Of a stretch of 64,000 bases of DNA, positions 1 to 64,000 are shown one piece after another; the stretch's first letter is position 1, and every line of letters starts with the position of its first letter. A model generated the notes under the pieces. That model ran no database searches, was not told where the DNA came from, and saw only the letters and a list, made by a program, of their open reading frames with translations. The DNA comes from Vulcanisaeta sp. JCM 16159 (lineage in GTDB: Archaea > Thermoproteota > Thermoprotei > Thermoproteales > Thermocladiaceae), in NCBI RefSeq assembly GCF_001316265.1, contig NZ_BBDN01000008.1, forward strand, positions 1-64,000. The letters run 5' to 3'. A program made the position numbers and the translations under genes.

Positions 1-93
1 CACATGCGGGCTCACGACCACCACAGCCAAGAGGGCTATTGCCACTATGCCCATTATTGCGAGGGCCTTTAACCACGTTGGCGTGGATTCCAT
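1..93 (-). CDS. N-terminus of a membrane or exported protein (partial)
   Basis: The reading frame begins at an ATG at 93 and runs off the left edge, giving 31 residues. After a short polar start (MESTPTWLK) it has one continuous hydrophobic stretch of about 18 residues (LAIMGIVAIALLAVVVV), a signal anchor or signal peptide. Nothing of the mature protein is visible, so no function can be given. It lies on the same strand as the small ORFs and the AAA+ gene to its right and could be a further gene of the same integrated element. Confidence 0.5.
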   Translation of the reverse strand, partial: MESTPTWLKALAIMGIVAIALLAVVVVSPHV

Positions 94-338
94 TTTTCCA
101 TCGGCCTTACTTTTCGTGCACTAGTTAAATAGCTTGTGTTTTAGGAATCCCGGTTGGGGACGCAATCATGAATCAGGGGCCAGCTCTCATCACTTGAGGA
201 TTGCCAGTACTAATCACTAATTAGCAAGCCCAAGGGCTTGCTAATTAGGGCTAATCATGCATTAAAAGCTAAAATGAGCATTGGCTAATTTCAACCCTAA
301 TTGATTACGATAGTTAAACTAAGTTCGCTGTCAAGTGT
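94..338. other. Non-coding stretch of the integrated element
   Basis: I see no supported gene here. The stretch is AT-rich with several stop codons in all frames. Its one striking feature is the perfect palindrome at 217-248, listed separately. It could carry the promoter for the membrane protein at 1-93 or part of a replication region. Confidence 0.5.
217..248. repeat. Perfect 15-bp inverted repeat with 2-nt spacer
   Basis: Arm 217-231 (ctaattagcaagccc) is exactly complementary to arm 234-248, separated by AA at 232-233. Transcribed RNA would form a 15-bp stem. It sits in non-coding DNA between the minus-strand membrane protein start and the small ORF at 339-545. It could be a protein-binding palindrome, a hairpin terminator or part of an element origin; the sequence alone does not say which. 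Confidence 0.85.
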
Positions 339-545
339 TCAAAATAAATTCTTCAGCGAGTCAATGCCTGCCTTCTTGATGAAGTCTGTCGTGATCCTGA
401 CTTTATTCGTGGCCGTTAGGGATGCCGGTACTGCCCAGGCCTGGCCAGGCCTTGGCTCTAGGATGAGGGCAAATAACCTGCCGTGCCTTAAACTTTGTAA
501 AGAAACCATTAAAACTTCTACAACCCAGTCACGGTATTCTACCAT
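339..545 (-). CDS. Small hypothetical protein of the integrated element
   Basis: A 68-residue frame starts at an ATG at 545, inside the left arm of the 537-675 inverted repeat. It ends with a basic helical-looking tail (KVRITTDFIKKAGIDSL). The composition is protein-like, but I recognise no family. It lies downstream of, and in the same direction as, the gene ending at 699. Its mRNA leader would contain both repeat arms, so translation could be affected by a hairpin that hides the start codon. It may instead be a chance ORF. Confidence 0.35.
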   Translation of the reverse strand: MVEYRDWVVEVLMVSLQSLRHGRLFALILEPRPGQAWAVPASLTATNKVRITTDFIKKAGIDSLKNLF

Positions 546-675
546 TCTACCAATTCTACCAGGCTTCCCACACACTCTAGTACTCAGAGTCTTCGTATCC
601 TCAATTCGACACCCCACGTGGGGGTAGAGGTAAAGTAATAAGTGGGAGTTTGGTAGAATTGGTAGAATGGTAGAA
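537..675. repeat. Long inverted repeat of iteron-like units, possible element origin
   Basis: Arm 537-561 and arm 651-675 are perfect 25-bp inverted copies. Each arm is three tandem copies of a short unit, TGGTAGAA with an occasional extra T. The 89-bp spacer holds a perfect 12-bp palindrome at 612-623. Repeated short units flanking a palindrome next to a replication-type ATPase are typical of plasmid and virus origins. That function is inference; the repeats themselves are plain in the sequence. Confidence 0.85.
612..623. repeat. 12-bp GC-rich palindrome inside the inverted repeat
   Basis: CCCCACGTGGGG is its own reverse complement and sits in the spacer between the two 25-bp arms. It is much more GC-rich than its surroundings and could be a protein-binding site or the tip of a larger hairpin formed by the arms. 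Confidence 0.7.
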
Positions 676-698
676 AGCCGTGCTACACTTGTCAAAGT

Positions 699-1158
699 TT
701 AAGCACTACCATTCTGCTCCTCATCCTCTTTCGCGGGTTCCTCGCTGGCTTCATAAAAGACCTTGAGGAATTCGTCCAAGTCAAGGACGTAGTACCTACT
801 GCCCTTATAGGGTATGCCCTCCTTATTCATCCATTTCCTCCTTCCTCCTGGGACTATGCCCAGGGCATACGGCTTCACGTAAACCTTGACCCTACCATCC
901 TGGAGCGCCCTAGCCACTGAATTGGGTACCTTGGGCTTGTGGTGAAGTCCTCGTTAGGCCCAACACCGAGGAGTTTAAGCGTCCTCTCCTGTATTGCCGT
1001 GACCTCGTCTGAGTACTTTGCCCTATGAAGCTCGATGCCCGATGACGGGTTATTGATTAGGGCATCCACGACATCCATCCAGGACCTGACCTGGATGCCA
1101 GTTTCCTCGCGAAATCATACGCCGCATCCCTGAACTCCTCGGCATCGTTTCTTAGCAA
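699..1158 (-). CDS. Hypothetical protein of the integrated element, frame broken twice
   Basis: Two overlapping fragments join into one protein of about 153 residues once a base is added near 1112 and another near 940. After correction the joins read AAYDFAREETGIQVRSW and TTSPKVPNSVARALQ. The chosen start is a TTG at 1158 overlapping the stop of the upstream AAA+ gene, which fits the overlapping spacing of the whole operon. The C-terminus is acidic (EEPAKEDEEQ) and the middle is basic (GGRRKWMNKEG). I do not recognise the family. It is probably an accessory replication or element-maintenance protein, by position only. Confidence 0.6.
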
Positions 1159-2897
1159 TTGGGCTTTTCGCCTTCGAATTCCTGCATCACGAGGTCAAGC
1201 GCCTTGATGTAGTCCTCAATGACCCTCACCAACTCCTCATTATCCACTGCATATTCTCTACCCAGGGCAAGGAGTAACTTCTTCGACAACTCAAAGATGT
1301 CCCTCGCCTTAATCAACTCATCCCTGTACTTCATCCAAACCCTATTTATTGCACCATAGATCGGCTTAATTGACTCATACAACTTATGAAGTTCATCGGT
1401 TGTGAAGTTCGGCAGCTCATGAACCCAATTAATCACCACGACACGCCTGACGTATGCGAACTCACTCGCAAGCTCCTGGACTTTCTTTAAGAACCTGCTG
1501 AACGGCACGTTAGTGAAGACGACAACCCCTCTCGAACTCATGAACTTTGCACCAATGCCAAGCCCGTACTTGGCAGCGTGGACGCCAATTATGCCCGAGC
1601 CAACTGTGGCTTCAATGATCAATTCGGCATTGTTGGCTAATGCCCTCTCGGTCTGCTCGTCAAGGATCAACGGCAGCCTGTTGAGGCTAATCAGGTTACG
1701 GAACTGCTGATAGCTACGGACACTGCCCTTGATGATCACGAAGTAATTCGCGTTGTATTCATCGGTAATGCCCAGGAGTGGAGCTAGAACATACTCAACA
1801 AGCGTTGTCTTACCCTCCCCTCCACGTCCGTAGTTCCATATGAGCGAGTCGATAAATGTCCTGTTTCGCTTCCTCACGACTGGGCTCACGACCTTACCGA
1901 GAACCAACGCGACATTCGCGAGTGCACGCCACTTATTATCGCCAGGGTAGTGACTCATTACAAAGTCATGAATTGCTGCTAAGGACTCAATGCCGTAGTC
2001 ATTGAGGTCAAGCGTCAAAGTCTTGAGATTACTCAAGCCAAGCAACTCCGCAAGCCTCTGCGTTGGGTCAATGATGCCCTCCTCGGTAATACCAGGCATT
2101 AGGTAGCCAGAATCCCTGATTGTTAAATTTTCAATCGCAACCTGAACCTCATAACTCAACCTCTCGATTATAAATCCCGCGTTCCTCAACTCATTCACGA
2201 TCTCATTCTTATCAATGACGACGTGCAGTCGACCAGCGTCATCAGTAAATAAATAGTACGTGTTGTCCATGAATAGGTCATGATATTCAATGATTCGCCT
2301 AGGTAGGACTGCGATTGGCTCATGAACCTCACGCTCCTCCCCATACCTCACTAGAAACACCTCGACCTTGTGCTCGCCTCTTATTTCGACATAGACCTCC
2401 TTCACACAATCCTCCTCATATTCGCCAGTCTTCTTATTGTAAATGTAAGCTTTCGACACGCACTCCCTGAATAGGTTATTAGAACGAAGCAGATACCTTG
2501 TAACGGCTTTTGCGATTCCCTCAGCTATTGGCCTTGGAACATTCAATGTGTTCATGATGTCATTTATCTCACTATAATGAACCCAACCACAGCGATCGCC
2601 ATAGCAAACGTAGTTGGGGTCATTAACCTTGACCTTGACCTCAACGCCATCGACCTTACCAATTGCTATGAACTCCTCAGACTTAACCTCTAGTTTTGTC
2701 TCGGGTTTTGATTCAGCTTTTGCTTCGTTTTTAGCCTCAGGCTTAACTTCCTTATTAGATTGATTATTATTGCCCTCGGGAAGGCCGAGGACTTCAGCGA
2801 GGCTAGTCTTCTTTTCGGGTATATCGTCCCACGACTTCATGCATTTGTTCAACTTCTCACTCCATACGAAGCCAGGTGGGCATTGCCCACTGCTCAT
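1152..2897 (-). CDS. AAA+/helicase-superfamily replication-type ATPase of an integrated element
   Basis: This intact 581-residue protein has a P-loop at about residues 360-367 (GRGGEGKT), a Walker B strand ending in ILDEQTE and a sensor-1 type strand (GVVVFTNVPFS). That order resembles the SF3/D5-like helicases used by archaeal viruses and plasmids. An N-terminal Cys-containing segment (SSGQCPPGFVWSEKLNKC) is followed by a low-complexity Lys/Glu/Pro linker at about residues 45-75. It sits in a four- or five-gene minus-strand operon with overlapping stops and starts. It probably melts DNA or drives element replication. No primase domain is obvious, and the exact family needs a profile search. 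Confidence 0.75.
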   Translation of the reverse strand: MSSGQCPPGFVWSEKLNKCMKSWDDIPEKKTSLAEVLGLPEGNNNQSNKEVKPEAKNEAKAESKPETKLEVKSEEFIAIGKVDGVEVKVKVNDPNYVCYGDRCGWVHYSEINDIMNTLNVPRPIAEGIAKAVTRYLLRSNNLFRECVSKAYIYNKKTGEYEEDCVKEVYVEIRGEHKVEVFLVRYGEEREVHEPIAVLPRRIIEYHDLFMDNTYYLFTDDAGRLHVVIDKNEIVNELRNAGFIIERLSYEVQVAIENLTIRDSGYLMPGITEEGIIDPTQRLAELLGLSNLKTLTLDLNDYGIESLAAIHDFVMSHYPGDNKWRALANVALVLGKVVSPVVRKRNRTFIDSLIWNYGRGGEGKTTLVEYVLAPLLGITDEYNANYFVIIKGSVRSYQQFRNLISLNRLPLILDEQTERALANNAELIIEATVGSGIIGVHAAKYGLGIGAKFMSSRGVVVFTNVPFSRFLKKVQELASEFAYVRRVVVINWVHELPNFTTDELHKLYESIKPIYGAINRVWMKYRDELIKARDIFELSKKLLLALGREYAVDNEELVRVIEDYIKALDLVMQEFEGEKPNC

Positions 2898-3253
2898 TTA
2901 GAACACCTCACAACATCCCTATCGATGTTCACAACAGCATCCCAAACATTTGTGGGTAATTGAAAGCCAGAAGCACTCGCGAGCTCAATCAATCCCTCCT
3001 TATGGAGTGGAACGAGCAATTTGTAATACAATGCGTCAATGACCTGCAGCGCCTCTTCCTCCCTCAATTTCATGACGATGACCGCATACTCGATAAGTAG
3101 CCTAATGGCTCCAATCGAGAAAACCCCAGCGTTTATGCGGCAAGCATATCTTTTTAACCAGGCCTTGAAATCCTCAACGTTGATTAATTCGACGATCTTG
3201 TTGTTCGAATATCCGTAGGCCTTCACTATTTTCATCTTTCTATTCACCATCAC
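2894..3253 (-). CDS. Hypothetical protein of the integrated element
   Basis: This 119-residue protein overlaps the ATPase start by four bases and the upstream gene's stop by four, so the three are translationally coupled. The sequence is mixed alpha-helical (AGVFSIGAIRLLIEYAVIV; EEEALQVIDALYYKLL) with no membrane segment or metal motif. I recognise no family. It may be a DNA-binding or helicase-partner protein, by context only. Confidence 0.6.
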   Translation of the reverse strand: MMVNRKMKIVKAYGYSNNKIVELINVEDFKAWLKRYACRINAGVFSIGAIRLLIEYAVIVMKLREEEALQVIDALYYKLLVPLHKEGLIELASASGFQLPTNVWDAVVNIDRDVVRCSK

Positions 3254-3567
3254 GCCTCACCCATCCCTCGCTTCTCAATAATCACCTTTGCCCTCGCCTC
3301 GGTGATTCCCTGCCAAAGGATGTTCAGCCTCCTTGGTAATGTGAATAGGATATACGTCCTATTACCCTCCCTCTCAATAATGGGCTTAGCCTCTATTGGA
3401 AGCTCAATACCCCCATGATTAATGACCAACCTAACCCTCACCCCCACGTACTTCATTAGCTCCTCAACCACGACTTCATCCCTAACCACGGCTAGGTGCT
3501 GCCTCCCACGCTTCCAAATCCTCACCCTCATGGGTATCTCAACAATTGCAGTTCCATTCCTCAACAC
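3250..3567 (-). CDS. Small basic protein, first gene of the element operon
   Basis: The protein has 105 residues, is rich in Val, Ile and Arg, and appears to be mostly beta-strand (VVVEELMKYVGVRVRLVI; RTYILFTLPRRLNILW). A twice-repeated strand pattern suggests a small beta-barrel or AbrB-like fold, which is a guess. It is the promoter-proximal gene of the minus-strand operon and is divergent from the plus-strand gene at 3657. Confidence 0.6.
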   Translation of the reverse strand: MLRNGTAIVEIPMRVRIWKRGRQHLAVVRDEVVVEELMKYVGVRVRLVINHGGIELPIEAKPIIEREGNRTYILFTLPRRLNILWQGITEARAKVIIEKRGMGEA

Positions 3568-3620
3568 CTGAACGCTCAGTTACACTGGGGCCTAATTAGC
3601 TGGGCGCGAGTGAAGTGTAA

Positions 3621-3631
3621 GTATTTTAAAC
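3621..3631 (+). promoter_or_regulatory. TATA box for the gene at 3657
   Basis: GTATTTTAAAC lies about 26 nt upstream of the probable transcription start just before the ATG at 3657, the usual crenarchaeal leaderless arrangement. The interval 3568-3656 also has to contain the divergent promoter of the minus-strand operon. Confidence 0.55.
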
Positions 3632-3656
3632 ACCTAATTGTTGAGTTATTACTTGT

Positions 3657-4251
3657 ATGTGGTTTTACATCACAGGGCAGAGGATCCAGGAGGGCTCACA
3701 GGAGTTGGTTGGTGGGGATTTGTACCAATGCCCTACTAGGAGTATTTCTAGTGGCGATTTTGAGGAATTGAGGAGTTGGATTAGGAGGGTTTGTGAGGAA
3801 ATTGGGTGGGTGCAGGCCCGTAATCCCAGTAGTATTGAGTACCTTGTCTCGAGACCTGGGGCAAGGAGGGGAAGTATAAAGTAATAGCTTACCTACCATC
3901 CCTTGATGGCTTCGAATTCCATAATTCAGTGAGGTATCCAAGCCCATATGACTTTAGCTGGAGTATTACGCCAGGGTTTATCATGATGGTAGATACCTTA
4001 GGATTACTATCCCTAAGGTAATACTCCCCGACGAAATCATGGGTAATAAGAAACTAATTATAAGCCTATACATTGAGGTGGGTAAGAAACTAACATTTAG
4101 TACAAGGCTTCAAGTGGGCAGGAGTGGTGGGAAAACGCTTTACTACTTCATTAGAATACCTAAACGCGTGATAAGGGGTCATGGGATTCAGGAGGATGAG
4201 TTAATAGGTAGGAAGGTGAAGGTCATTATAACAGATGAGGAAAAGTATTAG
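3657..4251 (+). CDS. Hypothetical protein with AbrB-like strand repeats, frame broken twice
   Basis: Three consecutive fragments form one protein of about 197 residues if single bases are restored near 3879 and 3972. The joins then read RRGKYKVIAYLPSLDGF and SITARVYHDGRYLRITIP. The C-terminal half has two similar strand patterns (YLRITIPKVILPDEI; YYFIRIPKRVIRGHGI) resembling the swapped-hairpin repeats of AbrB-like regulators. It is the only plus-strand gene of the integrated element and is divergent from the replication operon, so it may be the element regulator. I know no named family. Confidence 0.55.
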
Positions 4252-4378
4252 GGTGGGCATGTTACGGGCATACGATTTATGCGCCTAAACTTACCTAACC
4301 ACCACCAAACTACCTGACTCACAAATAACATCTGTTACGAATAATCGTATTAATTCCCGATCATTAAGTTACGGATTT

Positions 4379-4437
4379 GTGGACTCAAGATCCGCTGGCG
4401 AAGGCCTGCGTGGGTTCGAATCCCACCCCCCGCACCA
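4379..4437 (+). other. 3' portion of tRNA-Leu(CAA): attachment-site scar or split tRNA half
   Basis: The sequence starts at the anticodon stem (GTGGA), then loop CTCAAGA with anticodon CAA, stem TCCGC, a long class II variable arm, T-arm GTGGG-TTCGAAT-CCCAC, acceptor strand CCCCCGC, discriminator A and CCA. The matching 5' half (acceptor GCGGGGG plus D arm) is not present upstream within the window. A lone tRNA 3' half next to foreign genes is the normal scar of tyrosine-recombinase integration, with the intact tRNA at the far end, left of the window. Crenarchaea of this group also have trans-split tRNAs, so a genuine 3' half gene is the alternative. Confidence 0.75.
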
Positions 4438-4530
4438 GGAATTGGAATTCATCTTGTAAAATTTCACCGTGAGGAATTTAATTAAGGAAAAGTAAGCTCG
4501 AATTTTTATTTTGATGGTTGGTACCTGGTG

Positions 4531-6303
4531 TTAGAATGAGTCAAAGGCGACTACATACCATACAATGAACATGGTCACTAGGAACGCGCCAACATAGGCG
4601 TTTCCTGTCTTTCTAAAGTAGAACGTCACTAACGAAGCAATTAATGGCCATAGTATTACGAAGGGTATCATGTATATTGGAAGTACACTTAAGTTAGGTG
4701 CGTGCCCAGCAAATATTTCGCCATAGACAATGGCCAGCCAAATTATTATGCCCAGGGTTAGTACTACGGAATTTATGGCCATTTCAGCCCCAATACCTAC
4801 TTTCCCATTTCTTGGTCTCATAAATCCGCTAAACAATACGGCCAGTGGCACAAGGAGGACTGAAAATGGTAGTAGGTACGCCCAGAAGTACACAAACCTT
4901 CTAAAGGTCATGGGTTCCAGGGCCCAGATCCATAACCTAAAGTCCACATTGAATGTGTAAAACACGAAGGCCAGTATTACGTATAGGACTGATAGTACTA
5001 TTGCTGCGAAGGCGAAAGCCTTGATTATGTTTATTATGGTCGTTTTTTCTATCGCCCCATGAAAGCCCATAATTAACCGCAGTTGCACCCTTTTTCCTCA
5101 GGAAAACAAAGTGATCTAATATGAGGAGTACTATTGTTATACCGCCAACCACCAATGCCCAAAACATGTATACATCACTCTGTACCTGGGGAAATACTAT
5201 ACTCACAAATGACGTTAAGTGGCTCCAAACGAATAGGTTTGTCCATATGTATAGCGCTGGACCTAATGCCGTTACTATCACAGCATTTATCCACCAACCA
5301 ATCCCCGTGAATCCCCTATAGTCAGGCACTGGCTTTACCAGGGACCTAAAGACACCTGCCCTAAGCAGTAGGATCCCGCGGCGAATAGGAAGATGAATGC
5401 GCCGAATAATGCTATTCCTGTACCAACTACCTTCCACTGCCATATTTGGTTGGATGGCGGTATGTAAATAGGGGCGCCAAGGGTTTGATAGAACCACTGT
5501 ATTACTTCGGCTATCTCCGTTGGATCATCAGTTGCCTGAGCATGGGTTATTGGAGGTTGATACAATATTCTTGCAGTTCCATCACTTATAGATCCATATA
5601 TCACGTTCGGCACCACCGGTTGTGAGGTATTGAAGAACTGCATTAATAACGGCGACCTAGGCGCGTCAAAACCCGTCGGTTCATGCATCATTAGTGGCCC
5701 TAACTCCTCGTATAGCCCAAAGGCTATGGCCACGTTCTTAAGATGACTAACCAGTGATGGGCTGTAGAAGCCGTACCAAAATGGCGTTGATTCCATGAAA
5801 AACATGGACCTATAATCACTTGGAAGAGCCAGGGCAGCCTCGGTTATGGCTAAACCACCCATGGAGTGGCCAACAAGCCCAATATCACTGGCATTAACCA
5901 TCGGCAGAGATGCCAGGTATTTCAACGCGCTTACTGTGCCGTAAGGTCCATAGGCAATTAAAAGCCCTATGGTACCACCGGAGAGCCCGTGTCCGTAAGG
6001 ATCCATTATTAACACCACGTATCCTCTTCTCGCCAATTCAATGGCTACATTCTGCATGAACTCCTTTTGATTATTCCATCCATTAACAGCTAAAACAGCT
6101 GGGGCGGGATGTTTTGGTGATGCGGTACTAGGTACGTAAAGCATGGCGCTTATTACTGCCCCATGATCACCATATATTGATATTTGATATACGTGGACAA
6201 AACCAAAGTCAGAATTAACATAGGATGCAAAGGCACCCCCGCCTATCATTAAGACTAGAGACACTAAAAGCAGCATTAGATAAGTCTTAACCTCAGGATC
6301 CAT
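4531..6303 (-). CDS. Alpha/beta hydrolase fused to a multi-span membrane domain
   Basis: Corrected length is about 590 residues. An N-terminal membrane anchor is followed by an external hydrolase domain with nucleophile elbow GHSMGG, a DPYGHG motif and likely catalytic His near TDDPTEIAEV. About eight further membrane segments follow. Frame corrections are one G near 5375 (AAGILLLRAG) and one A too many in the A6 run at 5043-5048 (GDRKTTIINII). Substrate is unknown; an esterase or peptidase of the X-Pro dipeptidyl/dienelactone type is possible. It is the first chromosomal gene after the element boundary. Confidence 0.8.
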
Positions 6304-6363
6304 ACTTTTTCAGCTTATTAATCAGGGTTTATACTAAATAAAAGTATAAAGTATATAGTGTAT

Positions 6364-7176
6364 TTATATTATAGCTAAGTTAGACATTATTATGATGAAC
6401 TCCTGTACCGCGTAATAACCAAGCCCCTTATAAAGCTTCAGGGCGGATATATTATTCTCATCTACATATAGCATTGCCATAGCGCCAGCATTAATTGCAT
6501 CCTTAGTTACCGCGGAGACCGCGGCTTTCGCAAAGCCCCTGCTCCTGTAGTTGGGTGTCGTGAATACGTCACCGATGATCCAAACCTCCGGCAGCTTTAG
6601 GTACGTGCCTGCAATAGCCACTAACTCATTATTGATGAATAAGCCGTAGTAATGCCAGTGAGGTGATGATAATCTAATTAACGCCTCAGCCCTGCTTATA
6701 CGTGCCCCCTGTATGTTCTTTATCCCAAGGAATTCGTCAATGTCGTTAATTGATAATTTGCGGACTATGGCATTACCGTTGATTATGAACTCCCTGAATG
6801 TGTTTCCCTGGCAAACCATTGTTAGGCCCCTGGATAGTGATATCACGCCCCTACTGGATAGTTTATTGACCAGGCTATTTACGTACTTGGGCTCGGTCTC
6901 TGCATAGATCACTAGGTGATTACTTAATGAAGCCTTATCAAGTATGTTAATGGGCGCATTACCGATTACGTGAATCGCCGTGTATGACAATCCCCTGAAT
7001 ATTAGTATGTAACCAATTATCTCATTACCGACCACGTTTAGGTACGCCTCGGTGAACTCCGGGTAGTAAGTAATGTCGTAGAACAGGTAGGCATACCTAA
7101 TGGGATCCGCCATGTAGGCCCTCTTGATTAGGCTAAGTACATCCCTATTCAACTCCCTGAATATATCAACAATCAT
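6364..7176 (-). CDS. GNAT-family acetyltransferase
   Basis: This protein has 270 residues. The C-terminal half carries the GNAT acetyl-CoA site (VFTTPNYRSRGFAKAA) and the downstream asparagine/tyrosine motif (VDENNISALKLYKGLGY). The N-terminal half looks like a second, degenerate GNAT fold, as in two-domain FR47-like enzymes. It follows the radical-SAM gene by 22 bp on the same strand, so the two are probably co-transcribed. Substrate is unknown; it may acetylate a product or peptide handled by its neighbour. Confidence 0.85.
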   Translation of the reverse strand: MIVDIFRELNRDVLSLIKRAYMADPIRYAYLFYDITYYPEFTEAYLNVVGNEIIGYILIFRGLSYTAIHVIGNAPINILDKASLSNHLVIYAETEPKYVNSLVNKLSSRGVISLSRGLTMVCQGNTFREFIINGNAIVRKLSINDIDEFLGIKNIQGARISRAEALIRLSSPHWHYYGLFINNELVAIAGTYLKLPEVWIIGDVFTTPNYRSRGFAKAAVSAVTKDAINAGAMAMLYVDENNISALKLYKGLGYYAVQEFIIIMSNLAII

Positions 7177-7198
7177 TTCCTTAATTAGGAGTAAATCA

Positions 7199-8356
7199 TT
7201 ACCTGGATTTATTAATCAGTTCCTTAATGATGGGGCAGTAAGGATCAGGCGAATTCACGGAGCCGAATGCCGTAAATGCCCGGGCAGGACAACTTGCGTT
7301 GCATAGGTCAGCCATTGGGCAAGTGCTGCATGGCCTTATTTCCGCATATCTCCTACCCCTAAAGGACCTAAAGCCATCCCTCCAAATAGCCCTAAGGTCA
7401 TCCCTCAACGCATTGCCCTCGTAGAACTCCTTACTCATTAATAGCTCACACCCATAGACATTACCGTCTGAGTCTATTACGAACCTACTCCTGCCTGCAG
7501 GGCATGTTGAGTAATTAATGATTTTAAGGGCATTAAGTCTCTCCCTTGACTTTCTATATACCTCATATAAATCGCTGAGACTAAACCTAAAGCCATTTAG
7601 GACCAGCTTGACGTTGGTCCTAATGCGCATTAAATCCTTAATCACCATCCTCGCCAATTCATCGCTAAGTGATAAACCGTTCTCTCGAGCCCTACCAAAT
7701 TCCTGAGCACGTATAAAGGTGAGCACGGGTACCCTCAACCTCTCCGTTAGCTTAACCATGTCGATTACGTAATAGGCATTATCAGGAATTACCGTGTATG
7801 ACAACGACACGGCAATACCAACCTCCCTAAATACATTAATAGCCCTGATAGCCTTATTAAAGCTACCAAAACCCCTAATCACGTCATTAACCGCGGGATT
7901 TGGACCATCAAGGCTTACTTGGACCTGGTCAAGACCAGCCCTCTTAAGTTGAAGCGCGTTTTCCCTATTAATCAATGTACCATTGGTGCTCATCGATACG
8001 TAGAGGCCGAGATCCTTCGCATGACTTATTATCCTCAATAAACCCCTCTTAATCAGTAACGTCGGTTCACCACCCAATAAATACACGTACTTAACCTCCA
8101 AATCCCTTAGTTTATCGAGTATGTGAAGCCAATCATCAACATTCAACTCCCCACTTAATGGCTTACCTGCCGATAAATAGCAATGCCTACATTTGAGATT
8201 ACACGCGTGGGTTAGGTGTATGGTTACGTCATTTATCGAATCCATGCTTAGGTATGGAGGTTCGTTACCACCCTCCATACTACTCCGTAGGACCAGTATG
8301 TGGCCCAGTGGTGATGCGGGGCATTCGTCTAGGTATATCTCGGTTTCATCAATCAC
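7199..8356 (-). CDS. Radical SAM/SPASM protein
   Basis: This intact 385-residue protein has the radical-SAM cluster motif CNLKCRHC at about residues 51-58 and a GGEPTL motif. Its C-terminal SPASM region has several cysteines (CPAGRSRF, VYGCELL, CSTCPMADLCNASC), predicting auxiliary Fe-S clusters. SPASM enzymes modify ribosomal peptides, mature enzymes, or act in heme and cofactor synthesis (AhbD/NirJ-like). No precursor peptide is obvious beside it. It shares an operon with the GNAT gene, and its promoter region overlaps a C/D guide RNA on the same strand. Confidence 0.9.
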   Translation of the reverse strand: MIDETEIYLDECPASPLGHILVLRSSMEGGNEPPYLSMDSINDVTIHLTHACNLKCRHCYLSAGKPLSGELNVDDWLHILDKLRDLEVKYVYLLGGEPTLLIKRGLLRIISHAKDLGLYVSMSTNGTLINRENALQLKRAGLDQVQVSLDGPNPAVNDVIRGFGSFNKAIRAINVFREVGIAVSLSYTVIPDNAYYVIDMVKLTERLRVPVLTFIRAQEFGRARENGLSLSDELARMVIKDLMRIRTNVKLVLNGFRFSLSDLYEVYRKSRERLNALKIINYSTCPAGRSRFVIDSDGNVYGCELLMSKEFYEGNALRDDLRAIWRDGFRSFRGRRYAEIRPCSTCPMADLCNASCPARAFTAFGSVNSPDPYCPIIKELINKSR

Positions 8357-8415
8357 TTAATCGCCTAATCTCCATAATTGTGTATTCCTGTTTAAATTAC
8401 GGATGTCGAAAGGAA

Positions 8416-8474
8416 GAGTCAGGTGATCCGCTGTTCCTCACCAGGTCAGTTGACCCTCAACTCTCATCAATCAG
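8416..8474 (-). ncRNA. Box C/D guide sRNA
   Basis: Read on the minus strand: C box TTGATGA (8470-8464), a 14-nt guide, D' CTGA (8449-8446), 2-nt spacer, C' TGGTGAG (8443-8437), a 14-nt guide, D CTGA (8422-8419). The spacing is that of archaeal C/D sRNAs. A TATA-like element at 8495-8501 sits about 26 nt upstream of the C box. The D guide is complementary to GUGAUCCGCUGUUCC, which resembles the 23S segment near E. coli 2395-2410 (GUGAUCCGGUGGUUC), from memory. It probably directs 2'-O-methylation of 23S rRNA. Confidence 0.7.
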
Positions 8475-8502
8475 CGCATTAATTATGAAAGAAGTAATAA
8501 AG

Positions 8503-9558
8503 CTATTGCTGTGACTTACCCTCAGAACCTTGTGGCTTCTCCTCAGCCTTTCCCCCGGTATTCCTTCGCTTCCACATTGGTGGGTACGTGCCCTTCTTCA
8601 TGACCACCCTGGTCGTCTTAACAGCGATTCCTCGCTGTGCCCTCATTATCTCATCACTAGTCATCTCCGCATAACCAAGGGCGACCAATTCATTCTTAAG
8701 CGTCATTATTGCCACAAGCGATCCCTTGTTAATATTGTTCGTTAACTTAACAATGCCTGGAACCGCCAACGCGGCGCCATGGCATACAGCATCGACCGCT
8801 GAGTCCCTAATCCAGACCTTGGTAGGTGCCTAACCATGTACTCAACGGGCTTCACGTAGGTCCTGAGCAAGTCCTCAACACTATAATCCCTATAGAGTGT
8901 GTACGCATCCTTAAGGTCCTGAAGTGTAACTGCCTCCTTCTCCGTGAAACAACCAACCCTGGTTCTCCTTAGCTCCCTCATGTTAGCGCCGACTCCCAGT
9001 ACTTCGCCGATGTCGTAGGCGAGTTTCCTAGCGTAGGTCCCGGATTCCACGTTCATCTTAATCAATGCGTATTTACCATCCTCTCGAGAAGCTCAAGTTC
9101 ATAAACGTGCTTAATCCTCAACTGTCTCTTAACAGCACTCCTTAATGGCGGTCTCTGATAAATGGCGCCGGTGAATTCCCTGAGCACGGCCTTCAACTTC
9201 TCGTCATCAACATCACCGTGAAGCTTCATGACCATTATGTACTCCTTATCAAGTGTGTTTATTGCGGGCATTGCCTTTGTTGACTCACCAAGCGCTATGG
9301 GCAATACGCCCGAGACCCTTGGGTCGAGAGTCCCTGAGTGACCAGCCTTATCGAGATTAAGCATTTTCTTAACCCAGGCAGCCACCTCGTGACTCGTCGG
9401 CCCCCTTGGCTTATCGATCACCACAAAGCCGTACTTAAGGTATAGATCCATGGGCCTCTTCTCCGGTGGTATACCCCACTCTGGTTGGTCTGCTCGTTGG
9501 GTATCCTAACGAGGATCTCCGGCTCATTGCAGTAATTAGGTAACGACACGCCAATCAT
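8503..9558 (-). CDS. cbf5: tRNA/rRNA pseudouridine synthase Cbf5 (archaeal dyskerin)
   Basis: Cbf5 is the catalytic subunit of H/ACA RNPs and also makes tRNA pseudouridine-55. Visible are [17 protein letters not shown], the catalytic motif [14 protein letters not shown], the [12 protein letters not shown] motif and a C-terminal PUA domain ([18 protein letters not shown]). Three single-base losses break it: near 9465 (join [12 protein letters not shown]), near 9083 ([15 protein letters not shown]) and near 8818 ([12 protein letters not shown]). The start at ATG 9558 gives about 351 residues, slightly longer than usual. A C/D sRNA lies just downstream. Confidence 0.93.
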
Positions 9559-9643
9559 AATTTCAAGTCCTATGAAATTATAAAAGCCTATCTCCACGAC
9601 ACGGCAAATTAACTTTTATTTTACCCCACAGTAAAGACTACGA

Positions 9644-10327
9644 GTGCCAAGTATAAAGGCGTTAAGCGTAGCAATCCTAACGCTGGTACTCGCAATAGCG
9701 CTTGTGTACTCAATACACTCGCTATACATGGTCAGGAGTAATACCGCAGTGGGCGGTTCTTACGTTAACTCGGCTGAGTATGAGGAGTTGATGAGCAATT
9801 ACACGAACCTACTCATTAAGTATACCGCACTCCTTCAGAAGCTGAATGAGTGCATGGCAAATGAAAGCTCGATTCAGTACCAGGGCTCACTAGGCCATAG
9901 GGAGGTTATTGTGAGTAACCTGGCCATGAACGCCACATTATCAGTAACAGGCTGTAATGGCTACACTCTACAATCAACTAAGGAACTTTATTTCGAAACT
10001 AAGGGACCTGGTTACCTAATAATAACGTATAGGTTGTCGAATCCCCAGGTCATTGAGGGTTCGGTATCGTATTACGTGTATGTCATGGCCCAGGCAATGC
10101 CCTCGATTCCCATGACCGCGGTGTATACGTACGAGAGCTCAACATATGCCTATGAGGCTGGTCAGTACGGACAATTAATCATCCCAGTACTACCAAACTC
10201 AACATATGCACTCACCCTCGGCTTTACATGCTATGTTGCTGAGTATTACCCACCGGCAAGTGCGGGTACGATGATTAATGGCAAGATACCGGAGAACGCC
10301 GTTATTAATGTGACCTATGTATGGTGA
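9644..10327 (+). CDS. Secreted or membrane-anchored hypothetical protein
   Basis: This 227-residue protein starts at GTG. An N-terminal membrane segment (ALSVAILTLVLAIALVYSI) is followed by a short coiled stretch and a beta-rich, tyrosine- and serine-rich extracytoplasmic domain with three or four cysteines. There is no catalytic motif. Its stop overlaps the next gene's start by 7 bp, so the two are coupled, though a surface protein and a GIY-YIG-type protein make an odd pair. Function is unknown. Confidence 0.7.
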   Translation: MPSIKALSVAILTLVLAIALVYSIHSLYMVRSNTAVGGSYVNSAEYEELMSNYTNLLIKYTALLQKLNECMANESSIQYQGSLGHREVIVSNLAMNATLSVTGCNGYTLQSTKELYFETKGPGYLIITYRLSNPQVIEGSVSYYVYVMAQAMPSIPMTAVYTYESSTYAYEAGQYGQLIIPVLPNSTYALTLGFTCYVAEYYPPASAGTMINGKIPENAVINVTYVW

Positions 10328-10758
10328 AGGAGCACAGCTATGTAGTCCTATTCAGGTGTAGGGGTGGCTATGTAACTACCAGGGGTAGGAAGTTCGCAAT
10401 AGTCGATGGGTTTTACGCGTACGTGGGTTCATGCGGTAATGCATGCTCGGCACGCATAGTTAGGCATCTTAGTAAGGTTGTTAATAGGTTTTGGCATGTT
10501 GATTACTTGCATGGAGTATGTGATGAGGTAGCCGTCATGATACTGCCCTATGCGGAGGAGGATGTCGCCAAGGCATTACTTGGTAGGTTCCCTGGAATTC
10601 CAGGCTTTGGAAACAGCGATAAGAGGAGGGATAAAACACACCTATTTAGGGTGGGTTCAGGTGATGAGACCATCATTAAGATTCTCCATGAATTAAGCAT
10701 GACCATTCATAAGGAACCGAATAATGAATGCAGCCATAAATTCAATAATCATTTATAA
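10321..10758 (+). CDS. DUF123 (GIY-YIG-related) protein
   Basis: This 145-residue protein has the DUF123 landmarks: YVVLFRC start, GFYAYVGSCG, RIVRHL, FWHVDYLHG and FPGIPGFGNSD near the end. DUF123 is an archaeal domain, sometimes fused to endonuclease III or HhH proteins, and suspected to be a nuclease; activity has not been shown that I know of. Here it stands alone. The usual final cysteines (CSDC.C) are changed to NSDKRRDKTH, so metal binding may be lost. Confidence 0.85.
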   Translation: MVKEHSYVVLFRCRGGYVTTRGRKFAIVDGFYAYVGSCGNACSARIVRHLSKVVNRFWHVDYLHGVCDEVAVMILPYAEEDVAKALLGRFPGIPGFGNSDKRRDKTHLFRVGSGDETIIKILHELSMTIHKEPNNECSHKFNNHL

Positions 10759-10805
10759 TAGGTCATTATAGAGATAATCATATAAACTCACTATTCAATG
10801 TAGCC

Positions 10806-10860
10806 TAGTGATGTTGCTGGTGCGTCTGAGGGCTCATGATGATGGCTCGTGATCCTGATC
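10806..10860 (+). ncRNA. Candidate box C/D guide sRNA
   Basis: Plus strand: degenerate C box GTGATGT (10808-10814), an 11-nt guide, D' CTGA (10826-10829), 6-nt spacer, perfect C' box ATGATGA (10836-10842), a 12-nt guide, D CTGA (10855-10858). A TATA box (TATAAAC, 10781-10787) lies 26 nt upstream of position 10808. It overlaps the 3' end of top6B in antisense. The imperfect first box lowers confidence; targets were not determined. Confidence 0.5.
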
Positions 10861-12452
10861 ACTCTTGCCCTCATTATTCCCGTTCTCGGCATTATTAATA
10901 GTATTTGTCAATAATTCCTCGAGACTTCTAATCTTTAATCTCTCCCTTATTAATGCGTTAATGCTACTCCTTAGTTCATCGAAGTCCGCCTTACTCACGT
11001 AGGAGAGGGCGCTGGCGATCTCCTCGGCATACATGCTGAATATTGCATACTTCATTAGTAATTCCTGCTCCTTTTCCTTCCTCGTTATGTAGAGCCTTAA
11101 CTTCCTGGCGACCTCCCTAACCGCGTTCCTTACCTCGTTTTCTATCTCGGGTACCTCGGCAATCGCCTCCTTACCCGCACTTGCATATGGTATCTTCGTA
11201 GAGCATATGTGGACTACTATGGCTAGGGGGGCCGGGAACTTAACCTTGTATTGAGTCCAATCGATCTCATCAACAATCTTCCTAACAACATCATTGCCCT
11301 CATCGTATATCAACGGAACCTTATTAGCAAACCTATAGATAATCGGTTTATCACTGGGCTCGATAGCCCCACCCCAAGCCAACGCTGCCTCGACAATGAA
11401 TGGATTACCCATGTACGAACTCGGCTTCCTAGTGACTGTAAATACAACCTCGGTCTAAGCACGAACTTGACACCCTCGGCAAGTATGTCCTCACCAATCG
11501 GTGAAAGCCAATCAGCCCTGGGCCTCCTCCACCCATTAAACTCCCTCATCTTTGTTACGAAATTAACCAATTCATCATTCACAAGCTTACCCACGGGCAT
11601 GTCGGGCGGTAATCCAACAAAGTCAAGGAATGTCTTAGCAATCGTCTCACCAACACCATCGAAGTTCTCAACAAGGAACTCAAGCAGTGGCGTATTTGGG
11701 TCCCTCTGTATTAATTGCTTTATCAACTCCACATCAACACTCTTGGGATGCGGAAGACCCTCCTCCGGTGGATCAGGCATTTTCGTGGTTACCCTGGGTA
11801 TTTTAATGGCGTCATCCTCATCTGGGCCCCTGAGTACAAACTCGGCATACGGCGCGACCATGGCGGTCCTCCTCAGGTACTCCTCAACCCTCCGCTTAGC
11901 CTTTGACCAGTCACCCTCAAGAACCACCTTAATCGCCGTGCCATGCCACCCATACTTATTCTCCAGCGTTCTCTGTGAGACTATCACGGGCTCGTTCTTC
12001 GTAATATCAATCATCAATTGATACTCATAAATAACATCACTCTTCAATGGTGCACTCCTAACGAGTATTGGCGTATTCGTGGTCGATTGGGCATATAGCA
12101 CAACCATCTTGGCGCCAAGCCCGAAGATACCCCTGTGCTGCTTAATCCTATACTTACTGCTGTAGAATACCCTGCCAAAGACGTTTGGTATCTCATCCCC
12201 AGGTATTCCAATGCCGTTATCCTCAACGTAAATACTGACCCAACTCCTTGATTGATCAGCATAGTCAATGTATATTTTTATGCTCGGCAGTATCTTAAAC
12301 GTCTCAGTCGCGTCAAGACTATTCTCGACAAGCTCCCTAATCGTTTGATAAACAGCCCTAGTTGAGTTACTAAATCCCGCTATCTCTCGATTGCGCCTAA
12401 AGAACTCAGCCGGCGATAAGGCCTCAAACTTAACAATATCGTTAGTACCCAT
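10834..12452 (-). CDS. top6B: DNA topoisomerase VI subunit B
   Basis: Subunit B is the GHKL ATPase of type IIB topoisomerase; with subunit A it passes one duplex through another. Seen are the N box (ELVENSLDATE), VEDNGIGIP, the lid HRGIFGLGAKM, and the transducer region ending with RKPSSYMGNPFIVEAALAWGG. One base is missing near 11447 (LRPEVVFTVTRKPSS), which splits the frame. Total is about 539 residues, normal for the family. The C-terminus is acidic and Asn-rich. Subunit A is not next to it in this window. Confidence 0.93.
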
Positions 12453-12808
12453 GATCTAGAACCTAGGAGACGGAAACCAATTTAAACTTTATGCATTCTA
12501 TACTATACATAAGGTTATTAATCATTAACAATACCCTGACCCGCAAAACCACACTATTGCACTAAGCATCACAAGGCATAACCTTAATTATTAGGCATAC
12601 CCTATCAATGATTCCGCCACACTAAACACAGAAGACAATTATAATTTTAATTTTGCATAATCCTGTTTATAAATAAATAATGCCCATAAAATGAATTAAC
12701 CCAACTACACTATATGGCAAGGTATTGCAATATTAATAGAACATTACTCATATGAAAATCTTCATGATTTAAGAATTAAAATAGTCTCACGGGCCGTTAT
12801 TATTACAC
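12453..12808. other. AT-rich intergenic region
   Basis: About 350 bp between the top6B start and the convergent-side end of the MmgE/PrpD gene. It must contain the top6B promoter near 12475-12500. Otherwise I see short AT-rich tracts and no ORF, tRNA or guide-RNA pattern. Confidence 0.5.
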
Positions 12809-14198
12809 TTATATGACTATAGCCTTAAGTATTTGTTTAACATCCTTTAAATTCTCTAGGTTCTTCACGAGATTTATCACGATGTTTGCTTGGCCCGATG
12901 TTAATAAACCATCAGTTAACTTCCTGAACTTATCCTCAACCTCCTCATCACTCATTGGGTTCTTTGGGTGGCCCCTTGGGTGATCTACACGGGCTGTTAG
13001 TTCTCTGCCGTCCCTGAACTTCACGGTTATCCTATTGGGTATCGCCGACGGATATAACTTATCTAGTTCCGGATCTACATTAACCTTCATTTTCCTTATT
13101 AATGAAAGCACCCTGGGGTCACGTATGTTCTCGGGTTTGTAGTGGTAGAGCTCCACGGTACCGTATAGCAGCGCTACCGCCGTCACCCACATTAGGCTGT
13201 GGTCCGCAGTCTCCTTAGTCTTTGGATCCCACTTCTCGGGTCCTTAACTATTATGTCGTAGGCAGTCTTGAATGTGTCTATCGTTATAGCCTCAACATCG
13301 TCAGGCTCAATGGCCTTTCCATACTCCTGCCTAATCATCCTAGCCGCATCAACGGCCGACTGCGCATGGTACTCCACTGGGTATGGCTTTATGTACGTGT
13401 CTAGTATCCTCTTGGGGCTCGGTATTGAGCTCAGGTCAAGTATTAACTTATCATTGAATTCCCCAGCCAGTAACTGCCTTATGAAACCCATCTCACCCTT
13501 CAACGGTGCGTCCGGCCCCGTGATCCCTCCCTAGCCAGTAACACCGCGAACACGGCATTCCTCGAGGAATTGGCGGTTGCCGCCGCCTTCCAGTGACTAA
13601 GCTCACCAACCCTTGACTGCCTCATGGCCGCATGCGGTACCGTGGCTATCGATAACGCATTCAAGGCCTCACTCTCACTAAGGCCCATGAGCTTCGCGAG
13701 GCCTGCCGTAACCGCAATTCCTATGTAATTGACGTGATCCCAACCGTGGAGCCTAAGACTACCCGCATCGCAAAGCCTAACGCCTATCTCATACGAAGTT
13801 GCTATGGCCGTTATCAAATCCCTACCACTCAATCCCCTATACTCGGCAGCCGCGAATAGTGCAGGGATCATATCGCTTGGGTGGAGCGGCTCCTTGCTTA
13901 GGTACGTATCGTTATAGTCGAGGTACCTAACCATTAGCGCATTAGTAAATACAGCCCACTCAATCGATGACATATCAAGCGTGCCCCATACCGTGGCCTC
14001 AACATTTGACCGGTGATTCTTAGCAATACTCCTCGCTATCTTAACGGGCTCCGCCATGAAGGCTGCCAGGGCAACGCCAAGGCCATCGAGGACTCTACGC
14101 TTAACCTCATTAATGACTTGCTGATCCAGGTCCTCAAACTTAACATTAAGCGCATAATGAATTATGGCCTCACCAACACTATCCTTAACCATATTCAC
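12809..14198 (-). CDS. MmgE/PrpD family protein (2-methylcitrate dehydratase-like)
   Basis: Three fragments join into about 463 residues, the usual PrpD length. Visible are the N-terminal helical domain (RVLDGLGVALAAFMAEPV), LHPSDMIPALFAAAEY, GWDHVNYIGIAVTAG, and the ADHSLMWVTAVALL stretch typical of the family. Bases are missing near 13523 (AREGITGPDAPLKG) and 13240 (VKDPEKWDPKTKE). The family includes 2-methylcitrate dehydratase, cis-aconitate decarboxylase and relatives, so the exact reaction is uncertain. No methylcitrate lyase or synthase adjoins it, although a citrate synthase lies at 43-44 kb. Confidence 0.85.
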
Positions 14199-14287
14199 CT
14201 AATGATACAACGCCCTGATTTTAATGCATAACCTCAATGAAATAATAACAAACTACTTATTAATGATTGTTGCATATTCATTCATGA

Positions 14288-14993
14288 ATGAAGAAAAGAG
14301 CCATACTCCTGCTATCAGGAGGTATTGACTCAGCCGTGGCACTATACCTACTCAAGTCACGTGGTTACGACGTGATCGCCATATCAATAAACTACCAGGC
14401 AGGGGAGAACGTGAGAAGGAGACGGCCAGGGAACTTGCCAGGCTAACAAATACGGAACTGATTGAGGTTGATCTACCATTCATGAGGGAGGTTGATGAAC
14501 TGTGGAGCAATGATAATGAAAGACCAAGCCACCTAAGGAGTGCTCACCCAAGTACTATACCCGCAAGAAACGCAATAATATACGCCATCGCCGCATACTA
14601 CGCCGAGGTACTTGGGATAGACACAATAGTCGCAGGCCATAATGCCGATGACACGAAACACTTCCCAGACACCTCGAGAGAGTTCAGGAGGTTAATCTCG
14701 AGGGCACTAACAATAGGTACCTACATAGGCAGGGCCAGGGGGCTCAGGGTCATAGCGCCACTCTCAAAGCTGAGCAAGACCGAAGTCGTTAGCTAGGTCT
14801 CAAGTTGGGCGTGCCCTTTGAATACACGTGGTCCTGCCACAATAATTACGACGCGCCATGCGGCCAATGCAGCGGGTGCCTTGCCAGGAAGAGGGCATTT
14901 AATGAGCTGGGCATTAAGGACCCACTCGAAGAAGCAATAAGTAATGGGAGGGATTGGTGGTTACTAAGGAAGAAATCACTGATCAAGCCCTAG
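14288..14993 (+). CDS. queC: 7-cyano-7-deazaguanine (preQ0) synthase QueC
   Basis: QueC converts 7-carboxy-7-deazaguanine to preQ0, the base that arcTGT (28793-30436) puts into archaeal tRNA on the way to archaeosine. Seen are the PP-loop [16 protein letters not shown] at the N-terminus, [15 protein letters not shown], and the zinc site SCHNN...CGQCSGC near the C-terminus. Bases are missing near 14413 ([14 protein letters not shown]) and 14792 ([15 protein letters not shown]). The start is the second ATG (14288), which gives the PP-loop frame. It converges on the aminotransferase, overlapping by 11 bp. Confidence 0.9.
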
Positions 14994-16159
14994 CCCTAAT
15001 ATACACTCTCAGGGCCTCAATAAACTTCTCAATCTCATCAACGGTATTATAACCATGCGGTGACACTCTGATAGTGCCAGGCCTTGGGGAGACCACAATA
15101 CCATTCCTACCGAGGAACTCAGCAAGACCGTAGGGATCTGAGTACTCGAAGGTTAGTATCGCTGCATGGCCATCGAGTGGTGTCGTCACTTTCAACCCCA
15201 AATCCCCTAATGAATCCGCCAAATGCCTAATTAACCTATTAGTATGTTCCTCAAATCTATGAGGCACCTCATACCTAAGCAGTAACCTCATGGATGCCAG
15301 GGTCCCCTCAAACGCTATTATCGGCCACGTACCCCACTCAAGCCTTGCAGCATCCTTGGTAGGCATGTACATGCTTATATCTATCGGTCTCTCAAACAAC
15401 TTCTCACCCCTCAACCTCCTACTCACTTGGTTATCATCAATCCCCATCCAACCCGACAACGATGGCTTAAGCTATTTAATAACTCATCACTAACATAGAT
15501 GAAACCAGCACCATGAGGGCCGAGCAACCATTTATATGAACCTGTAATTAGGGCATCAACACCATCCCTAGTTACATCAATTGGTAGGACACCAACCGCA
15601 TGAAATGCATCACTTATTAAAACGGCACCTCTTGCATGCGCAATCTCGCAATCTCCCTAATCCTCTCCCTATATCCCGTTATCCAGGAAACATAATCAAC
15701 AAAGACCACTGCGGTGTTATCATCAATGAGCTTCTCATACTCCTCCAGGTACGTACCATTAATAGGCCTCGCGATCCTAACCTCCTTAATTAGGCCACGG
15801 GACTTGAGGGCATGGAATGAGAAGACGCCTGTTGGGAAATTGAGTGGGCTAATGACCACGTTACTACCGGGCCTAAACTCCATAGCCGATAATAACGCAT
15901 TTAACCCATACGTGGCGCTCGGCACGGCAGCAATACTCTGCCACGATGGAGCATTAATCAACTGCGCAAAGACCCTCTTGGCCTCCACGATATGGTCAAG
16001 GGCCAATTCCCACGGCTCGCCCTCCTCCTGCCATAGATTAACGAAATTCATAATCGCCTCAGCGGCATCCTTCGTTAATGGACCAGCCCCAGCATTGTCG
16101 AGGTACGTCCTTCTCCGTGTTATTTCTATCCTACCCCTAAGCTCCTCTAACCAACCCAT
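14983..16159 (-). CDS. Class V aminotransferase (cysteine desulfurase/kynureninase-like fold)
   Basis: This PLP enzyme of about 392 residues has the start TYLDNAGAGPL, DYVSWITG, the cofactor aspartate in LISDAFHAVGVLP, and Schiff-base lysine in GSYKWLLGPHG. A C-terminal domain ends VSPHGYNTVDEIEKFIEAL. Two missing bases split it, near 15643 (REIARLAHARGAVLI) and near 15471 (LNSLKPSLSGWMG). There is no obvious loop cysteine of a desulfurase, so a transaminase or epimerase-like member is equally likely. Confidence 0.85.
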
Positions 16160-16182
16160 TGATTAAGTGAGTATTGCCGGGA

Positions 16183-16407
16183 TTAATTTTTATTGCACCT
16201 ACTAAGCAACTCCATCACAACCTCTATAATCGCCTTCATGACCGACACCCTCGTCGGCTCATCAACCTTAACGCAGGTCCTGAACTCCATACACAACTCA
16301 TCCAAGTACTGAAGTACCGTACTAAACTCCTCACTTGGGTTAACCAACCAATCAATTAAGTGGTAAATCGCCTTAACGGCCTCCTCCCTATCCATCAATA
16401 AAAACAC
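16183..16407 (-). CDS. Small helical hypothetical protein
   Basis: This 74-residue protein appears all-helical, with three cysteines (ELCMEFRTCVKV; SRCNKN) spaced unlike a zinc ribbon. It lies between the PAPS-reductase-like gene and the aminotransferase on the same strand, 28 bp after the former. I recognise no family. Confidence 0.55.
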   Translation of the reverse strand: MFLLMDREEAVKAIYHLIDWLVNPSEEFSTVLQYLDELCMEFRTCVKVDEPTRVSVMKAIIEVVMELLSRCNKN

Positions 16408-16435
16408 TCACTAAATAATTAATAAGGCAATAAAC

Positions 16436-18272
16436 TCAGGCGCCGTGAATCTCAGGGCGGCGATAAACCAAGTACTGAGCCGATGGGCATGCCTTCGAGC
16501 AGAGCAGGCAATTTATGCACCTACTCTCATCAACTATGAATGATGGACCTGGACCAACACGCCTCAACGCCTTTGTTGGGCACCAATTAATGCACAGGTT
16601 GCACTCACCGCATATTGACGCCCTGGCAGCAAAACCCGCTATGTGCACCCTCAATTCCTCATTGCCTGAGGAGACCACTACCCTGTTACTACCCTGCTCA
16701 ACCCTAACCTCAGCCTCCCCGAACTTTCCCCTTACTACGTATGAACCATTAACGCCCTCCACAGAACCAAGCATCTTCAGGAACTCCGTGAAAGTAACCA
16801 GGTTAATGGGCTTATCAACATTGATAATCAACGAATTAACATCACCATTAAACTTGACAGGGTACTCAACCCTGAAACTCACCCTAACCCGACCACGAAT
16901 ATCGCCAGGCAAGCCCCTCCTCCAACGCCAAAGACCGTAATCAGCAAACTCCCTTGGTAGTCCCTGACTCTTCGAGAACTCCCTGAGCACCTCATGAAGT
17001 CTCGTGTAAATTCCTGGATACCTCTCACGCACAACCTCAAGTTCCGCTAACTCATTGGCTGGACATATAACGCAGCCGAGCCTATCAAATCCATACTCAT
17101 AAGCCTTGTTATAGGGCAGGTTCCTCATTAATATATAGCCCCAAACCTCGAGCGCCGTCCAATCCTGTATTGGAGCAACAACAATATCCTTAGTAACCCA
17201 CTTACTAACCGAGACCCTAGGCAACCTAGCCCTTTGGAACGACTCAAAGGCCCTCTGACCAACAATGCTGATAAAGCCCCCTGGAAACCTACGCAGCATC
17301 TCATCGGTTATCGGCCCAAGCTTAATGACCTTACAGCACCAGCGGTAGTCCCTGGCTGGTGGCCCAAACTCCATAATTGCCTTCCAATACTTATCCCCTG
17401 CTGAGGCTATGATTAACTCGGCATTATAGAGCTTCGCAACCTCCCTAACATTGTCATAGGACTCTGATGGCTCGAGACCCGTATCATTAAATAATACGTA
17501 GAATTTAACCCCGGTCCTAGCCACCAGGTCGAGGGTTACTAGGGAGTCTTTGCCGCCTGAGTACGAGACCACGATTGGCTTCTTATACTCGCTGAAGACC
17601 CTCCTTAGGAATTCCACGGCTTTCTCGGCCTTACGCTCTATGTAATCTCTGTTCAATTCGATGAAATCCTTCAACGTGCTAGGCTTGGGACTTGGCAGTG
17701 GCCCCTTTGCCAACCAGCTCTTGATTATCCTGAGCCTACCACCTCTCATCGACTTAGCGATGCCGTGGTATTTACCGTCCTCTGTGGATACCGCGACGTG
17801 CACGTACCTCTCGCTGGGTAAATTACCCTAATGATCGACTCCCTATGAACATCGTATCTCTCGGGAAGCTTGTCTAATTTAATTACGGCCCAGTAACCAA
17901 GGCCCCTATTGATCATCTCGGTGACGCCTTCGTACAAGGGCCTAAACCTCCACATTCTCCTCTCTATATCATAAAACCTATGACCAATCACTCTACCCTC
18001 ACGATGACCTCATCAGCTTGGTCTGCGTAGCCAGGTATTTTATTGAGGAGGATGACCTCGTCATCTGGTATTAACAACTTAGCCAACTCCCCACTCCCGA
18101 ACTCATTAATCACAGCCCTCCTAGTAATCTCAACATCGGCAGGAAAGGCAGGTCTAACATCGCCGGGCTTCGTAATCCTGGCAACACTCAATGATGAGCA
18201 TCGCTTGGCTCCCAAGTCCTTACTGAGCACCGGCACGTTTAAGTCATCGCACCAATAAATCACTGAGGGCAT
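16436..18272 (-). CDS. PAPS reductase-like protein with C-terminal two-cluster ferredoxin domain
   Basis: Corrected length is about 612 residues. An N-terminal domain (IYWCDDLNVPVL, GDVRPAFPADVEI) is followed by a PUA-like segment, the PP-loop VVSYSGGKDSLVTLDLV, the PAPS-type region (RDYRWCCKVIKLGPI, LGCVICPA) and two 4Fe-4S motifs (CGECNLCINWC; CINCLLCSKAC). Archaeal proteins of this build are annotated as phosphoadenosine phosphosulfate reductase-like. True sulfate reduction is unproven; a thiolation or sulfur-transfer role is possible. Corrections are needed near 17993 and 17823. The first domain keeps only two of the cysteines usual for a zinc site. Confidence 0.85.
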
Positions 18273-18333
18273 CTTACCGCGGGTTTAAGGATAAGGAAGG
18301 TAAATTTAATTCTTTTGACGAAGCCGGAGGCAC

Positions 18334-18702
18334 TCACTTCATGTTCCTCATTAACTTCTGCCGTGACCCCTCATCAAGCAGTTGCAACACCCTACCCACG
18401 ATTGCCTGGTCCCTATTCTGCAGGTCCCTACTTAGGCTAGAGACTGCCTTAGTCCTTAATGCTAGTCCTGCCTTAACAACGTCGTCAGGGAATGAAGCAA
18501 GTATTTTCATGGTTGTTTTGCACCAATTTATGTATTCCTCGTCACTCGCTCTCCGGGCAAGTGTCTCGATGACGCTCCTAAGTGCCTGGAATGCCTGGTC
18601 CTCCTTGAGTGTGAATAGCATTTGTAGTATTGACCTTATTTGTTGCTCACGCTGGTTCTCGGGTAATCGGGCTATCTGTATTGGGTCTACCTGCGAACTC
18701 AT
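18334..18702 (-). CDS. Helical hypothetical protein
   Basis: This 122-residue protein is strongly alpha-helical and repeats a HEAT-like rhythm (ALRSVIETLARRA; LQLLDEGSRQKLMRN). It has no membrane segment and one cysteine. It lies 61 bp downstream of... and on the same strand as the PAPS-reductase-like gene's upstream side, with a similar helical gene further upstream. I recognise no family; a scaffold or regulator is only a guess. Confidence 0.65.
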   Translation of the reverse strand: MSSQVDPIQIARLPENQREQQIRSILQMLFTLKEDQAFQALRSVIETLARRASDEEYINWCKTTMKILASFPDDVVKAGLALRTKAVSSLSRDLQNRDQAIVGRVLQLLDEGSRQKLMRNMK

Positions 18703-18783
18703 TGATCACTGTTAATGTATTGCCAAAATAAATGAATCCCGGCACACCAGTAAAAATAACAAAATCCCAAATTAATCCTAATT

Positions 18784-19089
18784 TCACGGAGGCAGTAAAA
18801 GACGCAGTGGGTTACCGACATCCCTCAGGAAGTCGCGGAGTTCGCGCCTAACATTCTCATCGCGCAGGATCTCGATTATTAATGCCTTAAGTGACGATCT
18901 GAACTCCCTGTCATTAATTACCGAGAGCATCGACGATATCACTATCTTTCTGAGGTTTGGGTCGTTAACAAGGTCCGCCAGCACCACCTGTATTAATGGT
19001 TTAACGGACGCTAGTATCCCAGTCACGAGCATTTCCTGATTAATAGCCTGCCCTGCCTGCACAGACTGCTTGTCATTACTCATTAACAT
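18784..19089 (-). CDS. Helical hypothetical protein
   Basis: This 101-residue protein is alpha-helical, with paired helices ending NPNLRKIVISSMLSVINDRE and a proline-rich tail (NPLRLLLPP). Composition and length resemble the next gene on the same strand (18334-18702), and the two may be distant paralogues or partners. The function is unknown. Confidence 0.6.
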   Translation of the reverse strand: MLMSNDKQSVQAGQAINQEMLVTGILASVKPLIQVVLADLVNDPNLRKIVISSMLSVINDREFRSSLKALIIEILRDENVRRELRDFLRDVGNPLRLLLPP

Positions 19090-19164
19090 ACCATTAAATC
19101 AATGGGTTAAAAACCTATGTATTAACCTAGGTGGGGTACGGGGTAGTGTTGACGCTGTGCTTAA

Positions 19165-19667
19165 TTAAATAATCACTAACAGGCTATAGAGGTACATGGT
19201 GATTAGGAAGAGCACTATGAGCATTGAGGGTATGACATAGGTATAAAGCGGTCTCCAGGTAATCCTCCTCCTTATCAACGCAAGACCGATGCCGCTGGTA
19301 TATGCAATATGAAGAAGAGCGATAGTGGTGCGATTAATAGTATGTGCAATTGAAGGGATAATCCCCTCGTTAAGGCGCCGAACGTTAGGGAGTACACTAT
19401 GGACGAAATCGTGGGCCCGGCACCAAATCCCGTAATTGCCTCGGCAATGGACAGCGCAAGTAATACCCATGCGGTCTTCCTTTGAAAACTCGGTAAGTAG
19501 ATCGAGTTTGCAATATCAATATCAAGGGCTGGGTAAACCGCCATCACGATACCAGGCACCGCAATGAGCCATGACTTGAGATACATCGCTAAGGTCATCG
19601 TTAGGATGCCGGGGTATATCAGGATGGTCTTGTTTATACGTAAATCACTAATACGCAGGGACTGCAT
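19165..19667 (-). CDS. Multi-span membrane protein, possible cytochrome b-like partner of the Moco enzyme
   Basis: About 167 residues and four to five membrane segments. One missing T near 19305 breaks the frame; after correction the join reads SLFLHIAYTSGIGLALI. Two histidines sit about 12 residues apart in one hydrophobic region (LQLHILLIAPLSLF then LHIAYTSG), compatible with heme ligation on neighbouring helices. It starts 2 bp after the molybdopterin oxidoreductase stop on the same strand, so it is probably its membrane anchor or quinone-linked electron partner, as MsrQ is for MsrP. This pairing is inference. Confidence 0.7.
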
Positions 19668-19669
19668 TG

Positions 19670-20572
19670 TTAATCACCGTTCTTTCTAGCAACGTCTGGG
19701 TAGCCCCTCGACTCCCAATAGCCCAGGTAATTCTCGTTAGTCACCGTGATCTTAACCAACCACTTAACGTATTTATAGCCCCACCATCTAGGCACGACTA
19801 ACCTAACGGGGTAACCGTGGGTCGTCAGTAATGGTTGTCCGTCAGCCATAAACGCGATTAATGTGTCATCCTCCATCGCCTTCCACAACGGTAAATCGCT
19901 TGTATACCCGTCAGCTCCATAGAGTATTACCTTAGTCGCACCTGATTGAACACCCGCAGCATTCAACACGTACTTAAGGGGTACTCCAGTCCACTTAACC
20001 ACCGCCTTTAGGAAGTATGGGACTGAGACGCATTGTAGTGTGTCTATGATTGTCGTGGTTGGCATACTCGTCAGTTCAGAGTATGTTAGATTTAATGGAT
20101 TATTCACGAGCCCATCGATTACCAGCATGTAACTACCAATATTTACCTGGGGTGTGGGCCCTATCTGTACGATATACCAGTCATCCAGTGGTGTTAAACT
20201 TACGTTGGTAACATTACCGGTGCTACCCGTGTTGTTTGTGGCATTGCTTACCGTAACTGCGCTGACGTTCGTCTGTTATGTCTTGTTTATTGGGAAGGTC
20301 TTAATGGCCGATATGTGTGATGCGGTTGGTACGGTTATGTTGACCGTGGATCCATTAGTGATTAATTGATTTGCCCTGGACTCATTAATTATGGAGGAAA
20401 TTGCGGAATTATTGGCGGCGCTTTCAACACCCTGACCATTATTGGTTATCGCATTGGGTATCGCACTTGCGAGCATTGCGGCAGCACCGGCGGTTAGTAA
20501 CATGGTTAGGAACCTCCTCCTACTACTAATGCCCATATTACTTGACCTCTTACCCTTAGCGTTACTTGACAT
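19670..20572 (-). CDS. Tat-exported molybdopterin-dependent oxidoreductase (sulfite oxidase/MsrP superfamily)
   Basis: The N-terminus is a twin-arginine signal (SSRRRFLTMLLTAGAAAML). The catalytic domain has the Moco cysteine in DTLQCVSVP, a GADGYTSDLPL motif and the family signature GYPVRLVVPRWWGYKYVKW. The two parts share one frame but a TAA at 20276-20278 interrupts it after FPINKT. The codons after it continue in frame with a Thr/Asn-rich linker into the enzyme. Either this is a base error, or the gene is nonsense-mutated and its product would lack the export signal. Its substrate (sulfite, sulfoxide or other) is not evident. Confidence 0.8.
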
Positions 20573-20742
20573 TGGTGAGTACGCAATTGGTCCGTTAAAT
20601 AATGCTTATTCAGAATCCCTTACAAATTTATTACTAATCTCCATACCCTAATTTATTCTTAATTATTCTTAACTTTGTAGCAACCTCAACGCTTATTACT
20701 AATTTATGAATTATAGCCCTAATTATTTAAGAGGGGGACACC

Positions 20743-21241
20743 ATGGTTATCCGACCATCACGGTTGAGGTTGGAGAAAGGGCTCCGGACTTTGAGCTCTT
20801 GGATACGGAGTTGAAACCAAGGAGGTTGTCCGAATTTCTCGGTAAGAGGTTCGTAGCCATACTGACCTTTCCAGCGGCCTTCTCGCCGGTATGCACAAAG
20901 GAGTTGTGCACCTTTAGGGATAGGATGGCATTACTAAATAAGGCAAATGCTGAAGTCATAGCAATAAGCGTGGACACACCATTCACACTCAAGGCGTTTA
21001 AAGAGCGAATAGGCCGAACTTCACATTATTGAGCGACTTCAATAAGGAGATGATTACGAAGTATGGGGTCATCCGCGAGAACATACTCGGACTTAAGGGC
21101 GTTGCTAAGAGGGCAGTATTCATACTCGATCCAAAGGGCGTAATAGTCTATAAGTGGGTCAGCGATAACCCAGGCATTGAACCACCCTACGAGGAGGTAA
21201 TACGCATAGTTGATGAATTAAGCAGGAAGTACTCCCCATAA
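20743..21241 (+). CDS. Peroxiredoxin (Bcp/AhpC-TSA family)
   Basis: This thiol peroxidase has about 166 residues with peroxidatic Cys in FSPVCTKELCTFRD. The second cysteine five residues on is typical of the Bcp subgroup. Start ATG 20743 is chosen because it follows a strong ribosome site (GAGGGGG) and gives MVIPTITVEVGERAPDFEL once a missing C near 20752 is restored. A second missing base near 21012 (AFKEANRPNFTLLSDFN) splits the gene. It is divergent from the Moco oxidoreductase. It likely reduces peroxides in the cytoplasm. Confidence 0.9.
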
Positions 21242-21312
21242 TGTGAAGTACGCGTGAATTAATAACCTGACCAAAAATAAATAGTCATTATTACGCCAAT
21301 CCAGGCTAAAAG

Positions 21313-21320
21313 CTTAAATT
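21313..21320 (+). promoter_or_regulatory. TATA box of tRNA-Ala
   Basis: CTTAAATT lies about 27 nt upstream of the first tRNA base, the standard archaeal tRNA promoter spacing. Confidence 0.5.
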
Positions 21321-21343
21321 TCTTGGTTCTCGGCTTTTTCCTT

Positions 21344-21420
21344 GGGCCGGTAGTCTAGCCTGGAAGGATGCCCGCCTCGCACGCGGGAGATCCCGGGTTC
21401 AAATCCCGGCCGGTCCACCA
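21344..21420 (+). tRNA. tRNA-Ala(CGC)
   Basis: The full cloverleaf is visible: acceptor GGGCCGG pairing with CCGGTCC, including the G3-U70 pair that identifies alanine tRNA; anticodon arm CCCGC-CTCGCAC-GCGGG with anticodon CGC; T-arm CCGGG-TTCAAAT-CCCGG; encoded CCA. It is intronless and intact. Confidence 0.97.
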
Positions 21421-21682
21421 CGTTCTTAATAGGTATGTTTCCTATAAGGCCCGTGAGCTTTAGGTAAGGCAGTTTGGCTCGCCATGCCTTGGTTAACTTA
21501 ACGGTTCTTAATGATGGATTACGTAAGCCGTACTCATAATCCTCCCTTAATCCTAAGCCTTCCATCCTTTTGATAACGTCGTTTCATGCTTACATGTTAA
21601 ATAATTCATGCATAGCCCAAACCCCTCCTTAACATTAATAGCCGAGGAAAAAATTAAGCCTTTAGTGCTTGAGTAATTACTG
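21421..21682. other. Region downstream of tRNA-Ala with a minus-strand ORF
   Basis: There is no assured gene. A minus-strand frame begins at an ATG at 21565 (MEGLGLREDYEYGL...) and runs antisense through the tRNA, giving the PGFEPG-type translation common to all tRNA antisense frames. Its first 48 codons look protein-like. SSV-type integrase N-terminal remnants also overlap tRNA genes this way, but I see no integrase motif. The last 80 bp must contain the threonine dehydratase promoter. Confidence 0.35.
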
Positions 21683-22640
21683 ATGTTTACATTGGCTGAC
21701 GTTTATAGGGCCAGGCAGGTAATCAGTAAATACCTGGTGAGAACCCCACTTGTTTACTCACGTCAATTATCCAGGTTACTTGGTTTTGATGTTTATCTAA
21801 AGCTTGAAAATCTTCAACCAACTAGGGCGTTTAAGGTTAGGGGTGGCGTGTACTTTGCGATGATTAGGAGGGATGAGGCACAAAGAAAGGGGTTAATTGC
21901 TGCGTCCACGGGCAATCACGCACAATCCATTGCATATGCTGGTAAGTTAATCGGTGCTAGGGTCGTGATAGTGATGCCCGAGGGCGTGTCTAGGGTTAAG
22001 GTTGAGGCATTAAAGGACTTGGGGTGCCGAGATAGTATTTCATGGTAAGGTATTTGACGAGGCCCTGGACTACGCGATGAAAATGGCAGATAGGGAAGGC
22101 CTATTATTCGTGCATAGCACCAACGAGCCGCTGCTCTACCCAGGAGTTGGTACGATGCACCTGGAGGTTATTGAGGACTTACCCGATGTTGATGTGGTGA
22201 TAAACCCAATAGGTGGTGGCTCAGGGGCTTCGAGCGCCGTCGTTGTATATAAATCCATCAATCCATCAATCAAGGTCGTAGGCGTTCAGGCCGAGGGCGC
22301 GCCGAGTGTTTACTTATCGCTTAAGGAGGGTAGGTTAGTTTCCACGGGCTATGCTAGGACAATCGCCGAGGGCTTGGCCACGGCTAGGGCTTATGAACTG
22401 CCCTTTAGTATATTGAGGGGTAGGATTGATGACGTTATTCTCGTTAGTGATGATGAGATGCTTAGGGCTATTAAGGAATTAGCCCTTAATGCTGGGCAGG
22501 TCGCCGAACCTGCGGGTGCGGCTGCCCTGGCCGCTGCAATGAAATTAAGGAGTCAGTTAATGGGTAAGAAGGTCGTGGTAATGGTGACTGGCGGCAATAT
22601 TGACCCAGAACTGTTTATGAAGGCTCTTGAGAATTACTAG
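21683..22640 (+). CDS. Threonine ammonia-lyase (threonine dehydratase)
   Basis: This fold-type II PLP enzyme deaminates threonine (and serine) to 2-oxobutyrate, the first step to isoleucine. Seen are the Schiff-base lysine in TRAFKVRGG, substrate loop ASTGNHAQSIAYA, phosphate loop PIGGGSGASS and the C-terminal AEPAGAAALAA. There is no C-terminal ACT domain, as in catabolic-type enzymes. An extra G in the run near 22022 breaks it; removing it gives DLGAEIVFHGKVFDEAL. About 318 residues. The next gene follows closely on the same strand. Confidence 0.92.
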
Positions 22641-22644
22641 GTAT

Positions 22645-23824
22645 ATGAGGAGGATAGTTGTCTTAGGCTTTGTCTCACCACTGCATAGGGATAGAATTCC
22701 CGTAATTAAGGGCATTGATAAAACCATATCTAACACTGACGAGTTGAGGGGATTAAGCATCGGCGATGCGTTCGTCGTTGCCTTGATACTATCTGGCGGT
22801 GTTAGTCGCCTGGTTAGGGAGTTCGCGGAGGATTATGGCTTACGTAGGTTGCTTCTTGTTTCCCATCCAGGCCTTAATAGCCTTGCCTCAGCCCTTGATG
22901 CAAAAGCCCTACTTAGTGAGGTTGGGGTTGACTCAGGGATACTTCACCTTGAGGATCTGAGCCACATCGACCATGCGCTTAAGATCGCCAGAGCTATAGC
23001 CTCCATACTCAGTATTAGGGTTGCCCTGCTCGGTGTTAGGGCTAAGGATAGTGTGGCCAGGACCTTTGAGGATAGGTTTGAGGCAAAGGTTGATGCTATA
23101 CCCATGGAGAGCCTTGAGGATATGATTAATAATGCTGATGAGAAATTGACCGCAGAGTTCATCAATTACATTAAAGGTAGGGTTAAGTTTGAGGTTAGTG
23201 ATGAGAGGCTTAGGGACGTTGGTAGGATATACGCTGCCATGCGTGGTCTTTATGGTAAGTATGACGCCCTTGCCATTAACTGCTTCCCATACCTAATTAA
23301 GCATAGGGTCACACCATGTTTAGCGTTGGCTAGGCTTAATGAGGAGGGATTGATAGCAGCATGCGAGGCTGACCTAAGGGCTTTGTTCTCTATGGTCATT
23401 GCTAGGGAGTTAACTGGTTATAGTGGTTGGATCGCAAATACTAACCATATTGAGGCAGTAAGGTCACAATGGCTCATTGCACAATAGCCCTTAACATGGT
23501 CGGAGATGCCAGGGTTGTAACCCACTTTGAGTCTGGATTTAACTATGGCTTAACTGGCAGGTTGCTGTTTAATGAGGTGACTGGGGTCTCGGTATCGAGC
23601 GATTTTAGGAGGATGGGCATCTTTAACGCCAGGGTTATTGAGTCAGGGTTACTGAGTGATAAAATGTGTAGGACGCAGGCCATACTTGACCTGGGTATTA
23701 ACTCCTTGGTCATCCTTAGCTGGCGCCGTATAATCACCACGTCATAATACCTGGCAATGTGGTTGAAGAGTTGGAGACCATAGCCGGCGTTCTCGGCATG
23801 GAAGTCGTTAAGTATACGCAATGA
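22645..23824 (+). CDS. L-fucose/L-arabinose isomerase-superfamily protein
   Basis: About 394 residues after correction. The N-terminal Rossmann-like part (GDAFVVALILSGGVSRL) and the C-terminal metal region (INCFPYLIKH, NEEGLIAACEADLRAL, TMAHCTIALN) match the FucI/AraA superfamily that isomerises aldoses and ketoses. Bases are missing near 23472 (HIEAVRVTMAHC) and 23722 (LAPYNHHVIIPGNVVEE). I chose ATG 22645 because an upstream TTG would overlap the previous gene. The catalytic Glu/Asp pair is plausible (EEGLIAACEAD), but the true substrate is unknown. It converges with dcd, one base apart. Confidence 0.75.
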
Positions 23825-23825
23825 A

Positions 23826-24368
23826 TCAGCATTCGCCCTTCATACCCTTTGGTGGCGTGACCCCCCTCTGACCCAGGTACCTGCCCAGGTACTTCGCCTC
23901 ACCAATTGTTTTCACTAAGACCACGTGTAGGAACCTCATGCCGGGCCTAAGGACCATGTAATTACCACTATTGTTTATTACCTCTATTGTCACGTTACCC
24001 TCAAAGCCCGCGTCGATTATTGTTGGTGGTACGCTTAAGCCGTACCTGGCGAGGGTTGAGCGTAGGTTGCAGAAGCCAACCACGTCCCTTGGGAACTTCA
24101 CGTACTCCATCGTCGTTAATAGGGCGAAGCTCCTTGGTGGTATGACTATCCTGCCATCCTTAGCCTCCACAATGCTGAATAAGTGCCTTGCGCTCTCTAG
24201 CTCGCATGGGTCTATTACCTGCCCGTCGAAGGCGTATATCGCGTACTCAGTGCCGACCCTGAGGTCAAGCCCATTCTCCCTAACGACATCCTCGCTGAAG
24301 GGCTCGATTGATAGGACCCCACCCCTAACAAGCCTTAGTATTTCATCCCTCGTTAATACGGCCATCAA
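23826..24368 (-). CDS. dcd: dCTP deaminase
   Basis: This intact 180-residue protein has the family motifs NLRSTLARYGLSV (phosphate and base binding), IIDAGFEGNVTIEV (catalytic Glu) and a C-terminal flexible arm. It deaminates dCTP to dUTP for dTTP synthesis, or may be bifunctional to dUMP in archaea. A start two codons later is possible (double Met). Confidence 0.95.
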   Translation of the reverse strand: MMAVLTRDEILRLVRGGVLSIEPFSEDVVRENGLDLRVGTEYAIYAFDGQVIDPCELESARHLFSIVEAKDGRIVIPPRSFALLTTMEYVKFPRDVVGFCNLRSTLARYGLSVPPTIIDAGFEGNVTIEVINNSGNYMVLRPGMRFLHVVLVKTIGEAKYLGRYLGQRGVTPPKGMKGEC

Positions 24369-24434
24369 TTACTAACGAGTCCCGCGATTTTATTTTTATT
24401 ACCATAAAAACCCCAAGGTATTCCCCACATATTA

Positions 24435-26187
24435 TCACTGACTGGGCAGGTATACCTGTTCCCATGGGTACTTATTCCTGTCTTTAGCATCTCTAATCTC
24501 GTCTAACTTCCTCATCATTGCCTTAAACTCATCATAACTAATCTTCCTGAAGAGAGGCCTCACATTACTAACTCTAGTACCTGGCCTCGGCGATTCGTAG
24601 GCATCCGCCCAGGTTAATTTACTGAAGCCCGCCATTGACCATAGGTCCTCCATTGACTTGGGCATTACAGGCCATAGACCTATTGATAGGGCCTTAACCA
24701 TGTGCAGGGCATTGAGCATGACCGCGCCTGCCTCATCCCTATTACTCTTTATTAACTCCCAGGGCTGTCTCTCGTTTAGGTACCTATTACCGACCCTCGC
24801 AATCTCCACAATCTCCATCAACGCATCCCTAAGCTCAATCCTCTCATAATGCTCCTCAGCACTCCTGAAGTGGTTTAGGGCCTCATCCTTATACTTAACG
24901 TCAATGTCCTTAAGCGCCCCACTAGGAACCTCCCCATTAAACCTCGTATTTATGAATGTGAGCACCCTATGTATGAAGTTACCAATTACATCGTTTAGTA
25001 TTGAGTTTATGATCTCAAGGACTTGATGCCACGTAAAACTCGTATCCCTCCCCTCAGGTCTCTGGTAAACCAGGACAAATCTCCAGTAGTCAACGGGCAT
25101 TAACGCCAATGCCTCATCAATCCAAATACCAATCCTTTGGCTCTTGGAGAATTTCTTACCCTCGAATAGTAGGTACTCGGTTGATGCTGTGGTGTAGGGC
25201 ATTACGTATGGGTCCCCAGAGGCTATGAGCATTGCGGGTAGTAATATTACGTGGAATGGAATGTTATCCTTACCCACAAAGAATACGGCCCGTGTACTTG
25301 GGTCGAACCAGAACTTCTTCCACCTATCCTCATTACCCCTGTTCCTGAAGTACTCGATCGTCGCAGATATGTAGCCGAGCACGGCCTCAAACCATACATA
25401 TATTGTCTTATCATCGGCGCCAGGGAATGGGGCCTCAATACCCCACTTATTATCCCTTGTTATGGCCCTTGGCTTAATCCCTCCTTAAGCATCCCAAGGC
25501 TCATTTGCTTAGCGTTCTCGGGCAGTGCGGTATTCTCCTCCACGTACTTCCTAACCCTGTCCTCAAGCTTCGTTAAGTCCAGGTACCAATGCTTTGTTCT
25601 GACCCAAGTTGGTTTAGAACCACATATTGCGCACCTCGGGTTTATCAATAGCCTTGGCTCAAGGAGCCTACCGCAATTCTCGCATTGATCACCGCGAGCC
25701 TTATCATACCCGCAGTATGGGCAAGTACCTATTATGAACCTGTCTGGTAAGTAGATCTTGTCCTTTGGGCAGTAGGTACTTCGTCTTCCCTAGTAATTAT
25801 GTATCCATTGTTGTAGAGCTTCATGAAGAATTCCTTAACGAATTCCTTATGCACTGGTGACTCTGTCCTCGTATAATTATCGAAACTAATCTCCCACAAT
25901 TCGAATAGCTTTTTCACGATTTCATGCATTCTATCTGTCAATTCCCTAGGCTTCACGCCTAACTGCAGTGCCTCGACCTCGATAGGTGTGCCATGCTCAT
26001 CAGAACCAGATACAAAAACAACGTCATCTCCCCTGAGCCTAAGGTATCTGGCAAAGACGTCGGCTGACAATACGGAACCAATCAGATTGCCCAGGTGAGG
26101 TACCGCATAGATGTATGGCCATGCAGAGCCTATAACCCACTTCCTTTTGGCATTTCCTGATTGGTCACCATCGTTACCAAACTGCAC
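24435..26187 (-). CDS. metG: Methionyl-tRNA synthetase
   Basis: Class I synthetase, about 584 residues. Seen are the HIGH-type motif in [15 protein letters not shown], zinc knuckles ([20 protein letters not shown] and NPRCAICG), [11 protein letters not shown] and the KMSKS-type motif KKFSKSQR. Bases are missing near 25782 ([14 protein letters not shown]) and 25482 ([16 protein letters not shown]). There is no C-terminal tRNA-binding domain of the EMAP type, so it is the short archaeal form or that part is encoded elsewhere. Confidence 0.95.
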
Positions 26188-26439
26188 AACGTAACCTAGA
26201 AATTTAAGTTTTAAGCTTAAAGTAAATTACTATCACTGAATCCTCCGTGGCCTATTAGGCTAGGTCTTATCTTACCGACTATTCTTACGTTCTAGTTCCT
26301 AAAACGAGCCTTAACCGAATTTAAAAACATGAGGGAGAATAATTAATGGCCATACATGGCACGTAGAAAGCCAGTAAGGTGATTAGTTGTGACTTTGGTT
26401 AAGGCTTTTTATTGGTGGGGTTATTACGTGGGCCTCATT

Positions 26440-26972
26440 GCACCTAAGCGATCATGTAGTAATTCTTGACGATTACATCCTCATGCATGTTGTCATGATA
26501 ACCTACATAAACGGTACCACCCTCCCTGGGTATTACTAGGGCTCATTCCATCCTAAGTACCTGCCTGGCTTTAGCTTTGTCATCCATGTGCTTGATAAAT
26601 CGGTTAATGTCTCAATAACCTCCATAGTCTACTACAGCACGTACAAGAATTCCTAATGCATGCATAGTCCATAATAATCATCACCACAAAACCAGCGATG
26701 ACGTTGAGTCCTACGTAAACACCACATACAATGCCAATTACGTAACTGGCAGTAAACAGTCCCCTACGGCTATGGCATCATGGTTTCCTGAATCATTAAT
26801 GGCCCATCAATTGTCTCGAAAGGGGATTACTACTTCTACGGTCTCAACATGGTGGCGCAAAATGGAGCCGGTGGGCATAATACACGCATACGTAGGCCTA
26901 ACCAACGAAACATCAACAATGCGCATGGAACCAATACCAAAGGATGAGGTGAATGTATTTAATTGTGTATGA
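26440..26972 (+). pseudogene. Decayed gene for a secreted-type protein
   Basis: Coding-like segments occur in several frames: DDYILMHVVMITYINGTTLPGYY, then FHPKYLPGFSFVIHVLDKS, then DDVESYVNTTYNANYVTGS, then SKGDYYFYGLNMVAQNGA, then GIIHAYVGLTNETS to a stop at 26972. They are separated by stops and frame changes. The tyrosine- and asparagine-rich composition suggests a surface or exported protein. Even allowing the window's error rate this needs more corrections than its neighbours, so real decay is likely. The flanking bases (26188-26440 and 26973-27173) show nothing further. Confidence 0.5.
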
Positions 26973-27173
26973 CTAGGTAAGCAATAATTGATAAAGGTAA
27001 TAATTACCTAGCTGCTGGAAAGGATAATAATCAAGTATTTCTATAGATTGAACGTGCAGATGAGAAATAATGTCAAATTAAACTGCCTTGATAAATTAAG
27101 TATTAAAATATTTAAACTGTCTTATTTGAAGCATGTTAAATTGTTCCTTGGGATTTAATGATTTAATAGAGAA

Positions 27174-27718
27174 TTATTCGACCTTAATCTCAAATCCTCT
27201 CTTTCCTGAACTCTTTTTCTTCAACTCTACGGTTAATACTCCGTTCCTATACGTGGCTTTTGACTGGCTAGGGTCAACCTCAGCTGGTAGTTCAACTTCC
27301 TTGTAATACTTCCTATCAGTGTTCCTGGCACTTATAATTAATTTCTTACCATCCTCGGAAACCCTAATACTTATCTTATCCTTATCAACACCTGGCATGT
27401 CCATTATAACCTTTACTGAGTCCTCCTCCTCAATAACATCGGTTAACGGCTCAATATCCTCCTCAATGACTGGCCTCTCCCCCTTTGGCCTAACATTGCC
27501 GAACTCCTTAATTCTCGGTTTCCCATCAGGCCTATGGATATCTCAAATCCATAATAATAATACCTAGGTCTTACCTTACCGCCACGCTTTCCCTCTTCTT
27601 CTTCTGGCGTAACTCCTCTCATCATTCTCTCCATCTCCTCCTCCATCTCACGCTCAAGCTCCTCAAAATACCTCTGAATCCTCTTGAACCAGTTATCTAT
27701 GTCCTCGAACCACGACAT
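27174..27718 (-). CDS. hsp20: Small heat-shock protein Hsp20 (alpha-crystallin domain)
   Basis: About 181 residues. An N-terminal amphipathic acidic helix ([14 protein letters not shown]) is followed by the alpha-crystallin domain ([20 protein letters not shown]) with the conserved strand [13 protein letters not shown]. One missing G near 27530 gives [18 protein letters not shown] after correction. It is an ATP-independent holdase chaperone. Without correction an upstream frame appears to fuse it to S17e, which is an artefact. Confidence 0.93.
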
Positions 27719-27752
27719 ACAACATAAAGAATAAAATAGCCTTAATAAACCT

Positions 27753-27982
27753 TTATTGCTCTTCCAACTCAACCTCAGGTCTCTCCTCGGCGCGGCCTTC
27801 ATTCTCTTGATCATCCTCGTTATCTCACCAGCCACCTTATTACGGACAGCCTTACTAGGTATGTCTGCCAACTCAGTAACCACCTTCTTATTCATCTCAA
27901 AATCATCACTAAACCTGTCTGGGTAAACCTCAAGCAACCTCCTGGCAAGGCTCTTTATGTACCTTGGCCTTACACGCCCCAT
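27753..27982 (-). CDS. rps17e: 30S ribosomal protein S17e
   Basis: [19 protein letters not shown] and the [23 protein letters not shown] region are diagnostic. One missing base near 27790 makes the frame read through into hsp20; restored, the protein ends [15 protein letters not shown] at a TAA at 27753-27755, about 76 residues, normal for S17e. A TATA-like CTTTAAAAT lies at 28006-28014. Confidence 0.93.
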
Positions 27983-28094
27983 TGTCCAGTCGTATTCTTA
28001 ACCCCCTTTAAAATCTTACGTTATGTACGTAATGCTAACACTTTTAATAACCAGTTCAGGTTTTGCTAATGCCGTGAACAATGTAAGGATTAAC

Positions 28095-28802
28095 ATGGTG
28101 GAGCCAATACTAAAGCCCATGTATTTCCTAACGGGATTTGCAGGCATAGGCATGGTTGGGTACTTAGTTGTTCAGCACCTGTCCAATGCTCTTAATTGCC
28201 GTAGGGTTGGGTTCGTAGTAATGCCCAGGGAACCACCGTTGAGTGCTTACATAATTAGTGCGAACATGCTCTCAACGCCTGGCGAGATTTATTATTGCCC
28301 GGAAACTGGTTTTACTATTTCCATAATTCACTGGGATGGCGATTTCATGACCAAATACGCACACGATGTCGTTAAAACAATTGCTCGCTGGGTGTACATT
28401 AATGGTTTTAAGGAGGCCATACTCTTTGGTGGGCTTGATAATAGATTAAGAGGTGAGGATTTGGACCAGCTAAGAATCGCTGTAACAACCGAGTACAGGA
28501 GTAGATATTCTCTGGGTAAGGTTAAACTTATGGAGCTTAACTACGCAATGGTTGGGCCATTGGCGTTGTTAATGAATGAATTCGAGAGGTTAGGCATACC
28601 TGCAATCTCCATATTGCCGTATGCCGAACCATTCCGTGCAGACCCTAATGCGGCTATCATCGCCATTCAGTTCCTAAAGGAATTAACAGGCGTCGAGGTT
28701 GATGTTAGTAGATTAAGGGAGTTAGCCGAGATTATTGATAAAGAAGTTAAGGAGTTGCAGGAAAGTATGAAACGTAGGGAGGGACCTCCCCATTACATCT
28801 GA
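28095..28802 (+). CDS. PAC2-family protein (proteasome assembly chaperone-like)
   Basis: About 235 residues. LTGFAGIGMVGYLVVQHL and HDVVKTIARWVYINGFKEAILFGG match the archaeal PAC2 family, homologous to the eukaryotic Pba1/Pba2 proteasome assembly chaperones. Archaeal homologues carry a C-terminal HbYX-type tail that docks to the 20S core; here the C-terminus is HYI after PP, a plausible HbYX variant. I chose ATG 28095 rather than 28023 because it follows a purine-rich site and matches family length. It overlaps tgt convergently. Confidence 0.88.
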   Translation: MVEPILKPMYFLTGFAGIGMVGYLVVQHLSNALNCRRVGFVVMPREPPLSAYIISANMLSTPGEIYYCPETGFTISIIHWDGDFMTKYAHDVVKTIARWVYINGFKEAILFGGLDNRLRGEDLDQLRIAVTTEYRSRYSLGKVKLMELNYAMVGPLALLMNEFERLGIPAISILPYAEPFRADPNAAIIAIQFLKELTGVEVDVSRLRELAEIIDKEVKELQESMKRREGPPHYI

Positions 28803-30436
28803 TTACTGCATTGAATACCACTTATTTCCTTAACGATCCAAGGTATTAATGAGTATAGTTCCTGCCTTGACCTAGCCTTAAGGATTACTAAGCCTTTAAA
28901 GCCCAGACCCATTAATTCATTGATTATTTTTTTCGTGATAATCCTTCGTAATTACCATAATTCCGTTAAATCCCTTACTCCGTAATTTAATTAAGTATTT
29001 ACGCAGCAAATGGTGAGCGTGTAGACGCAGGTAATTCGGAGTAGGTTCAGGATACTCATGCTGCGACAACGGGTAAATCTCACTTATCTCATACGGTATT
29101 GGACCCAGGATGGATTATTTATTATAATGTGAACTTTACTTAATAAGTCATTACTTATTAATTGATCTATTAGCCAGTATATTAATGGGTCTCTTATGTA
29201 TGGTCTATCAAGAAGCTCACCTGGCAATACCACGACTATACATCCCTGGGGCGGCTCATAATTATTGAGAAGTCTCTCAACATGCCTAATGATTTCGGGC
29301 CTATGTAGTGATTCCAAGGATGTTATGTGCAGTGCCCTCACACGCCCTGATTCATCCGGGATTACCTTAAGCAAAGCCCTTAACCCCTTCCTTAAGGCCA
29401 GTAATGCTGACTTAACCCTGGCATCACCGCCAGCTTTTTCCTCTAAGTACTCCCAAAGGGTTCCCTCCTTAATCCTAGCCTTAATCTCCTGAATCTCCTC
29501 CCAAAGCACGTATAGGTTGTGAATTGCTAACAACCTCTCACGCTCAGCCTTATTCGTACTCATTAACTCCTTAACACTGTACTTCCTACACACGGGGCAG
29601 TTGCAGGGTATTCTATCAACCTTAATCTCATTAAGTCTCACAGTCCTGTCCCTAAGGATTATCCTATCATCACGAGCATAGAGAACATAACTGGCAGAAT
29701 CGAAGAAGTCAACACCCATGGCTACGGCAAAGGGTAGTATTAATGGATGTCCAGCCCCAAAGAGATGCACAGGCTTGCCTGGTGGTAACCTAGCCTTTAC
29801 TGTGGCTATCATCCTCACTATCGTTGAGAAGTCATACTCCTCAAGGAGCGTTGTTGGGCTACCGATGGCGTAAATATCGAAGTTCAACTCGCCCATCTTC
29901 GTGGCCGAGTAACCAAGTATGTCGAGTTTATCACCGCCCTGCACTGGACCCACAATTAGCATCCTGTGTTCGGGATCCCATACCTTAGCCTTCACGAGGG
30001 CTGCCCTGGCCCTTCTCAAGGTTTCCTCAACCTCAAGCACTACGGCTTCTTTAGGCCTACCCCACTGTCGGTATGTCAAGTATCACGCCAATGTCTGTGC
30101 CTATGTCAATCTCATACTTGAGAATCTCGTCTGGGGATACTTCGACTTTACCGTACATGAGCAGTTGATATGCGCCTGAGTCTGTCATGATGGGTTTATC
30201 CCAATTAAGCAGCTTATGCACACCAACCTCCCTGACAAGGTCGCCATAATGTCTCTTAAGTAGGTAGGCATTAGTTATTACTTGATTAAAGCCTATATCC
30301 AAGATGTCGCTTAATGATATAATCTGCTTTACCGGATTTATTACGGGAAATAATGCTGGAGTCTCAATAATACCTGACCTAGTCTTAGTCTGCCAATTCT
30401 TCCAGCTAAATCTTTTTCTAATATTTCAAAGGACAT
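28793..30436 (-). CDS. tgt: Archaeosine tRNA-guanine transglycosylase (arcTGT)
   Basis: arcTGT swaps guanine-15 of tRNA for preQ0. Seen are the start MSFEILEKDLAGRIGRL, ITNAYLLKRHYG, catalytic Asp in MTDSGAYQLLMYG, IVGPVQGG, the second Asp in FDSASYVLYARDD, zinc site CNCPVCRKYS and the C1-domain stretch GPIPYEISEIYPLSQHE. Four indels: missing base near 30386, extra G near 30063, missing C near 29104, and one A too many in the A7 run at 28927-28933. The corrected protein has about 548 residues and ends inside the convergent PAC2 gene. Confidence 0.92.
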
Positions 30437-30507
30437 TCGGAATAACCACAAAACAGGATTTATTCTAAAAATATACCTATCCTCAGGATTTTTACATAGT
30501 TAATAAT

Positions 30508-30930
30508 TTAGGTTTTTCGCTTAGACATGAACTCATCAAACAACTCCTTAACGCGCTTGGCCAATGGTCCTGAGCCCTCGACACCAGCCGTGGTCACCTT
30601 GACATTACCAACCTGCACTATGTTTGCTTCCTCAACATACTTAACCATGCCAGGGAAGTACTTGTCTATGTACCTGGCGAATTCCCTGAGATCCACGAAT
30701 TCCTGAACAAGGACTACGTCCACTATGGCGTGGCTCATTATCAGTACTCGAGAGAACCTCTCATTCTTATTATTGACTGCGTCCACGAGCATTATGTTTA
30801 ACGAGCTATCTATACCCACGAGTAATCCCTGGTAAGTCGTGCCCGTGTCCGTGGTTACCCTAACCTCCTTATTGACCATGTTCAGTAATTCCGCATTAAA
30901 CCTCCTGGCTGCGTCAGCGAGTAATGACAT
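30508..30930 (-). CDS. Sm-like protein with C-terminal domain (SmAP3)
   Basis: 140 residues. The Sm fold occupies about residues 10-75 (NKEVRVTTDTGTTYQGLLVG, SRVLIMSHAIVDVVLV). It is followed by a second alpha/beta domain, as in Pyrobaculum SmAP3, which forms large oligomers. It likely binds RNA or assembles a ring, with unknown partners. It is upstream of tgt on the same strand (71 bp), and divergent from the Rpo8-like gene. Confidence 0.88.
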   Translation of the reverse strand: MSLLADAARRFNAELLNMVNKEVRVTTDTGTTYQGLLVGIDSSLNIMLVDAVNNKNERFSRVLIMSHAIVDVVLVQEFVDLREFARYIDKYFPGMVKYVEEANIVQVGNVKVTTAGVEGSGPLAKRVKELFDEFMSKRKT

Positions 30931-30989
30931 AATTAATCAGGATTACATAAGATAAGCTTTTTTTTAGTATTTTTCCTTACCGTAGACCA

Positions 30990-31340
30990 ATGCAGTTAAG
31001 TGGTGATTTCAAGGTAATGGATGTTAAGGGTACGGATTACAGGGGCATTGTAAGGCTTGAAATGAGTAGCGAGTCTGGCGTATCCCTGGCCCTTGAGTAC
31101 CCAAGGAATGCCGTTGATGTTGATATTAAGCAGGGAGATAACGTTAAAGTTAGTATTAGTAATGAGAAAGACCCAAACTATGCCTCGAATTGGGATGTCT
31201 ACATGAGTGGAGTCGTGTATTACGTGGGTGGAAATAATGTTAAGATATCGATAGGGGGCTTGTTAATGGATGTTAATAATTTTAAAAATGATGTTAAGGT
31301 CGGCGAGAAGGTCTACATTGGTTTGAAGGTGTTAAGGTAG
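30990..31340 (+). CDS. Probable RNA polymerase subunit Rpo8 (RpoG)
   Basis: This 116-residue all-beta protein has strands resembling crenarchaeal Rpo8: a start on KVMDVKGTDYRGIVRLE, QGDNVKVSISNEKDPNY, and DVYMSGVVYYVGGNNVKIS. Rpo8 is the OB-fold subunit shared by eukaryotic and crenarchaeal RNA polymerase. The identity rests on my memory of the family pattern and could be another OB-fold protein. It has its own promoter in the 59-bp gap to SmAP3. Confidence 0.6.
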   Translation: MQLSGDFKVMDVKGTDYRGIVRLEMSSESGVSLALEYPRNAVDVDIKQGDNVKVSISNEKDPNYASNWDVYMSGVVYYVGGNNVKISIGGLLMDVNNFKNDVKVGEKVYIGLKVLR

Positions 31341-31448
31341 ACCAAAAGTTTCAGTAAACTCTCACACTCCACTGGAGTTTAATAACCCTGAGCTATTTGG
31401 CATATAAGCACTGGACTTATTAATAATGAGAATGAAATCACAGATGCC

Positions 31449-32275
31449 ATGCAATGCCCTTACTGCGGAAGTTCAAGAATAGTCGAAAGAGATGGACAAT
31501 ACATATGTATGAATTGCGGTACTGTAATTGGTTCTGTATACGTTTATGATACGTATACACAATCATCACCATTAATAGACGGTGAAGAGATTGATCTAAC
31601 TCCAATATGGAAATCCGTAGAGAGAAGTGTAAGAGGAGGTAATGAGACAAAGTTGAGTGTCTATAAAAGGTTGAGGGCCATAAATGAATTGTTCAGGATA
31701 AGGCGTGAGAGCTACTCAATGTATAGGGCCTATGACTGTATGCTTTTCATAGCTAGGTCCTTTGGAATCGGTAATGAGTACATCGAGGAAGCCAAGCTCA
31801 TTTTTAGAAAAATAATAAGCAAGGATAGTTCATCAGCAACCTACTACGAGGCGGCGATTGCGGCGGTATTATACGTAATATTGTCACATAACCTACCCAT
31901 AAGCACTAAGCAGGTAATAAGCGCATGTAGGTTAAGGGTCATAAACTGACCTTTGAGGCGATAAGGGGCTCTCTGGCCGCTGTCGGGCTTAGGTATAGTT
32001 TGAGGGATAGAATATTATCCCTCATCAGGTCAGGACTTGTTAAATTATTTAATGATTCCTGGGTTACCCTCTATCCTGAAGCCGAGAGGTTTCTCAACTC
32101 GTTGCGAAAGTCCGTAATACAATCAAGGAGTCCGCCAATCCTGGCTGCCGCAATCATTTACTGCGTGGGCAAGAGATTTAATTACAAATTAAGGATAGAG
32201 GACGTGGCTAAAGTAACCCAGGTTAGTCAATACACGCTGAGGGATTATGTACGTAAGTTATGCCAAACTAATTGA
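31449..32275 (+). CDS. Divergent transcription factor B (TFB paralogue)
   Basis: About 276 residues. The N-terminal zinc ribbon (CPYCGSS, then CMNCGTVIG) is followed by a B-reader-like linker and two cyclin folds (YYEAAIAAVLYVILSHNLPIS; PPILAAAIIYCVGKRFNYKLR). One missing A near 31933 splits it (CRLKGHKLTFEAIRG). TFB recruits RNA polymerase to TBP-bound promoters. The sequence is less conserved than canonical TFB, so this is probably an accessory paralogue. It lies upstream of a secretion ATPase and TadC-like gene on the same strand, with a TATA box at 31398-31407. Confidence 0.8.
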
Positions 32276-32339
32276 TTGTCCATACTTTTTATTCTTGGTG
32301 AAGAAATCATGTTAAATTACGTATCTCCACTGAATATAC

Positions 32340-33884
32340 ATGCTAATAAAAAAACCGTTGTTAACTAAGTTGATAATCGCTCATCAAATCCTGAACTGTA
32401 TAAGATGCCCGTTAATTAGCAGGTGTAATTTCGCAAGAAGTCTTTCAGCCATGCTGATCGAGGGCATGGTCGATATCGACGCGCTCGAGACATTAAGTGC
32501 TTGCAAATTAACAAATTTAGTAGATATACTAAATATTGCGCGTAGGTTTGATGGACAGGGCTTCATTAATAGGCTCCTTAATCTGTTCATTAAGGAGGGT
32601 GCTAGGTCTAATTTAAGGGTGGAATTATTCAAGGAGGGGTCTATCATTACCATGAATGATTTCTCGTTAGTAATTGATAATGCCCAACCAATAGGCGGCA
32701 CATTTACAATATCATCCCTTAAATACGTAAATAATAATGGTGACTGCCTACTTGAGCTTCATAGGATTAATAATGATTATTTAAATTACCTAGTTGAATT
32801 AACGAAGAGAGTTGTTCCCAACCATGACTATTCCCTATCATCACTATTATTATCAAGGGATAAATTTCTATCCATGTTTATTAATGACCATGCACTCAGG
32901 TCACTAATAATACTCGCTAGCCTTGGTTTAGGCGATTTAGCACCAATTATACTAGATCAGAATGTTGAGGATATATTCATAACTCAGGACTCCATATACG
33001 TCAATCATAGTGAACGTGGAATGTGTAAGGTCATGAATGCCAATCCACAACTAGTTGCAGGGCAGTTCCTTAAGATCGCCAATATTAGCGGTATTAGGGT
33101 TTCCGTAGATAATCCCAGCGGTAAATTCTCTATCGCCATTAGTGGCAAGAAACTCAGGATCTCGGTGGATAGATGGCCTCTCGTTGAGGGTTTGTCGGTG
33201 CACGTTAGGCTTCATAAGAAGCCATTTACAATTAATGACTTGATTAACATAGGTTCAATAAGTATAAAGGAGGCGAGTAGATTGATTGCTGCGCTACGTG
33301 ATGGTTTTAGTATGCTTATTATGGGTCCGCCATCAAGCGGTAAAACAACGCTATTAAATGCACTAGATATGGCGCTACCCCTGAATCTGAGGAGGATATA
33401 CATTGATGAGACTGATGAATCCCTGGAACTACCGACACCAAGCGTTAAGGTTAAGTCAATAATTGGTAAGACCGAAGAGGTACTTAAGTCGCTACATAGG
33501 GGTTATGGCGTGTTAATAATCGGCGAATTAAGGGAGAGGGATCACTTCGAAGCTTGATCCACGGCGTTAATGCAGGTCTCCAGGTATTAGGTACCACGCA
33601 TGCGGATAACGTCGGCTCATTAATGAGCAGGTTAAGGACATTTTCATTGAATGAGTTAATAGACCTGGATAGATTCGTATTAGTAATAATGGAGAGGGAT
33701 GGTTCAATGCGCCGGGTTAAGTCCATTATCTACCCTCAGTTTTTCAATCCTGAGCAGCAAAAAAATAGATGCAATAATCAATGCATTAATGAGGTTAAAC
33801 CGCGTCAACAACGGCTATATTGAGTATTCCATTCAATTAAATAGATTATTAAACGATGTTGGTGGTGAAAATGAGCCTAAATGA
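32340..33884 (+). CDS. Type II/IV secretion or pilus assembly ATPase (VirB11/GspE-like)
   Basis: About 514 residues. The N-terminal region holds a cysteine motif (CIRCPLISRC). The C-terminal ATPase has Walker A GPPSSGKTTLLNAL, Walker B VLIIGELRERD and the His/Asp boxes (GTTHADNVGSLMSRL). Corrections: one base near 33552 (HFEALIHGVNAG), and one A too many in the A7 run at 33759-33765 (QQKIDAIINALMRL). It powers pilus, archaellum or secretion machines at the inner face of the membrane. The adjacent gene encodes the membrane platform protein. Confidence 0.9.
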
Positions 33885-34640
33885 GTATCTACTGAGTAAT
33901 GCCAGGGCTAGGGCCCAGGAAATAATTGATTCACTTGATAAGTCCTTAACAATAATTGTTGGCATAATATCGATAGGCCCCATAGCCCTGTTCATTTTTT
34001 TCTACGCTCGTGAATCCCTACCTCTCATTAATCATACCTCTATTCGTAACATCAACAACACTTGTCATTAGGAGAATATTTCTTAGGTTTAGGAGTAGGC
34101 TTAATGATGAATTATTGAATTCCATGAATGCCCGGGATAATTTCGTAGGAGAGCTATTAAGTGGCGGTGGATCGATGATGATGAATGTCCTCGGTATTAA
34201 TGATTCGCGTAAGTGGATTTACCTACTAAGGGCTTTATATGAGGTTCATGATGATGTACTTACTTCCATATTATCCAGGGAGTTACAGGGCAGCCTTTCA
34301 ATTAATGAACTAGGCCTTGCTAGGTATATAATTGCCCTCAAGTATTCAAGTGATAAAATAACAATTAGCGCATTAAATAGGGGATTAAGGACAATAGCGC
34401 TTAGTTACTATGTTCTTTTGTTCGCGATACCTGCGGTAGCCAAGTCCCTACAATTTCTTGGAATTAGTTGGAATATCCTATTTGTTATTTCAATCCAGGT
34501 GTTAATTGCAATATCCCTCTATGTCCTTCTGAGGGTAATTAAGAAAGAATTTGGTATTGGTATTAATAGGTATATGTTTTTTTATGATTATTATTTTAAG
34601 TATTTTACTAAGTATAGGGCTTTTAATATTAGTCAAATGA
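33871..34640 (+). CDS. TadC/FlaJ-like type II secretion platform membrane protein
   Basis: About 255 residues. There are membrane segments near both ends, and a cytoplasmic helical domain (LLSGGGSMMMNVLGI, ARYIIALKYSSDKITI). Two T7 runs (33995-34001 and 34577-34583) must each be T6 to keep frame: the joins then read FIFSTLVNPYLSL, and the gene ends in a final membrane helix (ILSILLSIGLLILVK) at 34640. The start overlaps the ATPase stop. It has only one T2SSF-like half, shorter than full TadC. No pilin gene is visible nearby. Confidence 0.78.
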
Positions 34641-36310
34641 GCTTGAACCCTCGCCCTTGCCCTCCTCGCCTTCCTTCTTCTCCTCCTTCTTCTCACTCTC
34701 AATCTTGCTGGCGGCGATTATCTCATCAATCCTCAACACCATCGTTGCAGCCTCAACGGCAGCCTTTAAAGCCTGCAACTTAACGGTTAGTGGTTCTATT
34801 ACGTCAATAGCCCACATGTCAGCTACCTTGCCCGTGAAGGCGTTGATACCGTACTTCCAACCATCCTCCTTACTCTCATGTATGTGCCTTAGCTCCGTCA
34901 ATACATCGACAGCGTCAAGGCCGCATTCTCAGCGAGTGTCTTTGGTATCACCTCCACAGCATTTGCAAAGGCCTCTACAGCATACTGTTCCCTACCGCCA
35001 ACCTTAGCCGCGAACTGTCTAACTACCTTGGCGACCTCCATTTCGGGTGCGCCGCCACCAGGTAATACGTAGGGCTCCTCGATTACATCAGAGACAACGC
35101 TAAGTGCATCTGTTAGGTTCCTCTCGGCCTCATCAACAAGTCTCTCGAAGCCACCCCTAATTAATATACTTACTGCCTTCGGGTTCTTGCATTGCTCGAC
35201 AAACACCATCTTCTCATCTCCAATTCTTCTCTCTTCAATAAGGCCTGCGAAGCCGAGGTCAGCCTCCGTCATGTCCTCAATATTAGTCACTAGCCTACCG
35301 CCAGTTGCCCTAACGAGCTTCTCAATGTCGCTTCTCTTAACCCTCCTAACGGCTAGGATACCTGCCTTAGCCAGGTAGTACTGGGCCATGTCGTCAATAC
35401 CCTTTGTTGTGAAGACCGCATTCACTCCAAGAGCCTTGAACTTGTCGACGTAGGACTTTAGTATGTTCTCCTCCTCCTCGAGGAACGCCCTTATCTGGTT
35501 GGGATCGTTGATCCTAATTTCGGCGTCAATCTCTGGCTTCTCAACCTCGAGTGGTGCATCGAGTAGGGCAATCTTAGCATTAACAATCCTCTTGGGCATT
35601 GCTGCGTGGACAACCTCCTTGTCAACGACTATGCCATAAACTAATTGAGTGTCCTCAAGGGCACCACCGTGCTTCTTAACAATCTGTACATTATCCAGGT
35701 CGGCTACCCACTTCCCGTTTCTTTCCTCAGCAACCTGTAGCATTGCCTTAACCGCAAGCTCTGCGAAGTAGTCCTTGACGGTCTCACTTATCTTGCCGTG
35801 CATTGCCGTAGACGCAACCTTCTTAAGCGTTGTAACATCATCCCTCTTTACCGGGATTGCGATCTTCCTTAGGTGCTCCGTGGCAACATCAAGCGCCTTC
35901 TTGAATCCCGAAACAACGACTGTTGGGTGTATGTTCTTATCAAGTAGCTTCTCGGCTTCCTCAAGCAATGCACCGGCCAGTATTACTGCGGTTGTTGTTC
36001 CATCACCGACCTCATCATCCTGCGTCTTAGAGATCTCAACAAGTAGCTTGCCAATTGGATGTTGCACGTCCATCTCATCTAGTATCGTTGCTCCATCATT
36101 CGTGATTGTTATGTCACCAAGGCTATCAATGAGCATCTTATCCATACCCTTAGGGCCAAGCGTTGACTTCATAACCTCAGCAACCGCCTTGGCAACCATT
36201 ATGTTTATCCTCATTGCCTCCTTACCAAAGGCCCTCTGGGTACCTTCCTTCAATACCAGTACTGGCACACCGCCGATCTGTGCTAGATATGCCTGTGTAC
36301 CGCTGCTCAT
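34629..36310 (-). CDS. thsA: Thermosome subunit (group II chaperonin)
   Basis: About 560 residues. Seen are ATP motifs GPKGMDKMLIDSLGD, ITNDGATIL and GDGTTTAVILAGALL, plus GGGAPEMEVAK near the end. The C-terminal tail is charged then GEGSSSFD. One missing base near 34921 splits it (AENAGLDAVDVLTELRH). Whether alpha or beta subunit is not certain; the symbol is provisional. A TATA box at 36332-36341 lies just upstream of the start. The 3' end overlaps the TadC-like gene by 12 bp. Confidence 0.96.
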
Positions 36311-36331
36311 CGGCGTCTCCGTAAAGCACTT

Positions 36332-36341
36332 CTATAAAAAC
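36332..36341 (-). promoter_or_regulatory. TATA box of the thermosome gene
   Basis: On the minus strand the sequence reads TTTTTATAGA, preceded by a purine-rich BRE-like GAAAGG, about 25 nt upstream of the ATG at 36310. This suggests a short or absent leader. Confidence 0.6.
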
Positions 36342-36372
36342 CTTTCTTTCCTATGAGGAATAAGTCCACGTA

Positions 36373-37413
36373 TTACCACACCAATAAATTACTTAAATCA
36401 AGAGTATTCACCTTAAGGGCATCACCAGCATTAATAACAGGTTTTGCAAATCTATCTAAATCATCAATACCAATCCTTGGACATGCAGTATTTACCACCA
36501 CGTCCACAGGCAGGTTATTAATGTAGTCAGGCGAGACCTCGTTCAGATCAATAACCACGAATTCCTTACCCAAACCCCTCAACCTATTGATTAGCAATTC
36601 AACCAGCTCAGGTCTATATTGGCCAGGCTTCCTCGAAACGACGATGCCCACGAGCCTCGCATTACTAAATCCCTGAAGCGCCTTAACCTTAAGGGCCAAG
36701 TACCTACGGTATACCTGGTCAACATTTTCAACAGACCCTCTAAACACATCAAGCAGGTAAACAGTTGCTTGCGGCTTTAATAACTTAAATGTCAATGGGT
36801 AAAAGTAACCAGAGCCCACAAACAGTACTGTTCCTCGTATTGGAAAGGGAATAAAACAACCAGTTATGGGGCTTGGCGCTACTGACAAGCCAAGAGTCTC
36901 AGCAATTTTATATGCGTATAACTTATATGGTAACGCATAGGTTACGAGAACGTCGGTGCCTGGCTTAACGAAATCATCCACAATTTCCCTAACCCTATTT
37001 AATAACTCAGGCCTAGGTTTATAATAGATAGCTGAAAACAATACGATGGGGCCTCCTTCGATTTCAATAGTAATAATATCGCCAGACCCACCCCTCCTTA
37101 CTCTGAGGTTCTTGCTTATTATTCGGAATATATTAGATGGCAAAGCATGCCCTAGATGAATTATGTATTGATAATCACTCAACACCGAGAAATCACAAGC
37201 ACCCCAAACATTCTGCCCACTTAAGTGTGCCCTATATCCCTTATTACTTAAATATCGCACAGCCTCTAATCCAACGTTTTTAAATCCGAGGGGGGTCTCA
37301 ACCAGGACTTTAGCGTCTTTACCCACTCTGCTCAGTACTTCTTCAATTCCTTTAAGCGGCAATAAGTACTCGTCTAGTACCTCAGTTAAGTCATTGTTAT
37401 AATTCACGGGCAT
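36373..37413 (-). CDS. dph2: Diphthamide synthase Dph2
   Basis: 346 residues. Archaeal Dph2 is a 4Fe-4S radical enzyme that transfers the aminocarboxypropyl group of SAM to a histidine of elongation factor 2. The three cluster cysteines are visible, one per domain: WGACDFS, ITGCFIPFP and VNTACPRIGIDD. Intact frame. It starts 9 bp after the end of aKMT on the same strand, giving a two-gene protein-modification operon. Confidence 0.92.
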   Translation of the reverse strand: MPVNYNNDLTEVLDEYLLPLKGIEEVLSRVGKDAKVLVETPLGFKNVGLEAVRYLSNKGYRAHLSGQNVWGACDFSVLSDYQYIIHLGHALPSNIFRIISKNLRVRRGGSGDIITIEIEGGPIVLFSAIYYKPRPELLNRVREIVDDFVKPGTDVLVTYALPYKLYAYKIAETLGLSVAPSPITGCFIPFPIRGTVLFVGSGYFYPLTFKLLKPQATVYLLDVFRGSVENVDQVYRRYLALKVKALQGFSNARLVGIVVSRKPGQYRPELVELLINRLRGLGKEFVVIDLNEVSPDYINNLPVDVVVNTACPRIGIDDLDRFAKPVINAGDALKVNTLDLSNLLVW

Positions 37414-37421
37414 GAAAATCT

Positions 37422-37880
37422 CTAGATGATATATAAATAAATTCTGTGCGTTCTAAATGGACCATTAACAACAATGGATTTTATAGGCCGCCAACCAGGT
37501 ACCTCAAAGTCGTGACTAACCACGCGAGAGCCGCGTCTTAGCTCCTTACTTAATTTCAGTCGTATTTTCTCATTAGCATCACTACCCAAGTACAACGTTA
37601 TTACGTCAGCTATTGAGTAATTAAAATCAAACAAGTCGCCCCATACGACATACGCTCTGCCTTTCAACCCCAACTTCTCGAAGGTCTCAATACATGACCT
37701 AACAAGTGCTGGGTTAATTTCAATACCTATACCAATGGCATTAAATATCGTGGCTGCTAACACTACGATATTGCACTCACCAGCACCAGGGTCAACAACA
37801 ACCTCCCCAGGCCTTACATTCGCTAACCTAAGCATTTCTATGGCAACATCACGTGGTGTTGGTACATAAGGTACTGTCAT
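37422..37880 (-). CDS. Protein-lysine methyltransferase aKMT
   Basis: 152 residues. VPYVPTPRDVAIEMLRLA, DPGAGECNIVVLAA, GIGIEINPALV, and RVVSHDFEVPGWRPI match the Sulfolobus aKMT family, a broad-specificity methyltransferase of crenarchaeal chromatin and other proteins. SAM motif I is DPGAGE in place of DLGCGD. The histone gene lies 0.5 kb away and might be among its substrates, which is inference. Confidence 0.9.
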   Translation of the reverse strand: MTVPYVPTPRDVAIEMLRLANVRPGEVVVDPGAGECNIVVLAATIFNAIGIGIEINPALVRSCIETFEKLGLKGRAYVVWGDLFDFNYSIADVITLYLGSDANEKIRLKLSKELRRGSRVVSHDFEVPGWRPIKSIVVNGPFRTHRIYLYII

Positions 37881-37955
37881 TCCGATACTTCCTGTTCTTT
37901 TAAAGGAAAAGGATTTAAAGGCATGCCCTATACGGGGTTCTTAGAACTCAAAGCC

Positions 37956-38347
37956 ATGTCCACAACATCCCAACTGGGATATGAAAGGTTAAATGGGGTG
38001 ATCGGTAAGCACATATATGGTAACCTATACGGGTCGACCCAAACATTTTAAGTGATGAGAAGTTCTTACGGTCATTAGTAATAAAGGCCGCCGAAATAGC
38101 CAATGTACACCTGGTTGAGGTTAAGTCCTGGAAGTTCATAAATGGCGATAAAGAGGGTGTCAGCGTACTTGCCCTAGTTGTAGAGAGCCACATAGCGATA
38201 CATACATGGCCCGTCTATAGGTTTGCCACGGTTGATGTATATACATGCGGCGACCATAGCATGCCAAATAAGGCATTTAACTATATTGTGAGTGTTCTTA
38301 AGCCGAGGAAATATATCGTTAATTATGCGGATAGATCCAGCGAATAA
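37956..38347 (+). CDS. SpeD-family pyruvoyl decarboxylase (AdoMet or arginine decarboxylase)
   Basis: About 130 residues. The self-cleavage serine lies in VVESHIAIHTWPVYRFATVD, followed by the YTCGDHSMP motif. Crenarchaea use two SpeD paralogues, one an AdoMet decarboxylase and one an arginine decarboxylase; this sequence alone does not tell me which. Both feed polyamine synthesis. One G is missing near 38029 (GNLYGVDPNILSDEKF). An unrelated antisense frame covers the same interval and should be ignored. Confidence 0.88.
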
Positions 38348-38382
38348 TTAATAAATTTAAAAAGAGAAATATTTTAATTTCA

Positions 38383-38613
38383 TTATGATGTGGGTGCAGG
38401 TATACACCTAAGTATTCTAATTGCTGTCTTAACATCATCAGCAGTAACGGTCTTTCTTCCAGCATGTCTCGCTAATTCTATACTCTTTGTTGCTATATCA
38501 AACGCAATATATTCAAGGATATCTCTCAATGCTTGTATTGCATCTTCACCTACTCTTTCAGCACCAGCTTTATGGAAAATTCTATCTATTGGTGCCAGTG
38601 GTAATTCTGGCAT
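38383..38613 (-). CDS. Archaeal histone
   Basis: 76 residues with the histone fold: LPLAPIDRIFHKAGA, EDAIQALRDILEYIAFDIA, and AGRKTVTADDVKTAIRIL. Histones are rare among crenarchaea but known in Thermoproteales such as Caldivirga and Thermofilum, which supports the assignment of the window. There is a short C-terminal tail (RCIPAPTS) with one cysteine. Confidence 0.95.
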   Translation of the reverse strand: MPELPLAPIDRIFHKAGAERVGEDAIQALRDILEYIAFDIATKSIELARHAGRKTVTADDVKTAIRILRCIPAPTS

Positions 38614-38683
38614 TGATGGTTTTTCTCAAAATAAGTATTTAAGGATTTTTCCTCTTTCTACACGTAAGAAATTACGCCATTTA

Positions 38684-38863
38684 TTAAAGTCCTATTTCTT
38701 CTAATTTATAGGTTAATGTTGCGAATTTCGTCTTATATAGATAGAAAATTTTACCGCAATTATTACAGCGACAAACCACGATAAAATTCTCACTGCCTCT
38801 CTTACTTAGGAATTGCACCATTGTCCAATTATTCATGCCGCAGTATGGGCAGGTAATTACCAT
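38684..38863 (-). CDS. 59-residue zinc ribbon protein coupled to XPF
   Basis: A start at 38863 overlaps the XPF stop as TAATG, so translation is coupled. Two CxxC knuckles (CPYCG at residues 5-9; CNNCG at 33-37) are separated by a beta stretch (ENFIVVCRC), a classic zinc ribbon close in look to the C-terminal ribbon of TFS/Rpb9. The acidic catalytic pair of TFS is absent. It is too short to be called by ordinary length cut-offs. A DNA-binding partner of XPF or a transcription-related ribbon are both possible. Confidence 0.75.
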   Translation of the reverse strand: MVITCPYCGMNNWTMVQFLSKRGSENFIVVCRCNNCGKIFYLYKTKFATLTYKLEEIGL

Positions 38864-39648
38864 TATTTATCACCGAGGAAATCCATTATATTACGCCTAC
38901 TATTAATATTATCTTCACTGTTTTTGCTATCTCTACTATCGTAATTCTTATTATCACCAGTTTCTTTAATAGCCTCATCTATCGGGATTACAGCATTGTT
39001 TTCCTCATCACCATATCTGGTAGTCAATATTTTCCTGACAAGGCTAACTATGCCCTCGTTAATATTATCAACCCTTCTAGTCCATTGTCCCAGGTTGTTC
39101 AATGCATCGAGTGGAGTTCCAAACGTTCTCAATAATGCCTCCGCCCTCTTCGGACCTATGCCAGGTAATGATGATAAAAATTGAACCTGGGCATCCCTAA
39201 TCGTCTCGCCCCTCTTAACTGGCAAGGCCTTAATACCTTTACTTCCCATCTTCTCCGCCAGTGACTTCATTACATAGGCCGTACCCTCCTCATCAGGCGT
39301 ATATAACACCTTAACGCCTATATTAACCAACGTGCTTAATGCACCGAGTACAGAGTGCTTATGTACATCCCTCCTATTCAAGGCTCTCCATAAGTCACCC
39401 TCAACAATTACGTAGGCCTTATCAAACGCGCTTAATAATTCCTTGCTTTGTTCAAAGAGTCTGCCATCAACTATTGATGATATGAAGTCCATAGCCCTCT
39501 TACGTTCAATACCAACATTGTTAGGCAGTACGTAATCGCCAATATCCAGTTTACGAGGAACAACACTACAACCTAATCTCTTAATCCACTTAACGACCTC
39601 CTCAGCCGTTTCATACTCCCGTGAATCAACTATTATAATACAATCCAC
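38863..39648 (-). CDS. xpf: XPF/Mus81-family structure-specific nuclease
   Basis: 261 residues. The ERCC4 nuclease motif reads GIERKRAMDFISSIVDGRLFEQ with the upstream DSREYE acidic residues. A helix-hairpin-helix domain follows (LSSLPGIGPKRAEALLRTFG). The crenarchaeal short form lacks the helicase domain and depends on PCNA. The C-terminus ends NIMDFLGDK after a hydrophilic linker, resembling a PCNA-interaction (PIP) peptide. It cuts branched DNA in repair and fork restart. Confidence 0.93.
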   Translation of the reverse strand: MDCIIIVDSREYETAEEVVKWIKRLGCSVVPRKLDIGDYVLPNNVGIERKRAMDFISSIVDGRLFEQSKELLSAFDKAYVIVEGDLWRALNRRDVHKHSVLGALSTLVNIGVKVLYTPDEEGTAYVMKSLAEKMGSKGIKALPVKRGETIRDAQVQFLSSLPGIGPKRAEALLRTFGTPLDALNNLGQWTRRVDNINEGIVSLVRKILTTRYGDEENNAVIPIDEAIKETGDNKNYDSRDSKNSEDNINSRRNIMDFLGDK

Positions 39649-39688
39649 AAAATCCCCAAACAGTTAAGTTAAGAACTAATTAATTTAC

Positions 39689-40577
39689 CTAATCCTCACT
39701 TAAGTCATTCTGCATCCTAGTCTCCTCGGAAATAACCATGTAAATACCAAGTAATGTCATGACGATGCCAACAACGGTCAATGCCCGAGGGACTTGGTGA
39801 AATATTATGTATGCAAGTAATGAGGCAACGATTGGTTCACCCAATGTTGATGTGGTTATGGTTATGGCCCTCGAATACCTAAGGGAATAATTTAGCAATG
39901 TATGACCAAGTAACATTGGGCCAAGTACGATCATTAATATGTAAAGCCAGGTGTATAGTGGATATGGCCAAAACCTTGAATGCAGTATTAATCCAACGAA
40001 TAGCGTTGTTAGGGCTGAAACACTGTAGACTGGCACTGTGTACATAGCTAAGGATACCTTAACCCTAATGAACCTACCCACTAGGAAATACACGGCGCCA
40101 GACATTGAACCGACTAGTGCAAGTAAATCGCCAATTAATGCCTTCATACTTACGTAAAACTCGGGTACTGTGATCAATACAATACCAAGGAAGGCCACTA
40201 GGGTACCGAGTATCGAGCGTTTACCAACTTTTTCGCCAATTAATTTACCCATTGCTAACGTGAATATCGGGTATGTGGATACCAGTGTAGTACTTGCGGC
40301 CACGTTGGTTAGGTATAGGCTCTCAATCCAGGTCATGAAGTGCGTAGCTAGTGCAATACCGCTAACTACCATTAATATTGTCTCATTTCTTAATGGTGCG
40401 TAGGTATTATTTCTTCTTTTTTTTCAATAATTAATAATGGCGATAATACTGCCGCGGCTATAGCAGTTCTCCAGAAGCTACTGCTATTGGTTGAGCGCCA
40501 GATAGTAGTGTTAATATTGAGGCCCAGGATATTGCCATCACCGCAATTATAAGCAATAAATAGTACCTGAATTGCAT
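39689..40577 (-). CDS. EamA/DMT-family transporter
   Basis: About 296 residues with ten predicted membrane helices in two five-helix repeats; the second ends ITTSTLGEPIVASLLAYII, typical of EamA. The N-terminal third (MQFRYYLLLIIAVMAISW) is recovered upstream after two corrections, near 40480 (FWRTAIAAAVLSPLL) and at the T8 run 40417-40424. The substrate is unknown. Confidence 0.85.
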
Positions 40578-40686
40578 AATCTTAGTTAATGGTTTCAGGG
40601 TTTAAATAAAAGTATTATTAATGATTCATAATATTGGGTGTGGGACATGAAATTTATAAATCAACCATGAGAATTAACAAAAAAAC

Positions 40687-41381
40687 GTGGTTAAGGTACC
40701 AATAAAGTTAGTCAGTTGGGATGAAATAACTGAATGGGCTAGGGTACTATCAATGAAAATAAAAGATTCAGGGTGGTTACCCGATATTGTAGTTGCAATA
40801 GCTAGGGGTGGCTATGCACCTGCAAGGCTTGTTTGCGATTATCTAGGCATATCTGATCTAATTAGCCTTCAGGTTGTCCATTGGCCATCAACGGCCCAGG
40901 TTGCTGAGAAGGCATACATTAAGTACCCACTTTCCGTTGACTTAAGCGGTAAGAAGGTTCTTGTGATTGATGACATAGTGGATACGGGGGACTCAATACA
41001 ATTGGCTAAGGAATACATAGAGCGTAATAATAAGAACGTGGAAGTGAGGACCGCAGCCTCCAGTGGATATCAACCGTTGCCAAGTTCAAGCCTGATTACT
41101 GGGCAATTGAGGTTAGGGATTGGGTTTGGTTTGTTTATCCATGGAACGTCACTGAGGACATGACGAACTTCATAAGGAGGGTGCTGACTGAGGAGTCTAA
41201 GGCCGGTAAGAGGGAGTGGACGTTGAATGAAATAATTAATAGGATGATTGATTGGTACGGTGAAGAGGTCCTCAAGGTTAAGGTCACGTACATAGACCTG
41301 GCCCTTAGGAACCTTGAGAGACAAGGCGTGGTTATCAGGACTTATAAGGATGGCGTTGAGCACATAGTACTTAGGTCATGA
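40687..41381 (+). CDS. Phosphoribosyltransferase (purine type)
   Basis: About 231 residues. The PRPP motif VLVIDDIVDTGDSI and the N-terminal ARGGYAPARLVCDYLG loop are clear. The C-terminal extension (TEDMTNFIRRVLTEES...) may be a winged-helix-like tail. One base is missing near 41062 (RTAALQWISTVAKFKPDYW). Start is GTG at 40687. The family makes nucleotides from hypoxanthine, xanthine or guanine; specificity is not readable. Confidence 0.88.
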
Positions 41382-41437
41382 TGTAATAGTGTGTGAGAGA
41401 GTAATCATTTTTAAAGCCCACGATTAGTGAACAATAA

Positions 41438-41995
41438 ATGCTAACACAAGAGGAGAGGATAAGAGTATCCATAATAGGTAAACTAGGGAGATTTAGAATA
41501 TACTTATACCTAATATTGCTGCTGCTCTTCTTAGCAGCCTACTTCTTTGGCTACGCCATAAAGCCTAGCCAGCAATTCGCTGCAGCCGTTAATCAAGAAA
41601 TAAACCAGATGCAGTCGGAGAAAAATAACCTTACATCAATATCTCCAATAGCGGTATTTTCTTATGAATTAACGAATTACATGATAAACCTAGGTCCATC
41701 GTTAATACCACTTTACGGCATCTGGAACACGGCAGCCCAGTGGGTTACTAATGGGATCGCCACAAACGCAGTATCTGGCGATGCGGCAATATCATTAATG
41801 GCAGGAACGATAATACTATCGTTAATAATGGCAATACCCTCAGCTGATGGACTGCTTTTTATACTATTGTTAATTAATTACGGAAAAGATAGAGAATTCA
41901 AGGACTTGGTTCTCCTCTCATTACGCTGGTATATAATGTCGGTGATCCTCGCCATGGTACTCATAATACTGTTATTAGCCATGCCATATAACTAA
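41438..41995 (+). CDS. Multi-span membrane protein
   Basis: 185 residues with three to four membrane segments (YLYLILLLLFLAAYFFGYA; ISLMAGTIILSLIMAI; WYIMSVILAMVLIILLLA). The arrangement of a first helix, a soluble loop and clustered helices is reminiscent of SpoIIM/stage II sporulation M-like proteins, but that is weak. It overlaps the convergent nucS gene by four bases. Confidence 0.6.
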   Translation: MLTQEERIRVSIIGKLGRFRIYLYLILLLLFLAAYFFGYAIKPSQQFAAAVNQEINQMQSEKNNLTSISPIAVFSYELTNYMINLGPSLIPLYGIWNTAAQWVTNGIATNAVSGDAAISLMAGTIILSLIMAIPSADGLLFILLLINYGKDREFKDLVLLSLRWYIMSVILAMVLIILLLAMPYN

Positions 41996-42747
41996 AGCAT
42001 GCCCTTAGGTTCAACACGCCTAAACTCAAGGCCGTACGATCTTAAGTAATGATAAGCCGCGGAGGAAATAGACGGAGCAACCAAGATACCCCTAACGTTC
42101 CTGTCCTCCTTCTGGCTCAGGTGTTCGACATAACGCTTAAGCTGATTAACAGCCTCCGGACCTGCTTGCGAGCGCTTGCACTCAATGACAACTAGGTTAC
42201 CCTTAGAATCTTTACCAAGTATGTCTATGTCACCGACAATTGTGTGGTACTCTCTGGCGATTACCTGCAACCCCTCTTCAACAATACTTGGATTATTGAC
42301 GATGGCATTAACCATATCTTCCTCCGTACCAAAAACCCTATAATTCAACGTAACACCAAGTCTCACGGCACCAATAAATCTAATAACAGGTATCTCCACA
42401 ATAACGACCTCCCTCGGGCTAGCCCTAACACTCCTGAGCGTCAACACGCCCAGGTTTATTGAGGCATACAATGTTGATGGTGGTGGGTTCCATAAACGAG
42501 GTCTCTCTTTACTAGCTTCATGAATCATGAAGGTACCGTCGGGCTTCGATACGACAAGCCTCGGCATTAATTCCTCGAGCTGCGACTTAGCCCTACCTTC
42601 ATATGATGCTGTCATGTCTCCGTAAATAAGCATTACATGTGTACTTTTCCTAAGGTTAATGAGTCGGAGAGCCTCAGTAGGCATTGGGTCTACTAGGTAT
42701 TCTAGGTCGGGCGTGGTTTCCTTACCCATGAAGCTTGTAATGCTCAT
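41992..42747 (-). CDS. nucS: Endonuclease NucS (EndoMS)
   Basis: 251 residues. The C-terminal RecB-like nuclease core reads GDIDILGKDSKGNLVVIECKR, with AVNQLKRYVEHL downstream. The N-terminal beta domain binds DNA and PCNA. NucS cuts mismatched DNA and forms the non-canonical mismatch-repair route in archaea and actinobacteria. Intact frame. It is the last gene of a possible run with the two small genes upstream. Confidence 0.94.
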   Translation of the reverse strand: MSITSFMGKETTPDLEYLVDPMPTEALRLINLRKSTHVMLIYGDMTASYEGRAKSQLEELMPRLVVSKPDGTFMIHEASKERPRLWNPPPSTLYASINLGVLTLRSVRASPREVVIVEIPVIRFIGAVRLGVTLNYRVFGTEEDMVNAIVNNPSIVEEGLQVIAREYHTIVGDIDILGKDSKGNLVVIECKRSQAGPEAVNQLKRYVEHLSQKEDRNVRGILVAPSISSAAYHYLRSYGLEFRRVEPKGML

Positions 42748-42796
42748 TATGGGTGTTTTTCATTAAATTGCGGGCATAAGAAGTTTCCTTTTACCA

Positions 42797-43171
42797 CTAT
42801 TTCGTATATTCAACATCGTCCTCGCTTATCAACTCCAACTCAAAGTTTAATTCATCGAGGACTCTGGCAATGTCGATTATGCTAAGTCTTAGTGGATTAA
42901 TGACCATATTTAGTGTCTTATTTTCAATCCACAAGTCAAGAGGTTTAATGATTTTTATTACCTCGTCTAAATTGCCTGATTTAATCACTCTAAACCTATA
43001 GTATCTGGCATATGCTGTGCATCCACTGTCAAGGGCATGGTTCATGAAGTCGGTATCGTCATTAGCCATTACGAGGGCCCCCTCCTCACTTAGGTTGAGT
43101 ATGCTTACGTTTCCATCCCTGACAACATAATTAAGGCACTCCCTCCATTTAATTAAATAGACGAGACTCAT
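42797..43171 (-). CDS. Hypothetical protein upstream of nucS
   Basis: 124 residues, mixed alpha/beta, with a regular pattern (MVINPLRLSIIDIARVLDEL) near the end. It overlaps the preceding gene by four bases (ATGA type) and sits 49 bp before nucS. No motif I recognise; three cysteines are not arranged as a metal site. Confidence 0.6.
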   Translation of the reverse strand: MSLVYLIKWRECLNYVVRDGNVSILNLSEEGALVMANDDTDFMNHALDSGCTAYARYYRFRVIKSGNLDEVIKIIKPLDLWIENKTLNMVINPLRLSIIDIARVLDELNFELELISEDDVEYTK

Positions 43172-43395
43172 GCGTCAATCATCTTCTTAATTATCTCCTT
43201 TACCCTGTGAATATCGTTATCTTCAATCTCTATTAGGCTTAGAGCGTTACGTAGTACATTATTAAGTTCCTCGTCACTTATTGAATTAATTTCATGAACC
43301 TCGGTCATTATGTAATTAACCACCGCCCTGGCGGCCAAACCCTTTAGCTCGGTATGCATCTTTTTCAATTCCGCTAATAATTCAGCACTTCGCAT
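43168..43395 (-). CDS. Small helical hypothetical protein
   Basis: 75 residues from the ATG at 43395; a longer frame to 43431 exists, but the extra codons fall in the probable promoter (TATCTTTTTAACA). It is helical (RSAELLAELKKMHTEL; ALSLIEIEDNDIHRV) and coupled to the next gene. No family recognised. Confidence 0.55.
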   Translation of the reverse strand: MRSAELLAELKKMHTELKGLAARAVVNYIMTEVHEINSISDEELNNVLRNALSLIEIEDNDIHRVKEIIKKMIDA

Positions 43396-43452
43396 CGAGA
43401 TCAAAAACAATAAAGTATATCTTTTTAACACTTTTTACTGGTGAAGTATTCA

Positions 43453-44648
43453 TTATTGTCTCTTATCAATGGGTACATAGGGCACGTCATGAGGACCTGT
43501 ATAGCATGCCCTAGGCCTAAACAGTCTGTGTTGGTCTAGGTACTCTATGGCGTGGGCGGACCATCCAACGACCCTTGACATTGCGAATATTGGCGTGTAA
43601 TACTCATAGGGTATTCCAAGCAAGTACATTGCTATGCCACTCCAGAAATCAATGTTTGGATAAAGCTTCTTGGGGGCCAACTTCTCGAGGACCACCTTCT
43701 CCACCTCCTCGGCGATCCTATACCACGTCATATTACCCTTAGCCTCACTTAATTGCTTGACGAGTTCCTTGTATATCCTAGCCCTCGGGTCATAGGCCTT
43801 GTACACTCTATGGCCAACGCCCATTAACCTCTTACCCTCGGCAAGCAGTTTCTCCACATATGGCCTGGCGTTCTCGGGCTTCCCAATCTCCAGGTACTGC
43901 TTCATTGCGGCCTCATTCGCGCCACCATGGAGTGGGCCCTTCAGTGTGGCAATGCCAGCCGCTATCGCCGAGTATAGGTCTGTCCATGTTGATATTGCGA
44001 CTAACGTCGCGAATGTTGATGCTGGTACCTCATGGTCAATGTGGAGGACTAGGTATAGGTCTATTGCCTTTGTTGATGTTTCATCAGGCTCCTTCCCAAA
44101 CATCATGTAGAGGAAGTTGGCGGCGTGGCTCAAATCCTTCCTGGGCTTAACAAGGTCTAGGCCCCTACTGGCCCTGTAGTGTGCAGCTATCATTATTGGT
44201 AGGGCTGACGTTAACTTAACAGCCCTCTTGAGGTTGGCCTCTTTGCTATAATCACTTGGGTTCTCATCAAATGCCCCTAGGGCAGCCACGCCGGCCTCTA
44301 GGGCAAGCATTGGGTGAGCCTTGGCTTTACCCAGGGTTGTTACTACTGAATAAACTTCATTGGGCAGGTCCCTGTATGATGCTAGTAATGCCTTGAAGTC
44401 ATCAAGCTCCTTCTTATTGGGTAACTTGCCATATAGTATTAGGTATGCAACTTCCTCGAAGGTTGAGTACTTAGCTAGGTCATCGATCCTATAACCCCTG
44501 TACCAAAGGATACCGTTTTTACCATCAATATCACTTATGGTAGTAGTCTTTACGAGAACATCCTCAAGACCGTGAATTATAGGCCACATGGGCTTTGAAT
44601 AACTTTACCACTTGTCTCAATCTTAACCTCCTTAACTTCCTCGCTCAT
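43453..44648 (-). CDS. gltA: Citrate (or 2-methylcitrate) synthase
   Basis: Active-site histidines lie in LKGPLHGGANEAAM and MGVGHRVYKAYDPRAR, and the catalytic Asp in YPNIDFWSGIAMYLLG. The start is usually placed at 44589, but a frame from ATG 44648 (MSEEVKEVKIETSGKVIQ) joins after restoring one base near 44597 and lies right below a TATA box (44671-44680), giving about 398 residues. It condenses acetyl-CoA (or propionyl-CoA) with oxaloacetate. With the PrpD-like gene a methylcitrate route is imaginable, not shown. Confidence 0.93.
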
Positions 44649-44670
44649 ACGTCCTTAACCCTACAGTCAC

Positions 44671-44680
44671 TTATTTAAAT
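44671..44680 (-). promoter_or_regulatory. TATA box of citrate synthase
   Basis: The minus strand reads ATTTAAATAA about 26 nt upstream of ATG 44648, supporting the longer N-terminus with a leaderless or near-leaderless mRNA. Confidence 0.6.
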
Positions 44681-44810
44681 ACTATCCTAGTATATAGTTT
44701 AATTAGGTTTAAGGTGTTAGTCAACTGTCGAGTTCTTAATAGATAACTATAAAACTAAGGGCGCCATTATTAACAATAAAAGGCTTAATACCACTAAATT
44801 TAATTAACAT

Positions 44811-45354
44811 GTGAATTCAATGACCAGAGGTCTCTTCATCGGCAGGTTCCAACCACCACATTGGGGCCATGTTTGGGCGGTGAGGGATATACTCAATGAG
44901 GTTGATGAGTTGGTGGTAGTGATTGGTTCCGCACAGTTCAATTACATAATTAAGGACATTCACGGTTGGGGAGAGGATTTGGATGTTGAGGGAGGCTTTG
45001 AGAGAAGGTGGCGTGGATTTGTCGAGGGTGATAATAGTGCCAATACCCAATATCGAGAATAACGCTGCGTGGTTTGGGTATTTAAGGTCATACGTACCAC
45101 CATTCCAAGTGGCTTACACGGGTAATCCATTCGTGGCCATGTTACTCAGGGAGGCAGGCATTGAGGTAAGGCAACAACCACTCTATGACAGGCAGAAGTA
45201 CAACTCCACGAGGATTAGGGAATTAATGCTTAAAGGTGATCCTGAGTGGGAAGATCTCGTACCAAAATCAGTGGCTGAAATAATAAGGAAGATAAACGGA
45301 ATAGAAAGACTAAAGACCATAGCCACAGGCGAAGCAGAACCGCATAAATGGTAA
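44811..45354 (+). CDS. nadM: Nicotinamide-nucleotide adenylyltransferase
   Basis: NadM makes NAD from NMN and ATP. The start TRGLFIGRFQPPHWGHVWAV carries the HxGH motif, and the C-terminus carries YNSTRIRELML, the ISSTxxR motif. About 180 residues. Two bases (CC) appear missing near 44957: restored, IIKDPFTVGERIWMLREAL. GTG 44811 or ATG 44820 could be the start. Confidence 0.92.
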
Positions 45355-45484
45355 GTAATCGTTAACAATAACCTCAATTAATAATCATAAACTTCCTAAT
45401 AACGAAAAGCATTGATTTTTATAAATTTCATAGCATAATGCCTCGTGTTTATATTGCATGGTTAGGAGGGATTGAACGCGCTTC

Positions 45485-45560
45485 TGGCGCCGCCGCGGGA
45501 TTTGAACCCGGGACCTACGGGTTAACAGCCCGCCGCTCTACCGGGCTGAGCTACGGCGGC
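45485..45560 (-). tRNA. tRNA-Asn(GTT)
   Basis: Acceptor GCCGCCG pairs with CGGCGGC, the anticodon arm has loop CTGTTAA (anticodon GTT), the T loop is TTCAAAT, and CCA is encoded. The T stem is CCGGG against only CCCG, one base short near 45496, so the gene is 76 rather than the expected 77 nt. A consensus deletion is the simplest reading. Confidence 0.93.
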
Positions 45561-45621
45561 AAGCCAATGTTGCCTTGTTAGAATTTAAGTTTTTTTTGTC
45601 CTGGTTATAGGGTTGATTGCC

Positions 45622-46842
45622 TCATTGGGTAAGTGCCTGTTTAAGGCTTTGTAATGCTATATCTATTTTATCTAGGTCCTCCTTTGTTGGTATACCATTT
45701 ACACTTATCGCATCTATTACCGTGAAGTCCGCCTTCTCAAGCCTTGTTTTTACATGCCTAAGCACCACATCACCCCATCCATAATCCGTTATTAGTAGTA
45801 CTGGCTTTCCACCCTTTAACTTCTTTATCAATAGGTTGATTATGTAGTCCATCAGTGGGAATGGCTCGGTATCGTATGTGGACACCCCAAGGACTATACC
45901 AAGTGCGTTATTTGCCTCTCCAATTAAGTCACCAATACTTGCTCTTTCCTTATCCGTAAACTTATAAATACTAACGTTAAATCCCCAATCACTAAGTACG
46001 TGAGCCACATGACTCATTATACCATCGACGAAGCCATACATTGAGGAATACGCAATTACTATCTTCCTATTAACTGGTGTTTTCAACGTGAATTCCCTAT
46101 ATAGGTTAATGGCTTTATTTACGAGGTTTCCCTTGATCACTGCGCCGTGGGCGGGCGCGATAATTTCGATATTGCCTTCAGTCACTGCTAGTACTTTATC
46201 GAGGTTTTTAATGACGTTATCCTTGTAAAAACCAATTATGTTCGCAAAGTACTTTCTCATTGATGATATGTACTCATCGCTTAATTCATCAATAAACACT
46301 GACTTAGGTATCGTGTACGCACCAAAGACATCACAGGTTATCAAGGCCTTTATTTGGGGTATGTACGTGAACATGGTCTCGGGCCAGTGAAGCCATGGTG
46401 CGTGGATAAATGCCAACTGGTAATTCTTTGTGCTTAACGTCTCGTTATCCTTAACAGCCCTGAATTTAGGACTTATTCCATAGAGATTTCTCATTAATTT
46501 ACTGGTCATTGGGTGACCGATGAAGGTAATACCTGGGTTTCTTTCATACAAAGTCTTTATTGAACCGCTGTGGTCTGGTTCCATGTGATGAATAACGACG
46601 TAGTCCAAGTCACGTATATCGATTACGGAATTTAAGGTATTAAGAAACTCACTCTCTAAGCCCTTCTTCCAGGTATCGAAAAGTACCGTAGTATCGCCAT
46701 CAATCAGTAAATACGCATTATATGTGACCCCCTCCGGTATTTCCCATAAAGCCTCAAAGTACTTAGTTGATGTGTCGTTGTATCTTAGAATAATTAGATC
46801 CTTACTCACCTTATCTATGACTACGCTATTCTCGATTCTCAT
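45622..46842 (-). CDS. Flavodiiron protein (A-type flavoprotein)
   Basis: 406 residues. The metallo-beta-lactamase-like domain has the diiron ligands HHMEPDHSG, and a C-terminal flavodoxin domain binds FMN (IAYSSMYGFVDGIMSH). It reduces oxygen to water, or NO to N2O, using F420H2, NAD(P)H or rubredoxin as donor in relatives. Intact. It probably protects an anaerobe from oxygen. Confidence 0.93.
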   Translation of the reverse strand: MRIENSVVIDKVSKDLIILRYNDTSTKYFEALWEIPEGVTYNAYLLIDGDTTVLFDTWKKGLESEFLNTLNSVIDIRDLDYVVIHHMEPDHSGSIKTLYERNPGITFIGHPMTSKLMRNLYGISPKFRAVKDNETLSTKNYQLAFIHAPWLHWPETMFTYIPQIKALITCDVFGAYTIPKSVFIDELSDEYISSMRKYFANIIGFYKDNVIKNLDKVLAVTEGNIEIIAPAHGAVIKGNLVNKAINLYREFTLKTPVNRKIVIAYSSMYGFVDGIMSHVAHVLSDWGFNVSIYKFTDKERASIGDLIGEANNALGIVLGVSTYDTEPFPLMDYIINLLIKKLKGGKPVLLITDYGWGDVVLRHVKTRLEKADFTVIDAISVNGIPTKEDLDKIDIALQSLKQALTQ

Positions 46843-46980
46843 TACAATACTTAAAATAATGTGAATTTTAAGTCAAGTATAGTATGTTTACTTAAAATAA
46901 CTTCTCTATTTCAATTAAAATTAATATACTAAAATATGAAAAATTATGTTTTTATATTTATTCTTATTCAAATTTATTCA

Positions 46981-48246
46981 TTAGATCCAGCCCCTAACCT
47001 TCATTGCGTTGTATATCCTGTCCACAGCCTCTACGTATGCCGCTTCCCTTATCGTTACCTGGCTCGTACCCAGCTTACTCCACCTATTCATTACCCTATT
47101 GAATGTGTCAAGCAATATCCTCTCTAGCCTATTCCTCGTCTCCTCCTCATCCCAGAAGTACCACTGCAGGTTCTCAACCCACTCTAGGTATGACATCACG
47201 ACACCGCCAGCATTAGCTGCTAGGTCGGGCAATATCCAGACACCCTTCGAGTGCAGTGTTTTCTCGGCATCAGCAGTCGTTGGTCCATTTGCGCCCTCAA
47301 CTATTAGTTTGGCCTTTATGTTATTTGCATTGCCCCTGTGTATAACGTTCTCCAGTGCGGCGGGTACGAGTATATCAACCGGTAGTTCAAGCACTTCATC
47401 GTTGGTTATTTTCCTCGTTCCTGAGGCATCGTAGTTCATTACTGTACCTGTCTTATCCTTAACTGCCTTAACATCCGCTAGCTTGAGACCGTTCGGGTTA
47501 TAGACACCGCCTTTGCTGTCTGTTACGGCAACTACCTTAGCGCCCATCTTCTCCAGCCAATAGGCTCCCCAGTAACCCACATTACCAAATCCTTGAATTG
47601 CCACGGTCTTACCCTCAATTCCACCCCATAACTTCTTAGCAGCCTCCCTAGCCCAGACTGCCACGCCAAAGCCAGTGGAGTACTCCCTAACTGGGTTGCC
47701 CCATAGTATCACTGGCTTTGCTGTGAATACGCCAGGTACGTTGTGACCTGATATTTTGCTGTACTCATCAACCATCCAGGCCATTATCTGCGGGTCAGTA
47801 CCAACATCGGGTGCTGGTATATCAACTTCAGGACCTATGAAGGGCGCCAATGCCCTTGCATAGCCCCTGCTTAGTTCCTCAAGTTCCTTCTTGCTTAATT
47901 TCTTAGGATCAACTGCAATTGCGCCTTTGCCTCCACCATATGGTAGGCCATTTAATGAGTTCTTGAAGGTCATTACCGTGGCCAGTGCTATGTCTTCCTC
48001 AAGCGTTACCTCTGGGTGGAACCTTATACCGCCCTTATACGGTCCTAAGGCGTTGTTGTGCTGTACCCTGTAACCCGTGAATACCTGTATCTTTCCATTA
48101 TCCATCCTAACGGGTATGTTAACGGTTATTATTCTCTGGGGCCTACTTAGGATTTCATAGACCTCCTCTGGATATCCGCCTAGCTCTATAGCTCTCTTTA
48201 GTGTTTGTAGGACACTTTCTAGGAATGTAGTTCCCCTTAGTGACAT
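46981..48246 (-). CDS. gdhA: Glutamate dehydrogenase
   Basis: 421 residues, hexameric archaeal type. Catalytic region [13 protein letters not shown] and [17 protein letters not shown]; the nucleotide fold is [30 protein letters not shown] near the C-terminus. Interconverts glutamate and 2-oxoglutarate. Coenzyme (NAD or NADP) is not decided here. It has its own promoter at 48269-48278. Confidence 0.97.
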
Positions 48247-48268
48247 CGAGACTATGTAAGTGATGGGT

Positions 48269-48278
48269 TATTAAATCT
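48269..48278 (-). promoter_or_regulatory. TATA box of glutamate dehydrogenase
   Basis: The minus strand reads GATTTAATAA about 26 nt upstream of the ATG at 48246, preceded by a purine-rich BRE-like run. This predicts a near-leaderless mRNA. Confidence 0.6.
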
Positions 48279-48363
48279 TTCTCTATTGGCTTATGTAATA
48301 TGAACATTGACGACCTAGATTAGCATTTAAAGTTATTAATCAATGATTATCCCTGAGAATCTC

Positions 48364-48704
48364 ATGAGCCAGAAGGCGCTCAATAGGCTTATGGCTAAAT
48401 TAACCAAGGAAAATCTGTGGATTTATGTGGTCAAGTTATTAATGGAGAGACCCATGTATGGTTATGAAATAGCTAGGGAGGTTAGAGAGCGCTTTAACAT
48501 TAATATAACGAATGTTGGTGTTTACGTAGTGCTTTACAAGATGGAGAGAGATGGTTTAGTGGAGACGTTCATGAGTGATGGATCTAAAATGTATAGGTTG
48601 AGCCGGAAACCATGGAGCTTTGGTTAAGGGCTAGGGACTTCATATCCGTAATTCTTAAGGAGGTTTTTAATTGCGGTGTTGACTGTGGTTCTGGGAAGGC
48701 TTAA
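48364..48704 (+). CDS. PadR-family transcriptional regulator
   Basis: The winged-helix part reads YVVKLLMERPMYGYEIAREV and VGVYVVLYKMERDGLVE, diagnostic of PadR. The start ATG 48364 is taken because the TATA box at 48324-48333 puts transcription start near 48355. One base is missing near 48606: restored, the protein continues SRETMELWLRARDFISVIL to a TAA at 48702-48704. It overlaps the next gene by 29 bp in another frame. Confidence 0.85.
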
Positions 48705-49298
48705 GGACAGGATAGAAAGGATGGGTAGGAGAGTTCTCGAAAAAGGCCTTGCGAGAGTTATGCCTAGAAACCCCAATGCACTAACGATAGCTTCATTAGT
48801 TATCGCATTGCCAACACCCTACTTAATGTGGTTGCATTATTACTGGGCCTACGTATTAACGTTCATACTATTGATAATTACAAGCGCATTTGATATGCTT
48901 GACGCTTAGTTGCCAGGTATTGGGGAAGGACCTCCAGGCTTGGCGCTTTTCTGGATTCCACACTGGATAGGTATGTTGATTTTATAGCATTAATTGATCT
49001 CTGGATAATTAGCAATAGGGGTCTACTGAGTATACTGTCATTATTATTCGCAATACTGGGTTCATTAATGACAAGCTACGCAAGAGCTAGGGCTGAGGCA
49101 CTTGGTATTAAGATGATGGGTATTGGCTTACTTGAGAGGGAGGAAAGGCTAATTCTCATACTACTTATTCTTTTGATATTCATAGTCACGAGCATGGATG
49201 CAGTGGTACTATATGGTCTCTTACTACTCGCATTATTAACAAATGTTACGGCTGTGGAGAGGATAATCATGGCAGTTAGATCTCTGAGCTCTACTTGA
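48676..49298 (+). CDS. CDP-alcohol phosphatidyltransferase
   Basis: About 207 residues with about six membrane helices. The family active site is complete only after one missing G near 48904: DMLDGLVARYWG then GAFLDSTLDRYVDF, matching DxxDGxxAR...G...D...D. In archaea these enzymes make archaetidyl-inositol phosphate or related lipids. It starts inside the PadR gene end, so they may be co-expressed. Confidence 0.9.
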
Positions 49299-49420
49299 CT
49301 TATAATGAAATGATTTGTTGATTTCATTAGTTCATTTCTTGGTTTTCTTAATTAATGATTATCGATAACAGGGAAAAGCTAAAGCTTTTATAATTGATCC
49401 TCAAGCCAATAATTGTGGGT

Positions 49421-49861
49421 ATGGCTGAGGAGAGCGAGAATGTGGTTATTTACGTAGAGAATGAGAACATAGCCAATAAGGAGATTGTTAAGTCGAGCTT
49501 AATAGACACCGTGAAGAACTACGTGAAAAAGCTACTGGATCAATGGAACCCAGACGAGTCAGACTTCATAGTACTTAAAGTGTCTCAAACGGTAAGTCTT
49601 GATTTACCATTAAGTAAGGAACTCTATAGGAGGGTTGAGAAGTACGGTGTTAAGAGGGTCGGTAATAAGGCTGAGGTTGAGATACCGACCTACGAGATAA
49701 TATACAGCAATAGGTGGATGGGTGAGGACATGGAGGCCGACAGGTTCGTCGTTATAATGCCCTACATAAATGATGACGTCATAAACCAGGTGGTGAATAA
49801 TATACTGTCATCACTGACACCTGAGGGTGAGGAAGAAGGTGAGGAATTCCTTGAGGAGTAG
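49421..49861 (+). CDS. Conserved crenarchaeal hypothetical protein (DUF2286-like)
   Basis: 146 residues from ATG 49421, chosen because a TATA box (CTTTTATAA, 49385-49393) lies about 30 nt upstream. Beta-alpha mix (NVVIYVENENIANKEI; AEVEIPTYEIIYSNRW), with a very acidic C-terminus (EGEEEGEEFLEE). I think it resembles a crenarchaea-specific DUF; the number is uncertain. It converges with polB1. Confidence 0.55.
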   Translation: MAEESENVVIYVENENIANKEIVKSSLIDTVKNYVKKLLDQWNPDESDFIVLKVSQTVSLDLPLSKELYRRVEKYGVKRVGNKAEVEIPTYEIIYSNRWMGEDMEADRFVVIMPYINDDVINQVVNNILSSLTPEGEEEGEEFLEE

Positions 49862-49873
49862 GTTGACGGCATT

Positions 49874-52497
49874 TCATGAGTAATTATCTATTATTGATGA
49901 GCCCATTATACTCTCAAACTCTATCCCAAAGGCATCAAGGACCTGCTCAAGCGATGTCCTTAGGTACTCAATGTACTTATTTGGGTCGATTTCATCAATC
50001 CTAGCCAACTGTATTGGCTTAACTCCATCCTTACCCGTGGTCTTTACGTAAATTATTATGTCACCAGGCCTTACATTATAGCTAGGCTCTTTAATTGAAG
50101 CGCTGCCTTTACATGTTGTGGTGTGTTCTTTGTGTATGATTCAAGAGACTTAGTGAGTGCGGTTCTTATCGCCAACTTGTTAAGTGGTATCTCCTTTCTC
50201 TGTAGTTTCCTGTAATAATCCCTGACTTTATCCCTAACCTCCTCAACGACCTTACCGACATCCTCAAGGCCCTGAATATCAGAGAGAAGGCTAATAACCT
50301 CATTGAATGCCTCCTTAGCGAAGTCAGGTGTGTTCCTCTTTTTACCAACTAATCCCTTTATGTCCAGTTCACCATTTTGTAGTATGCCGACATAGTTCTT
50401 TTTTTTCTTCCGCTCATGGCGACTAATTTATAGACCTTGTCCAGCTCAATCTCAATGCCGAATTCCTTATCCACCCATTCAATTAATTCCTTAAGCTTGT
50501 TCTCGTCAGGGTTCCAAATGAATAGGCTATCAGTGTCCCCATAAATGGGTACTAACCCAAGCTCAAGTGCCTTTAATACGGTTTTTGATAACACGTACCT
50601 AGCTAGGGCGGTCGTTAACTCAGCGGCAGGTGGGCAATATAGCTGAAAAACCTCGGCTCCTAACACGCCGTATGATGCGTTGATGAAGACCTTGAGGGCG
50701 CTCTGTACGACATTATAATAACTCTTCAATAATTCACTTTGTGCAGATTTCGCTAATTTCTTATATACATAGGCCCTTAGGTCCCTGAGTAAGCCAACGA
50801 TTAATGCAGTCAGTCCCTTTCTATCATTACACACCCAATGGGGTAGTTCTGGTATTGGCTTATTGCCTTGTTCCTTCTCGTTTGGGCATTTAACGGTTTC
50901 ATAGGATATGTTCCAACGCTTTATCACTGATGGGTACATACTTGCGAAGTCAAGTACGTAGACGTTCGGGAATATGCCGGGCATTGGTTCCAGGACTATG
51001 GCACCTGCGTACTTCTTACCCTTAATAATAGCCCTAGTCGCTACGTCACCCTTAGCCTTAACTATATCCTCCTTCTCAGGTATTAACCAACCCCTCCTCC
51101 TATGCTCGTAGTACAGCATGTTCCTAATCCATGCCGATATTTGACTCCTGACTAAGTCATCTGGCGGTGTCTTGGAAATCCTGGACATCAATATTATTAG
51201 CCTCAGCACTAGGTTGTTATCATACGTCGTCAGATAAAGCCCCAGAAAGGCGTCCCTAAAGTTATAATTAATTAACTCAACGTAGCTCATTTGCGACACG
51301 GGCTTATCCCTACTCAGCTTAGACATGCCTATTACCGCGTGGGCTATGGTGTCCAGTGTCCTATCCATGCCCCTATACTTACCACCAAAGGCGTATACCT
51401 CGATAGCCCTGATATTGAAGAACTTGTACAAGTCGATATGTATTCCGAGGGCTATGGATGCCTCGTTCCTCCTCAGAATTATCGGTATCTCCTCCTTCTT
51501 AAAACCAAGCTTAAGGGCCTGTGGTAGATGTAAGGTAAGTCGAAATTATCACCGTTAAATGTAATCAGTATTGGGTATTGCAAGATTATTGAGAATAATT
51601 CTTTCAACATTTCATACTCGCTATCGAAGAACTCCACCTCGACGTCATCGTACATGAGGTCCTCAAGGTCCTCGGGCTTTAACTCCATGTCCGGTCTCCT
51701 TAGGACCAGGATCTTCTTTAGTCCATCACTACCTGCAAGGCCTATGGCTATGATTTCATAATTAGCTCCCTGGGGTTCGGCACCCTATTCTCCTGTGGTG
51801 TGAATACCTCTATGTCGAGGGATAGCCTCTTAAGGTTTGGTACAGGGGCCTGGAACAGCGGTATCCACCTCCTCGCCTCCTCAAGGAATTCCCTATCGTT
51901 TGCGTACAACTTATTTATGAATCCCTCGATCTCGACAGGCACCTCAATGGGCACCTGCACTAGTTTTCCATCCTCAACCCTATAGAACATGCCAGGTATG
52001 ATCTCGTTATCATATATGTAGCACAAGTGGTACCTTATTCTTGACTCCCAGGTCTTTGGAAGTAACTCCCTTATTGAGTCAGACCTACCTCCAATGCTCA
52101 ACGGATCCTTAGCATCAATCTTAGTAAGTATAATCTTCTTATCGCTCAATGGGTCATACTTCTCGATAGCTTCAACGTGGCTGAACCCTGGATGTAATAT
52201 GACCTTCGTAAACTTAGTAATTATTTCTTCCGGCCTCACGTTAGTTAGTAGGTAGGGCCTATGCCCAGTGTTATCGTACCAGAAGTAAATTCTATCATTG
52301 ACTGGATCGTAAAGTTTAACAAGGGCTTTACCAACCTTCCCATCGTAGGTCACGGTCAGCACTATAGATGGCGGTGTGTTCTGAGGTGTCTCAGCCTTTA
52401 TTGTTATTTCCTCTTCTTCTTCCTCCTCGCGTTCCTCAAATTCCTCCTCTTCAAATTCCTCTTCCTCCTCTTCTTCCCTATACTCTTTACTCTTCAT
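49874..52497 (-). CDS. polB1: DNA polymerase B1 with an acidic N-terminal extension
   Basis: About 874 residues. It aligns by eye with Sulfolobus PolB1: exonuclease LSLDIEVFTP and LITFNGDNFDLPYIY, polymerase VLDFASMYPSVIKRWN, NASYGVLGAE and YGDTDSLFI, and the thumb KNTPQHVKAALQL. Residues about 6-32 are nearly all Glu. Four indels: near 51764 (NPREANYEIIAIGLAG), 51522 (YHRALKLGFKKEEIP), the T8 run 50399-50406 and 50097 (QLKEPSYNVRPGDII). PolB1 is the main crenarchaeal replicase. Confidence 0.95.
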
Positions 52498-52619
52498 TTT
52501 CCAGCAAGATATAGCTATAATAACTGACTTATTAATTCGTTGCTCCCCTACCTTAGGTACTATGGTTTCATTTATATGTGAGTAGAATTATTAAGTAGGT
52601 CGTATTAAGCAGGCAGACA

Positions 52620-53375
52620 ATGGGTAGGTACTTGGGTGATATCATTTGGCCAACAATACTCTTAGTCACAATAGTGGTCCCTGTGTTCATTACCTATGAA
52701 CCATATATATTAACTAATACTTATTACAACATTGGGTCATCAATAGCGCAGACGCTGAGTAATGCCATGAGTAATCCGGTGAGTATTCTATTAATATACC
52801 TCCTCGGAGACCTAGCCCCATACCTATATATAATTGTTGCAATACTTCTAGTACTTAATCGACAAAGAATTCATGAATTACTTAATGAGCTAGGTCTATC
52901 CTGGAGACCATTATTCGGTAAGTTGACAGTACCGATTATCATTGTTTTAGCACTTGTTTGGTTTTTAATCAGCGGTTTAATTCCCCTTACCTTATTTATT
53001 CCTAGGGTTCCAATGATAAGTCTTCTCCTAGCGACTTACATGTTGTTTCCAATAGCCGTTAGCGAAGAGTTCATATTTAGAGGCTTTATGCTTAGTAGGT
53101 TATTACCGAAGATGGGATCCATCAACATAATCACTTCATTACCCGCGGTAACTATAGATGCCCTATACTTCACGATAGCGCATGTGCCCATTTACCTAGC
53201 GGTTTACGGCCTTAGCGACCCAGTATCACTGATTTACACCCTTAGTTACATATTTATCTATGGAATCATTTCAAGCATTATATTTGTATCCACAAGAAAT
53301 GTGGTGCCTGATATAATTATTCACTGGATTAATGACTATTTATCTATAGTAACCGTGATTTACCTAGCTCATTAA
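52620..53375 (+). CDS. CPBP-family intramembrane protease
   Basis: 251 residues, seven to eight membrane segments. The CAAX-protease-like motifs are all present: SEEFIFRGFML (EExxxR), FTIAHVP (FxxxH) and HWINDY. The family includes Rce1-like and bacteriocin-immunity proteases. Substrate is unknown. It overlaps the convergent CobQ-like gene by 32 bp. Confidence 0.9.
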   Translation: MGRYLGDIIWPTILLVTIVVPVFITYEPYILTNTYYNIGSSIAQTLSNAMSNPVSILLIYLLGDLAPYLYIIVAILLVLNRQRIHELLNELGLSWRPLFGKLTVPIIIVLALVWFLISGLIPLTLFIPRVPMISLLLATYMLFPIAVSEEFIFRGFMLSRLLPKMGSINIITSLPAVTIDALYFTIAHVPIYLAVYGLSDPVSLIYTLSYIFIYGIISSIIFVSTRNVVPDIIIHWINDYLSIVTVIYLAH

Positions 53376-54762
53376 TAATCACACTACATAAAGTATCCGC
53401 GACCTTAATTGCAGCCTCTTTATAGTCCTCAAGGTCTATTAGTTCCTCAGGCTTTGAAAACGTGCTCACTGATTTAATTACTACGAACGAGACACCCAAC
53501 TTATTAACGTACTTACTAAATTTCCTTATTACCCTATTCTCATGTACCCCATCATACGCATTATTGAGGATAACCATAATAGGTTTCCTACCATACCTAA
53601 TTAACAAATCAATATACATCTTCAACCTAAATAATGAACCCTCAATACCATCAAGGTTCGCTGATGCTATTAATACAACGTCCGTATTTACCCATCTTAT
53701 GAAGTCAAGTGTTGATGAAAAACCACGTTTATACTTCCTAGACGAACCCGTTAAAAGCCCCATAACACCCTCAACAATTAAAGCATCCAGTCCAAGACTC
53801 TCAACAGTATTTAACACATCCCTCAGATTAACCCAACCAAGTGATCTACCTCCCCATCTTAGCTTTATACTCATCCAGGGCTTAAATGGTCTATCAAGAA
53901 TGTAAAGTCCGGGATGTAGGTCCCTTATATCGCCAGCCAATTTGGCGATGCCCACGTAATAACCAGCCTTATTGAGACAGAATGCCAATGCGCTCGTTAT
54001 TAAGGTCTTGCCCTCACTGGTTAAGGTCGATGCGACAGTAATTATCTTAGTACTCATTCTAGGATTAACAACACTCCCTTTGCCTATCCACTCTTTTTCA
54101 TGGTAATCCCTATAGTAATTCATAATTTCCTTGTTATCGTAAACCCCAATTTCACGAAATATATTCCTAATTATAGGAGACCCTGACCCAAGTATTCCGT
54201 GAACCATGGTGCCAAACACGTTATACTTACGGGATATGATCAATGTGGGTACATCAATCCTTACATTCCTATAATTATGCCTTAGTACATGTGATACTCC
54301 AACAACCTGGACATTATTTGATAGTATACTCATCTTGCCATAGGTATGGGCCTGCCAACCCACTAATTCGCTACCTACGAGACCCCTAGTTGCCCAAGTC
54401 TCATTAATTATCTTAACCCTCACAGGCCCTGTAACGATTAACGGCTCAAAGACTATGTCCAGGACACCAAGCCCTTTGGAGTACCCGGGTAATCCCCTGA
54501 CGTTCAGATTCACGGCTCTCGACAACAATTGAGTACCCGAGCAAATACCCAAGACAAAACCACCCCTCTCAACATACTCCCAAACTTCTCTCTCAATCCA
54601 GTCATAACGTTGTAGTACCTGGGACTCCACCAGGGTTCCTGGAGGTAGTATTAGCAAGTCGAGGTCCTTAATAATGCCTGGTTCATTAATACGTACATTA
54701 AATGGTAATTCCTCGTAATAAGGCATTGCACCCCTAACGCTTAATATGCCTATTCTTTTCAT
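53344..54762 (-). CDS. CobQ/CobB-like glutamine amidotransferase with permuted domains
   Basis: 472 residues. The class I amidotransferase domain comes first (nucleophile GICSGTQLL, His in GTMVHGILG), and the dethiobiotin-synthetase-like P-loop domain second (VASTLTSEGKTLITSAL, LDALIVEGVMGLL). Known CobQ and CobB have the opposite order. The two active sites look intact, so it is probably a working amidase ligase acting on a cobyric-acid-like or other carboxylate. No other cobalamin genes are nearby. Confidence 0.8.
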   Translation of the reverse strand: MKRIGILSVRGAMPYYEELPFNVRINEPGIIKDLDLLILPPGTLVESQVLQRYDWIEREVWEYVERGGFVLGICSGTQLLSRAVNLNVRGLPGYSKGLGVLDIVFEPLIVTGPVRVKIINETWATRGLVGSELVGWQAHTYGKMSILSNNVQVVGVSHVLRHNYRNVRIDVPTLIISRKYNVFGTMVHGILGSGSPIIRNIFREIGVYDNKEIMNYYRDYHEKEWIGKGSVVNPRMSTKIITVASTLTSEGKTLITSALAFCLNKAGYYVGIAKLAGDIRDLHPGLYILDRPFKPWMSIKLRWGGRSLGWVNLRDVLNTVESLGLDALIVEGVMGLLTGSSRKYKRGFSSTLDFIRWVNTDVVLIASANLDGIEGSLFRLKMYIDLLIRYGRKPIMVILNNAYDGVHENRVIRKFSKYVNKLGVSFVVIKSVSTFSKPEELIDLEDYKEAAIKVADTLCSVIINELGKSRLL

Positions 54763-54772
54763 GGTTAATCAC

Positions 54773-55218
54773 TTAGGATATTACTACAGCATCAATACCA
54801 TTGTTCACCAGGGTTGATACGGTATCGGCATTATCATCAAAATGCACAAGTATTTCGTACCTCCTCAATAGGTTCTTGATCATCCCAGACTTATAAATCG
54901 GGTCCGGTTCGGTATTATCATCGGTCTCATGAATAAATCCTCAAATTCATTTACGCCAAAGCTCCTTAATTGATCTATTGTGCACTTTCTCATTGATTCC
55001 CTCCTACCCGTCACTATTATTATGCCAAAACCCCTATTCCTTAATAACTTGAGGAGGTTTATGTTCCTTGTTTTAGGGCTGTCCATGAACAATTTTCTGC
55101 AATCGAGAAAGCAATCCCAATCAACTTCATTGTTGGACTTAAGGCATAACTTTAATCTATTCTCTGAATTAACCAGGACTCCATCTATATCAAAGGACAC
55201 ATACTTTATATCCATCAC
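54773..55218 (-). CDS. HAD-family phosphatase
   Basis: 148 residues. Motif I is SFDIDGVLV, motif II is IIVTGRRES, and motif III/IV appears as HFDDNADTV. One missing base near 54918 gives FMRPDDNTEPDPIYKSGMI; corrected, the gene stops at 54773. It resembles polynucleotide-kinase 3'-phosphatase-type HADs. The preceding AcnX gene ends 3 bp upstream on the same strand. Confidence 0.8.
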
Positions 55219-55221
55219 CCC

Positions 55222-56415
55222 CTACTCATCAAATGCAATATCTAAGCACTCAATGCCATTACAACTTATATAATTAATACCAACCATCTTAGGTAGGTAA
55301 TACATTTGCTTAACGGATTCCGTAGCCACGGTATTAGCACCAACGCTCTTGAGGAAAGGTGACACAACAGGACATGTAGTTAATACCAGGTGTATATTGG
55401 AATCCTCAAGCATCTTAATTATGCCCTGGCTTAATGTATTAATTACGAAGGATGTCGTAGCTATATAAACAGGCTTCTTGGCCTTCTTCGTTCCTTTGTT
55501 TCTTACGTAATTAACTACCGACATTACCTCATCAATGCCATAGTGAGGGCATCCAAGGAATACTGCATCAAAATCATGGTTTTTAATTCCTGCATTCTTG
55601 ACAATATCGCTGATATCTATGTCTATTTTCTCGGGTTTATCCATCATAGTGAAGTACTCCTTATGATTTGGTGTGAGTTCATCGATTACCATGAATGCGT
55701 GGGGTGAGTACGTGGCATAACTAGCCAGTAACTGTTTAATCACAGCATTACTATTAAACCTGGCCATTAGGTATGGCCTTCCATCACCGATTTCCTCAGC
55801 TATTTTCTTACCCAGAAGTCCCGCAATTAATGGGTCATTAATTGGCTGTTTTCCATTAACCTTAACCACGTGCGTTGGTACCCTACCCTTAAGCGTGTAA
55901 AGTCCATACCTTGGAACCCTACCAACCAACGCCGATAGGACTACGAAGGGTCCCGGTAGTTTCTCGGTCCATGCATCATGGACCGCGTTTATATAAGCGA
56001 CGGCATTCGATTCCGCCCACGCGTGGTAAGTCCTTGATCTAATACGTAGATATTCATATGGGGTGCATGTCAGCCATAAACTAGCGCCCATACTCCTTAG
56101 TGCATTTATTATTTTCCACTGCTTATCAATGAACTCCTTTTCTATACCCCAATCATTGGCTATATCAATACCCACAGGGTTTACCGTCGTAAATACGTGA
56201 AATTTAGCGTTAGACCTGGTCAAATCCTCTAGGTACTCAAGGCCTGGATCACCTATTGTTAGGTAGGAGACACCGGCAATATGCGCAGTTTCTATCTCAA
56301 TTAGTCTATCAGCCTTTAATACATCACCAACCCTAACTATGACCTGCATTGCCCTTGCAATGGCATCTCCATAATCACCACGAAGCATGGCCTCCTCGTA
56401 CTTATTAAGATACAT
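55222..56415 (-). CDS. Aconitase X (DUF521), likely phosphomevalonate dehydratase large subunit
   Basis: 397 residues, intact. GVSYLTIGDPGLEYLEDL, FHVFTTVNPVGID, and the cluster region FLGCPHYGIDEV with LTTCPVVSPF match AcnX. In archaea AcnX with a small DUF126 subunit dehydrates phosphomevalonate in the archaeal mevalonate pathway for isoprenoid lipids. No DUF126 gene is in this window, so the small subunit must lie elsewhere. Confidence 0.88.
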   Translation of the reverse strand: MYLNKYEEAMLRGDYGDAIARAMQVIVRVGDVLKADRLIEIETAHIAGVSYLTIGDPGLEYLEDLTRSNAKFHVFTTVNPVGIDIANDWGIEKEFIDKQWKIINALRSMGASLWLTCTPYEYLRIRSRTYHAWAESNAVAYINAVHDAWTEKLPGPFVVLSALVGRVPRYGLYTLKGRVPTHVVKVNGKQPINDPLIAGLLGKKIAEEIGDGRPYLMARFNSNAVIKQLLASYATYSPHAFMVIDELTPNHKEYFTMMDKPEKIDIDISDIVKNAGIKNHDFDAVFLGCPHYGIDEVMSVVNYVRNKGTKKAKKPVYIATTSFVINTLSQGIIKMLEDSNIHLVLTTCPVVSPFLKSVGANTVATESVKQMYYLPKMVGINYISCNGIECLDIAFDE

Positions 56416-56470
56416 TCAATGCCTTGGAATTTGTGAAGAAAAATAAATCTTATTAAATTAATTATATTAC

Positions 56471-57246
56471 GTGAATTCGATAATGCTTAATGATACAATT
56501 AACCTATTTAGGAATGTCTCGGCATTGTTTACTGACTATGATGGAACAATAGCGCCAATAAACGTTGCCAGGCAATTGAGTAGACCCCCTGAGCCTATTT
56601 ATGAAAAACTAAGTGAAATAAGTAAGTACATACCAATAGCCGTGATAAGCACAAAGGACTGTGACTTTCTAATACCGAGGACGGGGTTTGCTAGGGCGTG
56701 GTCTTGCACGAACGGTCTTGAGGTGAGGATTGATGGCAATTATTATATTCATGAGGATTTACCTAGATGGCAAGGTAGATTTGAATCTCTAATGAATGTT
56801 ATCAATAAAGTCGATGAGTTAAGGGGTGTTTATTTAGAGATTAAGCGTGTTGGTGATTTAATTGGTGGATTAGGAATTGATTGGAGAACTAAGGGTGCCA
56901 TTAACGTGGAAGCCCTTGAACAAATTATTAGGTTTGCGAATGAATTAGGATTTAAGGTAATCAGGTATAGAGGTCATCCATTCATAGACATATATCCAGG
57001 GATTCAGGTTGATAAGGGCTATGCTGTGGCGAGACTTCGGGAGCTCATGGTATAAAGGGACCAGTAATGTATATGGGTGATTCGGAGAATGATATCCCCG
57101 CAATGAAGGTCGTTGAGTATCCCATTGGCATTAGACATAAGTACAATGAAGGACTTAACCTACCAGTAATGCTGTGGGTTCATGAGAATGAACTACCAAC
57201 CTTCTTGAACTATTTATTGTCAACTTTAAAGTCCAAGGTTCATTAG
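56471..57246 (+). CDS. HAD-superfamily sugar phosphatase (trehalose-phosphatase-like)
   Basis: About 258 residues. Motif I ALFTDYDGTIAPI, a cap domain (WQGRFESLMNVIN), and YMGDSENDIPAMK at the C-terminal end. One missing G near 57051 splits it: restored, RELMGIKGPVMYMGDSEND. It ends inside the convergent TiaS gene. A glucosyl or mannosyl phosphate substrate is likely from the subgroup, not shown. Confidence 0.85.
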
Positions 57247-58682
57247 CTTCCGTAGCCTAATTAACCTGTTTAATCGCCGTAACTTGACTTCATAATTAAT
57301 ACCTACATTCAAGTCAATTCTAAGGGAGTTAATTATCCTTGATTCAATGACATTCTCAACATTCATAGGCTTCTTGAGTGCCGTAATTAAATGCATTAAA
57401 AACCTTTCTCTATAGTAATCAATAAACCCATAGAAATGGTTTAGGCATATAGAGTGCAAGACCCTCAAGACCAACCCTCTCACTGGGCTTCATTAAATGC
57501 CTGTACTCACTGGCTCTGGGGCTTGCCAGAAACCACCTATTCCTTGGCATTAGTATTCTAGGTAGTTTATCCTGAAAACCACACCTTTTGCATCTTAGTA
57601 AGCCTGACCTGCCTGCGGATTCCATTGGGCCACCACAAACCGGGCATCTAGGATTCTTCACTTCAATATGTCTATCATGGAGAACCCTCATTCCTTCGAT
57701 ATATAAGCTGGAATTACCATTAGGCTTAACACCACCCCACGCCTGTACTAAACATCCAATACAATCTGCTAACTCCCTGGAAATACCCAAGTGCCTATAT
57801 GCCATTACCCTTTGTTTCTCATCCAAAATAGCCTGGGTATGCCCTCTCTCATTAAACATAATGTCCGTAATAATACCCATAAGGTCAATATTCCTATATG
57901 GGATAGGTTCATTTACGTGTGACCTATGTTCATCAGTTCCCTGGTTAGTTATGTATATTATCCATCCAACGGCATTATACTTATTAGCGAGGTAATTACC
58001 CATGGCAAGTACATGATGGGGTGAATCACCCTAATGCCAAAGAGGACTGGGTCAGGGCCGTGAGGTTCAATAAGTACTTGGTCCTCATATATATTTAGGA
58101 ATGTAAAGGGGTTCGTTACACGGTCCCAAATCTTCACGTCACTAGGTCAATAATCGGTCTCTCTTCGTCCTCAAGCCTATATGCTATGAATTCATAGGTG
58201 GCGTCGATTGGTACAAAGCCCAGAGAGGCCAGCGCTCCAATGACGCCCCTACCACCCATGAGTCTGGCATTTATCTTATTAGCTACTCTTTGCGCGAGGT
58301 CCAGCGTGACCACGTCCCTAACGCTCTTCCTATAAAACCATGCTAATCGTTCATCAACATTTATTGAATCGCTTATTACGTATGCGATTCCAGGGCTTGT
58401 CTTACCAACTCTCTTAACCATTTGGTCAATCAGTGAATTCATTAGCTCAACATAATCCGTAGCATCATTCTCAGATTTGGCATTGATTATTATTGATAGG
58501 GATGCATTTCCTCTGGTCTTAAATGGCACATATGGATTTAACCTGGTCAATCGCGGCAACCCAACAATGTTATTAATTAGTCCATCCTTAATTAGGTATT
58601 TAACGAATGAGTACATGACATACGTGGTGCATCCACCACCCTCCCAATCCGTGTCATCAATACCAATCATCAAATACGGCAT
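57226..58682 (-). CDS. tiaS: tRNA(Ile2) 2-agmatinylcytidine synthetase TiaS
   Basis: TiaS attaches agmatine to C34 of tRNA-Ile(CAU) so it reads AUA. The N-terminal kinase-like motif reads LMIGIDDTDWEGGGCTTYV, there is an OB-like middle and a C-terminal zinc ribbon CPVCGGPMES...CKRCGF. Three indels: near 58137 (IIDLVDVKIWDRVTNPF), 58024 (GIRGDSPHHVLAM) and 57437 (MPNHFYGFIDYYRER). About 485 residues. Confidence 0.92.
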
Positions 58683-58766
58683 TTATACAGATAGAACCTA
58701 GAGAGATAGTAATTCCTTTCCATCAATGCCTGAGCTAAAATTACCTTAATTTAGGCGATAAAAGCC

Positions 58767-58775
58767 TTTTAAATA
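58767..58775 (+). promoter_or_regulatory. TATA box of PCNA
   Basis: TTTTAAATA lies 26-34 nt upstream of the first in-frame ATG (58801). This supports the long PCNA start and shows that the acidic extension would be part of a near-leaderless message. Confidence 0.6.
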
Positions 58776-58800
58776 CAATTACATTAATACCAATTTAATT

Positions 58801-59733
58801 ATGGTTGAGAATGAGGAGTCTGAGAGGGAGGAACGTGAGGAGAGTGAGGAAGAGGGGGTTGAGGGTGTTGAGACGGAAGAAACTACGGAGGAAATAGAGG
58901 AGGTTAGTGAAGGTGAGGAGGGTGCTGAGGAGGGTGGTGCAGGCGGTGTTGTTGAGAGTGAGGAGTATTATAGGATAATGTTCCCAAAGGGTAAGGAGTT
59001 TAGGTACGTGTTCACCGCATTAGCTAACCTACTTCAGGAGTCTAACTTCATTATTGATTCTGAGGGTATTAAGATGAAGTCCATAGACCCAAGCAAGGTT
59101 TCCCTGGTAATCCTGAACATACCTGGTTCAAGTCTCGAGGAGTATACAGTGACGAAGGAGTTGAAGGTTGGGATAAGCTTTGACCTTGTTAAGAAGATTT
59201 TGAAGAGGGTTAAGGCTAAGGAGAAGGTTGAGCTGGGCGTTGATACTGCTAAGAATAGGTTCTTCATAACCATATACACAAAGAAGGGTAGGGAGGGCGG
59301 CTTCTACAGGAGGTTTGGGCTTCCAATAATTAACATAGCCGAGGAGGAAGTTCCTGAGCCTAAGCTTGAGTACCCCGTCAGAATTAGGATGGGTATGGAC
59401 GTATTTGTTGACCTATTAAGTTCAGCCAGTGAGGTTTCCGATTCCGTGAAGCTTTTTGCAAAGGAGGATTCCTTCTCCATATTGGCTGAGGGTGAGGGTG
59501 GTAAGTCAATTGAAACAACCTACTCCAGCGGTGATGAGGTATTTTACGAATACTCAGTGCAGGGCTCTCATGATGCCGTATACTCCGTTGAACTACTCCT
59601 GGATTTCATAAGGCCGATGAAGCAGATAAGTGAGACTGTAACAATAGAGTTTGATAATAATAAGCCATTAAAACTAACGATAGATTTTGCAATAGGATCC
59701 ATTCAGTTTTACCTAGCACCTAGGATGGCGTAA
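58801..59733 (+). CDS. pcn: PCNA sliding clamp with a 55-residue acidic N-terminal extension
   Basis: 310 residues. The clamp fold starts at EEYYRIMFPKGKEFRYVF and ends FYLAPRMA; the interdomain region and TIYTKKGREGG loop are typical of a crenarchaeal PCNA. Residues 1-55 are mostly Glu, Gly, Ser and Val, with no predicted structure. No ATG, GTG or TTG exists near the usual start except ATG 58978, which would cut strand one. Crenarchaeal PCNA is often a heterotrimer of three paralogues; only one is here. Confidence 0.93.
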   Translation: MVENEESEREEREESEEEGVEGVETEETTEEIEEVSEGEEGAEEGGAGGVVESEEYYRIMFPKGKEFRYVFTALANLLQESNFIIDSEGIKMKSIDPSKVSLVILNIPGSSLEEYTVTKELKVGISFDLVKKILKRVKAKEKVELGVDTAKNRFFITIYTKKGREGGFYRRFGLPIINIAEEEVPEPKLEYPVRIRMGMDVFVDLLSSASEVSDSVKLFAKEDSFSILAEGEGGKSIETTYSSGDEVFYEYSVQGSHDAVYSVELLLDFIRPMKQISETVTIEFDNNKPLKLTIDFAIGSIQFYLAPRMA

Positions 59734-59831
59734 TTACCTCAAACTTACTTAGTAATCCCATTCTCATACGCTGTATTTAATCGATACGTAATCATGTGGA
59801 GGTACGATCGTTGGTATTAATTGGGAAAGAT

Positions 59832-60668
59832 TTACATCAAGTGATAAGCCTTGATGGAACCCTCCCTTGGCCTAAAATCAAGGTTTAAATCAACGGCTTC
59901 ATCGCTCCAATTACCTATGAATAATAACCCATGGCCATCTAGGGACTCGATTCTAGTCACTATGTGTGTCGACATTATTGACTTAATTTCATAGTCATTA
60001 CCAAGAGCCACTCTACCGCCATTAATATTAATATTCAAGTCACTGATTGCATATGCGCGATTTAAGCTTATTATAAGGATCACGAAGTGGCCATTAATAT
60101 ATATGAGAATCCAATTTAGATATGGTATGATCTTCGTATCCATAGTTATATGCGATGGCCACATTACTGGATTTAACAATGATAGAAAGGTTAAGTATTT
60201 CAGTTCATCATTTGATGAACGTATTAACTCATTAAACACTCTAAGGCTCATTAAGGGCATATTATACCTGTTAAGGGCTATGGATAATTTGGAGAGATCC
60301 TCGGGGCTTAATTCATGAATCCGCTATAATAACCATACAACATATTCACCGCCCTATTATACTCATATATCCTATTCGCTAGGCATATCAATTCATCAAA
60401 GCATCCCCTTCTCAGCTCAGCCCTTATCTTCGTGAGATCGCTCTTCAAATTCGCAATCGTCTTAACGCTTTTTTTCCCACCGTAACCTTCTATAAGTATC
60501 CAGGTACCTAATCATTAATTCATAATCACTGCAATACTCCATCTCCCTATTAATTAATTCATACGTGTTCCAGAACCATAATGCATAGTCACACCTAGGC
60601 CTTAAGTAAATACCCGTTCCTAGCTCTAGGGTATAGTCCTGCCTAGATGTGAATATCGCTACGTACAT
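59832..60668 (-). CDS. Hypothetical protein between PCNA and the sugar nucleotide genes
   Basis: Two fragments join into about 278 residues after removing one A from the A7 run at 60469-60475 (RWEKSVKTIANLKSDL) and adding one base near 60319 (YYSGIHELSPEDLSKL). A start MYVAIFTSRQDYTLELGTG, an aromatic-rich middle (ALWFWNTYELINREME) and a beta-rich end (HGLLFIGNWSDEAVDLNL) resemble the C-terminal beta-domain of glycoside hydrolases. No catalytic motif is evident. Its start is 6 bp after the stop of the GlmU-like gene, so it shares that operon. Confidence 0.6.
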
Positions 60669-60674
60669 TTTTGT

Positions 60675-61874
60675 TCATTGCCTTAATACTGATAATGGTG
60701 GAACATACTTATTATGGCTTATTATCGATCCTGGATAAACCACGGAATTAGCGCCAACCCTGGCCTTGGGTCCCACAACGGCGCCCAACTTGGCTATTTG
60801 CTTACCCTTAACAATGACTGGTGATAGGTGCGATACCTCGACACCACTTGGTAATACATTTAGTGTTACAACGCCAGGTTCTATGGTGCTTTCATCACCG
60901 ATTATTGAACTACCTATGAATGAGCCCCTACCCACGGTAGCCCTATACCCAATGAGTGACTCCGTTATTTCAGCATCAGCACCTATCACCGACTCCTCCT
61001 CAAGTGATGTGTTGTTCCTAATCAATGCATTATTACCGACGTACGCATTCCTACCGATGTACACGGGCCCCCTAATTATTGCGCCGTGATCTATCCTGGC
61101 GCCTTCATCGACTATCACAGGCCCTTCTATGACAGCCCTAGACGAGACATCAGCATCCTTGCTGATCCTAGCCTCCCTTAAATCGCTCATCAAGTACTTT
61201 ATGGCGCTTAGTAAGTCCCAGGGATAACTAACGTCAACAAACCATCCGCTCCAAAGGGCTACGTTGATATTACCCCTGAACCGCCTTAAGGTGTTGTTTA
61301 TACTTCCGTTAAATTCCTGTAATGAGGCTAGGAACTCCCTTTCAGCAATTAATATCCCAGTCCATGCATAGCCTGATTTATGCTCGTTCACCTTGTTTAT
61401 CGCTACTACGTCGTTCACCTGAACCTCAAAGTAACCCTGCAAGTCTGATAATGGGGTCATTAATATGGTTACTGACTTGCCTGAGTTCACGTGGCTATTC
61501 AATGCTAGTTCATAGGCTTCCCGGGGCAGTATAACGTCACCAAATGATATTATTGTCGTGCCCTTACCAGAAATTTCATTAATCATTTTTAATGCACTAT
61601 CGATATCATCACCTCTCTGTCCAACATTTTCTATCGAAACATTATTGAAGTATCGACCAACCTCGTTACCCACCTTAGTTGGGTTCCTAGAAATAATGTA
61701 AATGGTCCTTAAACCCAGGTGAACCAGGTTACTCGTTGGATAATAAATGAGCGGTTTACCTAGTAACCTAATGAGTGGCTTATCGAGATAGGGCGTTAAT
61801 GGCTCCATGTTAGTGCCTCTACCACCACTAAGTACTACTCCGAGAACCTCCCTGTAATTCAATACGCTGTTCAT
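60675..61874 (-). CDS. Sugar-1-phosphate nucleotidylyltransferase/acyltransferase (GlmU-like)
   Basis: 399 residues. An N-terminal Rossmann domain has LSGGRGTNMEPLTPYLDKPL; the usual catalytic Arg in GxGTRM is Asn here. Catalytic Asp appears as SFGDVILP. A left-handed beta-helix with hexapeptide repeats follows (VIEGPVIVDEGARID and on). Relatives make UDP-GlcNAc or other NDP-sugars. It overlaps the glmS stop by four bases, so GlmS feeds it in one operon. The Arg-to-Asn change may lower or alter activity. Confidence 0.88.
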   Translation of the reverse strand: MNSVLNYREVLGVVLSGGRGTNMEPLTPYLDKPLIRLLGKPLIYYPTSNLVHLGLRTIYIISRNPTKVGNEVGRYFNNVSIENVGQRGDDIDSALKMINEISGKGTTIISFGDVILPREAYELALNSHVNSGKSVTILMTPLSDLQGYFEVQVNDVVAINKVNEHKSGYAWTGILIAEREFLASLQEFNGSINNTLRRFRGNINVALWSGWFVDVSYPWDLLSAIKYLMSDLREARISKDADVSSRAVIEGPVIVDEGARIDHGAIIRGPVYIGRNAYVGNNALIRNNTSLEEESVIGADAEITESLIGYRATVGRGSFIGSSIIGDESTIEPGVVTLNVLPSGVEVSHLSPVIVKGKQIAKLGAVVGPKARVGANSVVYPGSIISHNKYVPPLSVLRQ

Positions 61875-63705
61875 TCCACGGTCACCGTCTTCGCCAAATT
61901 CCTCGGTTTATCTGGGTCGTAACCACGTGCAACTGCTGTGTAGTAAGCGAGTAATTGCATCGGCACTACGTATATTATTGGCGCAATCCTATAGTCGATG
62001 TTAGGCAGCTCAAACGTCACGTTCAGTAATTCCCTAAACTTACCAACGTATTTCTCAGGGACAAAACCTATGGTGTACGCGTCCCTAGCCTTCATTTCCA
62101 TAATATTGCCGAGTAGTGCATCCACATTATCATCATCAAGTATTGAGAATACGACAGGATAACCCTCCTCAACAAGCGCTATTGGCCCATGCTTACTCTC
62201 ACCTGCTGGGTATGCCTCAGCATGTATATACGCTATCTCCTTCAGCTTTAGGGCTCCCTCCATACTTAGTGGGACGCCAATACCCCTACCCAGGTAATAC
62301 GCATTGTTTCTGCTCTTCATATACTCACTCAACGCCTTAATCCTGCCCTCGGTCCTAGTTATAACGTTTTGAAGGATTCCCGGTACCTTATTGAGGGAGT
62401 CCATGAGATTCCTATACTCACCTTGGCCCAGCTTACCCATGGCAATACCAGCCTTAAGGCAAGTATTGTAAGAATAACCAATTGTGTGGTGAAGGTCTTA
62501 GTGGCGGCAACGCCAATTTCGGGACCCGCCCTCGTGTAAAGCACGTAGTTCGACTCCCTAGGTATTGCACTATCGATGACATTCGATACGGCAACGACCT
62601 TAGCACCCCTCTCTTTAAACGCCCTCACGGCAACCAAGGTATCTATAGTCTCGCCTGACTGGCTGATAGCTATTACAGTGTCATTATCATTGATAGCATT
62701 AACGTACTTCTTATACTCAGAGGATATGATTGTATGTGTATCGAGACCGAGCATTGACGTGAGTAGGTAATCGCTAACAAGGCCTGCGTGATATGACGTG
62801 CCGGCGCCGATTATCAGTACCTTTCTCGAATTTAGAAGAAGGTTTATTACATTGTCGAATTCCCCCTCATTAATTCCTGCCAGTGTTGAACTTATGGCGA
62901 AGGGTTGTTCATGAATCTCCTTAAGCATGAAGTGCGGATAACCCTCCTTACTCGCCATCTCAGGTGTCCAACTAATGAGCCTAACCCTCTCCTCAACATT
63001 AATAGGAACGCCATCTTTTTCAATATAGACCTTGCCTGGCTCAATATACCCATACTCGCCATCCCTAAGTACTATCACGGTATTCGTGAACTCCAGAAAG
63101 GCCGGTATATCACTGGCAATGAAATTAGCGCCGTTACCAATACCGATGACTAATGGTGAGGTATTTCTGGCGAAGTAAAGCCTATTGGGTTCCTGGGCTA
63201 TTATAACGACAAATGCATAGGCACCCTTTAGTCTCGATAATGCAGCCTTAAATGCGTCGAAGGGTTTGTAACCAAGCCTTAAATACTCCTCAATTAAATG
63301 GGCAACGACCTCGGTATCCGTCTCACTCTTAAATACGTGACCCTCTCTAATCAATTCCTCCTTAAGCTCCAGGAAATTCGAGATTATGCCATTATGAACA
63401 ACAGCGACATTACCTGAGCAGTCCGTGTGCGGGTGCGCATTCTCGTCGCTCGGCTTTCCATGGGTAGCCCACCTGGTATGGCCAATGGCGCTCGTGCCGT
63501 TAACCTCGTCGAAGTTTAACCTCACACTAACCTCGGCAATCTTACCCTTACCTTTCCTAACCTCTATATAATTACCCTTAATGACCGCAATGCCGACTGA
63601 GTCATAACCCCTATACTCAAGTTTCTCAAGGCATCTTCTAACTACCTTACCAATGGGTTCCCTAAGGTTATTTGGCAACGACGTAATGCCAATAATACCA
63701 CACAT
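61871..63705 (-). CDS. glmS: Glutamine-fructose-6-phosphate aminotransferase (GlmS)
   Basis: About 611 residues. The N-terminal class II amidotransferase starts at Cys2 (MCGIIGITSLPN), with GHTRWATHG and DIPAFLEFT; two SIS domains follow (GAGTSYHAGLVSDYLL; YLGRGIGVPLSMEGALKLKE). One missing base near 62450 splits it (LRLGIAMGKLGQGEYRN). It makes glucosamine-6-phosphate from glutamine and fructose-6-phosphate, the first step to UDP-GlcNAc. Confidence 0.95.
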
Positions 63706-63763
63706 AACCTAACACTTATTCTCGATTATTAAAGGGATGAAATTATAAATGTTTACTTATTTT

Positions 63764-64000
63764 TCAGGTGATGAGTCCCATTTCGATCTCAAGTGCCGTT
63801 AATAACCTACACAATATTGATGATGAATCCATGACGTACTTCCCAATTTTTAAAATATCATCGGCTAATTCGTAAGTACGTTCTTCAAATGAACCCTTAG
63901 GAAATGTGCCTATCATTATTAAAGGTCTTTTAAAGTTCTTCACATAATTAACAAAGTTCTTCAACCCTATCTCTTTACCCCTCGCATCATCAAGGAGTAT
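63764..64000 (-). CDS. Probable rRNA methyltransferase Nep1 (C-terminal part)
   Basis: The frame enters from the right edge (ILLDDARGKEIGLKNF) and ends at 63764. LIMIGTFPKGSFEER and SSSILCRLLTALEIEM fit the SPOUT-fold Nep1 C-terminus (IGxFPxGxF and the following helix), which methylates pseudouridine in the small-subunit rRNA. Only about 78 residues are visible, so this is a moderate call. Frame intact as far as seen. Confidence 0.55.
   Translation of the reverse strand: MLLDDARGKEIGLKNFVNYVKNFKRPLIMIGTFPKGSFEERTYELADDILKIGKYVMDSSSILCRLLTALEIEMGLIT

Follow-up and report, generated by a model that had tools for sequence, protein, structure and literature searches.

An acidic N-terminal tail on one of two PCNA paralogues in Vulcanisaeta and related Thermoproteales

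The PCNA-A gene and its N-terminal tail

Towards the end of the window (the whole 64-kb stretch of DNA analysed here), the forward strand carries an ORF with an ATG start (58801–59733) that encodes a PCNA of 310 aa, designated PCNA-A. The clamp body occupies residues 56–310 and the stop codon (58966–59733, forward strand). It contains the Pfam domains PCNA_N, from residue 63 (51.8 bits, cut-off 20.3), and PCNA_C, from residue 187 (26.3 bits, cut-off 23), and has PDB PCNA matches over residues 57–309. Against Pyrococcus PCNA, residues 57–309 align with 3–247 (E 1.2e-33), the interdomain connector and C-terminus included. The alignment with solved archaeal clamps begins only at residue 57, the counterpart of Pyrococcus PCNA residue 3, therefore residues 1–55 are an extension. 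The protein thus resembles the archaeal clamps, such as Pyrococcus PCNA and Saccharolobus PCNA1-3, in being a two-domain clamp subunit that aligns over its whole length, but differs from them in the 55-residue acidic extension, which neither the solved archaeal clamps matched nor any of the non-Thermoproteales clamps examined possess.

The extension contains 27 Glu, 8 Gly and 2 Arg, with no Asp or Lys, for a net charge of approximately −25, making it a Glu-rich, low-complexity segment (27 of 55 residues Glu) on a replisome protein. Its Glu-rich acidic part (residues 1–44; 58801–58932, forward strand) is recognized by composition, and the acidity is conserved in 28 genomes. It is joined to the clamp by a Gly-rich linker, GGAGGVVESEE (residues 45–55; 58933–58965, forward strand), within which GGVVE is invariant in the Vulcanisaeta sequences aligned. 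The initial annotation had described an acidic, Gly-rich tail, dominated by Glu, ahead of a normal clamp, and the Pfam and PDB boundaries together with the composition agree with this. Its statement that the tail lacks hydrophobic residues holds approximately, there being eight V, I or M among residues 1–55. Acidic residues are almost solely Glu across the 26 genomes with complete tails, most of which nearly lack Asp; heat-driven degradation of Asp is a possible cause.

An AlphaFold model of PCNA-A, built from five sequences and of low confidence (mean pLDDT 37), was used only weakly. It places the first strand, YYRIM, at residues 56–60, and no contact between tail and clamp is predicted in this poor model. 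Based on composition and low-confidence secondary structure, the tail is probably disordered.

Start codon and selection on the tail

A TATA-like box, TTTTAAA (58767–58773, forward strand), lies 34 nt before the ATG of the tail and is shared with the Vulcanisaeta relatives, supporting the earlier proposal of an upstream TATA box that fits the long start. A TATA element is present at −31 to −36 of the tail ATG in all 11 Vulcanisaeta genomes in which the upstream region was read. Equivalents occur at −30 to −33 in seven out of eight genomes of genera g2 and g4, including CCTTAAAAA at −32/−33 in four g2 genomes and CTTTAAAA at −30/−31 in g4. The distance from TATA box to transcription start is roughly fixed in archaea. 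The spacing seen here therefore suggests a near-leaderless transcript, beginning within a few bases of the tail ATG.

Differences in tail length between species are whole codons, and there are no in-frame stops in the relatives. When all pairs of the 11 Vulcanisaeta tails are compared, single A–G changes in Glu codons comprise 392 silent third-position changes, 22 Glu-Gly and no Glu-Lys, these being counts over sequence pairs and not independent events. Near-gapless pairs give 28 silent, three Glu-Gly and again no Glu-Lys changes. The absence of Glu-Lys is striking because the chemical change involved is identical to the silent A–G change. The dN/dS ratio of the tail is 0.07–0.23 in the pairs where it is computable, and that of the clamp is 0.02–0.10 in the pairs with any clamp substitutions. 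The sequence comparisons indicate that the tail is under purifying selection, in which the negative charge is kept and the exact sequence less so.

The possibility that the start is misannotated, with the protein beginning near Met60 and the upstream part untranslated, was also considered. There is an in-frame ATG here (58978–58980, forward strand), preceded by GAGGAG, and it is the sole in-frame alternative near the canonical start. The claim in the initial annotation that no alternative start exists is therefore literally wrong, although it is right in substance. Met60 is equivalent to V6 of Pyrococcus PCNA and lies inside the first strand, so that a start there would delete the first β-strand (56–60); in addition, it is conserved only in Vulcanisaeta and genus g3. 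It is therefore unlikely to be used. The strong silent-site bias with no Glu-Lys changes, the absence of in-frame stops from the relatives' tails and the match of the TATA position to the tail ATG likewise argue against misannotation, which is extremely improbable. Promoter, reading frame, selection and the alternative ATG all agree, at the level of sequence, that the long start and the tail are real coding sequence.

Distribution of the tail and the histone question

The PCNA-A tail was found in 28 genomes from five or more genera, 26 of them with complete tails of 34–72 aa and net charges of −13 to −30. It is present in 12 out of 12 Vulcanisaeta genomes (one partial) and in 25 out of 25 genomes of the family formed by Vulcanisaeta and three sister genera (G006 partial, at a contig end). 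Outside this family it occurs in G026, from the separate basal family f3, and in two genomes of g8, a genus at the base of a third family (G040 partial). The initial annotation had called for comparison with other Thermoproteales PCNAs, and absence of the tail from all relatives is hereby excluded.

The tail is absent in genera g5 and g7 of family f2, which have ordinary short N-termini such as MSVRALFPKGKEPRY and which, from their place in the order, are taken to be Pyrobaculum/Thermoproteus-like. The second clamp gene, PCNA-B, was found in every complete genome, with no such tail in any species examined. No PCNA tail was seen in the Thermofilales-like genomes of the class, nor, among the matches listed, in the clamps with the longest frames from the rest of the phylum sample. 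The longer PCNA frames from other orders (G141, G220, G281, G246, G257, G097, G089, G087 and G090) were likewise rejected, none being acidic-tailed. A third, very divergent PCNA (approximately 22 % identical) was noted in a g3 genome (G019:C79:17044–17766; L083); the other genomes searched have two.

In the clamp phylogeny, the f3 sequence, which is tailed, branches at the base of the PCNA-A clade, with g8 as the sister of g5 and g7. The simplest history on this tree would be a single gain of the tail on the stem leading to PCNA-A and a single loss on that leading to g5 and g7, such that the tail would have arisen once in the Thermoproteales, after the duplication that gave rise to PCNA-A and PCNA-B.

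Presence of the tail on just one of two PCNA paralogues could point to a role within the clamp itself. As an autoinhibitory mimic of DNA, the tail would fold over the positive channel or the loader-binding face and control loading, A/B assembly or sliding. At 35–70 aa, it should be long enough to reach any face of the ring. However, the contact is not predicted in the poor model available, the wide variation in length and sequence argues against a specific docked site, and the clamps of the Thermoproteaceae function tail-less. A clamp-intrinsic role is therefore unlikely, although it deserves some weight.

A role in chromatin has to be weighed against the same distribution. The window encodes an archaeal histone of 76 aa (38383–38613, reverse strand), which the initial annotation had put forward as a basic protein that the tail might recruit. 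This description did not hold up: the histone is tail-less and has a net charge of 0. Together with the Thermofilales, in which there are histones and no PCNA tail, this leaves simple attraction to a basic histone unsupported. A more elaborate form of the proposal is that the tail is a built-in, replication-coupled, chaperone-like element that binds histones and moves them from the DNA and back onto it behind the fork. Within the order, all tailed lineages (28 genomes) encode a histone of family PF00808, and the 17 g5/g7 genomes, whose readable PCNA-A sequences are all tail-less, lack it, so that the loss of the tail and that of the histone fall on one and the same branch, which is well supported. 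Proteins that handle histones commonly have acidic segments; among eukaryotic replication-coupled chaperones, CAF-1 is an example that uses such segments and binds PCNA. The PCNA-A tail is like the CAF-1-type chaperones in being an acidic, clamp-associated stretch; it differs from them in belonging to the clamp itself, and the local histone is neutral and tail-less. Against this role, the agreement between tail and histone amounts to one independent co-loss and has no statistical weight, the Thermofilales combination does not fit, and the basic chromatin protein Cren7 is present with or without the tail. A chromatin role is thus about as doubtful as a clamp-intrinsic one, if not marginally more so. 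The specific version of it, in which the tail would be a clamp-integral histone-handling element, a single-protein archaeal analogue of PCNA plus CAF-1 that disappeared from the Pyrobaculum/Thermoproteus-like lineage together with the histone, is slightly less probable again. The joint loss of tail and histone also offers an easy way to test whether replication and chromatin are coupled in archaea.

Cren7 was also considered as an explanation of the tail distribution and was rejected, being found in 13 out of 14 genomes regardless of the tail. There are four to five Cren7-like genes in each of the Vulcanisaeta genomes G003, G007, G010 and G011, versus one to two in the other Thermoproteales searched.

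Acidic segments on the clamp and on PolB1

The most acidic 40-residue window was determined for each ORF of at least 100 aa in a sample of 447 ORFs, 377 of which came from 400 kb of V. distributa and the rest from the 64-kb window; this is a sample and not the whole proteome. Against a background median of 5 and 99th percentile of 12.5, the top four segments were those of PCNA-A (net −22 in V. distributa and −21 in the window) and PolB1 (−20 and −19 in the two strains). Within the sample, an acidic tail is not a general habit of the proteome, since the top four all belong to PCNA-A or PolB1. This bears on whether the tail could be a generic spacer for solubility or thermal stability, with nothing specific to the replisome. 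Its low complexity, variable length and tolerance of sequence change would suit such a spacer, yet tails of this kind are almost absent from the sample and sit on two replication proteins, while PCNA-B and hyperthermophilic relatives do without one. A generic spacer is accordingly a poor candidate, less probable than the clamp-intrinsic and chromatin roles.

The PolB1 segment is an acidic N-terminal extension, MKSKEYREEEEEEEFEEEEFEEREEEEEEE (52408–52497, reverse strand), picked up by the acidity scan and of a type reported for the Thermoproteales (PMC5418573). Its gene (50358–52497, reverse strand) starts at 52497, approximately 6.3 kb from the PCNA start; the frame is broken near 51748 in this assembly and intact (875 aa) in V. 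distributa G007. Of the PolB1 proteins read, the 23 from Thermoproteales all have the acidic tail (net −9 to −18), and the only one from Thermofilales has none (net +1). The charge is −12 to −18 in the PCNA-tailed lineages versus −9 to −11 in the PCNA-untailed ones. The acidic N-terminus of PolB1, encoded in the same window but overlooked in the initial annotation, is a more telling partner of the PCNA tail than is the histone.

Also split in the window and intact in V. distributa G007 are tiaS (57419–58682, two ORFs) and glmS (61871–63705, two ORFs), and PCNA-B on contig C4 has internal stops as well. Indel errors are evidently numerous in this assembly, which is 63 % complete.

Acidic segments next to a replicative polymerase have precedent. 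PBP1, a partner of PolB1 in Saccharolobus, carries at its C-terminus a stretch of 19 residues, 12 of which are Glu (Yan et al., 2017; PMC5418573). This tail keeps strand displacement in check and speeds up recycling, and it is believed to compete with DNA (PMC5418573). The Thermoproteales lack PBP1 and PBP2, but their PolB1 N-termini are acidic and have been suggested as possible substitutes for the PBP1 tail (PMC5418573), a point repeated later (PMC7923795). Such modules move between subunits; in eukaryotic Pol delta, the carrier is p12 or a protein that substitutes for it (PMC5418573). For the clamp, no description of an acidic N-terminal PCNA tail and no paper covering both PCNA and Vulcanisaeta were found in the literature search; the PCNA tail therefore appears to be undescribed so far, whereas acidic PolB1 tails are already known.

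The PCNA tail and the PolB1 extension are alike in being N-terminal, Glu-rich and almost Asp-free, on core replisome proteins of the same order, and in being absent from the Thermofilales. The PCNA tail differs in being on the clamp, longer and more acidic, and in its loss from the Pyrobaculum/Thermoproteus-like lineage, which retains the PolB1 extension. It is not itself a PolB1-type extension, its carrier being PCNA and PolB1 having its own extension in the same genomes. With the PBP1 tail it shares a Glu-rich composition, that of PBP1 being polymerase-tethered and a proposed competitor of DNA (PMC5418573). PBP1, however, is a separate α+β subunit with a 19-residue C-terminal tail and no reported Thermoproteales homologue. 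The PCNA tail, being N-terminal and on PCNA, is therefore not a PBP1, and is at most PBP1-like in action.

The sole comparably acidic segment in the proteome sample sits on PolB1, and for this reason the PCNA-A and PolB1 tails probably act as tethered polyanions at the fork. The interpretation given in the initial annotation is supported in part, a role as a flexible acidic polyanion being a sensible one for the PCNA tail. The fuller explanation, that it is a genuine, charge-selected tethered polyanion which tunes contacts between polymerase and DNA at the replication fork, is the best available and has roughly even odds of being correct. Under this explanation, the Thermoproteales would have two polyanions at the fork: the polymerase would bear one and, except in the g5 and g7 lineage, the clamp the other. 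With the clamp on DNA, each ring would have between one and three tails hanging next to the polymerase, FEN1 and ligase, where they may compete with DNA for the basic DNA-binding surfaces of these enzymes. Such competition would favour release, hand-off and recycling, and would limit strand displacement. The PBP1 tail acts in this way on Sulfolobus PolB1, and a like role has been proposed for the acidic PolB1 N-terminus of the Thermoproteales. Being borne by the clamp, the PCNA tail would remain at the 3′ end while polymerase release, flap cleavage and ligation take place, and may discourage non-productive DNA binding by these basic enzymes.

The main weakness of the fork model is that the Pyrobaculum/Thermoproteus-like genera keep the PolB1 tail without a PCNA tail, so that the latter is dispensable for whatever the former does. 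Likewise, the tailed species already have the PolB1 tail, and the redundancy must be explained. Acidic segments near the polymerase have been acquired repeatedly, as PBP1 in the Sulfolobales, the PolB1 N-terminus in the Thermoproteales and p12 in eukaryotic Pol delta (PMC5418573). The sliding clamp can be added as a carrier of such an acidic replisome module, which here is confined to one paralogue of the two and is under selection that preserves its charge. What tethered polyanions do at the fork becomes a question testable with purified proteins.

A hidden PBP1 was sought in the ORF convergent with polB1 (49394–49861), which has an acidic C-terminus. This candidate was rejected, as the protein belongs to DUF2286, has no significant PDB relative and matched no known PBP1 structure. 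The DUF2286 protein (window 49394–49861; L174 13523–13969) ends in a short acidic tail, EGEEEGEEFLEE, that is superficially PBP1-like.
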